Made by a program: the position numbers and the translations under genes
The notes under the pieces: model-generated
Database searches by the model: none
Told to the model about the DNA's origin: nothing
The model's input: only the letters and a program-made list of their open reading frames with translations
Shown: piece by piece, positions 1-64,000 of the stretch
How the letters are laid out: each line of letters starts with the position of its first letter
How positions within the stretch are numbered: the first letter of the stretch is position 1
DNA from: Sandaracinus amylolyticus
Lineage (GTDB): Bacteria; Myxococcota_A; Polyangia; Polyangiales; Sandaracinaceae
Assembly (NCBI RefSeq): GCF_021631985.1
Contig: NZ_CP070225.1
Location: 310,001-374,000, forward strand
Direction of reading: 5' to 3'
Length of the DNA stretch: 64,000 nt

Positions 1-2826
1 GCCGGACACCGACACACCGGACGGCGTCTCGAGCGGGTACGCGGTCTCGAGCCCGCGCACGCCGTCGTACGGGATCTCCTCGACGGTGATCTGCGTGACG
101 CCCGCGCTCGACGAGAGCGCGACGCAGACGTCGCGGCCGACTTCGCCGAACACCGGCAGGCCCGGCGTACCGACCGACGTGTCGTCCTGCGCCGAGCAGC
201 GCAGCACCTGCCCGCTCGGCGCGTCCACGACCGCGCCCGACGTCGAGCCGTTCGTGCGCACGACGGCGAGGCCCTGCGTCGGCGTGAACCGGAACCACGT
301 CACGCCGCCGGTCGCGAGGCACGCCGGGACGTGCGCACGCCACGGGCGGTTCGCGCTCACGACGTTCGTGATCCCCGCGGTCAGCGGGATCGCGTTCGCG
401 CACGTGTCGCCCTGCTGCGGCTCGAACTCGGTGATCTCGATCGTCGCGGGCAGGATCGCGGGCACCGGCGGCGTGCCGGAGCTGGCGCTGGCCCACGAGC
501 CGGCCGGCAGCGGCGAGGAGCGGCGCTCGGCGTACCACGTCGAGATCGGACCTGCGGGGCCGTCGAGCGTGACCTCGGTGTTGACCGCGCTCGCCGAGAA
601 CGGGAGGCACGCGAGCTCGGTGCGAGCCGCGTCGCCGGGATCGCACGCGCCGCGCACGATCTCGAACGCGCCGTGGCGGGCCGACGCCGACGCCATCGTC
701 ACGCGTACGGTCACGAGGCTGGTGGCGGTGAGCTTGTCGTACGTGACCACCGCGTCGTGTCCGACCGAGGCGCCTTCGGGCATGCACGAGAACGTCGCGT
801 CGGGATCGGCGTGCGTGATGCCGCGATCGAGCGCGCGCGGGAACCCGCCCGGGAGCTCCCAGCGGTGCGGATGGCCCGGCATCGTCGGCGCGGTGTAGAT
901 GGGGCTCGGCGAGCTCGTCGTGAGCGGCGCCTCGCAGCTCTCCCCCTCGCGGACACCGGGCACCTCTTCGACGACGATCGTCGCACCGTTGAACGTCGAC
1001 GAGCCGTCGCGCGAGACCCACACGAAGTAGTCGCCGGGACCGACGTCGAGCCACTGCTCCCAGTCGTTGCGCTCGACGAGGCATCGGAGGCGCGAGGCCT
1101 CGACCTCGGCCGCGCCGGTGCGGCAGTCGTTCGCGGCGATCTCGACGTCGAAGCGGTTCGAGCTCGCGGTGCCCGCGCCATCGACGAAGACGCGCAGCGC
1201 GGTCCCACCGTCGCGCGCGGCGGCCGTCGTCTTGCGGTAGCGCACGAGCACGTCGGGTCCGTGGCCGTCGGGATCGCACGACGCGCTGCCATCACCCGAC
1301 GTCACCGCGCCCGAGGCGACCACCCACTCGACGCGACCCGGCGCGGACGTCGCCGCCTGCGCCTCGGTGAGCGCATCACCGCAGCGCTCGCCGTTGGGCG
1401 CGCGGAAGGTGAACTCCGCGATGCCGTTGCCGAGGTACGCGTGCGTCGCATCGACGCTGGTGCCACCGGCGTCGCGGAATCCGCGGAGGTCGAGCGCGTA
1501 GCTCCGACCCGCCTGGAGCATCGGCGCCGAGAACGTCAGGACCGTGTTGCCCGACGACCACGTGCCGCCGACGGTCACGGTGCGGCCATCGCCCTCGAGC
1601 GGCGCGCTCCCGGTCGACGGATCCATCGCCTCGCTGAACACGACGACGATCTCGAGGGTCGCGTCGGTCGCGGTCGCGCCCTCTTCGGGCGACGTGAACG
1701 CGACGAAGGGCACGAAGAGATCGCTCCCGGTCGTGAAGTCGAGCGCACTGTCGACGAGGTAGGTCGCGGCATCGAGCGCGTTGCCCGCGAGGTCGGTGAG
1801 CCCGGTGAGCGTGATGTGATGCGCGGCGGCGGACTGGAGGAGGCCCGCGACCTCGAGGCGCACGCGCCGGCCGCCGCGATCCCACTCGGGCGCGAGCTCG
1901 GTGGTCGCACCGCCCACGACGAGCGCGAACGTGCCCGAGCTCGTATCCATGGGCTCGCTGAACGTGATCGCGACCGTCGACACGAGGCCGACGTCGACGT
2001 CGAGCTGCGCTTCGCGCGGCGTGCTCTCGACCACGACGGGGGCGGTCACGTCGGCGCCCGTGGTGAAGTCGAGGCGTCCGTCGGTGCCGAGCGCGCTCGC
2101 GTCGAGCGCGTTGCCCGCGACGTCCGCGAAGCCCTCGAGCACGAGCTCGTAGCTCGACTCCGCGAGCAGGCCCGACACGGTCCAGCGCGCGACGCGATCG
2201 GTCCACGTCGCGTCGCCGAGCACCGGCGCGCCCGGGCCCTCGAGGCGCGCGCGCGCGGACGCGACGCGCACCGGCTCGCTCACCTCGACCTCGATGGTCG
2301 CGAGCGCCGTGTCGACGCCGGTCGCACCCTCCGCCGGCGTGGTGCGCACGATCGTCGGCGCGACCGCGTCGTCGGTCGTGAACTCGAACGTGTACGACGG
2401 CGCGAGCGAGTTCCCCGACGCGTCGCGGAACGTGCTGCCGACGGTCACCGTGATCGTCACGCCTGCGGGCAGCGGCTCGACCGGGGCGACCTCGACGCGC
2501 GTGCGATCGTCGCTCCACGTCGCGTCGCCGAGCTCGATGGCGCCTTCGTCGGTCGCCGCGGCGATCGTGCCCGCGGTGACGTCCATCGGCTCCGAGAACG
2601 CGACGCGGATCGCGGTGTCGGTCGCGACCAGCGACGACCCGTCGCTCGGGGTCGTCGCGATCACGGTCGGCGGCGTGGTGTCGCCCGCGTCGGTGTCGAC
2701 GTTCGACGCGTCCCGTTCGATCGGACCCGCGTCGGGGAGGACCGTGCCGTCGTCGTCACCGCAGCCGGGCAGCGCCAGCGCGAGCAGCACGAAGAGGAAG
2801 GAGATGCGCGAGGTGAGCTTGTTCAT
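1..2826 (-). CDS. Ig-like (Big_5) repeat lipoprotein, C-terminus cut by window edge
   Basis: Large secreted lipoprotein, reading leftward from an ATG at 2826 and still open at base 1 (942 codons visible). The start is preceded by GGGAGA about 8 nt upstream. Residues 1-22 form a lipoprotein signal with lipobox LPGC (Cys22), followed by an Asp/Ala/Gly-rich linker. Four Big_5-type domains follow (roughly residues 50-490). Each opens with a 'P.V..T.P..GA' strand, has an 'I.V.FSE.MD...GT' core and ends in 'G....FTTG'. The rest resembles the beta-rich repeats with 'G+.C..A' openings seen in the neighbour. It starts 17 bp after the stop of the paralogous gene at 2844-6542, so the two are probably co-transcribed. 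Such proteins are usually surface or adhesion-like; the actual ligand is unknown. The family call is firm, the function is not. Confidence 0.85.
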   Translation of the reverse strand, partial: MNKLTSRISFLFVLLALALPGCGDDDGTVLPDAGPIERDASNVDTDAGDTTPPTVIATTPSDGSSLVATDTAIRVAFSEPMDVTAGTIAAATDEGAIELGDATWSDDRTRVEVAPVEPLPAGVTITVTVGSTFRDASGNSLAPSYTFEFTTDDAVAPTIVRTTPAEGATGVDTALATIEVEVSEPVRVASARARLEGPGAPVLGDATWTDRVARWTVSGLLAESSYELVLEGFADVAGNALDASALGTDGRLDFTTGADVTAPVVVESTPREAQLDVDVGLVSTVAITFSEPMDTSSGTFALVVGGATTELAPEWDRGGRRVRLEVAGLLQSAAAHHITLTGLTDLAGNALDAATYLVDSALDFTTGSDLFVPFVAFTSPEEGATATDATLEIVVVFSEAMDPSTGSAPLEGDGRTVTVGGTWSSGNTVLTFSAPMLQAGRSYALDLRGFRDAGGTSVDATHAYLGNGIAEFTFRAPNGERCGDALTEAQAATSAPGRVEWVVASGAVTSGDGSASCDPDGHGPDVLVRYRKTTAAARDGGTALRVFVDGAGTASSNRFDVEIAANDCRTGAAEVEASRLRCLVERNDWEQWLDVGPGDYFVWVSRDGSSTFNGATIVVEEVPGVREGESCEAPLTTSSPSPIYTAPTMPGHPHRWELPGGFPRALDRGITHADPDATFSCMPEGASVGHDAVVTYDKLTATSLVTVRVTMASASARHGAFEIVRGACDPGDAARTELACLPFSASAVNTEVTLDGPAGPISTWYAERRSSPLPAGSWASASSGTPPVPAILPATIEITEFEPQQGDTCANAIPLTAGITNVVSANRPWRAHVPACLATGGVTWFRFTPTQGLAVVRTNGSTSGAVVDAPSGQVLRCSAQDDTSVGTPGLPVFGEVGRDVCVALSSSAGVTQITVEEIPYDGVRGLETAYPLETPSGVSVSG

Positions 2827-2843
2827 CGATGCGTCTCCCACTC

Positions 2844-5800
2844 TCAGTCCAGGCGAACGATGCGGCCGGTGCTCACGGTCTCGGTCTCGAATAGGAAGAT
2901 CGACGCGTCCGCGGGGTCGTAGGCCATCGCGAAGTCGCCGGTGTCTCCGAGCGGACTGATCGCGCCGACGTAGACCGGCGTCGCACCGCCGGGATCCATC
3001 ACCGCGTGCACCTCGCCCGTGTTCGCGCGCGCATACAGGTACGAAGCGGACGTCGTCGAATCGACGAACATCGGGACGCGCGCGACGTACGAGACGCTGC
3101 CGCTCGAGCTGACCGTGTGGATGGGCAGCGCAGCGATGAGCTCCGGCGTCGCGGTGCCGAGCTCGCTCCGGCGCACCCGGAAGATGCCGCGGAGGGTCGT
3201 CGTCGCATCGACCTCCCACGCGCCGGCGAAGAAGAACCACGTCGCATCGGCGGCGAGGCCGAGCGTGTCGCGCGCGCCCGAGCCGAGCGCACCGACCGGC
3301 GTCGCCGCGCCGGGCGCGGCGGGATCGAAGCGGCGGATCTGCACCGGCACGCTCGCGGCGTAGTCGTTGGCGACGAAGAACGACGTGCCGTCGTACGTCA
3401 TCGAGTCGTACGCGTCGGCCGGCCACGACGTGCCGGTGTCCCACGCCGTCGCGCCGCTCGCGCCGCTCGCGTTCACGAGCCGGAAGAGGCGCGACGTCGT
3501 CCCCGAGGATGCGCTGTCGTCGAGCGACCAGACGGCCTCACCGATGGCGACGCCCGCGCTGCCGATCTGCGACGACGTGAACGTGTGCTGGCCGAAGACC
3601 TGTCCGCCGGTGCGCGCGCCGTGGAGGAGCGAGCTCGCGAGCGACATGTAGAGGGTGGTCGGCGTGACGACCATCCAGTTCTCGGAGGTGATGGTGATCG
3701 GGTTCCCGTTCGACCCCGTCGGGCGCTCGAACGGAATCTCGGTGGGCACACCCATCACGCCGGTGTACGGCGCCTGCGCGACATCGAGCCGGGTGATGCC
3801 TGCCTCGTTCCGCACCGCGATGCACACGTCGCGACCCGGTGCGCCGAGCACGGTCATCGGGACGGGCGCGGCCGTGAGGCCGCAGTGCACCTCGCGGCCC
3901 GCGTTCGCGTCGAACACCGCGATCGCGCCGGTCTCGCCGGGCGTCGCCGCGTTCGCGCGGACCACCGTCGCCGCGGCGGTCGACGTGAGGCGGTACCACG
4001 TGACGCCGTCGTCGAGCGTCTCGTCACCGTCCAGGTCGCCGCGCATGCAGCTCGGCGCATCGCTGCGCGCGGCCGCGCTCGGCGCGATGTCGAAGCTCCC
4101 GCTCGCGCCGAGCGCGATCGCGTTCGCGCACGACGAGCCCGGCACGTCCGGGATCTCCTGCACCCGGATCCGCGCGCCGAGCTGGCCGGAGCGCTGCAGA
4201 TCGTTCGCCACCCACAGGTACATCGGCCCTGCCGGCGCGCGGAACGTGAAGCGCCGCGGGAAGATCGTGACCGGCGCCGACGAGTCGGGCCTCATCCCGC
4301 ACTCCGTCACGTAGGTGGTCCCGGTCGCGTCGCGCGCGTCGCACGTCGAGCGCATCTCCACGTGCATCGTGTCGGTGATGCCCGCGCCGAGCGGCTCGAC
4401 GACGACCGAGACGAGCGAGTCCGCGCTCGCCTTCTGGTACTCGACCACGTAGTCGACGCCCTGCGCCTGCTCCTCGTCACACGACACCGCGCCGGTGCCG
4501 GGCCACGCGTCGTCCATGTCGGCGCCGTGGAAGTGCTCGCCGGTGATCTCCCAGACGTGCTCGCCACCGGCCGTCGCGGGGGGCGTGTAGCTGGGCTCGG
4601 TCGCGCTCGCGCGAAGCGGGTTGGCGCAGCTCTCGCCGGCCGGCACCGCCTCGACCTCTTCGATCCGCACGGTGATCGGTTGCTGCGTCGAGCTGTTCGT
4701 CGTCGCGACCCACACGTAGTAGTCGCCCGCGCCGACATCGAGGTACTGGTCCCAGCGATAACGATCCCACTGGCACGTGAGGCGCGCGTCGGGTCCGCCC
4801 GGAGACGCCTGACTGCACGCGTCGCGATAGACCGCGAGCGTCACTCGGCTGCCGACCGCGCTCTCCGCGGACACGCGCAGGTAGCGACCGCCGGACGAGC
4901 CGGCGCCCGTCGTCTTGCGATAGACGAGCACCGCATCGGGCGAGTAGCTGGTGCTGTCGGCGCCCGCGTACTGACACGCACGACTGTTGTCGATCGTGCG
5001 CATCGTCGTCTCGCCGATCACCCACTCGTGACCGCCGGTCGGCAGCGTGCTCGTCGCCTCGGTGACGCGGAGCTCGTCGCGACACATCTCGCCGCGGGGC
5101 GCGCGGGTCTGGAAGTCGAGCACGCCGTTGCCGAGGTACGGCGCGTCGGGATCGACGGGATCGCCGTTCAGATCGACGAACGCGCGGAGGTCGACCGCGT
5201 ACGCGCGGCCCGCGCGCATGCGGCTCGACACGTCGACGTACGCGCGCGTGCCCGCGAGGTTCCACGTCACGTTCGCGTCGAACGCGTCCTCGCCGTCGTC
5301 GACGCGCACCGTCGCGACCGTCTCCTGATCCATCGCGCGGTCGAACGCGATCTCGATGCGCGCGAGCTGGAAGTCCGCGCTCGTCGAGCCTTCGTTGGGA
5401 TACGAGAACACGACGATCGGCACGGTCGCGTCCGCGCCGGTGTCGAAGTCGAGCGCTCCGTCGCCGAGGTACGTCGTCGTGTCGAGCGCGTTGCCCGCGA
5501 CGTCGACGAAGCCCGCGAGCACGACCGAGTGCGGCGCGTCGGGATAGAGCCGGCCCGCGACCGGCATCGTCAGGCGGCGACCGCCGTCCGACCACGTGCC
5601 GGCGAGCACCGTCTCGAGCCCACCCGCGTGCAGCGTCGCGGTGCCGGCGCTCGTGCTCATCGGCTCGTCGAACACGATCACGATCGACGGCGTGCCGCGC
5701 AGCGCGACGTTGACCTGGCCCTCGCTCGGCACCGAGTCCGTCACCTGCGGCGCGTCGTCGTCGCCGCCCGTCGTGATCTCGATCGCGCCCTCGTCGAGGT

Positions 5801-6542
5801 AGACCGACGCGTCGAGCGCGTTGCCCGCGGCGTCGGTGAAGCCGGTCGGCGTGATGCGATACGTCGTGCCGTACGCGAGACCCGAGATCGGCGCGCGCAG
5901 CGTGCGCCCGTCGATCCAGTCGGGCGTGCCGATCGTCCCCGCGCCGCCGCTGAGCGCCAGCGTGCCGACGCTGTTGTCCATCTGCTCGTCGAACACGATC
6001 GTGATCGCTTCGAGGCGCGCGCTCAGATCGGTCGCGCCCTGCGCGGGATCGCTCGACGCGACGACCGGCGGATCGGTGTCGCCGAGCCCGAAGACCAGCA
6101 CATAGGGGAGGGCGAGCGTGTTGCCCGCCAGGTCGGCGAAGTCGTCGTCGAGCGTCACCGTGACGCGCGCTTCGCTCGGCAGCGCCGCGCGCGGCGTGAT
6201 CGTCAGCGTCGTGCCCTCGTCGCTCCACGCGAGGTCGACCTCACGGGTCTCGGTGCCGGCGCGCACCGACACCGTGCCGGCGCTCTCGTCCATCTCCTCC
6301 GAGAACGTCACGGTGATCGTCGCGTCGGGCGCGACCCCCGTCGCGCCCTGCTCGGGCGACGTCTCGGTTACCTGCGGCCGCACCGTGTCCGGCGTGAACG
6401 CGTCGACCGGTGGCGTCCCCGAGTCGTTCGGGGTGGGACCGGAGTCGGGCACGAGGACCGGACCTCCGTTGCCGTCGCACCCGGCGCTGATCGCGCCGAG
6501 ACACGTCGTGAGAGCGAGCGCGAGGGAGATGCGGCTGCGCAT
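2844..6542 (-). CDS. Ig-like (Big_5) repeat lipoprotein with C-terminal propeller-like region
   Basis: Secreted lipoprotein of 1232 residues. I chose ATG 6542 over the longer frame because it gives a clean signal peptide with lipobox SAGC (Cys22) and a GGAGG 13 nt upstream. After an Asp/Pro-rich linker there are four Big_5-like domains (about residues 50-480), each with an 'FSE.MD' or 'FDE.M' signature. Beta-rich segments with repeated 'G..C..A/L' openings follow (about 490-900). A C-terminal part with 'YDGTSFFVANDY'-type strands suggests a small propeller. It is the paralogue of the gene that follows 17 bp downstream; the shared N-terminal plan and divergent C-terminus point to an old tandem duplication. 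Role unknown; cell-surface binding is an inference. Confidence 0.85.
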   Translation of the reverse strand: MRSRISLALALTTCLGAISAGCDGNGGPVLVPDSGPTPNDSGTPPVDAFTPDTVRPQVTETSPEQGATGVAPDATITVTFSEEMDESAGTVSVRAGTETREVDLAWSDEGTTLTITPRAALPSEARVTVTLDDDFADLAGNTLALPYVLVFGLGDTDPPVVASSDPAQGATDLSARLEAITIVFDEQMDNSVGTLALSGGAGTIGTPDWIDGRTLRAPISGLAYGTTYRITPTGFTDAAGNALDASVYLDEGAIEITTGGDDDAPQVTDSVPSEGQVNVALRGTPSIVIVFDEPMSTSAGTATLHAGGLETVLAGTWSDGGRRLTMPVAGRLYPDAPHSVVLAGFVDVAGNALDTTTYLGDGALDFDTGADATVPIVVFSYPNEGSTSADFQLARIEIAFDRAMDQETVATVRVDDGEDAFDANVTWNLAGTRAYVDVSSRMRAGRAYAVDLRAFVDLNGDPVDPDAPYLGNGVLDFQTRAPRGEMCRDELRVTEATSTLPTGGHEWVIGETTMRTIDNSRACQYAGADSTSYSPDAVLVYRKTTGAGSSGGRYLRVSAESAVGSRVTLAVYRDACSQASPGGPDARLTCQWDRYRWDQYLDVGAGDYYVWVATTNSSTQQPITVRIEEVEAVPAGESCANPLRASATEPSYTPPATAGGEHVWEITGEHFHGADMDDAWPGTGAVSCDEEQAQGVDYVVEYQKASADSLVSVVVEPLGAGITDTMHVEMRSTCDARDATGTTYVTECGMRPDSSAPVTIFPRRFTFRAPAGPMYLWVANDLQRSGQLGARIRVQEIPDVPGSSCANAIALGASGSFDIAPSAAARSDAPSCMRGDLDGDETLDDGVTWYRLTSTAAATVVRANAATPGETGAIAVFDANAGREVHCGLTAAPVPMTVLGAPGRDVCIAVRNEAGITRLDVAQAPYTGVMGVPTEIPFERPTGSNGNPITITSENWMVVTPTTLYMSLASSLLHGARTGGQVFGQHTFTSSQIGSAGVAIGEAVWSLDDSASSGTTSRLFRLVNASGASGATAWDTGTSWPADAYDSMTYDGTSFFVANDYAASVPVQIRRFDPAAPGAATPVGALGSGARDTLGLAADATWFFFAGAWEVDATTTLRGIFRVRRSELGTATPELIAALPIHTVSSSGSVSYVARVPMFVDSTTSASYLYARANTGEVHAVMDPGGATPVYVGAISPLGDTGDFAMAYDPADASIFLFETETVSTGRIVRLD

Positions 6543-6641
6543 GAGTCGGAATTCGCCTCCGTCCTCACTCGTGCACGCGGCCGTCACGATCGGCTCACGG
6601 CCGCACACGAGCTCGTCGATTTGTGCTCGACGGGCGCTCGA

Positions 6642-7721
6642 TCATTCGGGACGGACTTCGAACCCGAGCGTGATCGAGAGCTGTCCGTCGCCGATGCGGG
6701 CCACGGTTTCGCCCGAGGATCCCAGCGTTCCGTAGAGCGGTAGCGTGATCCACGCGAGCTCGATCCCCACGTGCAGGTACGCCGATGCGACGATGTGCAG
6801 CGAGATGTGGGTCGCGGTGACGACCCCGAGCAGCGGCCCGCTCTGCTCCGCACCACCGATGCCGCGCTCGCCCTCGCCGACCATCCAGCCGTAGCCTGCG
6901 CGTCCGCCGAGGCCGAAGTCCGCGTGGTGCAGACCGAAGGGCACGCGCAGCGCGAGGAGCGCGTTCGTCCACGCGACGGTCATGCGGACGAGCCCGCTCT
7001 CGCCGACCGTCACCGAGCCCTGCTCGCCGCGCACGTCGACGCTCATCGCGAGCGGCGCGTAGAGCTCGAGATCGACCCCGAGCCCACCGCCGCCCGAGAA
7101 GTGCAGCGGGTCGCCGGACACGCGCCCCACGCCGATCGCGCGCACGCCGAAAGGACGCGCGCGCGGGGTCTCGCGTGGGGTCTCCTCGACACGCACGACC
7201 TCCGCGCCGGGCATCCGCTCGCGCGCGATCGCGAGCGCGACGGCGCGCGCTTCGTCGCCGCCCTGCGCGCCGACCTCGACGACCTCGGGATCGCGCCGCA
7301 TCCCGAGCTCGATCCAGCTCGCCGCGAGCAGCTCCGCCAGCGCGAGCGCGACCAGGCGCGATCGCCCGGACTCCGGTGACGCGACGAGATCGATCGAGCG
7401 CTCGAGGTGCTTCGCGGTGAGGGGCTCGTCGACCGCGAGCGCGACGCGCGTGCCTTCCGCGTCGGCGCACGTCGCGCGCACCCGGCTCGCTTCGGGATCG
7501 GTCGGCAGCGCGTCGAGATCGGCGTCGGCGCCGAGCTCGATGCCGAGGATGCGATGCACGATCTCGGGATCGATGCCCGCGCACGCCTCGACCTCGAGGG
7601 CGACGCGCGGGCCGGTGATCGTGCTCGCGTCCTGTGCGTGGACGGCGTGGGGAGTCGAGAGCGCGCACACGATCGCGACGATCGTGGTGCCAGCGAAGGA
7701 CGCGCTACTCGATGCCTCCAT
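6642..7721 (-). CDS. Secreted protein, probable outer-membrane beta-barrel
   Basis: Protein of 359 residues starting at ATG 7721, inside the end of the FecR-like gene (17-bp overlap). The N-terminus is a Sec signal ending in 'HAVHA|QD'. Residues about 30-160 form an alpha/beta region with an Asp-rich stretch. From about residue 180 to the end, alternating polar/apolar strands rich in Gly and aromatics end in 'LGFEVRPE', compatible with a beta-barrel. I do not recognise the family. Its position as third gene after an ECF sigma factor and a FecR-like regulator suggests it is a target or output of that switch (inference). The start codon lacks a strong ribosome-binding site, consistent with translational coupling. 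Confidence 0.75.
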   Translation of the reverse strand: MEASSSASFAGTTIVAIVCALSTPHAVHAQDASTITGPRVALEVEACAGIDPEIVHRILGIELGADADLDALPTDPEASRVRATCADAEGTRVALAVDEPLTAKHLERSIDLVASPESGRSRLVALALAELLAASWIELGMRRDPEVVEVGAQGGDEARAVALAIARERMPGAEVVRVEETPRETPRARPFGVRAIGVGRVSGDPLHFSGGGGLGVDLELYAPLAMSVDVRGEQGSVTVGESGLVRMTVAWTNALLALRVPFGLHHADFGLGGRAGYGWMVGEGERGIGGAEQSGPLLGVVTATHISLHIVASAYLHVGIELAWITLPLYGTLGSSGETVARIGDGQLSITLGFEVRPE

Positions 7722-8952
7722 AACGCCGCACGGCGCTCGCGCGGAGCCCGTGGGGATGCAAGCGAAGGTACTCCAGCGCGCGCTCACGCGCCTGTTCTAC
7801 GTCGCCCGCGCGGTGCCACGCCTCGACCTCGCGCGCGAGCGCGTCCTGGGCGAGCGAGCCGTCGGGCGCCATCGCGCGACACTGCGCGAACGCCGCGGCC
7901 GCGTCGCTCGGACGACCGAGCTGCTGGAGGAGCACGCGGCCGAGCGTGAACGCGACCATCGGCGCGCGCGGATCGCCCCGCCCGACGTCGAGCGCGCGTC
8001 GCAGGTACGCGAGCGACTCGCTGGGATGCCCCGACAGACGCGCGACGTCGGCCGCCTGCATGAGCGCCTCGAGATCGCGCGAGGGCAGCACCGACGCGTC
8101 CGCGAGCAGGAGCCCGTAGCCCTCGTCGAAGCGGCCCCGCTCCGCGAGCGCGCGCCATCCTTCGAGCTCGGCCTCCTCCGGCGCGATCTCGATCTCGATC
8201 TCCTCGTCCGCGACCTGCTCGATCGGCTCCGCCGCGCGCGCGCGACGATCACGCCTGCGCGGCGCGCGCTCTTCGCGCACGACCGCCGTCGCGACCTCTT
8301 CTGCTTCGACCGATGCCGCCGCGACGGTGGGCTCGGTCGCGACCCGCGCGGTCGCGGCCGCGCGCGGGAACGCATCGCTCTCACCCGCGCCGAGCACCGC
8401 GTTGCCGTCGGGCTCCCACGTGACCTCCACGCGCCCGCGCTCCACCTCGACGCTCGCGCCCGCGCCCTCGCGCCGCACGGTGAACACCGTACCCAGCACC
8501 GTCACCACCACGTCGCCCGCGCGCACGCGGAAGCGCCGCGGCAGCCCGGGCGTGACCTCGAAGCGACCGCCACCGTGCACGACGTCGACGACGATCTCGT
8601 CGTCGCGCACCGCCGCCACCACGAGCTCCGAGCTCGCGTCGAGCGGCGTCGCCACCGATCCCTCGGCAAAGCGGAGCACACCGTGCCCCTCGGCCGGCAG
8701 CGCGTGCGCAGCGTGCGCGATCGCGTCGGGGCCGTGCGTCGCGGCTGGCGTGCGCCGGGCGCCCCACATCAGGAGGAACCCCGCGGCGAACGCGACCACA
8801 CCTGCGCCGATCGCACCGCGCGCCAGCGTGCGCCGGCGCTGCCGTGCGCTCGCACGTTCCGCGAGATGCGCGGCCCTCGCCGCGTCCCACTCGATGCCCA
8901 CGTGCTGCTTCGCAGCACGCGTCATCTGCCGAAGCGTCGCGCGCTCAGACAT
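7705..8952 (-). CDS. FecR-domain anti-sigma-type membrane protein with TPRs
   Basis: Protein of 415 residues. A short basic cytoplasmic N-terminus (1-45) is followed by one transmembrane segment (about 46-66). A FecR-like domain (about 90-190) has 'F.V..G.....VLGT.F.V' strands, then come a Glu/Ala/Arg-rich linker and a C-terminal TPR-like helical array (about 265-400). FecR proteins sense an envelope signal and control a cognate sigma factor. The start ATG overlaps the stop of the ECF sigma gene by 8 nt (ATGTCTGA), so the two are coupled. The TPR extension is common in myxobacterial FecR proteins (general knowledge). The signal sensed is unknown. No TonB receptor lies next to it, so iron-citrate sensing is not implied. 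Confidence 0.85.
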   Translation of the reverse strand: MSERATLRQMTRAAKQHVGIEWDAARAAHLAERASARQRRRTLARGAIGAGVVAFAAGFLLMWGARRTPAATHGPDAIAHAAHALPAEGHGVLRFAEGSVATPLDASSELVVAAVRDDEIVVDVVHGGGRFEVTPGLPRRFRVRAGDVVVTVLGTVFTVRREGAGASVEVERGRVEVTWEPDGNAVLGAGESDAFPRAAATARVATEPTVAAASVEAEEVATAVVREERAPRRRDRRARAAEPIEQVADEEIEIEIAPEEAELEGWRALAERGRFDEGYGLLLADASVLPSRDLEALMQAADVARLSGHPSESLAYLRRALDVGRGDPRAPMVAFTLGRVLLQQLGRPSDAAAAFAQCRAMAPDGSLAQDALAREVEAWHRAGDVEQARERALEYLRLHPHGLRASAVRRYGGIE

Positions 8953-9508
8953 CCCCCAGCTCTCCCCCCATGATCGCGTGCGCCGCCGCGATCCGCCGCT
9001 TCACCGTCGCCAGCGAGCACCCACACAGCTCGGCCACTCGCTCGAGCTGCTCCCCTTCGAGGTGTCGCAATGTCCAAGCGAGCCGCTCTTCCGTCGGCAA
9101 GGTGTCGAGCATCCGATACAGATCCGCGATCATCACGCGCTCCGCGGACGAGGCGCTCTCGTCCACGATCTCCCCGTAGTCCGCGCCCTCGTCCACACCG
9201 AGGAAGCGCATCATCCGCCGCTTGCGCAGCACGCGACGGGCTTTGCGCACCGTCAGCGTGCCGAGCCACGCCTTCGCCGCGCCGGGATCGCGCAGGCGAT
9301 CCATCCCGCGCACCGCGTCCAGGAAGACGTCTTGCACCAGGTCGTCGACGTCCTCGCGCCGGCCCAGGATGCGCATGCCGATCCACGCGACGTAGCGGCC
9401 GTACGCCCGGAACGCCGACGCGAGATCGATGGGCGCGACCGCGGGCAGGTGGCCCGAGACGTCCGCCGAGATCTCTCCTGAAGCCTTGGCGCCCTCGTGC
9501 GAGCCCAT
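8945..9508 (-). CDS. ECF-family RNA polymerase sigma factor
   Basis: Sigma-70 family extracytoplasmic-function factor of about 187 residues. The region 2 helix shows 'DVDDLVQDVFLDAV', the usual core-binding and -10 recognition segment. Region 4 near the C-terminus shows 'LPTEERLAWTLRHLEGEQ' followed by the helix-turn-helix 'VAELCGCSLATVKRRI'. The start is uncertain: ATG 9508 is used here, but a GTG at 9562 would add 18 residues and neither has a strong ribosome-binding site. It is the first gene of a minus-strand unit with the FecR-like and secreted genes, and is divergent from ruvA. It probably directs transcription of a small envelope-stress or signal-response regulon, controlled by the FecR-like protein. 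Confidence 0.9.
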   Translation of the reverse strand: MGSHEGAKASGEISADVSGHLPAVAPIDLASAFRAYGRYVAWIGMRILGRREDVDDLVQDVFLDAVRGMDRLRDPGAAKAWLGTLTVRKARRVLRKRRMMRFLGVDEGADYGEIVDESASSAERVMIADLYRMLDTLPTEERLAWTLRHLEGEQLERVAELCGCSLATVKRRIAAAHAIMGGELGDV

Positions 9509-9627
9509 GACGGGATCGCTAGGGCTGATCAGGCGCAGGCGCCGCGGGGTTTCCCGGCTCACACCGTAGTTGTGCCTCGGCTCCCCCTGGACGGCTCACA
9601 TGATCGTCTGCGTGGTACTGTCCGCGC

Positions 9628-10245
9628 GTGATCGGGCGTCTTCGCGGGCAGATCGTGGATCGTGGGGTCGACGGAACGGTGGTCCTCGACGTCGCGGGCG
9701 TCGGGTACGAGGTGTCGGTCCCGCTCGGCGCGCTCGGGCGCCTTCCCACTCCCCCGGAAACCGTGACGCTGCACGTGCACACCCACGTCCGCGAGGACGC
9801 GATCGCGCTCTTCGGGTTCGCCACACCCGAGGATCGCGCGGCGTTCCGCACGCTCATGACCGTCTCGTCGATCGGCCCGAAGCTCGCGCTCGCGGTGCTC
9901 TCCCACCTCGACGCCCGCGGGCTCGCGGACGCGGTCGCACGCCAGGATCCCGGTCGTTTCAAGGGAATTCCCGGGGTCGGCAAGAAGATCGCGGACCGCC
10001 TGGTGCTCGAGCTGCGCGACAAGCTCGGGTTCGTCACCGCGGGCTCGTCGTCGGGCAGCATCGGCGCGCCGATCGCGATGCCGATCCCGATCCCGAGCGG
10101 GCCGCTGGGCCAGGTCGCGTCGGCGCTGGTCTCGATGGGCTTCAAGCCCGGCGAGGCGGAGCGCGCCGTCGCCGCGATCACGCCGGGCGCCGACGGCAAG
10201 TCGGTCGACGTGCTGCTGCGCGAAGCGCTCTCGTCGCTGGGTTGA
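9628..10245 (+). CDS. ruvA: Holliday junction branch migration protein RuvA
   Basis: RuvA, 205 residues, the normal family length. The GTG start gives the canonical 'MIGRLRGQI' N-terminus. Domain I (OB fold, 1-65) and domain II are present, with two helix-hairpin-helix motifs around '[13 protein letters not shown]' and '[17 protein letters not shown]'. An acidic/Pro-rich linker leads to C-terminal domain III ('[18 protein letters not shown]'), which contacts RuvB. RuvA tetramers bind four-way DNA junctions and load RuvB hexamers for branch migration in recombination repair. ruvB follows 5 bp downstream. No ruvC is seen next to it in the window. Confidence 0.97.
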
Positions 10246-10250
10246 CGTCG

Positions 10251-11318
10251 ATGGCGACCAAGAAGAAGAGCCCGAAGGCGAGCGCGAGCGAGATCGAGCG
10301 CCCGCAGAACCTGCTCGAGGCCGCGCCCGCGGGCGACGAGGAGAGCCGCCTCGACGCGAGCCTGCGCCCCACGCGCTTCGAGGAGTTCGTCGGCCAGCCG
10401 AAGCTCGTCGAGAACCTGCGCGTCTACGTGCACGCCGCGCGCGCTCGCGGCGGCCCGCTCGATCACACGCTCTTCTTCGGCCCGCCCGGCCTCGGCAAGA
10501 CGACCCTCGCGAACATCCTCGCGGCCGAGCTCGGCGTGACGCTGCACCTCGCGCACGGCCCCGCGATCGAGCACAAGGGTCAGCTCGCGGCGCTGCTCAC
10601 GAAGCTCGGCGAGCGCGACGTGCTCTTCATCGACGAGATCCACCGCCTCTCGTCGGTCGTCGAAGAGAACCTCTACACGGCGATGGAGGACTTCCGCATC
10701 GACGTCGTGCACGGCGACGGACCGATGGCGAACACGCTGCAGATCCCGATCGCGCCGTTCACGCTCGTCGGCGCGACGACGCGCACCGGGCTGCTCACCG
10801 GCCCGCTGCTCTCGCGCTTCGGCATCGAGGCGCGCCTCGACTACTACGATCCCTCGGACCTCGCGCGCATCGTGCGGCGCAGCGCGGGCATCCTCGAGGT
10901 CCGCATCGACGACGAGGCGTGCCTCGAGATCGCGCGCCGTGCGCGCGGCACCCCGCGCATCGCGAACCGCCTCCTGCGCCGTTCGCGCGACTTCGCCGAG
11001 GTGCTCGGCGACGGCAAGCTCGACGCGAAGACCGCGCGCGCCGCGCTCGAGCGGCTCGAGGTCGACGAGCTCGGCCTCGACGAGATGAACCGCCGCTTCC
11101 TGCGCGCGATCATCGAGTTCTACGGCGGCGGCCCGGTCGGCATCGAGGCGCTCGCGGCGACACTGAGCGAGCCGCGCGACACGCTCGAGGACGTGATCGA
11201 GCCGTACCTGCTGCAGAACGGATTCCTCGCGCGCACCGCGCGCGGCCGCATGGCCACCGAGCGCGCGTTCGAGCACCTCGGGCTCAAGGCCAAGAAGAAG
11301 CAAGGCACGCTCTTCTGA
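10251..11318 (+). CDS. ruvB: Holliday junction DNA helicase RuvB
   Basis: RuvB, 355 residues, an AAA+ motor of the RuvAB branch-migration complex. After a Lys-rich N-terminus come the typical 'LRP..F.EFVGQ' segment, Walker A '[11 protein letters not shown]' (about residues 80-90), Walker B '[10 protein letters not shown]', sensor 1 'GATTRTG' and the arginine-finger region '[11 protein letters not shown]'. The C-terminal winged helix ends 'LGL' plus a basic tail. ATG 10251 was chosen because it lies 5 bp after the ruvA stop and removes a long, implausible upstream extension. Co-transcribed with ruvA; a strong hairpin with a U-tract lies 10 bp after the stop. Confidence 0.97.
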
Positions 11319-11327
11319 GTCCTTGTC

Positions 11328-11407
11328 GGAGTGCTCGTCCGCTGGTCCCGGACGGGAGCGCGAAGCGCGCGCACGGTAGGGACCGGCGGGCGAGCCGATT
11401 TTTCGAG
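11328..11407 (+). repeat. Palindromic hairpin/U-tract element, copy 1
   Basis: An 80-nt element between ruvB and the DUF4139 gene. Arms 11333-11349 and 11379-11395 pair over 17 bp (15 Watson-Crick, two G-U). The loop contains a small GCGC-GAA-GCGC hairpin, and CGATTTTT follows at once. On its own it looks like a rho-independent terminator for ruvAB. The same element, with long identical blocks such as CGAGCCGATTTTT and CCGGACGGGAGCGCG, recurs at 23621-23706, so it is also a dispersed repeat. Confidence 0.75.
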
Positions 11408-11436
11408 CCCGCAGCCCGTCGCACGAGGGGGAATCG

Positions 11437-13407
11437 ATGACGACGACGAACGCGAAGCGACCGACCGTGCAGCGCATGGTGCTCTTCAAGCACGGCGTCG
11501 CGCACGTCGAGCGCGGCGGGCCCTGCGAGGGATCCTTCGAGCTCTCGTTCGAGCGCGAAGAGATGAAGGACGTGCTCAAGTCGCTCACGGTGTGGGTCGC
11601 CGCGGGCGACGCGCGTCCCACCGCGATCGCGTTCGACAAGCCCGACGATCCCGAGCGCGCGCTCGCGGCGCGCGGGCTCGTCCTGCCGCCCGAGGAGAGC
11701 TTCTCCGCGCTGCTCACCGCGTTCCGCGGCCGTCGCATCAGCGTGAAGGAGGACCAGACCACGATCACCGGTGAGGTGATCGGCCTCGAGATGCGCCGCG
11801 TCGACCAGGGCGTGCGTCCACACCTCGCGCTGCGGGTCGAGCGCGGTGCGATCCGCGTCGTCGATCTCGAGCGGGTGCGCGAGGTGGACCTCGACGATCC
11901 CATCGCTGCCGCGGATCTCGAGCTGCTCCTCGATCGACGTCGCGCCGCGTCGAGCCACGAGCGTCGCTCGGTGCGCATCGGCGTCGAGGGGCGCGCCGAC
12001 GATCTGCGCGTCTCGTACGTCGTCCCCGCGCCGGTGTGGCGCGTCTCGTATCGCATCGTCTCCGACGCGTCGCAGACCGTCGTGTCGGCGTGGGCGATCG
12101 TGCACAACCCGCTCGACGAGGACGTCGAGGACGTCGCGCTCACGCTCACGACCGGCCAGCCGATCTCGTTCGACATCGATCTCTATCGACCGAAGACGGT
12201 GCAGCGCGTCGTGGTCGAGGAGAGCTCGCGCGCGGCGTCGGCGCCCACGCAGTACGAGCGCGCACCGCGCCTCGCGAAGGCGCTCGCCCCGGCCGCGGCG
12301 CCCGCCGGCTTCGGAGGCCCGCCGCCCGCACCCGCGCCGATGATGGCCGCGATGGCCGCGCCTCCGCCGCAGCGGGGCATGCCGGCCGAGGCGATGTACC
12401 AGGCCGCCGACAGCGCGGCGCTGCTCGAGGATCGCGGCGAGCTCTTCGAGTACCGCATCGCGCAGCCGATCACGCTGCCGCGCGGCGGCTCCGCGCTCGC
12501 ACCGCTCCTCGCCGCGCAGGCGCACGCGCGCAAGGAGCGCATCTGGCGCACCGGCACGCCGGCCACGCCCGATCTCGTGCTCTCGTTCGACAACCAGACC
12601 GGCGCGGTGCTCGAGGAAGGCCCCGCGGTCATCTACGACGAGGGCGTGTACGCGGGCGAAGCGATGGTCCCGTACACGGTGCGCGGCGCGTCGGTGAAGC
12701 TCGCGTACGCGAAGGACCTCGCGGTGCGCTGCAAGCACGAGAGCAGCTCGCGATGGATCGCGACCGGCGTCCGCCTCGCGGATCGGTTCCTCGCCGAGGA
12801 GCAGCGCATCGAGGATCGCCACGTGCTGCGCGCCGACAGCGATCACGACGAGGAGGTCGAGGTCGTCTTCGAGCTGCCGAAGCGGAACGAGCGCCGACTC
12901 GCCGACGACAACGAGGCGAAGCCCTTCGAGGAGACCGCGTCGTGGCGCCGCTTCCGCGCGAAGGTGCCGCCGCGCAGCCACGTGGAGCTGGAGGTCGTCG
13001 AGGTCGGTCACGGCTCGCGTCGGTTCGAGTACGCGAGCCTCTCGCCCGCGCAGCTGAGCGAGTGGCTGCGCGCCGGGGTGCTCGAGGGCCCGCTGGCCAG
13101 CTCGCTCTCCGAGATCGTCTCGGCGTGGGCGGAGGCGAGCGCCCACGACGCCCGCGCCCAGCAGCTCGAGCAGCAGCGCGCGCAGGTGCAGCAGGGACAG
13201 TCGAAGATCTCCGAGCAGCTGCAGGTGCTGCGCGAGGGCGGCGCAGAGGGCGAGCTGCGCCTGCGCTACGTGCGCGAGCTCGGCCAGGCGCAGGATCGCG
13301 TCAACGCGCTCGATCAGGAGGCTGCGAGCGCGCGCTCCGCCGCCGAGGCCGCGCGCAAGCGGGCCGAAGCACGCCTCGCGCAGGTGCTCGGCCGCCCGCC
13401 TCGCTGA
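11437..13407 (+). CDS. DUF4139-domain protein
   Basis: Protein of 656 residues with no signal peptide and no membrane segment. The N-terminal part (about 10-140) matches the start of DUF4139 proteins ('V..MVLFKHGVAHVER.G', then 'MKDVLKSL'). The central part carries the 'YVVPAPVWRVSYR' and 'W.IV.NPLDEDVEDV.L.L.TGQP.SF' signatures of the family. A Pro/Ala/Met-rich insert (about 285-330) interrupts the domain, and residues about 565-650 form a Gln/Glu/Arg-rich coiled coil. Function of the family is not established. The ATG follows GAGGGGG about 5 nt upstream and sits 33 nt after the U-tract of the hairpin repeat. Confidence 0.85.
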   Translation: MTTTNAKRPTVQRMVLFKHGVAHVERGGPCEGSFELSFEREEMKDVLKSLTVWVAAGDARPTAIAFDKPDDPERALAARGLVLPPEESFSALLTAFRGRRISVKEDQTTITGEVIGLEMRRVDQGVRPHLALRVERGAIRVVDLERVREVDLDDPIAAADLELLLDRRRAASSHERRSVRIGVEGRADDLRVSYVVPAPVWRVSYRIVSDASQTVVSAWAIVHNPLDEDVEDVALTLTTGQPISFDIDLYRPKTVQRVVVEESSRAASAPTQYERAPRLAKALAPAAAPAGFGGPPPAPAPMMAAMAAPPPQRGMPAEAMYQAADSAALLEDRGELFEYRIAQPITLPRGGSALAPLLAAQAHARKERIWRTGTPATPDLVLSFDNQTGAVLEEGPAVIYDEGVYAGEAMVPYTVRGASVKLAYAKDLAVRCKHESSSRWIATGVRLADRFLAEEQRIEDRHVLRADSDHDEEVEVVFELPKRNERRLADDNEAKPFEETASWRRFRAKVPPRSHVELEVVEVGHGSRRFEYASLSPAQLSEWLRAGVLEGPLASSLSEIVSAWAEASAHDARAQQLEQQRAQVQQGQSKISEQLQVLREGGAEGELRLRYVRELGQAQDRVNALDQEAASARSAAEAARKRAEARLAQVLGRPPR

Positions 13408-13420
13408 AGCCGAGCCCGAG

Positions 13421-14092
13421 TCACTTCCTCAGCAGGCTGAACGCGTGGCCCCAGCTCTTGGTGCGCATCCCGTAGCGCACCCAGAGGATGCACAGCGGCT
13501 CGAGGAGTCGCGCGCCGTCCAAGCCGCCGATGTCGACGCCGTCGTGACCGAACGACGTCACGATCTCGCCCACGACCTTCTTCGCGCCCTCGTCGTTCCC
13601 GCAGAAGAACATCGTCGGCGTCCCCTGCGCGAGCGTCGGCTTCACCATCAGCGCGTTCCCGATCGTGTTGAATGCCTTCACGACCTTCGCGCCCGGCAGC
13701 CATCGCTGCACCTGCTCGCCGCCCGAGTCGGTGTGCGCCAGCGCGAGCTCGGGCCCGTGACCGGTGAACTGCAAGGGATTGGTCACGTCGATCACGACCT
13801 TGCCCGCGAGCGCCGCCGGGCCGCCCGCCATGTCGATCGCGCTCTTCGTGCCGGTCCACAGCGTCGCGAGCACGACGATGTCCGCGCCCTCGACCGCCGC
13901 CGCGAACGCGCCGAGCTCACCCTTGCCGCGATGCTTCGCGAGCCAGGTCCCCATCCGCTCGTTGGTCTCGGGATCGCGTGGATCGCGCGCGCCGATCGTC
14001 ACGCGATCCCCGAGCACGTCGATGAATCCCGAGCCGAGCGCTCGCCCGACGTCACCCGTCCCGAGGATCCCGATCTTGGGTTCGTCATGCAT
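13421..14092 (-). CDS. NAD(P)-binding F420-dependent NADP reductase-like protein
   Basis: Rossmann-fold protein of 223 residues. Residues 6-14 show the dinucleotide-binding 'IGILGTGDVG'. 'VIDVTNPL' (about 122-129) and 'VVKAFNTIG' (about 161-169) are the signatures of the F420-dependent NADP oxidoreductase / 'coenzyme F420-dependent' superfamily. The C-terminus ends in a helix with 'LWVRYGMRT'. The length fits the family. Whether it uses F420 or another substrate cannot be read from the sequence; many homologues in bacteria act on other small molecules. It lies 15 bp downstream of the Cys-rich lipoprotein gene on the same strand and may be the last gene of a five-gene transcript from 18880. 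Confidence 0.88.
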   Translation of the reverse strand: MHDEPKIGILGTGDVGRALGSGFIDVLGDRVTIGARDPRDPETNERMGTWLAKHRGKGELGAFAAAVEGADIVVLATLWTGTKSAIDMAGGPAALAGKVVIDVTNPLQFTGHGPELALAHTDSGGEQVQRWLPGAKVVKAFNTIGNALMVKPTLAQGTPTMFFCGNDEGAKKVVGEIVTSFGHDGVDIGGLDGARLLEPLCILWVRYGMRTKSWGHAFSLLRK

Positions 14093-14107
14093 TGCGATGC
14101 TACCCGC

Positions 14108-14923
14108 TCACGGCAATCCGCAGATGTCCCCAGCGCAGGTCAATCCCGGACCACACGCGCGCGCGCCCTCACAACACGGCAATTCGAAATCACCGCAGCG
14201 CCGACAGCGATCCACTCCGTCGCTCTCGCTCGTGCACGACATCCCGGCGCCACAGCGCGTCTCGCCCTCGCAGCAGGTCCGGCCATCCGCGCCGCACGTC
14301 GGGCCCGGAAGACACTGCGAGAACGAGTCTCCCGGCGTCATCGAGGTGCAGCCCAGCCCCGCGCCGCACGCCGCGCCCTCGTCACAACAACGCTCGTACT
14401 CGCCGCCGCAGGGCGGCGGCTCCGACAAGCACTGTCCGAGCGTGCCCGACTCCGCGAGACAATAGAGATCACCGTCGCACTCCGCGCCCGGACAACACTG
14501 CTCGCCGAGCGCGCCGCAGCGCAGACACGTGCCCTCGTGACAGAGGAAGTCCTCGCGACACGGCGTGCCCTCGAAGCAGCACTCGTGTCCTTCCGAGCCG
14601 CAGCCCGGCTCGACGCACATCCCGTCCTCGCACACCGCGTCGATCCCGAGGTGGCAATAGCCCTCGGCGCAGCAGGGCAGTCCGATCTCGCCGCAGCCCT
14701 GGTATCCGCAGAGCCCGGCCATGCACGGCAGTCCATTGCCGCACTGTCCGTCGGCGCAACAGACCTCGCCTTCTTCGTCACAACGTGCGCGCGGATCGCC
14801 GCCGTCGACGTCCTGCGACGCGTCGAGGCCGCCCGCATCGTCCCCGCCCGCATCGACCTCGTCGACCGGGTCGGACGTGCATCCGACCACGAGCGCGAGG
14901 AGGAGGATCGCGCGCGCCCTCAT
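14108..14923 (-). CDS. Cys-rich repeat lipoprotein (module copy 2)
   Basis: Secreted protein of 271 residues. Signal and lipobox are at residues 1-15 ('ALVVGC'), then an Asp/Ala/Gly linker. From about residue 45 to the end there are roughly eight short units of the type CG..G..CC.....C..GL.C..G.C, each carrying about six cysteines, as in knottin- or EGF-like disulfide folds. The ATG overlaps the stop of the upstream beta-propeller gene (ATGA), so they are coupled. A paralogue (16536-17372) is coupled to a paralogous propeller gene in the same way, showing that the two-gene module was duplicated. Binding partner unknown. Confidence 0.85.
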   Translation of the reverse strand: MRARAILLLALVVGCTSDPVDEVDAGGDDAGGLDASQDVDGGDPRARCDEEGEVCCADGQCGNGLPCMAGLCGYQGCGEIGLPCCAEGYCHLGIDAVCEDGMCVEPGCGSEGHECCFEGTPCREDFLCHEGTCLRCGALGEQCCPGAECDGDLYCLAESGTLGQCLSEPPPCGGEYERCCDEGAACGAGLGCTSMTPGDSFSQCLPGPTCGADGRTCCEGETRCGAGMSCTSESDGVDRCRRCGDFELPCCEGARACGPGLTCAGDICGLP

Positions 14924-16494
14924 TCCGGCGCCTCGTAGCAGAAGCCTTCGATGCACGTCTCGCCCTCGGGGCAGTCGTCGTCGGTGTCGCACTGCGGCCT
15001 TCTCACCGTCAGCGCCCACTCGCCCATGCGGTTGTCGAGGCGCCATCGCTGCGCCGGCACTCGGAACGCGGGGCGCGAGGGATCGTCGGGATCGGCCTCG
15101 GGATCGAACGCCGCCATCCAGATCTGCCGACCTGCGGTGAACTCGTGATCGATCGCCGGGAGCAGTCCGCAGTCACGCGCGGTGGAGAACGTGAGCCAGT
15201 AGATCCGCCGCCCGTCGTGGGTGTAGGGATTCGGGTTCCAGCGCAGGATCTCGGGCCGCTCGTGGTATCGATCCACGTCGCCGAGCGCGCGGCGCAGGTG
15301 GACGTACCGACCGTCGGAGATCCGAGCCGCGACGATCAGCGGCGCGAAGGTGCCAGTCGCGTCCTGATCGGTGGAGTCGAGCGCGGTGAATCCGACCCAG
15401 TCCGAGTCCGGCGCGAACGACGGCGAATAAGCACCGATGATGTCGGGCGTCGGGATCTTCCGCGGCTCCTGCCAAGCTCCGTCGATCCGCTCGATCAACA
15501 TCAGATCGAACACGAACAGGAACCCGCGCATGTCGACGGTCAGGTCGTAGACGATGCGATCTCCGTCGGGCGACCAGTCCGCGCTGTGCCCGGGGCCCAC
15601 GTCGAACTGCTGCACGACGCTCCCGTCGCTGACGATCTGGATCGTCCGCGAGTCCGGCAGATCCGCGAGCTGCGCGCTGAGGAGCAGGTCGTGCTCGGGG
15701 CCATATCGCGCGACGTAACCCTCGGCCGAGACGAACGGCGCTCCGACCTCCGCGCGCGTCACGACGTCGAACACGCGGGTGACCACGTCCGTCCCGCTGC
15801 CGACCGCGCTGATCGCGATGCGCGTCCCGTCGCGCGAGACCGAGTGCGTCGTGAAGAGTCCGTCGGTGTCGAGGAATCGCTCCGAGCTCCGCCGCTCGAG
15901 GCCCAGCTCGTGCCGCCTGATCGAAGGAGGGGAGTCGGTGGCCGACGAATAATAGAGCCCACCGACGATCGGCTCGTCGGCGAGCTCGAGCTCGATGGCC
16001 TCGGACGCCGCGGTCACGCGATCCCCGGCGAGACCACGAATCGAGATCTCGTAGGGCCCGGCGCTGCGGCGCGCCGCGACCTCCGCCCAGACGTCGCGCC
16101 ACGGCTGGAACACGCACCCATCGCCCACCGGCGCGCAGCGCGTGTACACGACGACCGAGGGCATCCCGCCCTGCGCGAACGTCACCTCGAACGCCTGCAC
16201 CACCGCCGCGCGGAAGTGGATGTCGACGCCGAGCATGTTCGGCGGAACGAGCGTGCCAGTCTCCGGATAGACGATCTCCGGTGCTGCGATCGACGCCGGC
16301 GACCCGGTCGCGAATTGCGCTCTCGTCTCCTCGCCGAAGCCTTCGTCGAAGAACACGCGATAAGGCAGCCCCGCGTCGGCTCCGCCGTCCGGCGATCCCG
16401 AGTCGTTCGCCCCGGCATCGGCGTCGTCGTCACCGCCCGACGAACAAGCGACGACGCAGATCGCGAGACACGCGCACAGACATCGCATCGTCAT
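14920..16494 (-). CDS. TolB-like beta-propeller lipoprotein lacking the CxxCH motif (module copy 2)
   Basis: Lipoprotein of 524 residues. ATG 16494 has GGAG 7 nt upstream; lipobox 'CVVAC' near residue 16, then an Asp/Gly linker. An N-terminal beta domain (about 45-190) precedes PD40/TolB-type repeats, for example 'HSADWSPDGDRIVYD' and 'SPSFAPDSDWVGFTA'. The C-terminus carries a Cys-rich tag 'CDTDDDCPEGETCIEGFCY'. The equivalent of the CVGCH heme-type motif in its paralogue (17369-18880) reads LFTTH: both cysteines are gone and the His remains. ATGA overlap with the next gene. It probably forms an outer-surface complex with the Cys-rich partner (inference from coupling). Confidence 0.85.
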   Translation of the reverse strand: MTMRCLCACLAICVVACSSGGDDDADAGANDSGSPDGGADAGLPYRVFFDEGFGEETRAQFATGSPASIAAPEIVYPETGTLVPPNMLGVDIHFRAAVVQAFEVTFAQGGMPSVVVYTRCAPVGDGCVFQPWRDVWAEVAARRSAGPYEISIRGLAGDRVTAASEAIELELADEPIVGGLYYSSATDSPPSIRRHELGLERRSSERFLDTDGLFTTHSVSRDGTRIAISAVGSGTDVVTRVFDVVTRAEVGAPFVSAEGYVARYGPEHDLLLSAQLADLPDSRTIQIVSDGSVVQQFDVGPGHSADWSPDGDRIVYDLTVDMRGFLFVFDLMLIERIDGAWQEPRKIPTPDIIGAYSPSFAPDSDWVGFTALDSTDQDATGTFAPLIVAARISDGRYVHLRRALGDVDRYHERPEILRWNPNPYTHDGRRIYWLTFSTARDCGLLPAIDHEFTAGRQIWMAAFDPEADPDDPSRPAFRVPAQRWRLDNRMGEWALTVRRPQCDTDDDCPEGETCIEGFCYEAPE

Positions 16495-16535
16495 GTCGAC
16501 ACTCCACCGCCCAAACCTGTCCGGGCTCGCTCTCC

Positions 16536-17372
16536 TCACGGCGCGAGCCCGCAGAGACCTTCGCTGCACGTCAGCCCCGGACCGCACGGAGGATCTCCGC
16601 CGGCGCAGCACGCGAGCCCGTGCTCGCCGCAGCGCCGACACCGATCGACTCCGTCGTCCGACGTCGTGCAGTCCATCCCGAGCCCGCACGCCGGCGAGCC
16701 CTCGCAGCACACCCGTCCATCGGACCCGCACGCCGGGCCGGGCAGACAGATCGGCGCTCCGAAATCGGACGCGACGCAGCCGAGCCCGGGCCCGCACGCG
16801 TCGCCTTCTTCACAACACTCCGCGCCGAGCGCTCCGCACGGGATCGGCGCGACGCACACCCACGCGCCGAAGAGGTTCTGCAGGCAGTCGATGCCCTCGT
16901 CGCAGACCATCCCCGGGCAACAGTCCTGATCTGCCGCGCCACACGGCGCGCAGCGCTCGCCGATGCACGAGAGCCCCTCGCTGCACGCGGGATCGCTCTC
17001 GCAGCACGCCGCGCCTTCCGCGCCGCACGGGGCATCGACGCAGGTCCCGTCCTCGCACACGCCGCCGGGATCGCACTGATCGAGCTCGCAGCACGGCCCA
17101 CCGATCGCGCCGCACCCCGCGCTCGTGCACGTCCCGTCGACGCAGAGGAGGCCACCGCCGCACGTCGCGCCGAGGCAGCACAGCTCGCCTTCCTCGTCGC
17201 AGCGCGCGTCGGGATCGGCGTCGCTCGCGTCGACGCCCGCGTCGTCGGCGGAGCCGGCGTCGATCGCGGACGCGTCGACCGCGCCCGCGTCGTCACCCGC
17301 ATCGGGCACGTCGTAGAAGCGCGTGCAGCCGCACAGCGCGACCAGCGCGAGACAGAGCGCGCGCGTCGTCAT
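16536..17372 (-). CDS. Cys-rich repeat lipoprotein (module copy 1)
   Basis: Secreted protein of 278 residues, paralogue of 14108-14923. Lipobox 'ALCGC' lies near residue 15. An Asp/Ala/Ser linker is followed by about eight CG..G..CC....C..GL.C..G.C units to the C-terminus. The ATG (17372) overlaps the TGA of the upstream propeller gene by 4 nt. The next gene downstream, a paralogous propeller, begins 41 bp after its stop. The spacing suggests one long transcript covering both module copies. No enzymatic motif is visible. Confidence 0.85.
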   Translation of the reverse strand: MTTRALCLALVALCGCTRFYDVPDAGDDAGAVDASAIDAGSADDAGVDASDADPDARCDEEGELCCLGATCGGGLLCVDGTCTSAGCGAIGGPCCELDQCDPGGVCEDGTCVDAPCGAEGAACCESDPACSEGLSCIGERCAPCGAADQDCCPGMVCDEGIDCLQNLFGAWVCVAPIPCGALGAECCEEGDACGPGLGCVASDFGAPICLPGPACGSDGRVCCEGSPACGLGMDCTTSDDGVDRCRRCGEHGLACCAGGDPPCGPGLTCSEGLCGLAP

Positions 17373-18880
17373 TCCGGCCCCTCCGGGAAGCAGAATCCGT
17401 CGATGCACACCTCGCCCGCGGGACAGTCGTCGTCGTCCTCGCAGGGCTGCCGGCGCGCCTCGGTCGTCCACTCCGCGATGAAGTTGTCGACGTCTCCGCG
17501 CTGTCCGGGAAAGCGCAGCGCAGGACGCGAAGGATCCTCGGGGTCGGCCTCGGGATCGAACGCCGCCATCCAGATCTGTCGCTCGCCGCCCGCGACCACG
17601 CCGTGCGCGCGGCCGCTCGAGAACGTGAGCCAGTAGATGCGCCGCCCCTGCTGCAGGTACGGGCTCGGGTTCCACCGGATCCACGTCGCGTCGCTGCTCG
17701 CGCCGAGCGCACGATCCAGCACCACCGGCGACGCATCCGGCGTGCGCGTCGCGACCAGCACCGAGCGCGCGTCGACGCGCGCGGTGTACCCGATCCACTC
17801 CGAGTCCGGCGCGAACGCGGGCCCGTGCTCCTCGTCGGTGCCCGGCGTCTCGAGCACCGCGGGCGCGCCCCACGTCTCACCGCTGCGCGCGATGATCTGC
17901 AGCGCGCGCGCCTCCGCGCCGATCGCGCCGTCGAACACCACGCGCGATCCATCGGGCGACCAGTCCGCCGACACGCCCGACACGCCGAACTCGTGGAGCA
18001 CGCGGCCATCGACACCCGACACGATGCGCAGCGGTCGATCGAGCCCGTCGGCCGGCGGCGGGCTCCCGCTCACCAAGAGATCGTCGGCATCGCCGTACGC
18101 GGGGAGCGGCGCGTCGATCTCGCTCGCCAGCACCTGCGAGCGCGTCGCCACGTCGTAGATGCGCGCGCGGAAGCCGTTCGTCGCGTCGTACACGCCGACC
18201 GCGATGCGCGACCCATCGCGCGAGATCGCGTGACAGCCCACGCACGTGCCTTCCTCGGTCTGGCTCAGGTAGAGCTCGGAGCTGCGCCGCCCGAGCGCGA
18301 AGTCGTAGCGGCGGATCGACGGCGGATCGGTCGACCAGAAGTAGAGCGCGCCCTGGATCGCCTCGTGCGCGAGCTCGAGCTCCACCGGCTCCGACGTCGC
18401 GCTCACGCGATCCCCCGCGAGCCCGCGCATGCGCATCTCGAACGGGCCCATCGTCCGCCGCGCCGCGAGGGCGCTCCACACCTCGTCCCACGGCTGCAGC
18501 ACGCAGCCCGAGCCGACCGGACGACACCACGCGTACACGACGATCGCGCGGGCGCCGCGCTGCGAGAACGTCAGCTCGAACGTGTCGTAGGTCCGCCCCG
18601 TGAAGTGCACGTCGACGCCCACGAGGTTCGGCGGCACGAGCGTGCCGCTCTCGGGGTACACGATGCGCGGCGGCTCGTCCGACGCGGGCATCGCCGACTC
18701 GAAGCGTCGCTCGATCGCCTCGTCGAGCCCCTCGTCGAAGAACACCAGGTATCCGCGCCCCGCGTCGGCGCCGGCGTCGAACGGCGCAATCGACGCATCG
18801 ACGCCATCACCCGGCGCTTCGACGGTGCACGCGCAGAGCGCGATCGCGGCGATGCCGGACGCAAGAGCGACGTCTCGCAT
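17369..18880 (-). CDS. TolB-like beta-propeller lipoprotein with c-type heme motif CVGCH (module copy 1)
   Basis: Lipoprotein of 503 residues. ATG 18880 was chosen because it gives a lipobox 'IALCAC' near residue 18; the frame runs on upstream but with no signal. Plan: signal, short acidic linker, beta domain (about 40-180), then 'CVGCHAISRDGSRIAV' (bases 18230-18244 encode CVGCH), then PD40-type repeats ('SADWSPDGSRVVFD', 'GPAFAPDSEWIGYTA'). The C-terminus ends in a 'CEDDDDCPAGEVCIDGFCF' tag. CxxCH followed by a PD40 strand is the usual covalent heme attachment pattern. Heme binding is inferred, not proven. First gene of the minus-strand series, 380 bp from the divergent hflX-like gene. Confidence 0.86.
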   Translation of the reverse strand: MRDVALASGIAAIALCACTVEAPGDGVDASIAPFDAGADAGRGYLVFFDEGLDEAIERRFESAMPASDEPPRIVYPESGTLVPPNLVGVDVHFTGRTYDTFELTFSQRGARAIVVYAWCRPVGSGCVLQPWDEVWSALAARRTMGPFEMRMRGLAGDRVSATSEPVELELAHEAIQGALYFWSTDPPSIRRYDFALGRRSSELYLSQTEEGTCVGCHAISRDGSRIAVGVYDATNGFRARIYDVATRSQVLASEIDAPLPAYGDADDLLVSGSPPPADGLDRPLRIVSGVDGRVLHEFGVSGVSADWSPDGSRVVFDGAIGAEARALQIIARSGETWGAPAVLETPGTDEEHGPAFAPDSEWIGYTARVDARSVLVATRTPDASPVVLDRALGASSDATWIRWNPSPYLQQGRRIYWLTFSSGRAHGVVAGGERQIWMAAFDPEADPEDPSRPALRFPGQRGDVDNFIAEWTTEARRQPCEDDDDCPAGEVCIDGFCFPEGPE

Positions 18881-18917
18881 GCGTGACAGGAGAACGTCTC
18901 CCGCGTCGTGGTGCAGC

Positions 18918-18946
18918 TTAGGACCGATGAAACACGTCGATTTAAT
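18918..18946 (+). promoter_or_regulatory. Possible sigma-70-type promoter for the hflX-mph transcript
   Basis: TTAGGA at 18918-18923 and TTTAAT at 18941-18946 are separated by exactly 17 nt. The -10 element matches TATAAT at five of six positions; the -35 is weak. Transcription would start near 18953, placing the 12-codon open frame at 19004 and the hairpin at 19047 inside a long leader of the GTPase fusion gene. The rest of the 380-bp gap 18881-19260 shows no other feature except a small CCTTCC/GGAAGG hairpin at 19091-19106. Confidence 0.35.
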
Positions 18947-19003
18947 CTCCGTCTCACCTCGTCCGGCGCGAGATCCCGCTGGCGCGCCCGCTCCGCGGCG
19001 CCC

Positions 19004-19042
19004 ATGTTCGACCTCGTGTTGAAGTTCCTCCGTTTGCGCTGA
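19004..19042 (+). CDS. Possible 12-codon leader peptide ending in Arg-Leu-Arg
   Basis: ATG at 19004 opens a 12-codon frame, MFDLVLKFLRLR, closed by TGA at 19040-19042. It lies about 50 nt downstream of the proposed promoter and 218 nt before the HflX-Mph fusion. The C-terminal R-L-R is an Arg/Lys-X-Arg/Lys motif, the type at which ribosomes stall with macrolides bound, as known for the ErmD leader. A perfect 10-bp hairpin starts 4 nt after the stop. Against it: no Shine-Dalgarno sequence is visible, and short frames of this size are common by chance. Reported because its position and C-terminus fit macrolide-inducible attenuation. Confidence 0.3.
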   Translation: MFDLVLKFLRLR

Positions 19043-19046
19043 GCAC

Positions 19047-19071
19047 CGCGACGCGCCGCACGCGCGTCGCG
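19047..19071 (+). promoter_or_regulatory. Perfect 10-bp GC hairpin after the possible leader peptide
   Basis: Arms CGCGACGCGC (19047-19056) and GCGCGTCGCG (19062-19071) pair perfectly around a 5-nt loop. There is no U-tract, so it is not a simple terminator. It begins 4 nt after the TGA of the 12-codon frame, where a stalled ribosome would cover or disrupt it. A role in attenuation is inference. Confidence 0.45.
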
Positions 19072-19260
19072 AGCAACCCGCCCGAACGTTCCTTCCCACC
19101 GGAAGGCCCGGGCGCGGTGCATCGCGCAATCGAGGAGCCAACACGTCGCAGACCCCGCGCTCGCGCGAGGCGGTGCGTCGTGTCCCCGAGCGTCGTGTCC
19201 ACCCGCGTCCCGGGTCGTCCCCCGCGTCCGCGCGCGCTCGCGCGGCGAAAGGAGACCTCG

Positions 19261-21414
19261 ATGACCCGTCCCCGAAGCTCTTCGTCGTCCGATCGATCGT
19301 CCGACCTCGCCATCCTGCTCGCGCCGAGCGGCGAGGCTTCGTGCTCCGAGCTCCAGCGCCTGCTCGCCGGGCTCGGCGTTCGCGTCGCTCACACCATCCC
19401 GCTCTCGCGCATGCTCGGCGAAGGCAAGCGCGCCGAGGTGCGCGCGAAGATCGACGCGCTCGCGCGCGGCCCCGACGAGCACGTCCTCGTCGTCGTCGAT
19501 CGCGCGCTCGATCCCGGCGCCCAGCGCGAGCTCGAGGTCGCGCTCGACGTCGAGGTGCTCGACCGCACCGCGGTCGTGCTCCGCGTGTTCGAGCAGCGCG
19601 CCCGCACCCGGCTCGCGCAGCTCGAGGTCGAGCTCGCGCGCCTCGCGTACGAGATCCCGCGCGTGCGCGACGACGGCGCACGACGTGATCGCGAAGGCGG
19701 CGGTGGGGGTCGCGGCGCGCGCGGCCACACCGAGGTCGAGCTGCGCAAGCAGCAGCTGCGCGAGCGCAGCGCGCGCCTCGAGCGCGAGGTCGAGCGACTG
19801 CGCGCCTCCCGCGCGACCCAGGCCGCGGCGCGCCGTGACGTCCCGCGCGTCGCGCTGGTCGGCTACACGAACGCCGGCAAGTCGTCGCTGCTGCGCGCGC
19901 TGACCGGCAGCGACGTGCTCGTCGAGGACGCGCTCTTCGCCACGCTCGACACCACCGTGCGCGCGCTCGCGCCTGCGACGACGCCGCGCGTCCTCGTCTC
20001 CGACACGGTCGGCTTCATGCGGAGCCTCCCGCATGCGCTGGTCGCGTCGTTCCACACGACGCTCGACGAAGCGCGCGACACGGATCTGCTGCTCCTCGTC
20101 GTCGACGCGTCGGAACCCGAGCATCACGAGCAGCTGCGTGTCACGCGCGAGGTGCTCACCGCGATCGGCGCGACGTCGCCGACACGGATCGTGCTGAGCA
20201 AGATCGATCGTGTCGATCCCGAGCGCCGCGCGTCGCTCCTCGCCGAGCATCCCGGGGCGATCGCGATCAGCGCGCACGATCCCACCGAGGTGCGCCGCCT
20301 GCGCGACGCGATCGTCGCGTTCTTCGCGAAGGACGAGGAGCACGACGTGCTCGTCGTGCCGTTCACCGAGGGTCGACTGATCGCCGACATCCGTGCCGCG
20401 GCGCGGATCCTCTCCGAGCATCACGACGAGTCGGGCGCGGTGCTCGCGATCCGCGCACGGCCCGAGGCGCTCGATCGATGGCGCGCCGCGCTGCCTCCGC
20501 TGCCGTCGATCACGAGCGCCGCGGAGCTCGTCGCCGCAGCTGCGCGCTACGGGCTCCGGGTCACGCCCGAGCGCGACGTGCTCGACGCGAGCGGCCTCGA
20601 CTTCCTCGTGGTCCACGCGCGCGACGACGCCGGCGCGCCGTGGATCGTCCGCACCCCGCGCCGGGCGGACGTGATCGCGTCCGCGCAGCGCGAGGCGCGG
20701 GTGCTGCGGCTCGTCGCGCCGTCGCTCGCGGTGGCGGTTCCCGACTGGCGCGTCCACGCACGCGATGTGATCGCGTACCCGCGCCTCGAGGGCACGCCGG
20801 GCTGGCGCTTCGACGACACCGGAGCGCTGCGGTGGGCGTTCGATCCGAGCGCACCGCCCGATGCGTTCCTCGACACCTACGCGCACCTGCTCGCGTCGCT
20901 GCAGGCGATCCCGCTCGATCGCCTCCACGACGCGGGCGTGCGCGTCGAGTCGGTCGGCGACGCACGCACCGAGCTCGCCCGCGCGATGCGCGACACGCGC
21001 GACGCGCTGGCGCCGTCCGACGCGGTGTGGGTGCGATGGCAGCGGTGGATCGACGACGACGCGTCGTGGCCCACCCACGTCGCGCTCGCGCACGCCGACC
21101 TCCACCCCGGCCACCTGCTCCTCGACGGCCAGGCTCGCATCACCGGCGTGCTCGACTGGACGGAGGCGCGCGCGACCGATCCGTCGATCGATCTCGCGAT
21201 GCTCTTCGGCTGCTACGGGCGCAGCGCGCTCGAGTCGGTCGTCGATCGCTTCGCGCGCGCCGGCGGCGTCACCTGGCCCGCGATCGTCTCGCACACGATC
21301 GAGCGCTGGGCCGCGAACGCCGCCTTGATCGCGGAGTGGGCGCTGCGCACCGGCGACGACGCGGTGCTCGCACACGCGCGCCATCACCTCGCGACGATCA
21401 CCGCATCGACCTGA
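19261..21414 (+). CDS. hflX: HflX GTPase fused to a macrolide 2'-phosphotransferase-like domain
   Basis: Single frame of 717 residues; ATG 19261 has AAAGGAG about 7 nt upstream. Residues 1 to about 410 are a complete HflX. They hold the N-terminal ribosome-binding domain with 'VDRALDPGAQRELE', a coiled-coil linker with a Gly-rich insert, G1 'GYTNAGKSSLL' (about 201-211), G2 region 'FATLDTT', G3 'DTVGF', G4 'SKID' and a short C-terminal domain. From about 416 to the end, the sequence follows Mph-type macrolide kinases: 'PRRADVIA....EARVL', 'AVPDWRV', 'VAYP'-like 'IAYPRLEG', 'RWQRWIDDDASWP', catalytic loop 'HADLHPGHLL' and metal site 'LDWTEA.ATDPSIDLA'. HflX splits stalled ribosomes and is linked to macrolide/lincosamide tolerance in several bacteria; Mph enzymes inactivate macrolides. 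The fusion is intact, with no stop at the junction. Kinase substrate is inferred from family likeness. Confidence 0.9.
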   Translation: MTRPRSSSSSDRSSDLAILLAPSGEASCSELQRLLAGLGVRVAHTIPLSRMLGEGKRAEVRAKIDALARGPDEHVLVVVDRALDPGAQRELEVALDVEVLDRTAVVLRVFEQRARTRLAQLEVELARLAYEIPRVRDDGARRDREGGGGGRGARGHTEVELRKQQLRERSARLEREVERLRASRATQAAARRDVPRVALVGYTNAGKSSLLRALTGSDVLVEDALFATLDTTVRALAPATTPRVLVSDTVGFMRSLPHALVASFHTTLDEARDTDLLLLVVDASEPEHHEQLRVTREVLTAIGATSPTRIVLSKIDRVDPERRASLLAEHPGAIAISAHDPTEVRRLRDAIVAFFAKDEEHDVLVVPFTEGRLIADIRAAARILSEHHDESGAVLAIRARPEALDRWRAALPPLPSITSAAELVAAAARYGLRVTPERDVLDASGLDFLVVHARDDAGAPWIVRTPRRADVIASAQREARVLRLVAPSLAVAVPDWRVHARDVIAYPRLEGTPGWRFDDTGALRWAFDPSAPPDAFLDTYAHLLASLQAIPLDRLHDAGVRVESVGDARTELARAMRDTRDALAPSDAVWVRWQRWIDDDASWPTHVALAHADLHPGHLLLDGQARITGVLDWTEARATDPSIDLAMLFGCYGRSALESVVDRFARAGGVTWPAIVSHTIERWAANAALIAEWALRTGDDAVLAHARHHLATITAST

Positions 21415-21420
21415 GCCTCG

Positions 21421-21452
21421 CGCGGAGGGCGCCTCACCGGGCGCCCTCCGCG
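21421..21452. terminator. Hairpin between convergent genes
   Basis: Perfect 13-bp stem (21421-21433 with 21440-21452, CGCGGAGGGCGCC) and a 6-nt loop. It lies between the stop of the HflX-Mph gene and the stop of the Kelch gene. No clear U-tract on either side, so efficiency is uncertain; probably bidirectional. Confidence 0.6.
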
Positions 21453-21459
21453 TGCTCCG

Positions 21460-23532
21460 TCACTCCGGCAGCGTCACCACCGCGACGCGCGCGACCGGCT
21501 CCGCGTCGTGCGTCGACACCAGCACCAGCCGCCCGCGCAGCTCGAACGCGCGCAGGTGCTTCGGCTCGATCGGCAGATCCTCGATCAGCACCGACCACGC
21601 ATCGCGCTGCGGGTCGTACACCTCGATCGTGCGATCCGCCGCGAGCCCGCCCTCGCCGCGCGACGTGCCGCCCACGAGGTACAAGCGCTCGCCGATCGTG
21701 ACGAGCTGCGGGTTCAGCCGCGGCGTGCGCGGGCACGCGATCGTGCGCCACGTGCGCGCGCGCAGATCGAGCGCCTGACAGTCCTCGACGAGCTGGAACT
21801 CGCCGCGCATCCCGCCGACCACGTACATCACGTCGCCGATGCGCGCGCCACCGAACGCACGACGCGCGCCCTGCATCGCGACGCCCGCGTCCTGCCATTC
21901 ACCGGTGCTCGCGTCGGCGCGCACGATCTCGGTGAGGTGCCGGAACGCGTCCTCGCCCTCGCGCGCCGGGTCGTAGTCGAGCCCGCCGAGCGCCCACAGC
22001 CCACCTTCCGCGTCCGCGACCAGCCCGAACTGCGATCGCGTCACCGGCAGCGCGCTCCACGGCGTCCAGCGATCCTCGTCGAACGAGTACGTGAACGCCT
22101 CCGCCTGGGTCCGCGCCTGACCGGTCGACGGCGTCGTGCCCTCGTGCCCGAACCCACCGATCGCGATCCCGCGATCGCTCGCCACCACGGTCTGGATCGT
22201 CTGCCGCGCGTACGGATAGTCGGCGCGGCGCGTCCACGAGAGCGACGGCAGATCGAGCGCGTGGTGCTCCGCGACGAAGTGCTGCGGCTCGAAGTCGTGC
22301 TGCTCGAGCGACACGTTGCCGCCGAAGAAGTGGAGCGCGTCGTCGTGCACCAAGAGCCCCTGGCGGTTCTTGGTGCGCATCGGCGAGTCGATGGTCAGCA
22401 CCGTCACCCGCGGCGCAGTGCGCGGCGTGAGCGCGATCGACTCCACGTGCGCGGTGCGCGGCGCGTCGACCATCCCGCGGATCCCGCCGATCGCGATCAC
22501 CTCGTCGTCGCCGCGCGCGACGAGCTGATGGAAGAAGCGCGGGAACATCATCGTGCCCACGCGCTGCCACGCATCGTCGCCGCCGCGCCACGACCACACC
22601 ACGCCGTCGCGACCGCTCGCGATCACACGATCGCCCGCGCGCTCGATCGCGGCGCCGAACGCGTCCGCCGGGAAGTCCGGCCCGCGCGACCAGGTGCCGC
22701 GCGCGACGTCGAGCACGTCGACGCGCGACGACACCTCGCCCGCCTCGTCGAGCCCGCCGACCACGATCACACGATCACCCAGCGCCGCGACGCCGAGCCC
22801 ACGACGCGCGAACGGCGCCTCCGCCTCGCGCCAGCCGCGCTCCGGGTGCGCGAGATCGAGCGCGAGCCAGCTGCGTGCGAAGGTCCCCGGCGCCTCGCCC
22901 TCGAGCGCCCAGCCGCCCGCGACGATCAGCGTGTCACCGACCACCGCGGCCTCGTGCGACGAGCGCGGCGAGGGCAACGCGGGCAGCGCCTCCCACGATC
23001 CGCGCGCGGGATCGAAACAGCCCGCCTCGTCGATCGATCGCAGCCGCACGCGCTCGTTCTCGCGCACCGCGCGCATCCCGCCGATGCGACACACGCGCGC
23101 GCCGTGCGCGACGAGCGCGATGCTCTGCGCGGGCGCGATCTCCGGGAGCGCCTCCCACGTCGCGCCGGTGCGCGAGAGATCGAGCCGCCAGAACGCGCCC
23201 GACTGATCCTCGGGCACGTACGCGTGCGGCGTGCCGTGATAGCCGCCGAGCACGTAGAGCGCGCCGTTCGTCGACGCCGCACCGAAGCTCGTCACCGCGG
23301 TCGGCATGACGGCGTGGAAGTCGCCCTCGACGCGCGCGGTCGCGGCGCTCGACACGCGCTCGACCGTCGCGCTCTGCCCGCCCGATCCCGGGGCCGGTGT
23401 CGCGGTCGCCTGCGCCTCCTCGGCCCGCGGCGGAGCGCTGCCGCAGCCCGACGACAGGGTGCCCACGACGCCGGCCGCGAGCGCGGCCATCACGTGCAAC
23501 ACGTGGATTCGACTCGAATTACTGCGCTTCAC
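21460..23532 (-). CDS. Kelch-repeat lipoprotein
   Basis: Secreted protein of 690 residues. The GTG start at 23532 has GGAGG 7 nt upstream; the frame continues far beyond it but without a signal. The lipobox is 'TLSSGC' near residue 30. From about residue 70 to the end there are ten or so Kelch blades, seen as 'LYVLGGYHG', 'VCRIGGMRA', 'LIVAGGWAL', 'VIVVGGLDE', 'VIAIGGIRG', 'GIAIGGFGH', 'LWALGGLDY', 'MYVVGGMRG' and 'LYLVGGTSR'. That is enough for one large or two joined propellers. Function unknown. It is divergent from the TonB receptor gene, and the 180-bp space holds two Fur-like boxes, so it may be iron-regulated. Confidence 0.88.
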   Translation of the reverse strand: MKRSNSSRIHVLHVMAALAAGVVGTLSSGCGSAPPRAEEAQATATPAPGSGGQSATVERVSSAATARVEGDFHAVMPTAVTSFGAASTNGALYVLGGYHGTPHAYVPEDQSGAFWRLDLSRTGATWEALPEIAPAQSIALVAHGARVCRIGGMRAVRENERVRLRSIDEAGCFDPARGSWEALPALPSPRSSHEAAVVGDTLIVAGGWALEGEAPGTFARSWLALDLAHPERGWREAEAPFARRGLGVAALGDRVIVVGGLDEAGEVSSRVDVLDVARGTWSRGPDFPADAFGAAIERAGDRVIASGRDGVVWSWRGGDDAWQRVGTMMFPRFFHQLVARGDDEVIAIGGIRGMVDAPRTAHVESIALTPRTAPRVTVLTIDSPMRTKNRQGLLVHDDALHFFGGNVSLEQHDFEPQHFVAEHHALDLPSLSWTRRADYPYARQTIQTVVASDRGIAIGGFGHEGTTPSTGQARTQAEAFTYSFDEDRWTPWSALPVTRSQFGLVADAEGGLWALGGLDYDPAREGEDAFRHLTEIVRADASTGEWQDAGVAMQGARRAFGGARIGDVMYVVGGMRGEFQLVEDCQALDLRARTWRTIACPRTPRLNPQLVTIGERLYLVGGTSRGEGGLAADRTIEVYDPQRDAWSVLIEDLPIEPKHLRAFELRGRLVLVSTHDAEPVARVAVVTLPE

Positions 23533-23560
23533 GCGACGACCTCCGGAACATTTCGCTTGT

Positions 23561-23603
23561 CGAGAATGACTCTCAAGGGCAGTGTATATGACTATCGTTA
23601 TCA
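23561..23603. promoter_or_regulatory. Two tandem Fur-like boxes in a divergent promoter
   Basis: CGAGAATGACTCTCA (23561-23575) and TGACTATCGTTATCA (23589-23603) both fit the 7-1-7 palindrome TGATAATnATTATCA. The second, read as GATAACGATAGTCATATAC on the minus strand, agrees with the 19-bp E. coli Fur consensus at 14 positions. They lie between the Kelch lipoprotein and the TonB receptor and could control both. Regulator identity is inferred. Confidence 0.55.
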
Positions 23604-23620
23604 ACTTTCCAGTCGGTTCG

Positions 23621-23706
23621 GGAGTGCTCGTCCCGGAGGGACCGGACGGGAGCGCGCGTAGCGCGCGCGAACGGGAGGGCCCGGAGTGGCGAGCCGATTT
23701 TTCCAG
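23621..23706 (+). repeat. Palindromic hairpin/U-tract element, copy 2
   Basis: Second copy of the element at 11328-11407, in the same orientation. Shared blocks include GGAGTGCTCGTCC, CCGGACGGGAGCGCG, AGCGCGCGC and CGAGCCGATTTTT. The closing GCTCG/CGAGC pairing and the U-tract are kept, the middle of the stem is less regular, and the inner GCGCGCG-TA-GCGCGCGC hairpin is stronger. It ends only 7 nt before the ATG of the TonB receptor gene. A GGAGGG and an in-frame GTG (23686) lie inside its 3' arm, so folding could mask a start site. Confidence 0.7.
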
Positions 23707-23712
23707 TCGCCG

Positions 23713-25653
23713 ATGCGCAGTCTCCCAGCCCTCGCCGTTTCGCTGTCGATCGCGCTCTGCGCCTCGCGTGCCCACGCCCAGCCAGCGGCGCCGCCCGAGT
23801 GCCCACCCGACGACGATCTCTGCGCCTCGCGAGTCGTCGTGAGCGCCACGCGCACCGAGGTCGCGCAGGACGACAGCCCGGTGCGCGTCGAGGTGATCGA
23901 TCGCGCGACGATCGAGCGCTCGGGCGCGCGTGATCTCGGCGAGCTCCTCGAGGAGCAGCCCGGTCTCCTCGTGACGCGCTCGTTCCGCGGCGACGCGATC
24001 CAGATGCAGGGCCTCGACCCCGAGCACGTGCTCGTGCTCGTCGACGGCGAGCGGGTGCCGGGCCGCGTCGGCGGCGCGATCGATCTCGGTCGCTACACGC
24101 TCGAGGACATCGAGCGCGTCGAGATCGTGCGCGGCGGATCGAGCGCGCTCTACGGCTCCGACGCGATCGCCGGCGTCGTCCACGTCATCACGCGACGCAC
24201 CCGCGACGACGTCGAGCTCGACGCGAGCGCGAGCGGCGGAGGAGGCGAGGGCGGTGGGCTCGCCGATGCGACCGCGCGCGCCGCCGTGCGCCTCGGTGAC
24301 TTCGCGCTGCGCATCTCGGGCGGCTTCCACTGGGCCGAGCCCTTCCGTCGCGGCGGCGATCCCACGATCCCCGAGGACCAGCGCGCGACCGACGGCAGCG
24401 AGCGCATGCAGTGGTCGCTCGGCGGCGACGTGCGCTGGCGCGTCGACCCGACGCTCTCGCTCGACGCGCGCGCCGAGTACATGCAGCGCGGTCTCTCGGG
24501 CGTCGATCGCAACGACGCGGGCGCGGTCTTCGATCGCGCGCAGCTCGCAGAGCAGATGCAGAGCGGGCTCGGCGCGTCGTGGACGTTCGGAGGCGGGACG
24601 CGCCTCGCCACCCGCGCGTCGTACGCGATCTTCCGCGAGCAGTACCTCCGCGATCAGCGCGGCGCGTCCGCGCTCGACGAGCACCAGGACCACCGCGAGG
24701 ACCTCGGACAGCTCCTCGTGCAGCTCGACATCCCGGTCGACACGCACCTGCTCACGTTCGGCTTCGAAGAGCTCTTCCAGCGCCTCGAGTCGGATCGCCT
24801 CGACGGAGTCGGCACGCGCTTCCGCGCATCGCCGTTCGCGCAGGACGAGTGGACCGTGATCGACGACGACGTGCGCCTCGTGCTGGTGCCCGGCGTGCGC
24901 GTCGACGCGGACTCGCAGTACGGCACTCAGCTCTCGCCGAAGCTCGCGGTGCGCTTCGATCCGGTCCGCCAGCTCGTGCTGCGCGCGTCGTTCGGCACCG
25001 GCTTCCGCGCGCCTTCGTTCCAAGAGCTCCTGCTGCGCTTCGAGAACCCGAGCGTCGGCTACGTCGTCCTCGGCAACCCCGAGCTCGGCCCCGAGACCTC
25101 GCGCAGCTACCAGCTCGGCGCCGAGTGGACGCCGATCACCGAGCTGCGCGGATCGCTCTCGCTCTTCCGCAACGACGTCGACGGCCTCATCACGACCGTG
25201 ACCGCCGAAGAGAGCCCCGACGGCACGCTCTTCACGTACGGCAACATCGCCTCCGCGACCACGCAGGGCATCGAGTCGTCGCTCACCGCGCGCCCGATCC
25301 GCGAGCTCTCGCTCGCCGCGAGCTACACGTTCACGCACGCGTGGGATCACGAGAACGATCGCGCGCTCGAGGGACGCGCCGCGCATCGCATCACGCTGAG
25401 CGCGACGTTCGATCACCGCGAGTGGGATCTCGGCGCGACCGCACGCTGGGCGCTCACCGGTGAGCGCCCGTTCTACGTCGACGAAGGGCTGATCCACTCG
25501 CCCTGGGCCGCGCAGCTCGACCTGCGCATCTACAAGCGCTTCGAGCGCCACCTCGAGATCTCCGCGGGCGTCGACAACGTGCTCGACGCCGGAGACGCGT
25601 ACCTGCCGCTGCGCCCCCGCACGTTCTACGGCGGCGTCCGCGGTCGGCTGTGA
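23713..25653 (+). CDS. TonB-dependent outer-membrane receptor (BtuB/heme-receptor type)
   Basis: Outer-membrane receptor of 646 residues from ATG 23713. Signal peptide ends 'ASRAHA|QP'. A TonB-box-like 'VVVSATR' is followed by the plug (about 35-165) with 'DLGELLEEQPGLLV', 'VLVLVDGERVPG' and 'IERVEIVRGGSSALYGSDAIAGVV'. A 22-strand-type barrel follows, ending '..TFYGGVRGRL'. An alternative GTG at 23686 adds nine residues and has GGAGGG 6-7 nt upstream, but it lies inside the palindromic repeat. Followed 43 bp later by a HmuY-family lipoprotein and preceded by Fur-like boxes, so heme is the likely substrate (context-based inference). A TonB/ExbB/ExbD set is not in the window. Confidence 0.9.
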   Translation: MRSLPALAVSLSIALCASRAHAQPAAPPECPPDDDLCASRVVVSATRTEVAQDDSPVRVEVIDRATIERSGARDLGELLEEQPGLLVTRSFRGDAIQMQGLDPEHVLVLVDGERVPGRVGGAIDLGRYTLEDIERVEIVRGGSSALYGSDAIAGVVHVITRRTRDDVELDASASGGGGEGGGLADATARAAVRLGDFALRISGGFHWAEPFRRGGDPTIPEDQRATDGSERMQWSLGGDVRWRVDPTLSLDARAEYMQRGLSGVDRNDAGAVFDRAQLAEQMQSGLGASWTFGGGTRLATRASYAIFREQYLRDQRGASALDEHQDHREDLGQLLVQLDIPVDTHLLTFGFEELFQRLESDRLDGVGTRFRASPFAQDEWTVIDDDVRLVLVPGVRVDADSQYGTQLSPKLAVRFDPVRQLVLRASFGTGFRAPSFQELLLRFENPSVGYVVLGNPELGPETSRSYQLGAEWTPITELRGSLSLFRNDVDGLITTVTAEESPDGTLFTYGNIASATTQGIESSLTARPIRELSLAASYTFTHAWDHENDRALEGRAAHRITLSATFDHREWDLGATARWALTGERPFYVDEGLIHSPWAAQLDLRIYKRFERHLEISAGVDNVLDAGDAYLPLRPRTFYGGVRGRL

Positions 25654-25696
25654 TTTCTGCTGCGAGACGCAGCGACGAGAGCAGGAGAAGTTCGAC

Positions 25697-27373
25697 ATGA
25701 TCAGCACCACACGCATCGCGCTCGTCGCGATCGCGCTCACCACGTTCGCGTGCGCGCCCGACCTGCGCTCCGACGACGACGGAGAGGACGCCGGCGCGCA
25801 CGACGCGGGCCCCGTCCAGGACGGCTCGATCCCGTCTTCGAGCGGACCCTTCCGCCACACCGTGAACGACGACGGAACGATCACCACGATCGTCGACGCG
25901 ACCGAGGGCACGGCCTATCTCGATCTCGAGTCCGGCCTCGCGGTCACGCCCGCCGATCCGCTCGACTCGCGCGACTGGGATCTCGCGTTCACGCGCTTCT
26001 CGATCATCACGAACGGCGGTGCGAGCGGCACCGGCGGCGCGGCCGCGGCGCGCCTGCCCGAGGCCGACTTCGACGCGCTCGACACCGCGCCCGAGACCGG
26101 CTGGATCGCCGACGGGCCCGACATCGAAGAGGACACCGACGCGTTCCCCGAGAGCGCGTTCAACGGCGGCGTCGAGGGCGCGAACGACTGGTACGACTAC
26201 GATCCTTCGTCGCACCGCCTCACGCCGCGCGACGTCGTGTTCGTGGTGCGCACCGTCGAGGGCCACTTCTTCAAGCTGCGCATCGAGGCCTACTACGACG
26301 ACGCGGGCACGCCGGCGGTGATCACGTTCCGCTGGGCGCGCATCGACGGCGACGACGTCGAGCTGCCCGACGCCGGCCCCCCCGATCGTCCCGATGCCGG
26401 TGGTGACGCGGGCGTCGATCCGATCCCGACCGACGCGATCACCGTCGACGCGTCGGCGCGCGATGCGTTCGTCTACCTGCGCGTCGGCGCGGGTGTCGTC
26501 GACATCGCCGATCCCGAGACCTCGCTCGACTGGGATCTCGCGATCCGCCGCACCCTGATCCGCACCAACTCGGGCGAGAGCGGCACCGGCCTCGGCGGCG
26601 CGCGCAGCGCGGGCGCCGTCGAGCTCGAGCGCGTGATCGAGACCGACACGATCGGGTTCGTCGTCGACGACATCGCGGCGAGCGGCATCCCGGGCGCGCC
26701 GGCCGAAGCGCGCAGTCCGATCCTCGCGTCCTGGTACGACTACGACCCGACGACCCACGCGGTCACGCCGAAGGACGAGACCTTCGTGGTGCGCACCGCG
26801 CGCGGTGGGTACGCGCGCCTTCGCATCTGGTCGTGGGCCGACGGCACGTTCCGCCTCTCGCTCGAAGCGATCGACGTCGCGCCGCAGGAGCACGCGATCG
26901 AGGTCGACGCGTCGACGAGCAACGTGTGGGCGTACGTCGATCTGCATGCGGCCGCGCTCGTCACCGTCGCCGAGCCCGCGACCGACGCGACCTGGGATCT
27001 CGCGCTGAGCCGCACGCTCTATCGCACGAGCTCGGGCACCAGCGGTCCGGGGCAGGGTGGCGCGATCGACATGAACGTCGCCGATCCCGCCACCGTGCTC
27101 GAGCTGCCGAGCGAGGGCTTCGTCGCCGACGACGAGCGCACGATCCCCGGTCCGCCGGGCTCGCCGACGTACTCGGGCAACGGCGCGCTCGAGGGCTGGT
27201 ACTCGTACGACCCGACGACCCACGCGGTCTCGCCGCGCGCGACGACCTACGCAGTCCGCCTCGCCGACGGCAGCGTCGGACGGCTCGTGGTCCGCGCCTA
27301 CGCGAGCGGTCGCTCGACGCTCGGCTGGACCTACGCGGGCCCCGGCCGCACGAGCGTCGCGGCCTCCCGCTGA
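25697..27373 (+). CDS. HmuY-family lipoprotein with three tandem domains
   Basis: Lipoprotein of 558 residues; AGGAG 9 nt before the ATG; lipobox 'TTFAC' (Cys19). After an acidic linker come three HmuY-like domains (about 55-215, 236-392 and 396-545). Each shows 'YLDL/YLRV..G..V....P.....WDLA..R..I.TN.G.SG.G' near its start and 'WYDYDP..H..TP....VVRT..G...LRI' near its end. HmuY binds heme at the cell surface and hands it to a TonB receptor; family members normally have one domain. The receptor gene lies directly upstream. Domains 1 and 2 are most alike; the third has 'WYSYDP'. Which His residues ligate heme cannot be read by eye. Confidence 0.82.
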   Translation: MISTTRIALVAIALTTFACAPDLRSDDDGEDAGAHDAGPVQDGSIPSSSGPFRHTVNDDGTITTIVDATEGTAYLDLESGLAVTPADPLDSRDWDLAFTRFSIITNGGASGTGGAAAARLPEADFDALDTAPETGWIADGPDIEEDTDAFPESAFNGGVEGANDWYDYDPSSHRLTPRDVVFVVRTVEGHFFKLRIEAYYDDAGTPAVITFRWARIDGDDVELPDAGPPDRPDAGGDAGVDPIPTDAITVDASARDAFVYLRVGAGVVDIADPETSLDWDLAIRRTLIRTNSGESGTGLGGARSAGAVELERVIETDTIGFVVDDIAASGIPGAPAEARSPILASWYDYDPTTHAVTPKDETFVVRTARGGYARLRIWSWADGTFRLSLEAIDVAPQEHAIEVDASTSNVWAYVDLHAAALVTVAEPATDATWDLALSRTLYRTSSGTSGPGQGGAIDMNVADPATVLELPSEGFVADDERTIPGPPGSPTYSGNGALEGWYSYDPTTHAVSPRATTYAVRLADGSVGRLVVRAYASGRSTLGWTYAGPGRTSVAASR

Positions 27374-27410
27374 GAATGGAGTTGACAGTCATTCTCATCG
27401 GGACCAGAGT
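27371..27410 (+). promoter_or_regulatory. Fur-like box overlapping a -35 element
   Basis: TGAGAATG (27371-27378) and CATTCTCA (27390-27397) are perfect inverted repeats, and TGACAGTCATTCTCA (27383-27397) fits the 7-1-7 Fur pattern. A consensus TTGACA (27382-27387) lies inside the box. CAGAGT, a weak -10, begins after 17 nt (27405-27410). A bound repressor would block this promoter. The first three bases of the palindrome are the stop codon of the HmuY gene. Confidence 0.5.
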
Positions 27411-27416
27411 ACGATT

Positions 27417-27524
27417 CGACGCGGCGCAATGATGTGCCGGGTCCGGCAGCTCGGGTTCCTCGGACATGGCGAGCTGCCGCCCTCCCTTTCGCGCCCCCGA
27501 CGGGTTCCCCCGTCGGGGGCGTTT
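27417..27524 (+). ncRNA. Candidate Fur-controlled small RNA or leader RNA
   Basis: About 108 nt between the Fur-boxed promoter and a strong terminator. The predicted fold is a perfect 10-bp hairpin (27444-27453 with 27470-27479), a short C-rich single-stranded link CCCTCCCTTTC (27480-27490), then the terminator hairpin (27492-27521). Fur-repressed small RNAs that act through a C-rich loop on Shine-Dalgarno sequences are known (FsrA of Bacillus). The right arm 27470-27478 could also pair with the ribosome-binding region 27619-27631 of the downstream gene, so it may instead be an attenuating leader. No protein-coding signal is seen in it. Confidence 0.45.
27492..27524 (+). terminator. Rho-independent terminator
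   Basis: Perfect 13-bp stem CGCCCCCGACGGG (27492-27504) with 27509-27521, a TTCC loop and TTT after it. It would end the candidate small RNA and any read-through from the HmuY gene, 110 nt before the next start codon. Confidence 0.8.
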
Positions 27525-27540
27525 CCGTTTGATCGGAGCG

Positions 27541-27567
27541 CGAGAACGAACATCATTCGCGTTCTCG
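27541..27567. promoter_or_regulatory. Inverted repeat upstream of a lipoprotein gene
   Basis: CGAGAACG (27541-27548) and CGTTCTCG (27560-27567) are perfect 8-bp inverted repeats separated by 11 nt, about 70 nt before the ATG at 27634. The spacing suits a dimeric regulator. The regulator is unknown. Confidence 0.35.
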
Positions 27568-27633
27568 TCAGCATCGAGAATCAATCCCACGTCCATTTCA
27601 TCGGACGATGGGAACGGTGGAGGGCAGCTCGTG

Positions 27634-29304
27634 ATGACTTCGCAGAAATGGTCGAGGCTCCTGGCAGTGCTCGCGCTCACGGGCGCGCTCGTCGCGTGCG
27701 GTGACGACGACGACGGGGGCACGCCCGACGCGGGCCGCGCCGACGCCGGCGGCGGCACTGACTCCGGCATGGTCGCGGAAGACGACGCGGGCAGCGACGC
27801 CGGCGAAGAGCCCGACGAGGACGCGGGGACCGATGGCGGCACCGTGCCCGATCCGGAGCCCACGGTCGTCGCGCTCTCCGACACCGCGCACGACCGCTTC
27901 CGCGCCGTGACCTTCGACGCCGACGGCAACGTGTACGCCGCGGGACAGATCGCGGTCTCGGCGACCGACTTCGCGCTCGTGGTCGCGAAGTTCGACGCCG
28001 AAGGCGAGCTCGTCGCGGAGTTCGGCGACGAGGGCGTCGCGACGCTCAACCTCGCCGAGGGCGGCGCTGCGCTCGAGAACGCGTACGCCGTCGTGGTGCA
28101 GCCCGAGGCGGACCGCGTCGTGATCGCGGGCGAGGTCGAGCACGATCCCGCCGCGGCGGCGCCGGCGAACGGCGACACCGACATCGTGCTGGTCGGCTTC
28201 GACACGACGACGGGCGACGTCGACACCGACTTCGGCGACGAGGGCATCGTGCGGCTCGATCTCTCGACCGGCCAGGTCGTGGGCTCGACGCTCAACGCGC
28301 GCGACACGGTGTGGAGCATCTCGCTCGCGTCGGAAGAGCGCCTCGTCGTGCACGGCACGCAGCGCGCGGCCGGACTGCAGCCCGAGGGCGAGTCGACGAC
28401 CCCGACCGTGCCGCGCACCGACTCGCTGTTCGCGCTCGTGCGCCTGACCGCCGACGGTGATCGCGACAACACGTTCAGCGGCGACGGCCTCGTGACCGTC
28501 GACATCGTGGGCGACCCGGTCACGAACAACGTGACGTTCGCGCGTCGCGGCGCTCGCGCCAGCGCGCGCTCGGCGACCGTGCTCGCCGACGGCAGCATCA
28601 TCGGCACCGGCTACATCACCTCGACGGCGCTCACCGAGCTCGCGACCGCGCCGCCGCCGCCCCCGGGCGAGTCGCTCCGCACCTCGCAGCAGCCGGTGCT
28701 CTACAAGGTCAGCTCGGCGGGCATCTTCGACCCGACGTTCGCGGCGACCGACGAGACTGCGCTGGTCGGCGTGTGGCACGACTTCGCGGGGCGTGACGAG
28801 CGCAACGCGGAGGCGTACGGCGCCGCGCTCCAGGGCACGAACCTGGTCACGATCGGCTACGGCCCGACGGTCGACGCGACCGGCATGGGCACCGACTGGG
28901 TCTCGTTCCGCTTCACGTCGGCGGGCGTGCTCGACACCACCTACGGCACCGGCGGCCAGTCGTACCTCGACGTCGGCGGCTGGAGCGACAACGGCCGCGC
29001 GGTGATCGTGCTCGGCGACGACCGCGTGCTCGCGGTCGGCGGCGGACGCCCCGATCCCGCGACCGCGCCGCCGGCGGGCGAGATGCCCGAGGTCGACGCG
29101 ATGGTCGCGGTGCTCCAGATGGGCGGCGCGCCCGACACGACGTTCGGAACCAACGGCGCGCGGCTGTACGACCTCGGCGCCACCGACTTCTTCTGGAGCG
29201 TGGCGCTCTCGCCCGACGAGTCGACGGTCGCGATCGCCGGCATCGCGGGCGCGGAGACGGGCGGCGACGACGACGCCGTGCTCTTCCTGCTCCCGGTGGA
29301 CTGA
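27634..29304 (+). CDS. Delta-60-repeat lipoprotein
   Basis: Lipoprotein of 556 residues. GGAGG lies 10 nt before ATG 27634; lipobox 'LVAC' (Cys22) is followed by a long Asp/Gly-rich linker to about residue 70. Six or so delta-60-type repeats follow, each ending in a '..DG..D..FG..G...LDL' strand, for example 'FDAEGELVAEFGDEG', 'TTTGDVDTDFGDEGIV' and 'APDTTFGTNGARLYDL'. Such repeats form beta-propeller-like surface proteins; no enzyme motif is visible. The ribosome-binding region can pair with the candidate RNA upstream (27470-27485), and Fur-like and other palindromes precede it, so iron control is plausible. Confidence 0.85.
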   Translation: MTSQKWSRLLAVLALTGALVACGDDDDGGTPDAGRADAGGGTDSGMVAEDDAGSDAGEEPDEDAGTDGGTVPDPEPTVVALSDTAHDRFRAVTFDADGNVYAAGQIAVSATDFALVVAKFDAEGELVAEFGDEGVATLNLAEGGAALENAYAVVVQPEADRVVIAGEVEHDPAAAAPANGDTDIVLVGFDTTTGDVDTDFGDEGIVRLDLSTGQVVGSTLNARDTVWSISLASEERLVVHGTQRAAGLQPEGESTTPTVPRTDSLFALVRLTADGDRDNTFSGDGLVTVDIVGDPVTNNVTFARRGARASARSATVLADGSIIGTGYITSTALTELATAPPPPPGESLRTSQQPVLYKVSSAGIFDPTFAATDETALVGVWHDFAGRDERNAEAYGAALQGTNLVTIGYGPTVDATGMGTDWVSFRFTSAGVLDTTYGTGGQSYLDVGGWSDNGRAVIVLGDDRVLAVGGGRPDPATAPPAGEMPEVDAMVAVLQMGGAPDTTFGTNGARLYDLGATDFFWSVALSPDESTVAIAGIAGAETGGDDDAVLFLLPVD

Positions 29305-29316
29305 TCGGGAATCTCG

Positions 29317-29357
29317 CGCGGAGACGATCGAGCGTGCGCTCGGTCGTCTCCGCGTTT
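29317..29357 (+). terminator. Rho-independent-type terminator
   Basis: 18-bp stem with one G-U pair (29317-29334 with 29337-29354), followed by TTTGCG. It separates the delta-60 lipoprotein from the imelysin operon. The nominal loop is 2 nt, so the top pairs are probably open. Confidence 0.65.
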
Positions 29358-29436
29358 GCGTCGACCTCGCGAGATCGCGCAGTCTCCGGGCGCGCTCCGC
29401 GGGACCAGGTTCCTCGGCCGGAGCGGAAGCCCCACG

Positions 29437-30726
29437 ATGCACAGGACTCCGCGAATCCTCCGTACGCTCCCTGCGGCGACTGCCGCGCTCGCGATCGGCT
29501 GCGTGATCGTCTCCTCGTCCACGCAGGAGCCGCCGCGAGAGGACGCCTCGACGGAACCGGTCGACTCGGGCCCGCGCCCCGACGTCACCGACACGCGCGA
29601 TGCCGGCGGGCTGACGCGCGCCGAGGCGACGCGCGCGTTGTTGGTGTCGGTCGGTGAGCGCGTCGTCCTTCCGACGTACCGCGAGCTCGCGACCGAGACC
29701 GAGGCGCTCCTCGCGGCGACCCAGGCGTACGCGAGCGCGCCGAGCGACGAGACCCGCGCTGCCGCGCAGGAGGCGTGGCGCCGCACGATGGTCGTGGTCG
29801 AGCGCGCCGAGCTGCTGCAGCTCGGGCCGGGGGGCATGGCCGGAGGCGAGGTCCCCGGCGGACGTGGTCTGCGTGACGCGATGTACGCGTGGCCCTCGTT
29901 CAACCGCTGCCGCATCGACGTCGCGATGCAGCAGGGCGTGTACGAAGATCTCGAGACGCTCGCGCGGCAGGGCCGCTACATGCTCGGCCTCGGCGCGATC
30001 GAGTACCTGCTCTTCGAGCCCAGCGCGGATCACGACTGCGATCCCGGCGCGGCGGTGACGGTCGATCCCGAGGCGTGGGCCGCGCTCGGCGAGAGCGGAG
30101 TCCGCGCGCGCCGTGCCGCGCATGCGCACGCGCTCGCGCAGCTGGTCGATCGTGCGGCCGACGATCTGCTGCAGGCGTGGGAGCCCGGCGGCGGCGGGTT
30201 CGCGACCCAGCTCGCGACGGCGGGCGAGGGCAGCGCCGTCTACGCGATGTCGCAGGACGGGCTCAACGCGATCTTCCACGCGATGTTCTACCTGGACCGG
30301 CAGATCAAGGACTCGAAGCTCGCGGGGCCCGCGTCGATCGGCGATCGCTGCGCGACCGAGAGCTGCCCCGAGCTGCTCGAGTCGCGCTATGCGCACCGAT
30401 CGAGCGAGCACCTCCTGCCGAACCTGCAGGCGTTCCAGGCGCTCTTCCTCGGCGCGCCGGCGGGCACCGACGCGGTCGGGTTCGACGACCTCCTGCTCAG
30501 CGTCGGCGCGACGGAGCTCGAGGCGGACATGCGCACGAAGATCGCGACCGCGGTGGAGCTCGCATCGACGCTCCCGCCGGTCGACGCGACCACGTTCGCA
30601 TCGCACCTCGACGAGTACGCCGCGATGTACGCAGCGGTGAAGGCGGTCACCGATCTGTTCAAGGCCGAGTTCCGCACGGTGCTCGCGCTCGAGCTGCCGA
30701 TGGGCGCCGCCGAAGACAACGACTGA
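29437..30726 (+). CDS. Imelysin-family lipoprotein
   Basis: Lipoprotein of 429 residues; lipobox 'AIGC' (Cys22). The helical imelysin fold is suggested by 'AWRRTMVVVERAELLQLGP', 'MYAWPSFNRCRID', the signature 'GLGAIEYLLFEP' (about residue 185) and a long C-terminal helical region. Imelysins (IrpA, ICMP type) are iron-regulated envelope proteins thought to bind iron or heme; a protease role is doubtful. The order imelysin, HTTM protein (10 bp later), TonB receptor (1-bp overlap) indicates one operon devoted to iron uptake. The start was set by the signal peptide. Confidence 0.85.
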   Translation: MHRTPRILRTLPAATAALAIGCVIVSSSTQEPPREDASTEPVDSGPRPDVTDTRDAGGLTRAEATRALLVSVGERVVLPTYRELATETEALLAATQAYASAPSDETRAAAQEAWRRTMVVVERAELLQLGPGGMAGGEVPGGRGLRDAMYAWPSFNRCRIDVAMQQGVYEDLETLARQGRYMLGLGAIEYLLFEPSADHDCDPGAAVTVDPEAWAALGESGVRARRAAHAHALAQLVDRAADDLLQAWEPGGGGFATQLATAGEGSAVYAMSQDGLNAIFHAMFYLDRQIKDSKLAGPASIGDRCATESCPELLESRYAHRSSEHLLPNLQAFQALFLGAPAGTDAVGFDDLLLSVGATELEADMRTKIATAVELASTLPPVDATTFASHLDEYAAMYAAVKAVTDLFKAEFRTVLALELPMGAAEDND

Positions 30727-30736
30727 TCGGACCGCG

Positions 30737-32137
30737 ATGCGGAGCGTGCTGTCGAGCCTCTGGGCGCGCGCCCACCAGCCGACCGACGCGGCAGCGCTCG
30801 CCGCGTTCCGGATGTTGTTCGGCGTGCTCGCGGTCGTGATCCCGACGCGCTTCGTCGCGGAAGGTTGGGTCGACCGCTTCTACGTGCGGCCGACCTACTA
30901 TTTCACGTACTGGGGCTTCGAGTGGATCCGCCCGCTGCCCGCGCCGTGGATCCACGGGGTGTTCGTCGCGATGGCGATCTGCGGCGCGCTCGTCGCGCTC
31001 GGGCTCTTCTATCGCGTCGCGATCGTCGGGTTCTTCCTGCTCTTCACGTACGTCGAGCTGATCGACGTCACGACCTATCTCAACCACTACTATCTCGTCA
31101 GCCTGCTCGCGCTCGTGATGAGCGCGCTGCCGCTGCACCGCACGTGGTCGCTCGACGCGTGGCTGCGCCCTCGGGTGCGCGCCGCGACGCTGCCGCGATG
31201 GATGACGTGGCTGGTGCGCTTCCAGGTCGGCGTCGTCTACGTGTTCGCGGCGCTCGCGAAGCTGACGAGCGATTGGCTGCTGCACGCGCAGCCGCTCCAG
31301 ATCTGGCTCGGCGCGCGGATGAGCACGCCGCTGATCGGTGCGTACTTCGACCGCATCGAGGTCGCGTACGCGATGAGCTGGGCGGGGTTCCTCTACGACC
31401 TGACGATCCCGATCTGGCTCTCGTGGCGTCGCACCCGGCCTCTCGCCTACGCGATGCTGCTCTTCTTCCACGTCGCGACCGGCACGCTGTTCCAGATCGG
31501 CATGTTCCCCTGGATCATGAGCGTCGCGGCGCTCGTCTTCTTCGATCCGTCGTGGCCGCGCGCGGTGCTGCGCGTGCTCCGCGTGAAGAGCGAAGCACCG
31601 TCGATCGAGGCCACCGTGCCGCGCTTCGCGGGTGGGCGCGCCGTCGCGGCGATCGCGCTCGGTGTGTGGTGCGCGTTCCACGTGCTGATGCCGCTGCGCG
31701 CGCATGCGTACGGCGGCAACGTGCTCTGGCACGAGCAGGGGATGCGCTGGTCGTGGCGCGTGCTCTGCCGCGAGAAGAACGGCAGCGTGACCTATCGAGT
31801 GCGCTATCGCGGCCGGCGATTCGATCGCGAGATCGCGCCGCGCGACTACCTGACGCGCGATCAAGAAGTCGAGTTCTCGGCGCAGCCGGACATGATCCTC
31901 CAGCTGGCGCATCACATCGCCGGCGAGTATCGAGCGCGCGGCGAGACGGATGTCGAGGTACGCGTGGATGCGTGGGTGTCTCTGAACGGACGGCGGATGG
32001 CTCGGATGATCGATCCCGACGTGGACCTCGCGCAGGTGGAGGACTCGCTCCTGCCCGCCGACTGGATCCTCCCGGAGCCCGCCGGACCGCCGCTCGACGT
32101 CGCGACCTCCGCGCTCGCTCGGATCGGGGAACGCTGA
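30737..32137 (+). CDS. HTTM-domain (vitamin K-dependent carboxylase-like) membrane protein
   Basis: Integral membrane protein of 466 residues. About eight hydrophobic segments span residues 20-300. It shows the HTTM-like stretches 'AAFRMLFGVLAV', 'YLNHYYLVSLLALVMSALPLHR' and 'MTWLVRFQVGVVYVFAALAKLTSDWL'. A soluble C-terminal part (about 320-466) contains 'MRWSWRVL' and 'VDAWVSLNGRRM'. These match the bacterial vitamin K-dependent gamma-carboxylase-like / HTTM family. In bacteria the reaction is not settled. It sits between imelysin and FecA-like genes, an association also known elsewhere, so it may modify or assist one of those envelope proteins (inference). Confidence 0.85.
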   Translation: MRSVLSSLWARAHQPTDAAALAAFRMLFGVLAVVIPTRFVAEGWVDRFYVRPTYYFTYWGFEWIRPLPAPWIHGVFVAMAICGALVALGLFYRVAIVGFFLLFTYVELIDVTTYLNHYYLVSLLALVMSALPLHRTWSLDAWLRPRVRAATLPRWMTWLVRFQVGVVYVFAALAKLTSDWLLHAQPLQIWLGARMSTPLIGAYFDRIEVAYAMSWAGFLYDLTIPIWLSWRRTRPLAYAMLLFFHVATGTLFQIGMFPWIMSVAALVFFDPSWPRAVLRVLRVKSEAPSIEATVPRFAGGRAVAAIALGVWCAFHVLMPLRAHAYGGNVLWHEQGMRWSWRVLCREKNGSVTYRVRYRGRRFDREIAPRDYLTRDQEVEFSAQPDMILQLAHHIAGEYRARGETDVEVRVDAWVSLNGRRMARMIDPDVDLAQVEDSLLPADWILPEPAGPPLDVATSALARIGER

Positions 32138-34470
32138 TGCGCTGGCAATGGCTCGTGGTGATCGCGGCGCTCCTCTGGAGCGTCGAGGCGAAGGCGCAGG
32201 ACGTCGAGGCGGCCGAGGAGCCAGCGCCGACCGACGACACCGCCGACGTCGAGGTCGAGGACGGCCCCGCGACCGAAGAGCAGGTCGACGTGACGCGCGA
32301 GTCGCGCACCGAGGACCTGACGACCGGCGAAGTGCTCGTGCGCGCGCGCGCCGAAGAGGTGTTCCGCGCCGGCGGCTCGGTGCACGTGATGGGCGAAGAA
32401 GAGCTCGAGCAGCTCGACTACAACGACCCGCTCGCCGTGCTCACCCAGGTGCCCGGCGTCTACGTGCGCACCGAGGAGGGCTACGGCCTGCGCCCGAACA
32501 TCGGCATCCGCGGCGCGAGCGCCGAGCGCAGCCGGAAGATCACGCTGATGGAGGACGGAGTCCTCCTCGCGCCCGCGCCGTACTCCGCGCCCGCCGCGTA
32601 CTACTTCCCGCTGATGGCGCGCATGACCGGCGTCGAGGTCACGGCCGGGCCCGCCGCGATCCTCTACGGCCCGCACACCGTCGGTGGCGCGATCGATCTG
32701 CAGGGACGTCAGATCCCCGGGCGTCGCGAGGGGCGTATCGATCTCTCGCTCGGCAACACCTGGTACGGCCGCGCGCACCTCTACTACGGCGACTCGAACG
32801 AGTGGGGCGGCTTCCTCGTCGAGGCGCTGCACCTGCGGTCGAGCGGCTTCCACGAGCTCGATGCGCCGCCGGGCGGCAATCGCGACACCGGATTCCACCG
32901 CACCGACATCATCGCTCGCGGTGAATTGCACGGGAGTCTGGATCGCGACTTCTATCATCGGCTCGAGGTCACGTTCGGCCTCGGTCTCGAGCAGTCGAAC
33001 GAGACCTATCTCGGCCTGAGCGATCAGGACTTCCGCGACAATCCGTATCGACGTTACGCGGCGACGCAGCTCGATCGCATGGAGTGGTGGCGCACCCGCG
33101 TGCAGCTCCGATATCAGATCGAGTCGGAGGACATGGAGCTCACGGTCACTGCCTATCGGCACGACTTCGAGCGCACCTGGTATCGACTCGATCACTTCTG
33201 CGACACGCTCGCGATCACGCCCGCCGGACAGCTCGACACCTGCGGCACGCGCGTCGGGTTCGATCGGATCCTCCAGAATCCGACGATCTATGCGAGCCAG
33301 TACGAGCGACTCACGGGCACGCTCGACGCGGAGCCGACCGACGCGCCGCTGCTCATGGCGCGCAATCACCGCATCTTCGCGGTGCAGGGCATCCAGGCGA
33401 ACGGCCGCGTGTCGTTCGACACCGGGCCTTTCGCGCACCGCATCGACTACGGTGCTCGCGTCCATTTCGACGAGATCACCCGCAATCACACGGGCGACAC
33501 GTACTACCTGCTCCAGCAGCAGATGGTGCTGCAGAACGCGGGGCTCGAGCTCGAGGGCAACCACGACAGCGCGTGGGCGCTGGCGGCCTATGCGAGCTGG
33601 GGCGTCACGTGGGAGCGACTGACCATCTCGCCCGGGTTCCGCACCGAGCTCATCTGGCTCGAGCACGAGGATCGATATACGGGCCGTCGCGTCTCGAGCG
33701 AGCAATACGCGTTCTTGCCGGGCGTCGGTGTGCAGTACGCGCTCCTGCCCGAGCTCGCGGTGTTCGCCGGCGCGCACCTCGGGTTCTCGCCGATCGGTCC
33801 GGGGCAGGAAGCGGACGTGCTGCCCGAGACCGCGTGGAACTACGAGGTCGGTGCCCGATACGGCCGCATCGACGAGCTCACGCACGGACAGCTCACGTAC
33901 TTCATCAGCGACTACCAGAACCTCTCGAGCATCTGCACGCTCGCGTCGGGCTGCACGTCGGACATGCTCGATCGTCAGTTCAACGCGGGCGCGGTGCTGG
34001 TGATGGGCATCGAGGCCGAGGCCGCGCACACGTTCGTCGTCGACGAGCTCTCGATCCCGCTCGCGGCGAGCTACACGTGGACGTGGTCGCGCTTCATGAC
34101 CTCGTTCTTCTCGACGAATCCGCAGTTCGGACAGGTCGAGATCGGCGATCACCTCCCGTACGTGCCCGAGCACCAGCTCTCGATGCGCGCGGGCTTCACG
34201 TGGCGGATGCTCGCGCTGCACACGAACGGGCTCTTCGTGTCGCAGATGCGCGACGTCGCGGGGCAGGGCGACGTGCCCGACATCGAGCTCACCGACGCGT
34301 ACTTCATGCTCGACGCGAGCGCGAGCGTGGAGGTCTATCCGGGCTTCCGCGTGTACGTGCGCGGCGAGAACCTGACCGGCGCGCAGCCGCTCGTGACGCG
34401 CCGTGCGTGGGGCGCGCGCGGCACGAAGCCCGTGCTGGTGCAGGGCGGCATCGAGATCGACATCCGCTGA
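32137..34470 (+). CDS. FecA-like TonB-dependent siderophore/iron-citrate receptor
   Basis: Outer-membrane receptor of 777 residues. The ATG overlaps the previous stop by 1 nt (TGATG). Signal ends 'EAKA|QD'; an acidic linker precedes the TonB-box-like 'GEVLVRA'. The plug (about 75-205) has 'DPLAVLTQVPGVYVR', 'NIGIRGASAERSRKITLMED', 'LAPAPYSAPAAYYFP' and 'GVEVTAGPAAILYGPHTVGGAID', all close to FecA. The barrel ends 'VLVQGGIEIDIR'. There is no N-terminal FecA signalling domain, so it should transport without driving a sigma switch. Substrate probably a ferric chelate; which one is unknown. Confidence 0.93.
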   Translation: MRWQWLVVIAALLWSVEAKAQDVEAAEEPAPTDDTADVEVEDGPATEEQVDVTRESRTEDLTTGEVLVRARAEEVFRAGGSVHVMGEEELEQLDYNDPLAVLTQVPGVYVRTEEGYGLRPNIGIRGASAERSRKITLMEDGVLLAPAPYSAPAAYYFPLMARMTGVEVTAGPAAILYGPHTVGGAIDLQGRQIPGRREGRIDLSLGNTWYGRAHLYYGDSNEWGGFLVEALHLRSSGFHELDAPPGGNRDTGFHRTDIIARGELHGSLDRDFYHRLEVTFGLGLEQSNETYLGLSDQDFRDNPYRRYAATQLDRMEWWRTRVQLRYQIESEDMELTVTAYRHDFERTWYRLDHFCDTLAITPAGQLDTCGTRVGFDRILQNPTIYASQYERLTGTLDAEPTDAPLLMARNHRIFAVQGIQANGRVSFDTGPFAHRIDYGARVHFDEITRNHTGDTYYLLQQQMVLQNAGLELEGNHDSAWALAAYASWGVTWERLTISPGFRTELIWLEHEDRYTGRRVSSEQYAFLPGVGVQYALLPELAVFAGAHLGFSPIGPGQEADVLPETAWNYEVGARYGRIDELTHGQLTYFISDYQNLSSICTLASGCTSDMLDRQFNAGAVLVMGIEAEAAHTFVVDELSIPLAASYTWTWSRFMTSFFSTNPQFGQVEIGDHLPYVPEHQLSMRAGFTWRMLALHTNGLFVSQMRDVAGQGDVPDIELTDAYFMLDASASVEVYPGFRVYVRGENLTGAQPLVTRRAWGARGTKPVLVQGGIEIDIR

Positions 34471-34500
34471 TCAGGCGCGCCGACGACCCGCGCGCTCGGC

Positions 34501-35037
34501 TCAGGGATCGAGGACGGCGTCGTAGATGCACCGGGCGGTTGCCGGCGTGCCCTCGACGAGATCTCCGCCGGTGACTCCCGAGTAGAAGAGCTCGACCCGA
34601 ATTTCCTCGGTCGCGACGTCTCGCTCGAACGTTCCCGAGATGCTCCCCATCTCGACGCCCAGGACCCGTCCCTCGTCGTCGAGGATCGAGACGCGCGGCG
34701 TGACGTCGGTGCGGACCGGATCCGCTTCGATCGTGGCGCGCATGGTCACACCATCGTCGTGGGTCACCGTCGCGCAGAGCCGCTCGAACACGTTCGGGAC
34801 GTCGAGCCCGAAGTCACAGCCCGAGCTGACGTTCGACGGGTTCACGCTGATCGCGTCGTCGTTCCGCTCGCGGACCGATGTCGGCGAATCATCTGCGATC
34901 GTGATCTCGCAGAACCACTGCCCGTTCTCGACGTAGAAGAGCCGCTGCTCGGCGTAGGGGGCATCGCTGCCGCAACCGGCGGCGAGTGCTGGGACGAGCG
35001 CGAGGCACGCGAGGAGACGAACGGCCAGACGGGTCAT
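34501..35037 (-). CDS. Hypothetical lipoprotein
   Basis: Lipoprotein of 178 residues; lipobox 'LAAGC' near residue 22. GGAG lies 10 nt before ATG 35037 (a GTG three bases earlier is equally possible). The mature part is beta-rich with four further cysteines, suggesting two disulfides, and has no recognised domain. It converges on the FecA-like gene (30 bp between stops) and is divergent from cysD. The 189-bp space 35038-35226 in front of cysD holds only a weak AT-rich patch (CAATAT at 35172). Confidence 0.75.
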   Translation of the reverse strand: MTRLAVRLLACLALVPALAAGCGSDAPYAEQRLFYVENGQWFCEITIADDSPTSVRERNDDAISVNPSNVSSGCDFGLDVPNVFERLCATVTHDDGVTMRATIEADPVRTDVTPRVSILDDEGRVLGVEMGSISGTFERDVATEEIRVELFYSGVTGGDLVEGTPATARCIYDAVLDP

Positions 35038-35226
35038 CACTTCTGCTCCAGAGTTGGCGGGGGCGCGAAGATCCGTCGCTGCTGTGCGAGCGTCAACGGA
35101 AATCCATCACGGCGCGCCCAGCGTCGTTCTGCGCTCCCGCGCGCCAGAGATTCCCGCATTTCCCGACGCGACAATATGCGAGTGTGCTTGCCTGGTCGCG
35201 TTCGGAGGGGTATCCCCGGGGCCGAG

Positions 35227-36135
35227 ATGATCTCCTATCAGCTCGGACACCTCAAGGCGCTCGAGGCCGAGGCGATCCACATCCTCCGCGAAATGGCGGC
35301 CGAGCGTGAGCGTCCGGTCCTGCTCTTCTCGGGCGGCAAGGACTCGATCGTGCTGCTGCGGCTCGCGGAGAAGGCGTTCCGTCCCGCGCGCTTTCCGTTC
35401 CCGCTCATGCACGTCGACACCGGGCACAACTTCCCGGAGGCGATCGAGTTCCGCGATCGCCGCGTGAAGGAGCTCGGAGAGCGCCTGGTCGTCGCGAGCG
35501 TCGAGGAGTCGATCGCGAAGGGGCGCGTGGTCGAGGAGAAGGGCCCGCGCGCCTCGCGCAATCGCCTCCAGACCACGGCGCTGCTCGACGCGATCGAGGA
35601 GCACCAGTTCGACGCCGCGATCGGCGGCGCGCGTCGCGACGAAGAGCGAGCACGCGCGAAGGAGCGCATCTTCAGCCACCGCGACGAGTTCGGGCAGTGG
35701 GACCCGAAGAACCAGCGGCCCGAGCTGTGGAGCCTCTACAACACGCGGCTGCGCAAGGGCGAGCACTTCCGCGTGTTCCCGATCTCCAACTGGACCGAGC
35801 TCGACGTCTGGGCGTACATCCGCGAGGAGAAGCTCGAGATCCCGAGCATCTACTACTCGCACGAGCGCGAGGTGTTCGAGCGCGACGGGATGCTCTACTC
35901 GCGCGCGCACTTCACCGAGCTCCTGCCCGGCGAGAAGTTCTTCCGCGAGATCGTCCGCTTCCGCACCGTCGGCGACATGAGCTGCACCGGCGCGGTGCGC
36001 AGCACCGCGAAGACGATCGAAGAAGTGATCGAAGAGGTCGCCGCGTCGCGCGTGACCGAGCGCGGCGCGACCCGCGCCGACGATCGCTTCACCGAAGCCG
36101 CCATGGAAGATCGCAAGAAGGAAGGGTACTTCTGA
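35227..36135 (+). CDS. cysD: Sulfate adenylyltransferase subunit 2 (CysD)
   Basis: 302 residues, the usual CysD length. It has the PP-loop ATP pyrophosphatase motif 'LLFSGGKDSIVLLRL' (about residues 34-48), 'PFPLMHVDTGHNFPE', 'AAIGGARRDEERARAKERIFS' and 'FPISNWTELDVWAYI'. With the GTPase subunit CysN it makes adenosine 5'-phosphosulfate from ATP and sulfate, the entry to sulfate assimilation. ATG 35227 was chosen over a longer frame by matching the family N-terminus. cysN starts 1 bp after the stop. Confidence 0.97.
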   Translation: MISYQLGHLKALEAEAIHILREMAAERERPVLLFSGGKDSIVLLRLAEKAFRPARFPFPLMHVDTGHNFPEAIEFRDRRVKELGERLVVASVEESIAKGRVVEEKGPRASRNRLQTTALLDAIEEHQFDAAIGGARRDEERARAKERIFSHRDEFGQWDPKNQRPELWSLYNTRLRKGEHFRVFPISNWTELDVWAYIREEKLEIPSIYYSHEREVFERDGMLYSRAHFTELLPGEKFFREIVRFRTVGDMSCTGAVRSTAKTIEEVIEEVAASRVTERGATRADDRFTEAAMEDRKKEGYF

Positions 36136-36136
36136 G

Positions 36137-37438
36137 ATGAGCGGCGATCTGATCTCGCGCGAGCCGATCGCGATGGAGGAGGGCGCGGACCTCCTGCGCT
36201 TCTCGACCTGCGGCAGCGTCGACGACGGCAAGAGCACGCTGATCGGGCGTCTGCTCTACGACACGAAGTCGATCTTCGAGGACCAGCTCCAGCACGTCGA
36301 GGACGTCTCGCGCCGTCGCGGCGACGAGTACACGAACCTCGCGCTGCTCACCGACGGTCTGCGCGCCGAGCGCGAGCAGGGCATCACCATCGACGTCGCC
36401 TATCGGTACTTCGCGACGCCGCGCCGCAAATTCATCATCGCGGACACGCCCGGGCACATCCAGTACACGCGCAACATGGTGACCGGTGCGAGCACCGCGA
36501 ACCTCGCGATCGTGCTCGTCGACGCGCGCAAGGGGCTCGTCGAGCAGTCGCGCCGTCACTCGTTCATCGCGTCGCTGCTGCGCATCCCGCACATCGTGTT
36601 CGCGGTGAACAAGATGGACCTCGTCGGCTGGGACGAGGGCGTGTTCCGGAAGATCGAGGCGGAGTTCCGGAACTTCGCGAGCAAGCTCGACGTGCAGGAC
36701 ATCGCGTTCATCCCGGTGAGCGCGCTGCACGGCGACAACGTGGTGACCCGCAGCGAGAACATGCCCTGGTACCAGGGCGCGCCGCTGCTGCATCACCTCG
36801 AGACGGTCCACATCGCGTCGGACCGCAACATGATCGACGTGCGCTTCCCGGTGCAGTGGGTGATCCGCCCGCAGAGCGCCGAGCACCCCGACTATCGCGG
36901 CTACGCGGGCGTCGTCTCGGGCGGGATCCTCAAGCCGGGCGACGAGGTCGTCTCGCTGCCGAGCGGCTTCACGTCGCGCATCAAGAAGATCGAGACGTTC
37001 GACGGGCCGGTCGACGAAGCGTTCTCGCCGATGAGCGTGATCGTGCACCTCGAGGACGAGCTCGACGTCTCGCGCGGCGACATGCTCTGCCGCCCGAGCA
37101 ACAAGCCCGTCGTCGGTCAGGACCTCGACGCGATGGTGTGCTGGATGACGGACCAGCCGCTCACCGCGAAGTCGCGCCTCGCGCTCAAGCACACCACGCG
37201 TTGGGTGCGCGCGATGGTCACGAACATCTCGTACAAGCTCGACGTGAACACGCTGCACCGCAACGAGAACGTGCCGAGCCTCGGGCTGAACGACATCGGT
37301 CGCATCCAGCTGCGCACGACGGCGCCGCTCTTCTACGACGAGTACCGCCGCAACCGCACGACCGGCTCGTTCATCCTCGTCGACGAGAGCACGAACGCGA
37401 CCGTCGCCGCGGGGATGCTGCTCTCCGAGCCTCGCTGA
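36137..37438 (+). CDS. cysN: Sulfate adenylyltransferase subunit 1 (CysN), GTPase
   Basis: 433 residues. Translation-factor-type GTPase with G1 'CGSVDDGKSTLIGRL' (about 26-40), switch region 'REQGITIDVAYRYF', G3 'DTPGH', G4 'NKMD', then two beta-barrel domains ('SGGILKPGDEV', 'LNDIGRIQLRT'). It couples GTP hydrolysis to sulfate activation by CysD. The protein ends after the barrels; the APS kinase (CysC) domain found fused in many bacteria is absent, so that step must be encoded elsewhere. Terminator follows 18 bp after the stop. Confidence 0.97.
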   Translation: MSGDLISREPIAMEEGADLLRFSTCGSVDDGKSTLIGRLLYDTKSIFEDQLQHVEDVSRRRGDEYTNLALLTDGLRAEREQGITIDVAYRYFATPRRKFIIADTPGHIQYTRNMVTGASTANLAIVLVDARKGLVEQSRRHSFIASLLRIPHIVFAVNKMDLVGWDEGVFRKIEAEFRNFASKLDVQDIAFIPVSALHGDNVVTRSENMPWYQGAPLLHHLETVHIASDRNMIDVRFPVQWVIRPQSAEHPDYRGYAGVVSGGILKPGDEVVSLPSGFTSRIKKIETFDGPVDEAFSPMSVIVHLEDELDVSRGDMLCRPSNKPVVGQDLDAMVCWMTDQPLTAKSRLALKHTTRWVRAMVTNISYKLDVNTLHRNENVPSLGLNDIGRIQLRTTAPLFYDEYRRNRTTGSFILVDESTNATVAAGMLLSEPR

Positions 37439-37456
37439 GCATCCTCGGATCGACGA

Positions 37457-37490
37457 AACGCCCTCTCCGCGTCACCGCGGAGAGGGCGTT
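37457..37490. terminator. Bidirectional terminator between cysN and an ompA-family gene
   Basis: Perfect 15-bp stem AACGCCCTCTCCGCG (37457-37471) with 37476-37490 and a TCAC loop, between two converging stops. A sister hairpin lies in the same position relative to the other OmpA-family gene. Confidence 0.75.
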
Positions 37491-37502
37491 CTCGTTCCGT
37501 CG

Positions 37503-38675
37503 TCACTCCGCTTCGCGCACTCCGGGCGGCGCGGGATCGACGTAGTCGGGCTCCGGCGGGCTCGCCTCGGGCGCCTCGCCCTCGGGGCGCATGCCCTCGC
37601 GCCAGACGATGTCGAACTGCACGCGTCGATTGACCTGGTGGTCGTACTCGGTCTCGGCGTCGGGGATCTCGGGGCGCGACTCGCCCCATGCCTCGATCTC
37701 GACGACCTCGCGAGGCACGCCGTGCGCTTCGAGATATCGGAGCACCGCCTCGGCGCGCTTGCGGCTCAGGTCGACGTTGTACGCCTCGGGGCCGCGTCGA
37801 TCGGCGTGGCCGCTGATCACCAGCGCGGCCCAGCGATCGCCGCTCTCCTCGTAGCGCCGCGCGACCTCGTCGAGCTGCTCCATGCCGGTCTCGCGGAGCT
37901 CCCAGCGATCGAAGTCGAAGAACACGCGCTCGTCGATCACGAGCTGGTCGTCGATGAACGGCTGCGCGATGTCTTCCTCCTCGGGCAGCGGCTCGGGCTC
38001 CACCACCGGAGGCGGGGCCACCGCGAGCTCCGACTCGGGCTTCATGTCGAGCGGCTCCTCGCGAGTCACGTGGACGTGATCGAGGAACGCGATCTCGATG
38101 CCGCCGTTCCACATGAACAGGTAGTCCTCGCCGAACCGATCTTCCGTCTCCACGACGTGCGTGAGCTGCCCCATCGGGGAGAGCACGATCGGGCCGAGGT
38201 CGATGCCGTAGCCGAGGCCGAGGTCGAACACCGGCACCACGTCGCCGTCCACCAGCCAGGGGCCCGCGCCCAGCTGCACCCAGAGCCCGGCGGCGCGTCG
38301 GTCCGCGTTCACGACGGCTCCGAGGGGACGCACGCGCATGCTCGCGCTGAGCTGACCGAAGTCGAGCATCCCTCGGTCCACGGGGTCCTGCGGGATGACC
38401 TGCCCCTCGGTGAGCGCGCCGCCCCCGAGGCGGAGGCCGAACGCGAGCTCGGGGATGAAGGACCGATACACGCCGAGCGCAGCGCTCCCACCGACGTCGA
38501 ACTGTTCCCTCGCCAGCTGGTTGATCGGTCCCGAGGCCATCCCGTCGAGCACGAAGAACCAGGGCTCTTCGGACTCCACCTCTTCCTGCGCGGCCGCGCG
38601 CGACGCCGTCGCCGAGGCCGAGATCGCGAGGCCGCCCACGACGCCGGCGATCACCCGATGCACGTTGCTCTGCAT
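37503..38675 (-). CDS. OmpA-family outer-membrane protein (copy 1)
   Basis: 390 residues; GAGG 7 nt before ATG 38675; signal ends 'SRAAA|QE'. Residues about 30-230 form a beta-rich N-terminal region compatible with a barrel. A Glu/Pro-rich linker with 'PPPVVEPEPLPEEEDI' follows, then the OmpA C-terminal peptidoglycan-binding domain: 'VFFDFDRWELRETGMEQLDEVA', 'VISGHADRRGPEAYNVDLSRKRAEAV' and 'NRRVQFDI'. It links outer membrane and cell wall. The last ~430 bp are nearly identical to copy 2 at 38824-40026, while the N-terminal halves differ, which suggests gene conversion. Confidence 0.92.
   Translation of the reverse strand: MQSNVHRVIAGVVGGLAISASATASRAAAQEEVESEEPWFFVLDGMASGPINQLAREQFDVGGSAALGVYRSFIPELAFGLRLGGGALTEGQVIPQDPVDRGMLDFGQLSASMRVRPLGAVVNADRRAAGLWVQLGAGPWLVDGDVVPVFDLGLGYGIDLGPIVLSPMGQLTHVVETEDRFGEDYLFMWNGGIEIAFLDHVHVTREEPLDMKPESELAVAPPPVVEPEPLPEEEDIAQPFIDDQLVIDERVFFDFDRWELRETGMEQLDEVARRYEESGDRWAALVISGHADRRGPEAYNVDLSRKRAEAVLRYLEAHGVPREVVEIEAWGESRPEIPDAETEYDHQVNRRVQFDIVWREGMRPEGEAPEASPPEPDYVDPAPPGVREAE
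37569..37998. repeat. 430-bp near-identical repeat, unit 1 (OmpA C-terminal domain)
   Basis: Bases 37569-37998 match 38890-39319 at a constant offset of 1321 bp with one mismatch seen by eye (near 37792). They encode the acidic linker end and the whole OmpA-like domain. Identity falls off sharply upstream of the linker, in the barrel-encoding part. Confidence 0.9.
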
Positions 38676-38773
38676 GCCGTTCCCTCGTTCTTTCTTCCGG
38701 ACCTTCGTCGTCGCGCCCGCGGTCTCTCGGGCCGGCACGCATCGCGCGCTCGGCGCCGCCGTGCGAGGCGCGC

Positions 38774-38812
38774 GAACGCCCTCTCCGCGCATCACGCACG
38801 GGGAGGGCGTTC
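38774..38812. terminator. Hairpin between tandem ompA-family genes
   Basis: 13-bp stem with one G-U pair (38774-38786 with 38800-38812), a copy of the hairpin at 37457-37490 in the same position after the stop of the paralogue. It was therefore duplicated together with the gene's 3' half. Confidence 0.65.
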
Positions 38813-38823
38813 TCGTTCCGTCG

Positions 38824-40026
38824 TCACTCCGCGTCGCGCACTCCGGGCGGCGCGGGATCGACGTAGTCGGGCTCCGGCGGATCGGGCGCGGGCGCCTCGC
38901 CCTCGGGGCGCATGCCCTCGCGCCAGACGATGTCGAACTGCACGCGTCGATTGACCTGGTGGTCGTACTCGGTCTCGGCGTCGGGGATCTCGGGGCGCGA
39001 CTCGCCCCATGCCTCGATCTCGACGACCTCGCGAGGCACGCCGTGCGCTTCGAGATATCGGAGCACCGCCTCGGCGCGCTTGCGGCTCAGGTCGACGTTG
39101 TACGCCTCGGGCCCGCGTCGATCGGCGTGGCCGCTGATCACCAGCGCGGCCCAGCGATCGCCGCTCTCCTCGTAGCGCCGCGCGACCTCGTCGAGCTGCT
39201 CCATGCCGGTCTCGCGGAGCTCCCAGCGATCGAAGTCGAAGAACACGCGCTCGTCGATCACGAGCTGGTCGTCGATGAACGGCTGCGCGATGTCTTCCTC
39301 CTCGGGCAGCGGCTCGGGCGCGACCGCGGGCGGCGGCGCCTCGCGCTCGATCGGCGCGGGCGGCGGGCCCGCCGCGAGCTCGGACACCGGCTTCATGTCG
39401 AGCGCGCCCTCGGGCGGTCTCGTGTGCGCCTCGTCGAGGAACGTGATCTCGAGCCCGCCGTTCCACACGAGCACGAAGCCCTGTCCGAATCGATCCTCGG
39501 TCTCGACCATGTGCGTGAACTGCCCCATCGGCGACAGCACGATCGGTCCGAGCTCGAACCCGTAGCCGAGGCCCGCGTCGAACACCGGGATCACGTCGCC
39601 GTCGACCAGCCAGGGCCCGGCGCCCATCTGGATCCACAGCCCGGTGCCGCGCCGGCCGTTCATCAGTCGCGCGAGGGGACGCACGCGCATGCTCGCGCTG
39701 AGCTGTCCGAAGTCGAGCCAGCCGCGATCGACGGGGTCCTGCACGATGACCTCGCCGGGGCTGAGCGCGCCGCCGCCGAGGCGCAGACCGAACGCGATCT
39801 CGGGCGCGAACGAGCGATAGGCGCCGAGCGCACCGCTGCCGCCGACGTCGAACTGCTGCGTCGCGAGGTCGTTGATCGGCCCCGAGACCATCCCGTCGAT
39901 CACGAAGAACCACGGCTCCTCGACCTCGAGATCCTGTCCCGCGGCGCGCGACGGGCTCGCCGCGATGATCGAGATCGCGAGGCTGCTCACCACGCCCGCG
40001 ATCACGCGATGCACGTTTCTCTTCAT
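38824..40026 (-). CDS. OmpA-family outer-membrane protein (copy 2)
   Basis: 400 residues; AGGAG 6 nt before ATG 40026; signal ends 'PSRAAG|QD'. Same plan as copy 1: signal, beta-rich region starting 'EEPWFFVIDGMVSGPIN', a longer Pro/Ala/Glu linker, and an OmpA C-terminal domain whose protein sequence is the same as that of copy 1 from 'VFFDFDRWELRE' to 'NRRVQFDI'. The linker is about 10 residues longer. Probably transcribed ahead of copy 1. Upstream, 40027-40251 shows no feature beyond the shared divergent promoter space. Confidence 0.92.
   Translation of the reverse strand: MKRNVHRVIAGVVSSLAISIIAASPSRAAGQDLEVEEPWFFVIDGMVSGPINDLATQQFDVGGSGALGAYRSFAPEIAFGLRLGGGALSPGEVIVQDPVDRGWLDFGQLSASMRVRPLARLMNGRRGTGLWIQMGAGPWLVDGDVIPVFDAGLGYGFELGPIVLSPMGQFTHMVETEDRFGQGFVLVWNGGLEITFLDEAHTRPPEGALDMKPVSELAAGPPPAPIEREAPPPAVAPEPLPEEEDIAQPFIDDQLVIDERVFFDFDRWELRETGMEQLDEVARRYEESGDRWAALVISGHADRRGPEAYNVDLSRKRAEAVLRYLEAHGVPREVVEIEAWGESRPEIPDAETEYDHQVNRRVQFDIVWREGMRPEGEAPAPDPPEPDYVDPAPPGVRDAE
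38890..39319. repeat. 430-bp near-identical repeat, unit 2 (OmpA C-terminal domain)
   Basis: Partner of 37569-37998 at an offset of 1321 bp. The synonymous positions are as conserved as the others, which selection on protein sequence alone does not explain, so recent recombination between the two genes is likely. Confidence 0.9.
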
Positions 40027-40251
40027 GAAGACTCCTGCTCGTTGCGTCCGACCTCTTCGCGCTGCTCGCGTGGCCTCGTGCCTCGAGCGCCGATCGCGCT
40101 GCGCGCTCGCCGGCTCGCGTCGCAAGCTCCGCGCCTCCGCCCGGCGACCTCTCTGCGCTGGAACGCACGTGCTCACGCGAGTGGCGTCGGATCCCGGACC
40201 AGCGTGCGTGCGGTGCTCGTCGCCGTCGTCGGCGCGTGTTAGCGAGCGACG

Positions 40252-40917
40252 ATGCCGACGACATCACGAGGACGATCGATCGTGCGCGTGGCCCTGTGGT
40301 GCGTGCTGCTCGCGGCGTGTGGCGGAGGAGAGCAGGCGCAGCCCGCGCCCATCGCGTCGACGGGCGCGGAGTCGAGGAGCGAGCCGCGCGTGATCGCGGG
40401 CACGTGCGACACGAGCTGGCTGCCCGAGGGCACGACGCGCGACGTCGCCGACGCGAGCCTCGCGAGCGAGGTGCGCGCGTGGCTCGGCGGCGAGGGCTCG
40501 CGCATCGTCGCGTCGCGCACGGGCATCGTGTTCGCGAAGAGCGAGGACGATCGCGGCGACGATCCTCCGCATCCGCCCGAGGCCGCTGCGCTCGCGGCGC
40601 GCGCGTGCGGGCTCGGCGCGCGGTGGCTCGTCGATCACCTGCGCGCGCGTCTGTCGATCTCGGCGGGGCCCGACGGCGACGGAGTGACGTGCGACGACGA
40701 CGTGTGCTGCGTGCGCGGCATGGAGTTCGTGCCGAACGCGACGGTGGTCTTCCGACGCGACGCGGAGCGCGAGGTCTGGGAGGTCACCACCGCGCTGCTG
40801 GTGAACGAAGCGGCGCTCACCGAGGAGACCATCGCGCGCAATCGACGCTTCGCGGCGGACGCGGTGCAGCGGCTCGAGGGCCGCACCTGCGAGGGAGAGC
40901 CCTGGTTGGTGCGGTGA
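40252..40917 (+). CDS. Hypothetical lipoprotein
   Basis: 221 residues; lipobox 'LLAAC' (Cys23) followed by 'GGGEQAQ' and a short linker. The mature domain (about 50-220) is alpha/beta with 'CDDDVCCVRGMEFVP', where clustered cysteines probably form disulfides, and a C-terminal 'CEGEPW'. No family recognised. Divergent from the OmpA-family gene and 89 bp upstream of the five-gene carrier-protein cluster on the same strand; no evidence ties it to that cluster. Confidence 0.75.
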   Translation: MPTTSRGRSIVRVALWCVLLAACGGGEQAQPAPIASTGAESRSEPRVIAGTCDTSWLPEGTTRDVADASLASEVRAWLGGEGSRIVASRTGIVFAKSEDDRGDDPPHPPEAAALAARACGLGARWLVDHLRARLSISAGPDGDGVTCDDDVCCVRGMEFVPNATVVFRRDAEREVWEVTTALLVNEAALTEETIARNRRFAADAVQRLEGRTCEGEPWLVR

Positions 40918-41006
40918 TGAGCGTGGGGAGAATTTCCACGAGCTGAGGAACTTTCTTTCGGCACGCACATCCGGCAGCTATAGGAGGTCGAGAGGGGCGC
41001 GGTCGC

Positions 41007-42500
41007 ATGGACCGGATCGAGCGAGCGCTGCTCGTCGCGGACGCCGGTCGCGACGCAGTGGTGGACGCGGGACGCGTGGTCTCGTACGGCGCGCTGCGCG
41101 GGCTCGCGCGCGCGACTGCGGCGCTGCTACGCGAGCGCGGTCTCGCGCCGGGGGATCGCGTCGCGGTGCTCCACGAGAAGACCACCGCGTCGATCGCCGC
41201 GCTCTACGGGACGTGGCTCGCGGGCGGCGTCGTCGTGCCGCTCAACGAAGCGCTCAAGTCGAAGCAGGTCGCGCACGTGGTCGCGCACTCGGGCGCGCGC
41301 TTCGTGCTCGTCGATCCTCGTCGCGCTGCGCGCCTCGATGCGGGCACGCTCGGCGACGCGACTCCGCTCGAGGTGCCCACGAGCGGCATCGACGAGCCCG
41401 ACGCACCATCGCTGCGCGGTGATCGCGAGCCCGCCGCGATCCTCTACACGTCGGGCTCGACCGGCATGCCCAAGGGCATCCTGCTCAGCCACGCGAACCT
41501 GATCGCGGGCGCGCGCATCGTCTCGACCTACCTCGAGATCCGGCACGACGAGCGCATCCTCTCGGTGCTGCCGTTCGGGTTCGACTACGGGCTCAACCAG
41601 CTCCTCACGTCGGTGGCGCGCGGCGCGACGCTGGTGCTGCAGCGATCGCACGTCGCGCCCGACGTCGTGCGCGCGCTGCACGAGCATCGGATCACCGCGC
41701 TCGCGGGCGTACCGCCGCTGTGGATCCAGCTCGCCGACGAGCGCGTCTCGCCGTTCTTCCGCGAGGCGCTGCCGCACCTCCGCTACATCACGAATTCCGG
41801 CGGCGCGTTCCCGGTCGAGCTCGTGCGGCGATACCGCGCGCACTTGCCGAGCGCGCGCGTCTACTTGATGTACGGGCTCTCCGAGGCGTTCCGCTCGACG
41901 TACCTGCCGCCCTCGGAGATCGATCGCCGCCCGTGGTCGATGGGTCGCGCGATCCCGGAGACCGAGATCCTCGTGGTGCGCGAGGACGGCAGCGAGTGCG
42001 ACGCGGGCGAGCCCGGTGAGCTCGTGCACGCGGGGCCCACGGTGTCGCTCGGCTACTACCGCGATCCCGAGGAGACGGCGCGCGTGCTGCGACCCGATCC
42101 GCGCGGAGGCGAGCGGCCGCTCGCGGTGTGGTCCGGCGACGTCGTCACGCGTGACCCCGAAGGCTTCCTGCGCTTCGTCGGTCGTCGCGATCAGCAGATC
42201 AAGAGCCTCGGGTATCGGATGAGCCCCGAGGAGGTCGAGGCCACGCTGCGCGCCTCGCGCATGGTCGCGGACGCGGCGGTGCACGGTCGCGCGGATGCGA
42301 GCGCAGGACAGCTCGTGATCGCCGACGTGGTGATCGCGCGCGGTGAAGCGCGCGACGGCTTCGAGGCGCGCTTGCTCGCGTGGTGCCGGCGCGAGATGCC
42401 GGTCTACATGGTGCCCGCGGAGATCCGCGTGCACGACGCGCTGCCGCGGACCTCGTCGGGCAAGCTCGATCGCACGTCGCTGTCGCGAGGTGCGACTTGA
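41007..42500 (+). CDS. AMP-dependent ligase / stand-alone adenylation enzyme
   Basis: 497-residue ANL-superfamily enzyme, first gene of a five-gene coupled cluster. Motifs in order: 'ILYTSGSTGMPKGILLSHANL' split by the P-loop Gly (about 146-166), 'VLPFGFDYGLNQLL', 'ITNSGGAFP', A5 'YLMYGLSEA', A7 'WSGDVVTRDPEG', A8 'GRRDQQIKSLGYRMSPEEVE' and the A10 lysine in 'PRTSSGKLDR'. It should activate a carboxylic or amino acid as an adenylate and load it on the carrier protein encoded three genes on. The substrate pocket cannot be predicted by eye. The next gene starts at a TTG overlapping its stop. GGAACTT at 40947 is a possible ECF-type -35. Confidence 0.9.
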   Translation: MDRIERALLVADAGRDAVVDAGRVVSYGALRGLARATAALLRERGLAPGDRVAVLHEKTTASIAALYGTWLAGGVVVPLNEALKSKQVAHVVAHSGARFVLVDPRRAARLDAGTLGDATPLEVPTSGIDEPDAPSLRGDREPAAILYTSGSTGMPKGILLSHANLIAGARIVSTYLEIRHDERILSVLPFGFDYGLNQLLTSVARGATLVLQRSHVAPDVVRALHEHRITALAGVPPLWIQLADERVSPFFREALPHLRYITNSGGAFPVELVRRYRAHLPSARVYLMYGLSEAFRSTYLPPSEIDRRPWSMGRAIPETEILVVREDGSECDAGEPGELVHAGPTVSLGYYRDPEETARVLRPDPRGGERPLAVWSGDVVTRDPEGFLRFVGRRDQQIKSLGYRMSPEEVEATLRASRMVADAAVHGRADASAGQLVIADVVIARGEARDGFEARLLAWCRREMPVYMVPAEIRVHDALPRTSSGKLDRTSLSRGAT

Positions 42501-43657
42501 GCCGCTGGGCGCGGCTCGAGCGATGGATGGCGCCCCAGGAGCGCTTCGAGGAGGTGCGCGCCGCGGCGTTCCGTCGCGCGGGCACGTCGCTCTGCGATCT
42601 CGCGTACGCGAACGCGTGGGACGGGCCTCCGCCGCGTGCGATCGAGGCGATGCAGCGCGCGCTCGATCAGCGACACGCGCTCGATCTCCAGTACACGCCG
42701 TACGGCGGGCACACCGTGCCGCGGCGGCTCGTCGCGCAGCAGCTCGCGCGCGACACCGGCGTGCCGTTTCGCTTCGACGACGTGGTGCTCACGCCCGGCG
42801 CGATGGCCGCGCTGACGATCGTGCTGCGCTGGCTCTCCGCACAGGTCGACCACGGCGAGGTGATCATCCCGGTGCCGTGCTGGCTCGACGTTCCGCTCTA
42901 TGCAGAGGACGCGGGGCTCGTGCCCGTTCTCGTGCCGCTCGATCCGCGCACGCTGCGGCTCGACCTCGACGCGGTGCGCGCCGCGCTGAGCCCGCGCACC
43001 GTCGCGCTCGTGCTCGCGCAGCCGGGGAATCCGAGCGGTGTGATCCATTCGCGCGCGGAGCTCGAGGCGCTCTCGGTGCTCCTCTCGGAGCATCCGTCGC
43101 GCCCGATCCTCGTGTCCGACGAGTGCCATCGCGGGGTGCTCTTCGAGCGCGATGCGTGGGCCGCGCCGGCCGCGATCCATCCGCGCACGATCGTCGTCCA
43201 CTCGTTCGGAAAGACCAGTTTTCTCCAGGGACAACGCATCGGGTACGCGGCGGTGTCGCCGCACTTCGACGACGGTGGAGCGACGTCGCGCGACCTCGCG
43301 CGGGCCTGTCGCGTGACCGGCGTTTGCACCCCCACGGCACTCATGCAGCGGGTGGTCTCCGATTTGCTGGATGTCGCGCCCGACATGGATCGGCTCTCGA
43401 GTCGACGTGATCTCGCGCTCGATGCGCTGCGCGCCGCAGGGCTCGAGGTGCAGGCGCCGCAGGCGACGTTCTTCGTGTACCCGCGCGCGCCGCGCGGGGA
43501 TGCGTGGGGATTCGTCGAGCGGCTCGCGTCGCGCGGCGTGCTCGTGCTGCCGAGCGAGGTCTTCCACCACGAAGGGCACGTGCGGCTCTCGCTCACGGGC
43601 ACCGACGCGATGCTCGAGCGGGGCCTGGCGGTGATCGCCGAGGAAGCATCGCGATGA
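42497..43657 (+). CDS. Class I/II PLP aminotransferase
   Basis: 386 residues from a TTG start that overlaps the previous stop (TTGA) and has GAGG 6 nt upstream. ATG 42527 is the alternative start, 10 codons later. Fold-type I signatures: 'LTPGAMAALTIVLRWL', 'VPCWLDVPLYAEDAGL', 'LAQPGNPSGVI', 'ILVSDECHRGVLF', the PLP lysine in 'VHSFGKTSFLQGQRIGY' (about residue 240) and a C-terminal 'LPSEVFHHEGHVRLSL' with the carboxylate-binding Arg. It would aminate or deaminate an intermediate of the carrier-protein pathway. The amino donor is unknown. ATGA overlap with the next gene. Confidence 0.9.
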   Translation: MSRWARLERWMAPQERFEEVRAAAFRRAGTSLCDLAYANAWDGPPPRAIEAMQRALDQRHALDLQYTPYGGHTVPRRLVAQQLARDTGVPFRFDDVVLTPGAMAALTIVLRWLSAQVDHGEVIIPVPCWLDVPLYAEDAGLVPVLVPLDPRTLRLDLDAVRAALSPRTVALVLAQPGNPSGVIHSRAELEALSVLLSEHPSRPILVSDECHRGVLFERDAWAAPAAIHPRTIVVHSFGKTSFLQGQRIGYAAVSPHFDDGGATSRDLARACRVTGVCTPTALMQRVVSDLLDVAPDMDRLSSRRDLALDALRAAGLEVQAPQATFFVYPRAPRGDAWGFVERLASRGVLVLPSEVFHHEGHVRLSLTGTDAMLERGLAVIAEEASR

Positions 43658-44973
43658 AGACCGGCAGCGAAGGGCCCGCGGTGCACGATCGCGTGATCGA
43701 GGGCGAGGGATCGCGCGCTCCATCCGACGTGCGCGACGCGCTGATCGCGCGCGGCGCGCGCGCGCTCGAGGGATGCACCGGGCAGTTCGCGCTGCACGCG
43801 AGCGACGGCGAGCAGCACGTGCTCGCGCGCGATGCGTGCGGGGTCGCGAAGCTCTTCTATGCGCTGCGGGCCGACGGGACGCTCGACTCGTCGAACTACC
43901 TCGCGGATCTGCGCGCGCGCGGGCACGCCGCGTCGGCGATCAGCTCGGTGCCCTCGGGGCACGTGGTGCGCGTCGTGCCGTCGCGACGCGAGCTCGCGCT
44001 CGAGCGCTGGTCGTCCCTGCGCTTCGGCGCGAGCGATGCGCGCTGGGACGAGGCGTCGCTCGCCGAGCACGCGTCGCGCATCCGCCGCGCGCTCGACGAG
44101 ACGTTCCACGCGCTCGCTGCCGGGCACGACGGCGGTCCGCTCTACGTCACGCTCTCCGGTGGGCTCGACTCGACGGTGATCGCGATGCTCGCGCGGGCGC
44201 ACCTCGGGCCCTTCACCGCGATCACCTTCGCGCTCGAGGGCGTGCACGGGACGCACAGCGATCTCGCGCACGCGTCGCGCGTCGCGCGCGAGCTCGGGGT
44301 CGCGCACGAGATCGTGTGCGTCGGTCCCGATGTGCTGCGTGGGCATCTCGACGAGGCGCTGGTGCACGGGCAGGACTGGCGCGACTTCAACGTGCACTGC
44401 GCGCTGGTCAACGCGGCCCTCGCGGAGTGGATCCAGGCGCGCGATCACGATCGCCGCCCGCTCGTGATCACCGGCGACGGCATGAACGAGCTGGTCGCGG
44501 ACTACACGCCGGTGCGCGTCGACGGGCGCGACCTCTATCCCCTGCCGCGCATGCCCGCGGGGCGCATGCGGCGCTTCCTCGTGCAGGGGCTCGACACCGG
44601 TGATCGCGAGGTCGGCGTCTACGCGCGCCGCGGGATCGACTGCGCGCAGCCCTATGCGATGTGCGCGCACGCGTACGCGGCGCTGCCCGATCGTGCGGTC
44701 GAGTCGCCCGACGCGAAGCAGGCGCTCGCGCGCGCGGTGATGGGGGATCGCATCCCCGAGCACGTGCTCGCGCGCCCCAAGGTGCGTGCGCAGGTCGGAT
44801 CGTCCGACGAGGTCGCGGGCACGCTGCGCGCGATGCTCGATGCGGGCATCGACGGCGCGTCGCTGGAGCGACGCTTCGAGTCGCTGCTGGAGATGACGAG
44901 CGCGGAGCGCCGCGCGCTGATGCGCGCAGGCATGTACCGCTTCGCGCGAACCTTCGAGGAGCTCGAGGCATGA
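43654..44973 (+). CDS. Asparagine-synthase-like amide ligase with degenerate N-terminal domain
   Basis: 439 residues. Residues 1 to about 115 resemble a shortened class II glutaminase domain ('GCTGQFALHASDG', 'RDACGVAKLFYAL') but lack the N-terminal catalytic Cys, so glutamine hydrolysis is unlikely. The synthetase domain has the PP-loop 'VTLSGGLDSTVIAML' (about 164-178), 'ITGDGMNELVADY' and 'KQALARAVMGDRIPEHVLARPKV'. Enzymes of this fold adenylate a carboxylate and form an amide, ring or lactam (beta-lactam synthetase and others). Its ATG overlaps the aminotransferase stop, and the carrier protein gene overlaps its own stop, so the substrate may be carrier-bound (inference). Confidence 0.88.
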   Translation: MKTGSEGPAVHDRVIEGEGSRAPSDVRDALIARGARALEGCTGQFALHASDGEQHVLARDACGVAKLFYALRADGTLDSSNYLADLRARGHAASAISSVPSGHVVRVVPSRRELALERWSSLRFGASDARWDEASLAEHASRIRRALDETFHALAAGHDGGPLYVTLSGGLDSTVIAMLARAHLGPFTAITFALEGVHGTHSDLAHASRVARELGVAHEIVCVGPDVLRGHLDEALVHGQDWRDFNVHCALVNAALAEWIQARDHDRRPLVITGDGMNELVADYTPVRVDGRDLYPLPRMPAGRMRRFLVQGLDTGDREVGVYARRGIDCAQPYAMCAHAYAALPDRAVESPDAKQALARAVMGDRIPEHVLARPKVRAQVGSSDEVAGTLRAMLDAGIDGASLERRFESLLEMTSAERRALMRAGMYRFARTFEELEA

Positions 44974-45245
44974 AGAGGAATGCACAGGTCGCGGAGGAGC
45001 TCGAGCGCTTCGTGCGCGAGCGCTTCCAGGTGCGTGGAGACGACGTGACGTTCTCGCGCAGCGTGCACTTGTTCGAAGAGGGCTACGTGGACTCGACCGG
45101 GCTCGTCGAGCTCATCGGGCACCTCGAGGCGACCTTCGGCGTGCACGTGCCCGAGGACGCGATCTTCGATCCGTCGTTCTCGTCGATCGACGGCATCGCG
45201 AAGGTGATCGGGGCGCTGCGCTCGGGGAGCATGGAGGCCGCGTGA
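44970..45245 (+). CDS. Acyl/peptidyl carrier protein
   Basis: 91 residues, a typical free-standing carrier protein. The predicted 4'-phosphopantetheine site is the Ser in 'GYVDSTGLVELIGHLE' (about residue 42). Helix 3 is 'IDGIAKVIGAL'. 'HLFEEGYVDSTGLVELI' is close to carrier proteins that work with stand-alone adenylation enzymes (DltC type). ATGA overlap with the Asn-synthase-like gene and GTGA overlap with the acyltransferase. It probably holds the activated intermediate while the neighbouring enzymes act. Confidence 0.92.
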   Translation: MKRNAQVAEELERFVRERFQVRGDDVTFSRSVHLFEEGYVDSTGLVELIGHLEATFGVHVPEDAIFDPSFSSIDGIAKVIGALRSGSMEAA

Positions 45246-45772
45246 TCGCGGAGTGGCTCGACGGCGACTATCGCCGGCACGGCGGCAGGGACGCGCTGGT
45301 CGAGCCCGGGTTCTGGGCGCTCGGCGTCTATCGCGTCGGGCGCTGGGCGATGGCGCGACGATCACCCGCGGGACGATGGGCGATGGACCGGGTCTACCGC
45401 GCGCTGAGCGCGGGCGCGCAGCTCGGCCTCGGCGTCGCAGTGCCGCGCGAGGTCGCGATCGGCGAGGGCTTCCACCTGCTCCACGGCAACGGCGTGCGCA
45501 TCCATCCCGAGGTCGTGATCGGGGATCGCGTGACGATCATGCACGAGGTCACGATCGGCGCGACGATCGGGCGCAGCGGCGTGCCGCGCATCGAGGACGA
45601 CGTGCTCGTCGGCGCGGGCGCGAAGATCCTCGGGCCGATCCGGGTCGGCGCAGGCGCGCTGATCGCCCCGAATTCATTGGTGATCAGCGATGTTCCTCCC
45701 GGCGCGACGGTGATGGGGGTGCCGGCGCGCGTGGTGCCGAGCGGGACGGGCGCGCCGCGTCGCGACGAGTGA
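45242..45772 (+). CDS. Serine O-acetyltransferase-like hexapeptide acyltransferase
   Basis: 176 residues from GTG 45242 (GTGA overlap with the carrier protein stop). Left-handed beta-helix protein of the CysE family: 'FHLLHGNGVRIHPEVVIGDRVTIMHEVTIG' lies on the coil, with the catalytic-type His in 'LLHGNG'. 'VLVGAGAKILGPIRVGAGALIAPNSLV' follows, with a final 'PPGATVMGVPARVV'. The N-terminal helical part of true CysE is short, so the acceptor may be a pathway intermediate instead of serine. Last gene of the coupled set; it converges on the next gene with 3 bp between stops. Confidence 0.88.
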   Translation: MIAEWLDGDYRRHGGRDALVEPGFWALGVYRVGRWAMARRSPAGRWAMDRVYRALSAGAQLGLGVAVPREVAIGEGFHLLHGNGVRIHPEVVIGDRVTIMHEVTIGATIGRSGVPRIEDDVLVGAGAKILGPIRVGAGALIAPNSLVISDVPPGATVMGVPARVVPSGTGAPRRDE

Positions 45773-45775
45773 CGA

Positions 45776-46444
45776 TCAACCGCGCGTGAGCGTGCCTTCG
45801 GCGCCGCACGACGCGCACGCGATCGCGGTCGGGAGCCAGGCGGTCGGCATGAGGATGCGCGCGTCGCAGCTCGGGCACCGTGCGGCGTGCATCGCGAGAT
45901 CGGCGAACGCACCGTCGCGCGCGAGGCGCTCGATCAGGAGCGTGCGCACGCGGAGCGCGGCGCGCCGATCGTAGGTCTCGAGCAGCACGTGCCGGATCCA
46001 CGACGCGTCGACCGCGACCAGCATCCAGCCGTCCACGTCGACGGCGCGCGGCACCACCTCGATGCGGTCGAAGTCACGCGCGTGCAGCTCGAGCGCGACC
46101 CGATCGAGGTCGGGCGCGCGATGCAGGCGCAGCGTGCCGCCGCTCACGATCAGCGTCGCGCGGCGCTGGGCCGAGCCGCGGAGCTGCGTCGCGAGCCCGG
46201 CGCCGGCGGCGCTGCCGAACGTCGCGAGCGCGAGCGCGCCGAGGAACGCGCCCGGGCCCGGCGCGACGAGCGCGAGGACGCCCGCGGCGAGCACCGGGAT
46301 CCCGCCCGCCGCGATGATCGCCGCACCGCTCGCCGGCCCGCGACCCACCTGATCGAGCACCAGCGCGTCGCCGCGTCCGGCATCGCGATAGCTCGCGAGG
46401 CCCTCTCCGCGTCGGACGACGATCGCGCCCACGGCCGATGCCAC
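45776..46444 (-). CDS. Membrane protein with C-terminal zinc ribbon
   Basis: 222 residues from GTG 46444 (weak ribosome-binding site). Two hydrophobic segments (about 35-90) form a hairpin, then a beta-rich PH-like domain ('TLRLHRAPDLDRVALELHARDFDRIEVV'). The C-terminal zinc ribbon 'CPSCDARIL' ... 'CASCGAEG' has four Cys (about 190-217). Family unknown. The gene upstream on the same strand (41 bp away) has the same two-helix plus PH-like layout, so the two may form one complex or be old paralogues. Confidence 0.75.
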   Translation of the reverse strand: MASAVGAIVVRRGEGLASYRDAGRGDALVLDQVGRGPASGAAIIAAGGIPVLAAGVLALVAPGPGAFLGALALATFGSAAGAGLATQLRGSAQRRATLIVSGGTLRLHRAPDLDRVALELHARDFDRIEVVPRAVDVDGWMLVAVDASWIRHVLLETYDRRAALRVRTLLIERLARDGAFADLAMHAARCPSCDARILMPTAWLPTAIACASCGAEGTLTRG

Positions 46445-46484
46445 GAGCGAGAGCGTGCGTGAGCGCCGGCGCTGCCGCCAGCGG

Positions 46485-47036
46485 TCACGCGGCGAGGTGC
46501 CGCAGCAGCGCGTCGCGCACCGTCGCCGCGCGCCGCGCGCAGCCGAGCGCGAGCAGCGTGGTGCGAGCCCCGGTCACCGTCTCGACCGCGACGTGGTGCA
46601 CGAGGTCGCCTTGATCGGTGCGTCGCGGCTCGACGAAGAACGAGGCGATCTCGCCGCGCACGATGCGCGTCGAGCGCAGCGTCGCGAGTGGCAGTGGACC
46701 GTGCACGACGCGGAGCGCGCGCTCGTCGAGCGTGATGCGCGTGCGGTTCACCAGCCGCGCGACGACCTCCCACGCGAAGAGCGCGGTCAGCGCGAGCCAC
46801 GCCGCGACGATGCCGAGCAACGCGATCGAGGCTCGCGGATCGTCCCCGCCCGCGCGCACCGCGAGCGCGCCCAGCGCCACGCCGACGCCGAGCCAGGGCA
46901 AGGCAGCCGGTGCCCCGCGCCACGCCGCCGCATCGCGCCACGTGTGCTCGATCCGCAGCGTGCCGGACCGCGGAGCATCGCGATAACCGGCCGACGGAGA
47001 GGGCTCGACGAGGAGCTCGAGCTCGCGTGACGCCAC
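46485..47036 (-). CDS. Hypothetical membrane protein with PH-like domain
   Basis: 183 residues if GTG 47036 is the start (GGGGA 13 nt upstream). The reading frame is open further but would run into nagZ on the other strand. Two transmembrane helices (about 55-110) are followed by a beta domain 'ITLDERALRVVHGPLPLATLRSTRIV' and a short C-terminal helix. This resembles small bacterial PH-domain membrane proteins. Divergent from nagZ with a 54-bp gap. Confidence 0.65.
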   Translation of the reverse strand: MASRELELLVEPSPSAGYRDAPRSGTLRIEHTWRDAAAWRGAPAALPWLGVGVALGALAVRAGGDDPRASIALLGIVAAWLALTALFAWEVVARLVNRTRITLDERALRVVHGPLPLATLRSTRIVRGEIASFFVEPRRTDQGDLVHHVAVETVTGARTTLLALGCARRAATVRDALLRHLAA

Positions 47037-47090
47037 GAGGACGAGATAGTCCCCGCGCGCGCGCCGAACAGCGCGAGGTAGAGTGCGCGC

Positions 47091-48161
47091 GTGACGAACG
47101 ACGCGATCCGGAGAGCAGCAGGGCGAGTGTTGATCGTGGGGTTCCCGGGGCGCGCGCTTCCGGCGCCGATCGCGGCGCTCGCCGCGGAGGGCGCGCTCGG
47201 GGGCGTGATCCTCTTCAAGCGGAACCTGGGGACGATCGAGGAGATCGCGGCAGTGATCGACGGGGTGCACGACGCGTTCGGCGCCGGGCACGCGCCGCTC
47301 GTGTCGATCGATCAAGAAGGAGGCCGCGTCGCGCGGCTCGGCGCGCCCTTCGTGAAGCTGCCGCCGATGCGCGTGCTCGGGACGAGGGACGACGAGGCGC
47401 TCACGCGGCGTGCGGCGCGCGTGCTCGGGACGCAGCTGCGCGCGCTCGGAATCGGCGTCGACTTCGCGCCGGTGCTCGACGTCGACACGAACCCCGCGAA
47501 CCCGGTGATCGGCGATCGCTCGTTCGGGCGCGATCCCGACGTCGTGATCCGCCACGCGCTGGCGTTCGCGGAGGGGCTCGGCGACGCGGGCGTGCTCGCG
47601 TGTGGCAAGCACTTCCCGGGGCACGGAGACACCGATCTCGACAGCCACCTCGCGCTGCCGCGCATCGCGCACGATCGCGCGCGGCTCGATCGCGTGGAGC
47701 TCGCGCCCTTCCGCGCGGCGCGCGCGAAGGTGCCGACGATCATGACGGCGCACGTCGTGTTCGACGCGATCGATCCCGGCGTGCCGGCGACGCTCTCGCG
47801 CGCGGTGATCGAGGGCGTGCTCCGCGGTGAGCTCGGCTACGACGGAGTGATCATCAGCGACGATCTCGAGATGAAGGCGGTCGCCGATCGCTGGGGCGTC
47901 GCGGACTCCGCGGTGCGCGCGATCGACGCGGGGTGCGACGCGCTCCTGGTGTGTGCGACGCCGGAGCGGGTGATCGAAGCGCACGCGGCGCTGGTGGCGC
48001 GCGCCGAGCACGACGACGCCTTCGCGGCGCGGCTCGAGGCGGCGGCGAGGCGGGTCGATGCGCTGCCGCGCGTGCCGCGCCCTGCGCCCGACGTGCTCGC
48101 GCGGATCGAGGCGGCGGGTGGCGCGGAGATCGAGCGCGCGCTCACTCCTGCGTCGTCGTGA
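47091..48161 (+). CDS. nagZ: Beta-N-acetylhexosaminidase (NagZ-type, GH3)
   Basis: 356 residues from GTG 47091. Glycoside hydrolase family 3 barrel: 'GVILFKRN', 'VSIDQEGGRVARL', 'DFAPVLDVDTNP', 'IGDRSFGRDP', the NagZ loop signature 'KHFPGHGDTDLDSHLALP' (about 166-183) with the His-Asp pair, 'PTIMTAHVVF' and the nucleophile Asp in 'IISDDLEM'. It removes N-acetylglucosamine from anhydromuropeptides in cytoplasmic cell-wall recycling. No signal peptide, as expected. Its last 20 bp overlap the 3' end of the tetR-like gene on the other strand. Confidence 0.95.
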   Translation: MTNDAIRRAAGRVLIVGFPGRALPAPIAALAAEGALGGVILFKRNLGTIEEIAAVIDGVHDAFGAGHAPLVSIDQEGGRVARLGAPFVKLPPMRVLGTRDDEALTRRAARVLGTQLRALGIGVDFAPVLDVDTNPANPVIGDRSFGRDPDVVIRHALAFAEGLGDAGVLACGKHFPGHGDTDLDSHLALPRIAHDRARLDRVELAPFRAARAKVPTIMTAHVVFDAIDPGVPATLSRAVIEGVLRGELGYDGVIISDDLEMKAVADRWGVADSAVRAIDAGCDALLVCATPERVIEAHAALVARAEHDDAFAARLEAAARRVDALPRVPRPAPDVLARIEAAGGAEIERALTPASS

Positions 48162-48708
48162 GACCGTCGACGATCAGCTCGATCGCGTAGCGAAACGACG
48201 CGTCGACCGAGGTGTCCATCGCGAGCTGCCCCGCGGCCTCGAGGTGCACGAACCCGTGCACCATCGAGCGCACCGCGCGGATCGCGTGCACGCGCTTCGC
48301 GGCCGGGATGCCGATCTCCGCGAGCGGCTCGTCGAAGAGCGCGAGCAGGCGCGTCGCGACCGGGCGGAAGTCGGCATCGTCGGGCGCGATGCGCGTGCTC
48401 CCGAGCACCGCGAAGAGCGCAGCGTGCTCGCGCGCGAAGGTGCGATAGCTCGTCGCGAGCGCGCGCAGCCGCGCCTGCGGCCCACGCGCTCGGGTGATCG
48501 CGCGTCGCGCCTCGTCCTCCCAGCGCTCCCAGCCGCGGATCGCGACGCGCCGCCGCAGATCGGCGCCGCTCTCGACGTGGTTGTAGAGGGACGGCGGCTT
48601 CACGCCGAGCGCGCGCGCGACGCGATTCCAGCCGAGCCCTTCTTCGCCTTCGGCGTCGACGAGCGCGAGCGCGACGTCGACGACCTCGTCGGTGCGCGAC
48701 GACTTCAC
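48142..48708 (-). CDS. TetR/AcrR-family transcriptional regulator
   Basis: 188 residues from GTG 48708, which overlaps the hydrolase stop (GTGA). The N-terminal helix-turn-helix is 'GWNRVARALGVKPPSLYNHVES' without its first residues in some alignments (about 25-47). The all-helical C-terminal domain includes 'IRAVRSMVHGFVHLEAAGQL', typical of the WHG/TetR_C_33 group. It probably represses its own operon through the double palindrome 49551-49576 in front of the hydrolase gene. The inducer is unknown, perhaps a hydrolase substrate or product. Confidence 0.92.
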   Translation of the reverse strand: MKSSRTDEVVDVALALVDAEGEEGLGWNRVARALGVKPPSLYNHVESGADLRRRVAIRGWERWEDEARRAITRARGPQARLRALATSYRTFAREHAALFAVLGSTRIAPDDADFRPVATRLLALFDEPLAEIGIPAAKRVHAIRAVRSMVHGFVHLEAAGQLAMDTSVDASFRYAIELIVDGLTTTQE

Positions 48709-49547
48709 GACGCGACGCCCTCGACCGTGCGCGACGGGCTCTCGGTCAGCGCGCGATACGCGGCGATCACCGCGTCGGCATCTTCGAGGTGCGGGTAGTG
48801 CCCGATGCCCTCGAGCACGGTGCTGCGTGCCCGGGTGCCGGTGAGCGCGCGCTCGAGCGCGACGACCTCGGCGCGGGGATCGGGGAAGTCGGGATCGGCG
48901 CTGCCCATCACGATCGCGACGGGCGCGCGCACCGCGCCCATCGACTGCTCGACCTCGCGGCGATCGGTGCGGAGCAGCTCGACGAGCGCGTGACGGCGCG
49001 TGCGGTCGCGCAGCATCGTGCGCACCGTCGCGAGGTGCGCATCGAGGTCGCTCGGCACGTGGCGCTTGAAGAGCGAGCGGTAGTACGCGCCCCAGAGCGT
49101 CGGGCCCCACGGCGCACCGAAGAGCGGGCGCCAGAGCGGGCGCAGGATGCGACCGAGCGGCAGGTCGCGCGCGACCGGGCCGAGCAGGAGCAGGCCGGAG
49201 ATGCGCTCGGGGTGCCGCGCCGCGGCGAGGAGCGCGGCGGCGCCGGAGATCGAGCTGCCCGCGATCACCGCGCGCTCGACGCGCGCGGCGTCGAGCACCG
49301 CGATCACGTCCTCCGCGAGATCGTGCACGTCGTGGCGGGTGAAGGTCGCGTCGCTCTCGCCGTGTCCGCGGAGATCCGCGGTGAGCACGCGCGCGCCGCG
49401 CTCGAGCAATTGCGGCGCGAGCGCGCGGTACTGGGCACGCGTGTCGCCGAGCGAGGGCAGGCAGAGGACGGCGGGAGCGGTGGAGGGGCCCTGGTCGTCG
49501 TAGGCGATGCGGCCCTCGGGGCGCTCTGCGTGGTGCGTCGTGGTCAT
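48705..49547 (-). CDS. Alpha/beta-fold hydrolase
   Basis: 280 residues, cytoplasmic. Oxyanion-region 'LCLPSLGDTRAQY', 'LTADLRGHGESD', the nucleophile elbow 'IAGSSISGAAAL' (Ser about residue 98), the acid in 'MGSADPDFPDP' and the catalytic His in 'EGIGHYPHLE' make a complete triad. Typical of esterases or haloalkane-dehalogenase-like enzymes; substrate unknown. First gene of a two-gene operon with the TetR regulator, whose probable operator begins 3 bp before its ATG. Confidence 0.9.
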   Translation of the reverse strand: MTTTHHAERPEGRIAYDDQGPSTAPAVLCLPSLGDTRAQYRALAPQLLERGARVLTADLRGHGESDATFTRHDVHDLAEDVIAVLDAARVERAVIAGSSISGAAALLAAARHPERISGLLLLGPVARDLPLGRILRPLWRPLFGAPWGPTLWGAYYRSLFKRHVPSDLDAHLATVRTMLRDRTRRHALVELLRTDRREVEQSMGAVRAPVAIVMGSADPDFPDPRAEVVALERALTGTRARSTVLEGIGHYPHLEDADAVIAAYRALTESPSRTVEGVAS

Positions 49548-49550
49548 GTG

Positions 49551-49576
49551 CTAACGGTGTTAGCTAACGGCGTTAG
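49551..49576. promoter_or_regulatory. Double palindromic operator, probably TetR-bound
   Basis: Two abutting 13-bp palindromes: CTAACGGTGTTAG (49551-49563, one mismatch) and CTAACGGCGTTAG (49564-49576, perfect 6-1-6). They start 3 bp upstream of the hydrolase ATG and lie 53 bp from the divergent NB-ARC regulator gene. The arrangement suits two TetR dimers and would block transcription or the ribosome-binding region. The regulator is inferred from adjacency. Confidence 0.7.
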
Positions 49577-49629
49577 TGTCAAGGCCGAGGGCGAAGATCC
49601 GCGAGCGCGGGCCGTACACTGCCGGTCGC

Positions 49630-52155
49630 ATGTCGCCCTCGGATCACTCCCTCGTGGGACGCGCGCGCGAGCTCGCCGAGCTCGAGGCGCTGCTCGCGAG
49701 CGGCGAGCGCCTGGTGACGCTCACGGGGCTCGGCGGCATCGGGAAGAGCGCGCTCGCTCGGTGCATCGGGGCCGGTGAATCGGACGTCGTGCGCTGCGAT
49801 CTCGACGAGGCGACCACCGTCGAGGCGCTCTCGGACGCGGTCGCGGCCGCGCTCGACGCGGGGCCTGGAGGAAGCCCTCGCGACCCGTCGTGGCCCGCGC
49901 GCGCGATCGCGGCGCGCGGGCCCGTCCTGCTGGTGCTCGACCCGCTCGATCGGGTCGCGGGCGCCGCGGCGCGCATCGCGGAGTGGCTCGCGTGCGCGCC
50001 CGAGCTCGTGGTGCTCGCGGTCTCGCGCGAGCGGCTGCAGATCCCCGGCGAGATCGCGTACGAGGTCGGTCCGATCGCCACCGACGACGATGCGATCGCG
50101 CTCTTCGTCGCCGCCGCGGGCGCACAGCGGCACGGCTACGCACCGAGCGACGACGAGCGGAAGGTGATCGCGGAGATCGTGCGCGAGCTCGATCGGGTGC
50201 CGCTCGCGATCGAGCTCGCGGCGGCGCGCCTCGCGGTGATGGGCCCGGCCGCGCTGCTGCATCGACTGCGGAGCCGCTTCGACGTGCTGCGACGTCCGGG
50301 AGGGCGAGGGCGCCACGGCGCGCTCGAGGCCTCGCTCGCGTGGTCGTGGGAGATCCTCGAGCCGTGGGAGCGCGAGGTGCTCGCGCAGTGCACGGTGTTC
50401 CGCGGCGGCTTCGGGCTCGACGCGGTGGAAGCAGTCGTGGCGACGAGCGTGCCGGTGATCGACGTGATCGCCGCGCTGCGCGCGAAGTCGATGATCCGCG
50501 CGCAGTCGATCGAGCGCGGCGAGCTGCGGCTCTCGCTCTACGAGAGCGTGCGCGCGTACGCGACGCGCGGCGTGGGGGAGGGCGCGCGGGAGCTCGAGGC
50601 GCGGCACGCGAAGCACTTCGTCGAGCAGGCGGAGCGATGGGCGGCGAGCGTGGAGACGCGCGACGGAGACGAAGCACGCGCGTGGCTCGCGCTGGAGCGC
50701 GAGAACCTCCTCGCGGTGGTCGAGCGCATCCTGGGGCGCGGCACGGTGAGCGCGCGGATCGCGGAGCTCGCGCTGCGCGCGCTCGTCGCGCTGGTGCCGG
50801 TGCTCTCGGTGCGCGGACCGCTCGAGCTCTACGCGCGCCATCTCGAGCGTGCGCTCGAAGTGACCGCGGGCTCGGGCGCGGATCCCCGGCTTCAGGCGCG
50901 AGGCCTGCTCGTGCGTGGCGCGCTGCGGAGGCAGCGCGGCGACGTCGCGGGCGCAGAGCGCGATCTCGGCGAGGCGCTGGTGCTCGCGCATCACACCGGC
51001 GATGCAGCCGTCGAGGCACGCGCGCTGCTCGCGGTCTCGCGCATCGCGTCGCAGCGCGGCGATCTCGAGCGCGCATCGGCCGCGATCGAACGCGCGATCG
51101 CGATCGAGAGCGGCGATCCGGGCGGCGAGGCGCGGGGATGGATCGCGCGCGCGGAGCTCGCGTGGGCGCGTGGTGATCGCGATGCGGCGCGGGACGCGCT
51201 CGAGCGTGCGCGAGCGCGCGGGATGCGATCGGCGCTGATCGAGGCGGCGATCCGCCGGAGGCTCGCGCTGGTGGAGCTCTCGGACGGACGCGCCGACGAC
51301 GCTCGCGCGCACCTCGCGGTGGCGCGTGAGCTCGCGGGCGCGCTGCACGATCGACGCGGCCTCGCGATCGCGAGGGCCCTCGGCGGCGTGGCCGATCACG
51401 TCGAAGGTCGGCTCGATGACGCGGCCGGCGCATACCGCGAGGCAATCGCGGATCTCGCGGCCGGAGGGTTCGTCACGCTCGAGGCGATCGTCGGTGGGGC
51501 GCTGGGGATGGTCCACGCCGAGCGCGGCGATCGCGCGGAAGCGCGGCTCCTCGTGCAGGGCGCGCGCGCTGCGCTGGAGGGCGGCGACCCCGCGCTCGAC
51601 GCGTTCTTCACGTGCGTGCTCGCGCGCATCGAGGCACTGGCGGGGCGGGACGCAGCGGGGCGTGCGCTGTTCGTCGTGGCGCGAGGGCGGAGCGCGAGCG
51701 CGGCCGACGCGTCGGTGGTGGCGCTGGTCGACGCAATCGAAGCGAGCAAGCTCGAAGGCGCACCGCCGTCGCTCGCGCTGACGTTGATCGCGCGGCTCCG
51801 TGCATCGAGCGCACGGCCGCAGGTCCAGGAGCGCGCCGACGCCGTGCGGGTCGGCGACGCGGGCTCGTGGTTCCGCGTGGGAGGCGGGGAGCGCGTCGAG
51901 CTCGCGAAGCGGAAGCCGCTGCGTCGCATCCTCGACCGCCTGGCGGACGAGCACGCGAGCGCCCCGGGGCGCGCGCTCGCGTGGGACGCGCTGATCGAAG
52001 CGGGCTGGCCCGGCGAGAAGATGCGCGCCGACGCGGGCGCCCACCGCGTGCGCGTCGCGATCTCCACGCTGCGCAAGATGGGTCTGCGCGACGTCGTGAA
52101 GACCGTCGAACAGGGCTACCTCCTCGACGCGCAGGTTCCGATCGTCCGCGATTGA
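49630..52155 (+). CDS. NB-ARC/AAA-type ATPase regulator with TPRs and C-terminal winged helix
   Basis: 841 residues. P-loop 'LTGLGGIGKSALA' (about 28-40), 'GPVLLVLDPLD' as Walker B, and 'RVPLAIELAAARLAVMG', the GxP-like motif of STAND ATPases, are followed by a helical arm and about eight TPR-like helix pairs (about 370-700). The C-terminus (about 745-838) is an OmpR-type winged helix: 'LAWDALIEAGWPGEKMRADAGAHRVRVAISTLRKMG' then 'VEQGYLLD'. AfsR/SARP-type regulators usually carry this domain at the N-terminus, so the order is reversed. Probably an ATP-switched transcription factor with ligand sensing by the TPRs. Target genes unknown; its stop directly abuts the convergent propeller gene. Confidence 0.87.
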   Translation: MSPSDHSLVGRARELAELEALLASGERLVTLTGLGGIGKSALARCIGAGESDVVRCDLDEATTVEALSDAVAAALDAGPGGSPRDPSWPARAIAARGPVLLVLDPLDRVAGAAARIAEWLACAPELVVLAVSRERLQIPGEIAYEVGPIATDDDAIALFVAAAGAQRHGYAPSDDERKVIAEIVRELDRVPLAIELAAARLAVMGPAALLHRLRSRFDVLRRPGGRGRHGALEASLAWSWEILEPWEREVLAQCTVFRGGFGLDAVEAVVATSVPVIDVIAALRAKSMIRAQSIERGELRLSLYESVRAYATRGVGEGARELEARHAKHFVEQAERWAASVETRDGDEARAWLALERENLLAVVERILGRGTVSARIAELALRALVALVPVLSVRGPLELYARHLERALEVTAGSGADPRLQARGLLVRGALRRQRGDVAGAERDLGEALVLAHHTGDAAVEARALLAVSRIASQRGDLERASAAIERAIAIESGDPGGEARGWIARAELAWARGDRDAARDALERARARGMRSALIEAAIRRRLALVELSDGRADDARAHLAVARELAGALHDRRGLAIARALGGVADHVEGRLDDAAGAYREAIADLAAGGFVTLEAIVGGALGMVHAERGDRAEARLLVQGARAALEGGDPALDAFFTCVLARIEALAGRDAAGRALFVVARGRSASAADASVVALVDAIEASKLEGAPPSLALTLIARLRASSARPQVQERADAVRVGDAGSWFRVGGGERVELAKRKPLRRILDRLADEHASAPGRALAWDALIEAGWPGEKMRADAGAHRVRVAISTLRKMGLRDVVKTVEQGYLLDAQVPIVRD

Positions 52156-53946
52156 TCACTCCGCGACACGCACCCGCGCGAGCCCCGCGCGCGTCGCGAT
52201 CCACGCCTCGTGCTCGTCGATCGCGAGCACGTCGGTCACGTCGTCGCCCGGCATGCCTTCGCTGCGCCCGATGCGCGACCACGCGCCGGGCTCACCGACG
52301 AGCAGCCCGCCCTCGAGCGTGCCCACCCACGCGCGCTCGGCGCGCGTCTCGATCGCGTGCGGGTTGATCCACCCGCAGGGCAGCGTCGCGCCCTCGCGCT
52401 CGATCACGAAGCGCCCGCTCGTGTGGGTGACGAGCCCGCCGTGGTAGGTGCCCGCGAGGAGCCCGCCGCGCCACGGCGCGACCGCGGTCACCCAGTCCAC
52501 CGGCAGCGCGCCCGTCGCGACCGACTCGCGCGCGAAGCGACCGGTCGCGGGGTCGAAGCGCAGGAGGCCGTGCAGGCTGCCGACCCATACGTTGCCGCGC
52601 GCGTCGGTCGTGACCGCGTGCAGCTGCGCGACCGGCATCGAGTCGTCGCCGCTCCAGCGCTGCCAGCGATCCCCCTCGCGCCGCGCGAGCACGCGCGACG
52701 TCGTGGCCCAGAGCGCGCCGCGGCGATCGACGTGCAGCGCGGTCACGTGCTGATCGCCGGGGCCGTTCGGATCGTCGATCGGCGCGAAACGACGGCCGTC
52801 GTGCACGAAGACGCCGCGATCGGTCGCGATCCACAGGCGCGCGCCCTCGGCGCCGCGCGTCACCGCGAGATCGTTCACCCGCGGATCGACGTGCCAGCGA
52901 TCGAGCGCGATGCGCACTGCTTCGATGCGGCCGCTCGCGTCCATCCGTGCGAGCCCGCGGTCGAACGTGCCGATCCAGATCGCGCCGTCGTAGCGCGCGA
53001 GCGCCGTGAGATCGGCGCTGGGCAGCCCTCCGCCGAGCACCCGCCGCGCAGTGCCGTGCTCGACGCGCACGAGGCCCCCGTCGTCGGCGACCCACACGAC
53101 GTCGCCCTGCACGGCGAGCGCGCGGGCGCGCGCCGACACGCCGCGGATCGATCGCACGCGCGTGCCCTCGAGCTGCGCGACGCCACCGCCCCAGCTCGCG
53201 ACCCACGTGCGATGGATCGCGCGCACGTCGCGCACCGCGAGCCGCTCGGCGGCGCGTGTCTCGTCGGCGCGCGCCGCGATCGTTCCGTCGCCGGCGACCC
53301 GCGACACGCCACCGAGCGTCGCGACGAGCACGTCGTCGCCGTGCGTCTCGAGATCCCACACGAGATCGTGGGATAACCCCTGCGCGTGGCGGATACGCCC
53401 GCGGATCGCGCCGCTCGCATCGAGGCGCACCACGCCGCGCCCTGCGGTCGCGATCCACAGCCCGTCGGGTCGCGCGAGCGCGTCGGTCTGCCGCGCGTAG
53501 GTGGGATCGCTGCCCAGCGACACCGCCTCGGGCGCGCCGTCGCGCACTCGGAAGAGGCCCTCGCCGTAGGTCGCGATCCAGATCGCGCCGTGCGCGCGCA
53601 GCACGCGGCGTGCGCGCGCGATCGCGAACGTGCGCGTCACGCGCAGGGTGCCGTCGAGCTCGGCGACGCCCTCGATCGACGCAGCCCACACCGCGCCGTC
53701 GATCACGTCGAGCGCGCGGAGGCGCGTGCCCGGCAGACCGTCCGCGCTCGTCAGCGTGCGCGTGACGCGCTCGCCTTCGATCACCACGAGCCCGCCGGAG
53801 GTCGCCGCGAGCACGCGCCCGTCGGGCATCACCTCGACGTCGTGCACGTCGCCGGTCGCGCCGATCGTCTCGAGCACCTCGAGCCGCGGCTGTGCGCGCG
53901 CAGCCGACGCGAGCGCGAGCACTCCGATCACGATCAGCGCTCTCAT
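52156..53946 (-). CDS. Secreted 'two-component regulator'-type beta-propeller protein
   Basis: 596 residues; signal peptide ends 'SAARA|QP'. The rest is a run of about 12-14 propeller strands of the Reg_prop type ('GLPGTRLRALDVIDGAVWAAS', 'IWIGTFDRGLARMD', 'LWIATDRGVFVHDG'). In classical hybrid sensors such propellers precede a histidine kinase; here no kinase follows and the protein ends with the last blade ('IATRAGLARVRV'). Its ATG overlaps the stop of the PQQ-VIT-VWA gene by 4 nt, so the two are coupled and may act together in the periplasm. Confidence 0.85.
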   Translation of the reverse strand: MRALIVIGVLALASAARAQPRLEVLETIGATGDVHDVEVMPDGRVLAATSGGLVVIEGERVTRTLTSADGLPGTRLRALDVIDGAVWAASIEGVAELDGTLRVTRTFAIARARRVLRAHGAIWIATYGEGLFRVRDGAPEAVSLGSDPTYARQTDALARPDGLWIATAGRGVVRLDASGAIRGRIRHAQGLSHDLVWDLETHGDDVLVATLGGVSRVAGDGTIAARADETRAAERLAVRDVRAIHRTWVASWGGGVAQLEGTRVRSIRGVSARARALAVQGDVVWVADDGGLVRVEHGTARRVLGGGLPSADLTALARYDGAIWIGTFDRGLARMDASGRIEAVRIALDRWHVDPRVNDLAVTRGAEGARLWIATDRGVFVHDGRRFAPIDDPNGPGDQHVTALHVDRRGALWATTSRVLARREGDRWQRWSGDDSMPVAQLHAVTTDARGNVWVGSLHGLLRFDPATGRFARESVATGALPVDWVTAVAPWRGGLLAGTYHGGLVTHTSGRFVIEREGATLPCGWINPHAIETRAERAWVGTLEGGLLVGEPGAWSRIGRSEGMPGDDVTDVLAIDEHEAWIATRAGLARVRVAE

Positions 53947-56900
53947 CGCGCGATCTCCACCGGCACGCGCCGCGTCGACACGTTCGCCGCGAGATCCGCG
54001 ACCACCACCTCGAGCGCCATCGTGCCCTCGGCGTCGTCGGGCACGCGCAGCGTGCCTTCCCAGGTGCTCGGCCCGGTGAGCTCGAGCGAGACCGGCTCGC
54101 CGCCCGGCGCGCGCACCTCGACGCGACGCACGTCCGCGAGGAGCTGCGCGCGCTGCGGATCGATCTCCCGACGCCCCACCTGCGCGAGATCGGCCTCGGT
54201 GATCACCTGCCGAGCGCGCACCGTGATCGTCGCGCCCGGGCGCGCGTCTCCGTCGATCTCGATCGCGACCTCGGGCGCGCTCGCGTCCACCGTGTAGAAG
54301 ACGCGCAGCTGCTCGGCCTCGCCATCGGCGTGCGTCACGAGGATCTCGATCGGGAAGGTCCCTTCGCCCGCATCGCGCGGGATCAGGAAGCGCGCGGTCC
54401 AGCGATCGATCGCGGGCTCCCAGCGCGCGTCGATGGTCTCGCCGAAGGGCAGGATCACCGTGACCGCACGTGCGTCGGCGGGCGCGGGGATGCGGATCTC
54501 GGGGTCACCCGGCAGCGCACGCGCCGGGCTCACCGTCGCGCGCACCTCGGCCTCGGCGTCGGCCTCGTCCGGCGCGGCAGGCGTCTCCTCCACCGCGACG
54601 AAGGACGTGAACGGCGTGACCACGTGGTGTGCGAGACCGAGCTCGGTCACCTCGCGCACGAGGTCCTCGTCGTCGCGCACCTCGAGCCGGCGCACGCGAT
54701 CGCCGATCGCGGCGCGCGCCCAGAGCGACTCCTGCGACGCGTGCGGCCCGTCGGGTGTGGGCTCGCCCGGGAGCGTCACGTCGATCGCGCGCTCGTAGCG
54801 CCGGCCGTTCACCGAGCCGCGCACCCGCACCGTCGCGCGGCCGCCGCGCACGAAGCGCGCGTTCACGAAGAGCGGGCGATCCGCGAAGAGATCGGGCACG
54901 CGCGCCGGATACGCGTCGTGCACGTCGAGCCCGCCCCAGTCGATCTCGACGTCGGTGAACACCGGGCGATCGATCCACGCGTGCAAGCGCTCGGCGGCGC
55001 GCTGTGCGTCCTCGCCGAGCGTGGTGATCAGCGCGCGACCACGGCCCACCTCGGCGCTGCGCTCGAGCAGGAAACGATTGGGCGAGCTGCCCACACCGAG
55101 CGCGTAGACGCGGCTGGATCCGAGGTGCGTCGCGATCGCGCGGAGCACCTCGCCCTCGTTCGCGATGTATCCGTCGGTGACGAGCACCACGAGCGGCACG
55201 CGACCGCCCGAGCGCGCGCTCGCGGCGTTGGCGCGATCGAGCGCTTCTTCGATCGCGGGCACCATCCGCGTCGCGCCCACCGCACGCAGCTGTGCGAGGA
55301 ACTCGTCGGCGCGGGCGGTCGTGTCGGCATCGCCCGCCGCGTGCTCCCCCATCCGCACCACGCGATCCGCGAACCCGATCACGTCGACGGTGTCGCCGTC
55401 GCGCAGCGCGCCGATCGCGCGACGCACCAGCGCGCGCGCCTGCTCGCTCGGACGCCCGCGCATCGAGCTCGACGCGTCGACGACGAACACGAGATCGCGG
55501 GGCGCGATGGTGTCCTCGGCGGGCGCGTCGGGCGGCTGCACCAGCAGCGTGAGCCAGCCCTCCTCACCACCGCGATGGGCGAGCACGGTCGCGCGCGGCG
55601 CATCGCCGCCGAGCCCGTAGCGCAGCACGAAGTCGCGGTTCGCGACCTGCTCGCCCTCGAGCCGCACGCTCGCGATCGAAGGACGCGCGCCGCGCTCGAT
55701 CACGACGTCGTGGGTCGGCGACTCGATCGCGCCGATCGGCATGCCCGCGTCGATCGAGAGCGACATCGAGACCGCGCGCGCGTCGGGCTCCTCCGGCTGC
55801 TGCGCGACCGCGCTCGCATCGCTCGGATCGAAGCGGCGAGGCGCCGCGAGCGGGAAGGCGAGCTCGTAGCGCCCCGACTCGAAGGGCAGCGGCTGCACGA
55901 AGCGCAGGTGCACCTCGATGCGATCGCCGGGCATGAGGTTCGCGACGCGCTGCGCGAAGAGATCGGGTCGTTGCTGCTCCAACAATGCGGCGCGACGTCC
56001 GGTCGCGCGCGCCTCCTCGTAGGTGCGGCGTGCCTGCGAGCGACCCTGGATGCGCCCGCGGATCACGCGCTCGCCGACGTGCATCTCCATCGCGTCCACC
56101 GCCGCGTCGAGGGGCAGCGGGAAGAGATAGACCGCCTCGATCGGCGCATCGCCGTCGTTGACGAACTCCTGCGTGACCTCGACCTCGGCGACGAACCCCG
56201 AGATGCGCGCGTCGATCGACGTGCGACGCAGCGGCAGATCGCGCTCCGGCGCCGGCGGGGTGATCGCGGCGGGCGACGCGTCGCTCGCGACCTCGCCCTC
56301 GTCGCCGTCGACGTCGGGCTCGGCCGCCGCGGGCGCGACCGCGCGCAGCGTGCCGCGCGTCGGTCGCTCGAGGCTCGCGAGCAGCGCGGGATCGACGGTG
56401 CCCGCGGTCTCGACCGGTCCCGCGTGGCGCTCGTTGCCGCCCCACATGTGCCAGCCGTCGAGCATCGCGTCGCCGACCTCGAGGCCGATCACGTTGCCGC
56501 GCGCGGTGGTCGCGTAGACCCAGCCCTGCGCGACGATCGGCTGGAACACGATCGGCTCGCCGATCTCGTAGGCCCAGATCGTCATGCCGGTGTCGACGTC
56601 GGTCGCGACGAGCTGACCGTCGACCGTGCCGAACACGAGGAGCGATCCGACGATCGCCGGCGGGCTCAGCGCCTGCGCGCCCTCGGCGCGCGCGTAGGTG
56701 CGGCGCCACACCTCGTCGCCGGTGTCGATCGCGCGCGCGAGGATCGCATCGCCGATCGCGAAGTACGCGCGCCCGTCCGCGACGGTCGGCGTCGATCCCT
56801 GGAACGCCCAGCCGGCCGCGACGTTGCGCAGCCCGAGGTGGTCGCCGTGCGGGACGTTGCCCCACGCGCCCGCTTGTCCGTGCACCAGCGCGCGATCGCG

Positions 56901-57926
56901 GCTCTCGCCCGCGAGATACGGCGCCTCGAAACGATCTCCTTCGCGCACGACGCGACCATCGCGCGCGGAGAGCACGACGATCTGCTCGTGGTCCCCGACT
57001 CGGCGCGCGAGCAGCACCGAGCTGCGATCGACCCACACCGCGCTCGATGCGCCGACGTCGCGCGACCAGCGGACCTCGCCGGTCCGCAGCGCGAGCTCGA
57101 AGGCGCTGCCGTCCATCGTCGCGAAGTACACGGAGTCGCCGAGGATCTGCGGCGCCTGGATCACGTCGGCGGGGATCGGCGTCGACCACACCGGCTCTCC
57201 ATCATCGAGGCGGAACGCGCCGAAGCGATGCGCGCCGTCCGCGGGATACGCCGAGACCACGAGCCCGTCGGCCGCGGCGGGCTGGCTCATCAGTGGATCG
57301 CCGAGCCAGCGGCTCCAGCGGATCTCGCCGGTGCCCGCGTCGGCGACGAAGAGCGTGCAGCTCTCGGTGTTGAAGATGACGCGATCGTTCGCGACGATCG
57401 CCGCGCTCGGTCCACCGTCGGGCGCCGCGACCGACCACGCGAGCTCTCCGTCGTACGCATCGAGCGCGAAGAAGCGATGGCTCGCGAACCCACCGCCGAG
57501 GAACACGCGCCCGTTCGCGTAGGCCGCCGACGTGAGCAGCTCGTCGTTGGGCAGCGCGGTGATCCATCCGCGACGTCCACCACCCCAGTCGAAGCGCGCA
57601 TTGCCGCCGCGCGGTGGATGCGGGAGCGCGATGCGGCGCACCGGCACGCGATGCTCGATCGATCCGTCGTCGCCCTCGGGCACGCCGGCGAGCGCGTCGC
57701 GGATCAGCGCTTCGTGATCGATCTCGCGCGGCGTGTGCCCCTCGATCGCCACGAAGTGATCGCGCTCGTGCGCATCGGTCGCGCTCGCCGCGGTCGTGCT
57801 CGCGCGTGGGCTGCTCGCGGGCGTCGGACAGCCATCGAGCAGCAGCGCGACGCTGCCGACCGTCCACGCGAGCAGCATCGTCCGTCGCGGCCGGGCCGCG
57901 CGGGCCCGCCGATCGAAACGCACCAT
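53943..57926 (-). CDS. PQQ-propeller / VIT / VWA fusion lipoprotein
   Basis: 1327 residues. An N-terminal basic stretch and hydrophobic segment end in lipobox 'ALLLDGC' (Cys about residue 33). Residues about 115-505 form a PQQ-type beta-propeller ('AYDGELAWSVAAPDGG', 'DTGDEVWRRTYA', 'DVDTGMTIWAYE'). A VIT domain follows at about 565-705 ('ISGFVAEVEVTQEFVNDG', 'EAVYLFPLP'), then a VWA domain at about 805-985 with a complete MIDAS 'DASSS' and 'TDGY'. The C-terminal beta domain contains an Ig-like fold. VIT plus VWA is the inter-alpha-trypsin-inhibitor heavy-chain layout, usual for surface adhesion or protein-protein contact. Fusion to a PQQ propeller is uncommon. Start ATG 57926 chosen; an internal Met17 is possible. 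Confidence 0.87.
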   Translation of the reverse strand: MVRFDRRARAARPRRTMLLAWTVGSVALLLDGCPTPASSPRASTTAASATDAHERDHFVAIEGHTPREIDHEALIRDALAGVPEGDDGSIEHRVPVRRIALPHPPRGGNARFDWGGGRRGWITALPNDELLTSAAYANGRVFLGGGFASHRFFALDAYDGELAWSVAAPDGGPSAAIVANDRVIFNTESCTLFVADAGTGEIRWSRWLGDPLMSQPAAADGLVVSAYPADGAHRFGAFRLDDGEPVWSTPIPADVIQAPQILGDSVYFATMDGSAFELALRTGEVRWSRDVGASSAVWVDRSSVLLARRVGDHEQIVVLSARDGRVVREGDRFEAPYLAGESRDRALVHGQAGAWGNVPHGDHLGLRNVAAGWAFQGSTPTVADGRAYFAIGDAILARAIDTGDEVWRRTYARAEGAQALSPPAIVGSLLVFGTVDGQLVATDVDTGMTIWAYEIGEPIVFQPIVAQGWVYATTARGNVIGLEVGDAMLDGWHMWGGNERHAGPVETAGTVDPALLASLERPTRGTLRAVAPAAAEPDVDGDEGEVASDASPAAITPPAPERDLPLRRTSIDARISGFVAEVEVTQEFVNDGDAPIEAVYLFPLPLDAAVDAMEMHVGERVIRGRIQGRSQARRTYEEARATGRRAALLEQQRPDLFAQRVANLMPGDRIEVHLRFVQPLPFESGRYELAFPLAAPRRFDPSDASAVAQQPEEPDARAVSMSLSIDAGMPIGAIESPTHDVVIERGARPSIASVRLEGEQVANRDFVLRYGLGGDAPRATVLAHRGGEEGWLTLLVQPPDAPAEDTIAPRDLVFVVDASSSMRGRPSEQARALVRRAIGALRDGDTVDVIGFADRVVRMGEHAAGDADTTARADEFLAQLRAVGATRMVPAIEEALDRANAASARSGGRVPLVVLVTDGYIANEGEVLRAIATHLGSSRVYALGVGSSPNRFLLERSAEVGRGRALITTLGEDAQRAAERLHAWIDRPVFTDVEIDWGGLDVHDAYPARVPDLFADRPLFVNARFVRGGRATVRVRGSVNGRRYERAIDVTLPGEPTPDGPHASQESLWARAAIGDRVRRLEVRDDEDLVREVTELGLAHHVVTPFTSFVAVEETPAAPDEADAEAEVRATVSPARALPGDPEIRIPAPADARAVTVILPFGETIDARWEPAIDRWTARFLIPRDAGEGTFPIEILVTHADGEAEQLRVFYTVDASAPEVAIEIDGDARPGATITVRARQVITEADLAQVGRREIDPQRAQLLADVRRVEVRAPGGEPVSLELTGPSTWEGTLRVPDDAEGTMALEVVVADLAANVSTRRVPVEIAR

Positions 57927-58072
57927 CGTGTCCTCCCCGGCGCACCTCGACGTGCGCGCTCGTCGGCGGACAGCAGCGCACGTGCCACGCCCGCGGATCT
58001 CCGGGATCGCGCGATCGTATGGAGATCACGCGCGTCGGCGGGGACACGCGCCGTGCGGCCCGGCGGACACGA

Positions 58073-59473
58073 CTACGTGATGGACGCGAGCACCGAGACG
58101 AGCGACGCGACGTCGCCCGGTCGCTCCTCGGGACGCTTCGCGAGCGCGCGCAGCAGCGCGTGATCGACCGCGACCGGGAGCCCGCGCGCGAGCACGCTCG
58201 GGGGCACCGGCTGCTCGGCCATCACCATCGTCATCACCGCGAGCGCGTTCGGACCGAGGAAGGGCGGTACGCCGGTGACCATCTCGTAGACCACCGCCGC
58301 GAGGCCGTAGACGTCGCTGCGCGCATCGAGCGGCGCGCCGCGCGCCTGCTCGGGCGACATGTAGAGGGCGGTGCCGACCACCGCGCCGGTGCTCGTCACG
58401 CGCTGCGCCGCGCTCTCCTCCATCGGCTTCGCGAGACCGAAGTCGACGAGCACGGCGCGCTCGCCGAGCCCTGCGACCTGCGCGAGGAAGACGTTCGCGG
58501 GCTTCAGATCACGATGGAGGATCCCCGCGCGATGTGCGGCCGCGAGCGCGTCGCCGAGCTCGATCGCGACGCGGCGCGCGTCGCTCCAGGCGAGCCGCCC
58601 GCTGCGACCGAGGCGCGTCTCGAGCGTCTCGCCGCTCAGCAGATCCATCACGAGATAGTGGAGGCCGTCGTCGGTGCGATCGAAGTCGTGCACGGCGACG
58701 ATCCCCGCGTGCCCGATCGCGCTCGCCGCACGCGCCTCCCGCTCGAAGCGCAGGATCGCGTCGCGCGAGAAGCGCTCGGTCGGCAGCAGCGTCTTCACCG
58801 CGTAGCGACGCCCGGTGCGCAGATGCCGCGCGGCCCACACCGCGCCCATCCCGCCTTGTCCGAGCGGCTCTTCGACGAGGTACGTGCTCTTGAGCACGCG
58901 CCCCGTGATCACGCTGCCCTGTGCGGGCACGCGCGGGCGCGCATCGCGCGTGACCGCGACCGGATCGGGCATCGGAGACGGAGAGGGCGGCGGCTGCGGC
59001 CAGGCGAAGGGCGGAGGTCCCGGCAGCGGCGCGAGCGCCTGCGCGGCGATCGGCCCGGGCGGCGTGTTGCCGCTCGGCGCGTCGCTCAAGAGCCCGTGGG
59101 CGAGCGCGTCGAGCAGCACCGCATCGGCGCGCTCGCGCGTCCACCCGCGCGCCTCGAGCGCGGCGCGATCGACGCGCCCGTCCGAGCCCGCCTCGGTGAA
59201 GATCGCCTGGAGCGCGCGCGTGCCCTGATCGTAGCGATGCCGCGCGAAGAGCAGCGCCGCCGCGCCGAGGCACGGGATCATGCCGCCGAACATCGCGCAG
59301 AACCCCGCTGCGCCGTAGTCGCGCGTCGGCGTCGGCTCGACGGCCCACATCGCGATCATCCCGAACGACACGAGGCCGAAGAGCCAGAGCGGGATCGATC
59401 CGGCGAGGAGGATCAGCGAGCGCGTGCGACGGCTCCTCACCGCGTCGGAGAGTCGATCGAGGCGCAGGCGCAT
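58073..59473 (-). CDS. Membrane Ser/Thr protein kinase
   Basis: 466 residues if ATG 59473 is the start. Two transmembrane helices lie near the N-terminus (about 20-85), then a cytoplasmic segment 'FTEAGSDGRVDRAALEARGW' and a Pro-rich linker. The Hanks-type kinase domain (about 190-460) has 'LGQGGMGAVWAARH', 'YAVKTL', catalytic 'HRDLKPANVF', 'VDFGLAKP', 'YMSPEQARG' and 'SDVYGLAAVVYEM'. All active-site residues are present, so it should be catalytic. The N-terminal membrane part may be the sensor. It is divergent from the second kinase gene; the 186 bp between them show no clear promoter. Confidence 0.92.
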   Translation of the reverse strand: MRLRLDRLSDAVRSRRTRSLILLAGSIPLWLFGLVSFGMIAMWAVEPTPTRDYGAAGFCAMFGGMIPCLGAAALLFARHRYDQGTRALQAIFTEAGSDGRVDRAALEARGWTRERADAVLLDALAHGLLSDAPSGNTPPGPIAAQALAPLPGPPPFAWPQPPPSPSPMPDPVAVTRDARPRVPAQGSVITGRVLKSTYLVEEPLGQGGMGAVWAARHLRTGRRYAVKTLLPTERFSRDAILRFEREARAASAIGHAGIVAVHDFDRTDDGLHYLVMDLLSGETLETRLGRSGRLAWSDARRVAIELGDALAAAHRAGILHRDLKPANVFLAQVAGLGERAVLVDFGLAKPMEESAAQRVTSTGAVVGTALYMSPEQARGAPLDARSDVYGLAAVVYEMVTGVPPFLGPNALAVMTMVMAEQPVPPSVLARGLPVAVDHALLRALAKRPEERPGDVASLVSVLASIT

Positions 59474-59659
59474 CGTCGCGCGCAGCGTGCCGCGTGAGGT
59501 GGTCCGACGTCCAGCGAGAGGCTCCGATGCATGCTGTGCGCACACGATTCGATCGCGCTGTGGATCGACATCCACGGACGCGAATTCGCTCGACCGATCG
59601 CCGTGTCGGGATCCGTCCCGACGGACGCCTCGCAGGAGCGCGGGTACTTTCACCTCACG

Positions 59660-61228
59660 ATGTCCCGCCCCGCATCAGCCGTTGCGAACGGCGACCACGA
59701 ACACGATCACGATGCATCGGGCCCACGCCTTCGCGAGCCCGTCCTCGACGTCGACTTCGACGTTCCGCGCAGCACAGCAGAGATCGCGGCGGAGCTTCCG
59801 GTCCTTCGCCGCTTCGCGGGCTACGACATCCTCGGACGCATCGCCGTCGGCGGCATGGCCGAGGTGTTCCTCGCGCGCGAGCACGGTCAGGCCGGCAGCG
59901 TCCGACAGATTGCGCTCAAGGTCATCCGGCCGCAGCTCGCGACCGATCGCGACTTCGAGGAGATGTTCATGCGCGAGGGCAAGACCGCGCTCGGTCTCCG
60001 CCATCCGAACGTCTGCCACACGTATCGGTTCGGCATGGAGAGCGGCCATCCGTTCCTCGCGATGGAGCTCGTCGAGGGCGTCACGCTGCGCGACCTCTGC
60101 ACGCGCGCGCGCCGCGCCGGCAAGCCGATGTCCGCGCCGATCGCGGTGAAGATCGTCTCGCTCGTCGCGGAGGCGCTGCACTCGGCGCACGTCGCGCGCG
60201 ACGACAAGGGACGCGCGCTCGGGATCGTCCACCAGGACGTCTCGCCCCACAACGTGATGGTCGCGTACGACGGCACCGTGAAGCTGCTCGACTTCGGCGT
60301 CGCGTCGACGTCGAAGGAGCGCGCGACGGAGATCGCCGAGAGCAGCCACATCACGATCCGCGGCAAGGCCGGCTACCTCTCGCCCGAGCAGTGCCTCGGT
60401 CACTCGTTCGACGCGCGCTCCGACGTGTTCTCGCTCGGCATCGTGCTCTACGAGCTGCTCACCGGTCAGCGCCTCTTCGCGCGCGCGCAGAGCCTCGACG
60501 CGATGCGCGCGATCACCAGCGAGCCGCTGCCGCCGTGGCCCTCGACGATCCCGCCCGCGCTGCAGCGCGTGCTCGGCCGCGCGCTCGCGCGCGACGTGAG
60601 CGATCGGTATCGCAGCGCGGCGGTGATGCAGGAGGATCTCGAGCGCACGCTCGCCGAGACGCGGACCGCGGTCACGTCGGCGAAGATCGCGGAGGTCGTC
60701 GCGCGTCTGCTCGGCGACGACTTCGGGCGCGCGCCGAAGCTCGAGACGACGCGCGACGTCGTCGCGTGGATCATCTCGCCCGAGCAGGAGCTCATCGCGC
60801 TCCAGCTCCCGCCGCCCGCGCCGGTGCTGCCGCCTCCGACGCCGACGATGCCGGAGCTCCCGCCGGTGCCTCCTCCGTCGAGCACGCGTCCTCTCGCGCT
60901 CGCGCTGACCGGCGTGATCGCGCTCGTGCTCGGCGCGCTCGCGATGTTCGCGATGACGCGCGGCCAGGCCGAGCCCGTCGCGACCGCACCGCCGCCCGCG
61001 GCACCCATCGTCGCCGCGCCCGTGCCCGTCGCGCCGGCGCCCGCGCCCGAGGCGCCTCCCGTCGCTGCAGCCGCACCGGTCGCAGCACCGAGCGTCCCCG
61101 TCGCGGCCGAGCCTGCGCCCACGCGCGTGCGCCGACCGTTCCCTGCGCGACCCGCCGCGTCTCGCGCGCCGCGCGCCGAAAGCAGCACCGACGAGTCGAG
61201 CGAGTTCTTCGACGACCCGGGATTCTGA
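59660..61228 (+). CDS. Ser/Thr protein kinase with C-terminal transmembrane segment
   Basis: 522 residues from ATG 59660; an in-frame start at 59531 would add 43 residues without family likeness. Kinase domain at about 55-330: 'GRIAVGGMAEVFLAREH', 'IALKVIRPQ', 'VHQDVSPHNVMV', 'LLDFGVASTS' and 'GYLSPEQ'. The catalytic loop reads HQD instead of HRD, a change seen in a group of myxobacterial kinases; the Asp and Asn remain. A Pro-rich stretch is followed by one transmembrane helix (about 418-438) and a Pro/Ala-rich periplasmic tail. The downstream TPR protein overlaps by 1 nt, so signalling to the envelope is likely. Confidence 0.9.
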   Translation: MSRPASAVANGDHEHDHDASGPRLREPVLDVDFDVPRSTAEIAAELPVLRRFAGYDILGRIAVGGMAEVFLAREHGQAGSVRQIALKVIRPQLATDRDFEEMFMREGKTALGLRHPNVCHTYRFGMESGHPFLAMELVEGVTLRDLCTRARRAGKPMSAPIAVKIVSLVAEALHSAHVARDDKGRALGIVHQDVSPHNVMVAYDGTVKLLDFGVASTSKERATEIAESSHITIRGKAGYLSPEQCLGHSFDARSDVFSLGIVLYELLTGQRLFARAQSLDAMRAITSEPLPPWPSTIPPALQRVLGRALARDVSDRYRSAAVMQEDLERTLAETRTAVTSAKIAEVVARLLGDDFGRAPKLETTRDVVAWIISPEQELIALQLPPPAPVLPPPTPTMPELPPVPPPSSTRPLALALTGVIALVLGALAMFAMTRGQAEPVATAPPPAAPIVAAPVPVAPAPAPEAPPVAAAAPVAAPSVPVAAEPAPTRVRRPFPARPAASRAPRAESSTDESSEFFDDPGF

Positions 61229-62061
61229 TGCGGATCATCGCCACCCTCACACTCCTCACCACGCTGCTCCTGGCGCCCGCGGCCCACGCGCAGGATCCCG
61301 ATCCTGCACGCGGCGCCGCGGCGCGCGCGTTGTTCCAAGAAGGCGTCGGCCTCGCTCGACGCGGCGACTACGCCGAAGCGATCGATCGGTTCCGGCGCGC
61401 GCAGGCGTTACGACCCGCCGCGCCGATCGCGTACAACCTCGCCGCCGCGCTCGCGCACGAGGGCGAGCTCGTCGAGGCCGCCGAGCTGCTCGAGCGCGTG
61501 CTGCGCGATCCCTCGATCCCGCCGCAGCTGCGCGCGTCCGCGGAGCGCCAGCGCGACCAGATCGCACCGCGCGTCGGACGCCTCACGGTGCGCCTCGAGG
61601 GTGATCACGGCGGCGTTCGTGTGCACATCGACGAGCGCGAGCTGCCCGAGGCGATGGTCGGCGTCCCGGTGCCGATCGATCCCGGTGCGCACGAGATCCG
61701 CGCGATGCGCGACGGCGAGGACGTCGCGCACGAGCGCATCGAGATCGGCGAGGCCGAGCGCCGCGAGGTCGCGCTGACCATCCCGGCGCGCGTGGTCCCG
61801 CGCGAGGCGCTCACGGTCGCGCCGGCGCGCGCGTCGTCGAGCGAGCGCGTGCCCGAGGCGGCGCTCGAGACCTCGGAGCGCGATCCCGTCGATCGTGGCT
61901 CGAGCGGTGGCGGTGGTGACGACGCGCTCGTGATCACGCTCGCGATCGTCGGTGGTGTCGTGGTCGCCGGCGCGGTCACCGCGACCGCGATCGTGCTGAC
62001 GTCGCCGCAGACGCCCGAGCCCGTGATGGGCAACACGATGCCGGGGGTGCTCACGTGGTGA
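61228..62061 (+). CDS. TPR protein with PEGA-like domain and C-terminal membrane anchor
   Basis: 277 residues. The ATG overlaps the kinase stop (TGATG). Signal peptide ends 'APAAHA|QD'. TPR-like helices (about 25-110) include 'ALFQEGVGLARRGDYAEAIDRFRRA'-type repeats. A PEGA-like beta domain ('VRVHIDERELPEA', 'VPIDPGAHEIRA') and a Glu/Ser linker follow, then a C-terminal transmembrane helix 'VITLAIVGGVVVAGAVTATA'. Periplasmic, anchored at the C-terminus. It is probably part of one unit with the kinase and the following lipoprotein. Confidence 0.83.
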   Translation: MRIIATLTLLTTLLLAPAAHAQDPDPARGAAARALFQEGVGLARRGDYAEAIDRFRRAQALRPAAPIAYNLAAALAHEGELVEAAELLERVLRDPSIPPQLRASAERQRDQIAPRVGRLTVRLEGDHGGVRVHIDERELPEAMVGVPVPIDPGAHEIRAMRDGEDVAHERIEIGEAERREVALTIPARVVPREALTVAPARASSSERVPEAALETSERDPVDRGSSGGGGDDALVITLAIVGGVVVAGAVTATAIVLTSPQTPEPVMGNTMPGVLTW

Positions 62062-63314
62062 GACGCTCGCTCCTTCCCTTCCTGCTCCTCTCCATCGCGG
62101 CATGCGAGGCCGATCCCCTCACGGAGATCGTCGTGGTCACCGACACCGACCTCGACGTGCCCGAGGGCATCGACGCGATCCGGATCACCGCGACCGATCA
62201 ACAAGGCCTCTCGCAGGAAGCCCTCGCCGAGCTCGGTGGCGGCGCCGAGCGCCCGGTCACGCTCGGCCTCGTGTCGCGCCAGGGCTCGGGCACGCTCGAC
62301 GTCGTGGTCGTCGGCGAGCGCGACGAGGTCGAGATCCTGCGTCGCACTGCGCGCGTGAGCTTCGTACGCGGGCGCACCGTCGCGCTGCGCATGGATCTCT
62401 GGGAGGACTGCATCGGGCAGCTGTGCGGCGCCGATCGCACCTGCGGCGACGGCGGGTGCCGTCCCGTCGCGATCGAGTCGTCGGAGCTCGTCGACTGGAG
62501 CGGTGAGCCGCCTCCGCCGCCCGACGCGTCGATCGCGATCGACGGCGGGCGCATGGACGCGGGCGCACGCCCCGACGCGCAGGTGCCGATCGACGCGCAG
62601 ACGCCGATCGACGCGCCGATGGTCGACGCGCGCATCCCGTCCGACGCGCCGATGCCCGACGCGCCGATGGTCGATGCGTTCGTCGAGCAGTGCAACGAAG
62701 CGATGCCGTGTCCCGAGACCGACTCCTACACGTGCACCATCGATCGCTGCGTCGAGGGGCGCTGCGTGGTCGAGCTGAGCGACGCCGCGTGCGACGACGG
62801 CGTCGAGTGCACCAGCGAGCGCTGCGACGTGGGGCTCGGCTGCGTCTACCAGACGCACAACGATCGCTGCGACGACAGCGTCGCGTGCACCGCGGATCGC
62901 TGCGACCAGCTCGAGGGCTGCGTGCACCAGCAGCAGCACACGACGTGCGGCACCGGCTCGTACTGCGACACGACCGCGGGCTGCAGCACCGCGCCCACGT
63001 TCACCGACGTCTACACGGGCGTGATCGCGGCGCGCTGCGGCCCCTGCCACCTCACGAACACGCCGCGTAGCGGGCGCCTCGATCTCTCGACGCAGGCGCT
63101 CGCCTACGCCGCGATGGTCGGCGTGACCGCCGGTTGCGGCGCGGGCGTGAACACGCTCGTCGTCCCCGGTGACTCCGCGCGCAGCCTGCTCTGGCGCAAG
63201 GTCGCGAACGTCGATCTCTGCGGCAGCCGCATGCCGCGCGGCATGGTCGCGCCGCTCGACGAGGCCCAGATCTCGCTGATCGCCCGCTGGATCCAGGGCG
63301 GCGCGCTGGAGTGA
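62055..63314 (+). CDS. Lipoprotein with Cys-rich modules and cytochrome-c-like CGPCH domain
   Basis: 419 residues from GTG 62055 (GTG 62058 is also possible), overlapping the TPR gene end by 7 nt. Lipobox 'SIAAC' (Cys17). A beta domain (about 20-135) comes first, then a low-complexity Asp/Ala/Pro/Met linker (about 150-210) with repeated 'PxDAPM'. Three Cys-rich units follow ('C.DGVECTSERCD..LGCVY' type). The C-terminal domain has 'ARCGPCH', 'SGRLDLST', 'VVPGDSARSLLWRKV' and 'SRMPRGM..L...QI..IARWIQ.GA', the pattern of the cytochrome-c-like domain in planctomycete/myxobacterial proteins. Heme attachment at CGPCH is probable but unproven. Confidence 0.85.
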   Translation: MVRRSLLPFLLLSIAACEADPLTEIVVVTDTDLDVPEGIDAIRITATDQQGLSQEALAELGGGAERPVTLGLVSRQGSGTLDVVVVGERDEVEILRRTARVSFVRGRTVALRMDLWEDCIGQLCGADRTCGDGGCRPVAIESSELVDWSGEPPPPPDASIAIDGGRMDAGARPDAQVPIDAQTPIDAPMVDARIPSDAPMPDAPMVDAFVEQCNEAMPCPETDSYTCTIDRCVEGRCVVELSDAACDDGVECTSERCDVGLGCVYQTHNDRCDDSVACTADRCDQLEGCVHQQQHTTCGTGSYCDTTAGCSTAPTFTDVYTGVIAARCGPCHLTNTPRSGRLDLSTQALAYAAMVGVTAGCGAGVNTLVVPGDSARSLLWRKVANVDLCGSRMPRGMVAPLDEAQISLIARWIQGGALE

Positions 63315-63320
63315 TCGACG

Positions 63321-63351
63321 GGGCGCGTGATCGACGTTAGATCACGCGCCC
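63321..63351 (+). terminator. Terminator-type hairpin
   Basis: Perfect 12-bp stem GGGCGCGTGATC (63321-63332) with 63340-63351, a 7-nt loop, then TCTCG. It follows the lipoprotein stop and ends 6 nt before the ATG of the exonuclease gene, so it may also affect translation of that gene. Confidence 0.6.
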
Positions 63352-63357
63352 TCTCGA

Positions 63358-64000
63358 ATGCGCGTCTCGTCGTGGAACGTGAACGGCCTGCGCTCGATCG
63401 CAGGCAAGGGCTTCTCGGACTGGCTCGCCGCGTCCGGCTCGGATCTGGTCGGCCTGCAGGAGACGCGATGTCGTCCCGAGCAGGTCCCCGACGGCATCCG
63501 CGAGCTGCCGGGCTGGCACGGGCACTTCGTGTGCGCCGAGCGCGCCGGGTACAGCGGCGTCGGGCTGCTCTCGAAGCTCGCGATCGACGGAGTCGAGAGC
63601 TCGCTCGGCGTGAAGACGTTCGACATCGAAGGCCGCCTGCAGCTCGCGCGCGTCGGACGCCTGCGAATCGCGAACGTCTACTTCCCCAACGGCAGCGGGC
63701 AGGAGCGCGACAACTCGCGCGTGCCGTTCAAGCTCCGCTTCTATCGCCGCCTCCACAAGCTGCTCGAGCCGTACAAGCAGGAGGGGCTGCCGATCCTCGT
63801 GATGGGCGACTTCAACACCGCGCCCCACGAGATCGATCTCGCGCGCCCCAAGGACAACCACAAGACGAGCGGTTTCCTCCCCGAGGAGCGGCGCGAGCTC
63901 GTGCGCTGGCTCGAGACCGGCTGGGTCGACACGTTCCGCGAGTTCGAGAAGGGCCCCGGTCACTACACGTGGTGGAGCCAGCGCTTCGGGGTGCGCGAGC
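63358..64000 (+). CDS. xthA: Exodeoxyribonuclease III (partial, cut by window edge)
   Basis: 214 codons visible, open at the right edge. N-terminus 'MRVSSWNVNGLRS', metal-binding 'LVGLQETRC', 'GYSGVGLLSK', 'VYFPNGSG', 'PILVMGDFNTAPHEIDLARP' and 'GHYTWWSQR' follow the exonuclease III / AP endonuclease order closely. It acts on abasic sites and 3' ends in base-excision repair. About 40-50 C-terminal residues with the final catalytic His lie outside the window. Confidence 0.95.
   Translation, partial: MRVSSWNVNGLRSIAGKGFSDWLAASGSDLVGLQETRCRPEQVPDGIRELPGWHGHFVCAERAGYSGVGLLSKLAIDGVESSLGVKTFDIEGRLQLARVGRLRIANVYFPNGSGQERDNSRVPFKLRFYRRLHKLLEPYKQEGLPILVMGDFNTAPHEIDLARPKDNHKTSGFLPEERRELVRWLETGWVDTFREFEKGPGHYTWWSQRFGVRE

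Follow-up and report, generated by a model that had tools for sequence, protein, structure and literature searches.

Fusion of an HflX-type GTPase and an Mph-type macrolide kinase in Myxococcota, a predicted macrolide-inducible resistance protein

The window, i.e., the whole stretch of 64,000 nucleotides of Sandaracinus amylolyticus that was analysed, comes from a genome of 10.96 Mb in two contigs and carries a gene in which a complete HflX is joined to a kinase of the macrolide phosphotransferase (Mph) family. The gene, its domains, and the elements in front of it are listed below.

19016..19042, +: leader mini-ORF GTG TTG AAG TTC CTC CGT TTG CGC TGA, encoding (fM)LKFLRLR-stop
19031-19039, +: RLR codons of this leader, read from the sequence
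19087..19117, +: 5'-leader RNA block CGTTCCTTCCCACCGGAAGGCCCGGGCGCGG of 31 nt, a candidate attenuator element
19248..19254, +: Shine-Dalgarno sequence AAAGGAG of the fusion gene, read from the sequence
19261..21414, +: hflX-mph fusion gene, a single open frame of 717 codons plus stop
19336..19590, +: HflX N-terminal subdomain ND1, residues 26-110 (PF13167)
19591..19839, +: HflX helical domain, residues 111-193 (PF16360)
19663..19743, +: HD-loop, residues 135-161, with GGGGGRGARGHTEVEL instead of the canonical GGxGxRGPGETxLE (alignment)
19840..20316, +: HflX GTPase domain, residues 194-352 (PF01926, TIGR03156)
20317..20490, +: HflX C-terminal domain, residues 353-410 (AlphaFold model, matches to 8a57 and 8uua)
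20491..20517, +: inter-domain linker LPPLPSITS, residues 411-419 (model, pLDDT ~90 there)
20518..21411, +: Mph-type macrolide kinase domain, residues 420-717
Within residues 420-717: kinase catalytic motifs HADLHPGH (D613, H618) and LDWTEA (D632)

The genes on either side encode unrelated proteins, one with PD40 repeats (upstream) and one of the kelch type (downstream), and lie on the opposite strand, so the fusion gene appears to be its own transcription unit. Beside it, at 13421-18886 (-), the window contains a row of Cys-rich, beta-propeller-like genes of the secreted or lipoprotein type with CGxxGxxCC repeats and, in one gene, PD40 repeats. At 23686-27373 (+), a TonB-dependent receptor adjoins a protein with three HmuY (haem-binding) domains.

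The HflX half (residues 1-410) scores 293.8 bits against TIGR03156 (cut-off 216.75), passes the Pfam cut-offs for GTP-bdg_N, GTP-bdg_M, and MMR_HSR1, and has all of its N-terminal, helical, GTPase, and C-terminal domains according to Pfam, the structural model, and Foldseek. This agrees with the initial annotation, in which a complete HflX with its G motifs and a G1 at about residue 201 had been described. G1 is GYTNAGKS at residues 201-208, G3 is DTVGF, and G4 is SKID; in the alignment, this Asn-to-Ser change in G4 occurs in both species of the genus, with NKxD in the remaining fusions, and ND1 of the window protein is shorter by ~7-15 residues than in other fusions. In the second half, the APH model PF01636 matches residues 443-674 with 100.6 bits, and the top NCBIfam matches to residues 418-712 are all Mph models, the best being MphC with 214 bits. 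None of the cut-offs of the named Mph alleles is reached (550 bits for MphC). As these NCBIfam models are defined at the allele level with cut-offs of 500 or more bits, the kinase half is regarded here as an Mph family member that corresponds to no named allele. The catalytic Asp, His, and Asp of the HxDxxxxH and DW motifs are present as D613, H618, and D632. The macrolide-kinase identity proposed at the outset was thereby borne out: no non-Mph kinase scores higher, and a generic aminoglycoside kinase was ruled out, as the best matches are all Mph. Likewise, the solved structures closest to the two halves are HflX/HflXr and MphA, MphB, MphE, and MphH, respectively. The kinase half resembles Mph(A), Mph(B), Mph(C), Mph(E), and MphH in fold (TMt 0.84-0.91), active-site motifs, and full-length domain, and differs from named Mphs by an identity of ~28-35% in structural alignments, by scores under every allele cut-off, and by its tether to HflX. 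The Pro at the HxDxHPGH position resembles that of MphI, where this residue contributes to narrow specificity (PMC5760710).

An AlphaFold2 model of the window protein, built from 73 locus-derived rows, has a pLDDT of 90.3 and a pTM of 0.77, with values of <50 only at the N-terminus and the HD-loop tip. Foldseek searches with this model returned Listeria HflXr on the 50S subunit first (8a57, 8uua), followed by Mph structures that include drug complexes (TMt 0.84-0.91). Nothing other than residues 411-419 lies between the HflX C-terminal domain and the kinase, in line with the domain boundary initially placed at about residue 416. The HflX C-terminal domain touches the L7/L12 stalk base (PMC12493154), and the binding site of macrolides is the exit tunnel (PMC8298421). 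Because a short linker follows the domain that contacts the stalk base, the kinase on its 9 residues is expected at the edge of the 50S subunit, at a distance from the tunnel. A direct attack on ribosome-bound drug is unlikely, and capture of the drug after its release is the more plausible form of coupling.

In G001, the second species of the genus, the gene likewise runs over 717 codons with no indel and is 89% identical. Between the two species, dN/dS amounts to 0.28 in the HflX half and 0.30 in the Mph half, i.e., both are under purifying selection, and the HflX helical domain shows zero amino-acid changes in 83 codons (dN = 0). G002, a fragmented assembly and the third genome from this genus, gave no Mph match. 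Among 318 genomes of the class, the fusion was recovered in two of its own genus and in six of Nannocystis, all six with an open frame of 756-757 codons that spans the same HflX-Mph junction. Further hosts are Lujinxingia vulgaris, a Lujinxingiaceae MAG, and a Myxococcales MAG, and a search of the phylum added five genomes (G485, G494, G561, G602, and G673, the last truncated by a contig end), bringing the total to 16 Myxococcota genomes. Both the uninterrupted frame and the two-domain layout noted in the initial annotation thus recur elsewhere, and a frameshift or chimera was ruled out by the gap-free gene of the sister species, the Nannocystis frames, and the dN/dS values. The single frame with a short linker has been kept in at least seven lineages, and the catalytic residues of the kinase are intact in 14 of the 15 aligned fusions. 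The divergent fusion of G602 (L257, C371; also L244) has a kinase part without the HGDxHPGH motif, possibly a pseudokinase or a decaying kinase. Since its HflX and RLR-stop leader remain, at least one lineage can do without the kinase. A separate canonical HflX is kept by the fusion hosts examined, and the window genome has two HflX genes besides the fusion. Of the plasmid records, none has a place covering 80% of the query, and no relative of the fusion was found on viral contigs. An identity with the anti-phage proteins LeoA/LeoBC was dismissed, as the weak matches were confined to the GTPase domain and taken as a shared GTPase fold.

A quick tree, in which some branches are long, unites all fused HflX halves in a single clade (SH-aLRT 99) that is sister to the unfused myxobacterial HflX2 clade (30 rows) and far from canonical HflX. 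In the same tree they fall outside the Listeria HflXr clade, as a separate myxobacterial clade, and are therefore not filed here as HflXr, although they may work like it. Members of the fused clade share an HD-loop of their own, GGGG(G)RGxRGHTNVEL or a close variant of it, versus GGxGxRGPGETxLE in unfused and reference HflX. In HflX, it is this loop that extends to the peptidyl-transferase centre (PTC) (PMC12493154). Its replacement weakens the claim of conventional PTC probing and leaves the descent from the family untouched; the splitting function could be changed rather than conventional. HflX2 itself (e.g., G000:C1:651004) is a second unfused clade that is widespread in Polyangia, has the loop GGIGGKGAGESxLELDRR, and is without an RLR-stop leader.

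The fused kinases and the standalone myxobacterial Mphs form one clade (100/99). Within it, the AU test rejects a clade of fused kinases only (p 0.0096), standalone myxobacterial Mphs being nested among them, and equally rejects a clade of the standalone Mphs (p 0.0072). These standalone members occur in Polyangiaceae and as second copies in Nannocystis. Because the HflX halves form one clade, the simplest account is a single fusion event, after which the kinase was split off or duplicated in some lineages; it is also possible that kinase halves were swapped or replaced in fusions.

A mini-ORF that ends in RLR-stop is found 180-330 nt upstream of 15 of the 16 fusions, L097 being the only one with no RLR ORF within reach. 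The corresponding figures are 0/20 for unfused HflX2 genes and 2.1% for random 450-nt windows of the same sequences. As the leaders occur in ~7 separate lineages, chance is not a credible source. RLR is an established arrest motif in macrolide leader peptides (PMC8298421) and a mark of macrolide-resistance leaders that is used by Listeria hflXr as well (PMC6310831). The sister species encodes (fM)LKSLRLR-stop; the leaders of Nannocystis (6/6) are 8-codon ORFs, e.g., MFAFIRLR and MVFFIRLR, each ending at RLR; and other lineages have MIDLFHIRLR, MIDCFHIRLR, MRKFCFYIRLR, MWISHYIRLR, MFILCLVRLR, and MWTLLYARLR. In the window, the GTG is the putative start codon, and an in-frame ATG at 19004 would give the peptide MFDLVLKFLRLR; no Shine-Dalgarno sequence is visible before the leader ORF, and leaderless initiation is possible. 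At L084-L088 and L117, TTGCGC and CATTCT-like boxes lie ~18 nt apart, ~280 nt before the fusion. They end roughly 10 nt 5' of the leader ATG, such that a leaderless transcript may serve translation of the leader.

Downstream of the leader ORF, the block CGTTCCTTCCCACCGGAAGGCCCGGGCGCGG is conserved in both species of the genus and in 6/6 Nannocystis, and the leader RNA of the window is more stable than 200 shuffled versions (z -3.0). For a consensus fold of the leaders, covariation among the two close groups was too thin to define a specific attenuator structure, and Rfam gave no known element in the leaders (a cobalamin riboswitch lies elsewhere in L159). No RLR ORF stands directly before the kinase part of the fused genes; a single leader precedes HflX. 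Standalone Mphs, too, are preceded by RLR leaders, as seen in Polyangiaceae-like genomes, Nannocystis, Brevibacillus, and Paenibacillus. This ties the motif to macrolide kinases, and the RLR-stop leader is apparently a widespread type of Mph leader.

Separate but adjacent hflXr and mph genes were found in nine Bacillota genomes, four from a family search and five named ones (Bacillus pakistanensis, Rossellomorea sp., and three Oceanobacillus). At the five named pairs, mph lies directly downstream of hflX on the same strand, overlapping it or <=36 bp apart, and each of these hosts has another HflX elsewhere in the genome. In the family search, the pair was present at 6 of the best 30 Mph loci and hence characterises only a minority of them; within the B. 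pakistanensis family, a true Mph occurs only in the two operon genomes. The HflX proteins of these operons cluster with Listeria HflXr (SH-aLRT 99, quick tree). RLR leaders, each with a GGAGG site (e.g., MATIRLRFRALNH), occur at four of the five named pairs. L113 has a strongly structured leader (z -5.5), in which a hairpin resembling a terminator precedes hflX. RLR is internal in those Bacillota operon leaders that were read, while in the myxobacterial fusions it stands at the leader end, before the stop. The Mphs of the two groups of Bacillota pairs are separated lineages and the fusion occurs in another phylum, which indicates that HflX and Mph became linked at least twice, and probably three times.

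The fusion clade, the RLR leaders, and the adjacent hflXr-mph genes in Bacillota support a role in macrolide resistance. The fusion is predicted to be a macrolide-inducible, dual-function resistance protein that combines ribosome rescue with drug inactivation, and we give this reading a probability of about 0.75. By homology to hflXr and erm leaders, a macrolide would stall the ribosome on the RLR mini-ORF, after which the leader RNA would refold and the fusion would be expressed. The HflX half, a specialised paralogue with a PTC-probing loop of its own, would then bind and split the stalled 70S ribosome, and would probably help to evict the drug, as can be expected from HflX/HflXr. The Mph half, with its intact active site, would use GTP to phosphorylate the 2'-OH of desosamine as in the Mph family, so that the drug would not rebind. 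The covalent link would probably favour capture of the drug that leaves the recycled ribosome, in addition to 1:1 expression. We infer both activities, the induction, and the physical coupling from these relationships. Counting against this explanation are the kinase loss in G602, the Ser in G4, the position of HflX outside the HflXr clade, the altered HD-loop, the window leader with no visible Shine-Dalgarno sequence, and the fusion at L097 without RLR. The stricter version, in which a single protein ejects and inactivates under RLR-stop control, with HflX evicting the macrolide and the tethered kinase phosphorylating it before it can rebind, is put forward tentatively, as somewhat more likely to be wrong than right. 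With respect to the initial annotation, the macrolide link gained from the conservation of the fusion, the RLR leaders, and the Bacillota pairs, inactivation on the ribosome itself is geometrically doubtful given the linker and the stalk base, and the suggestion of a ribosome-linked substrate of the kinase found no support.

The two functions may also share a polypeptide for the sake of co-regulation and stoichiometry, the kinase acting on free drug with no channelling. This is a sub-case of the explanation given above, minus the coupling step, and a serious contender that comes close to an even chance. In its favour, Bacillota have the pair as neighbouring but separate genes, standalone Mphs of the same clade and with the same leader type nest among the fused kinases, and msr(E)-mph(E) is a known case of such co-expression (PMC5776109); what such an arrangement leaves unexplained is the retention of one frame with a short linker over at least seven lineages. 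It is unlikely that the kinase has moved on from macrolides to a different target, be it a part of the ribosome, a nucleotide, or some other antibiotic, and that HflX serves to dock it. The versatility of APH folds, the scores of the kinase half under all named Mph allele cut-offs, and the degenerate kinase of G602 would fit this reading. Against it, every one of the nearest families and structures is Mph, the catalytic residues are intact in 14 of the 15 fusions aligned, and the RLR leader is shared with standalone Mphs.

Given that HflX has further roles in stress and biogenesis (PMC12493154) and that the kinase motif is gone in G602, the fused HflX might serve mainly in general stress or ribosome assembly, with the kinase as a passenger. 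This is improbable in view of the separate canonical HflX retained by the fusion genomes examined, the macrolide control indicated by the RLR leaders, and the purifying selection on the kinase half. That the fusion is an artefact of assembly or of a frameshift, or arose once as a neutral event without functional meaning, has hardly any probability left beside a gap-free sister-species gene, a dN/dS near 0.3 in both halves, and 16 genomes.

The predicted macrolide-inducible resistance protein can be compared with several known systems. HflXr of Listeria (Lmo0762) confers resistance to erythromycin and lincomycin (Duval et al. 2018, PMC6310831). Like HflXr, the fusion is a further HflX beside the canonical one, with the HflX fold, an upstream RLR mini-ORF, and a link to macrolides/lincosamides; unlike HflXr, it has a kinase domain, belongs to a separate clade, and has a different HD-loop sequence. 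The msr(E)-mph(E) and mef(C)-mph(G) pairs also join a second macrolide mechanism to phosphorylation (PMC5776109), albeit as separate proteins, with an ABC-F protein or an efflux pump and no ribosome-splitting GTPase. The hflXr-mph genes of Oceanobacillus and Bacillus/Rossellomorea share with the fusion the two functions, their order, and mostly the RLR leader upstream of hflX, and differ in being two genes of other HflX and Mph clades in another phylum. Bifunctional aminoglycoside enzymes such as AAC(6')-APH(2'') hold two resistance activities in one polypeptide, with one APH fold. In these enzymes both halves modify the drug, and we know of none that rescues the target. The fusion likewise pairs two predicted resistance activities and one APH fold, and differs in that its HflX half would rescue the target.

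Text searches of the open literature found no description of an HflX-Mph fusion or an hflXr-mph operon; the initial view that the layout is undescribed thus holds for the open-access papers searched, not for all literature. Both types of parts are known, and so are gene pairs that combine an Mph with a second macrolide-resistance determinant (msr(E)-mph(E), PMC5776109). New here are the RLR-stop leaders upstream of the fusions and the adjacent hflXr-mph genes in Bacillota. A conserved fusion with a macrolide-type leader, together with a parallel gene pair in another phylum, indicates that evolution repeatedly joins ribosome rescue and drug destruction. Whether HflX confers macrolide resistance by ribosome splitting or by another route has been described as unclear (PMC12493154), and the fusion offers a directly testable system in which rescue and inactivation may prove additive or coupled. 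If coupled, it would be a new kind of resistance protein in which target rescue and drug destruction are physically joined. Annotation by one name, e.g., 'HflX', would hide such a resistance architecture. Myxobacteria emerge as a reservoir of probably inducible macrolide-resistance genes, and many short RLR-stop leaders are added to those known. Many leaders of standalone Mphs (L064-L078, L095, L106-L128) have 7-13 codons and end exactly in RLR-stop (e.g., MAFIRLR and MGIASMRLR). At L043:6904-7977 (G005), a standalone Mph of the window's family has Glu for the usual catalytic Asp (SHGELYAAH) and is preceded by the RLR-stop leader MASASFIRLR.
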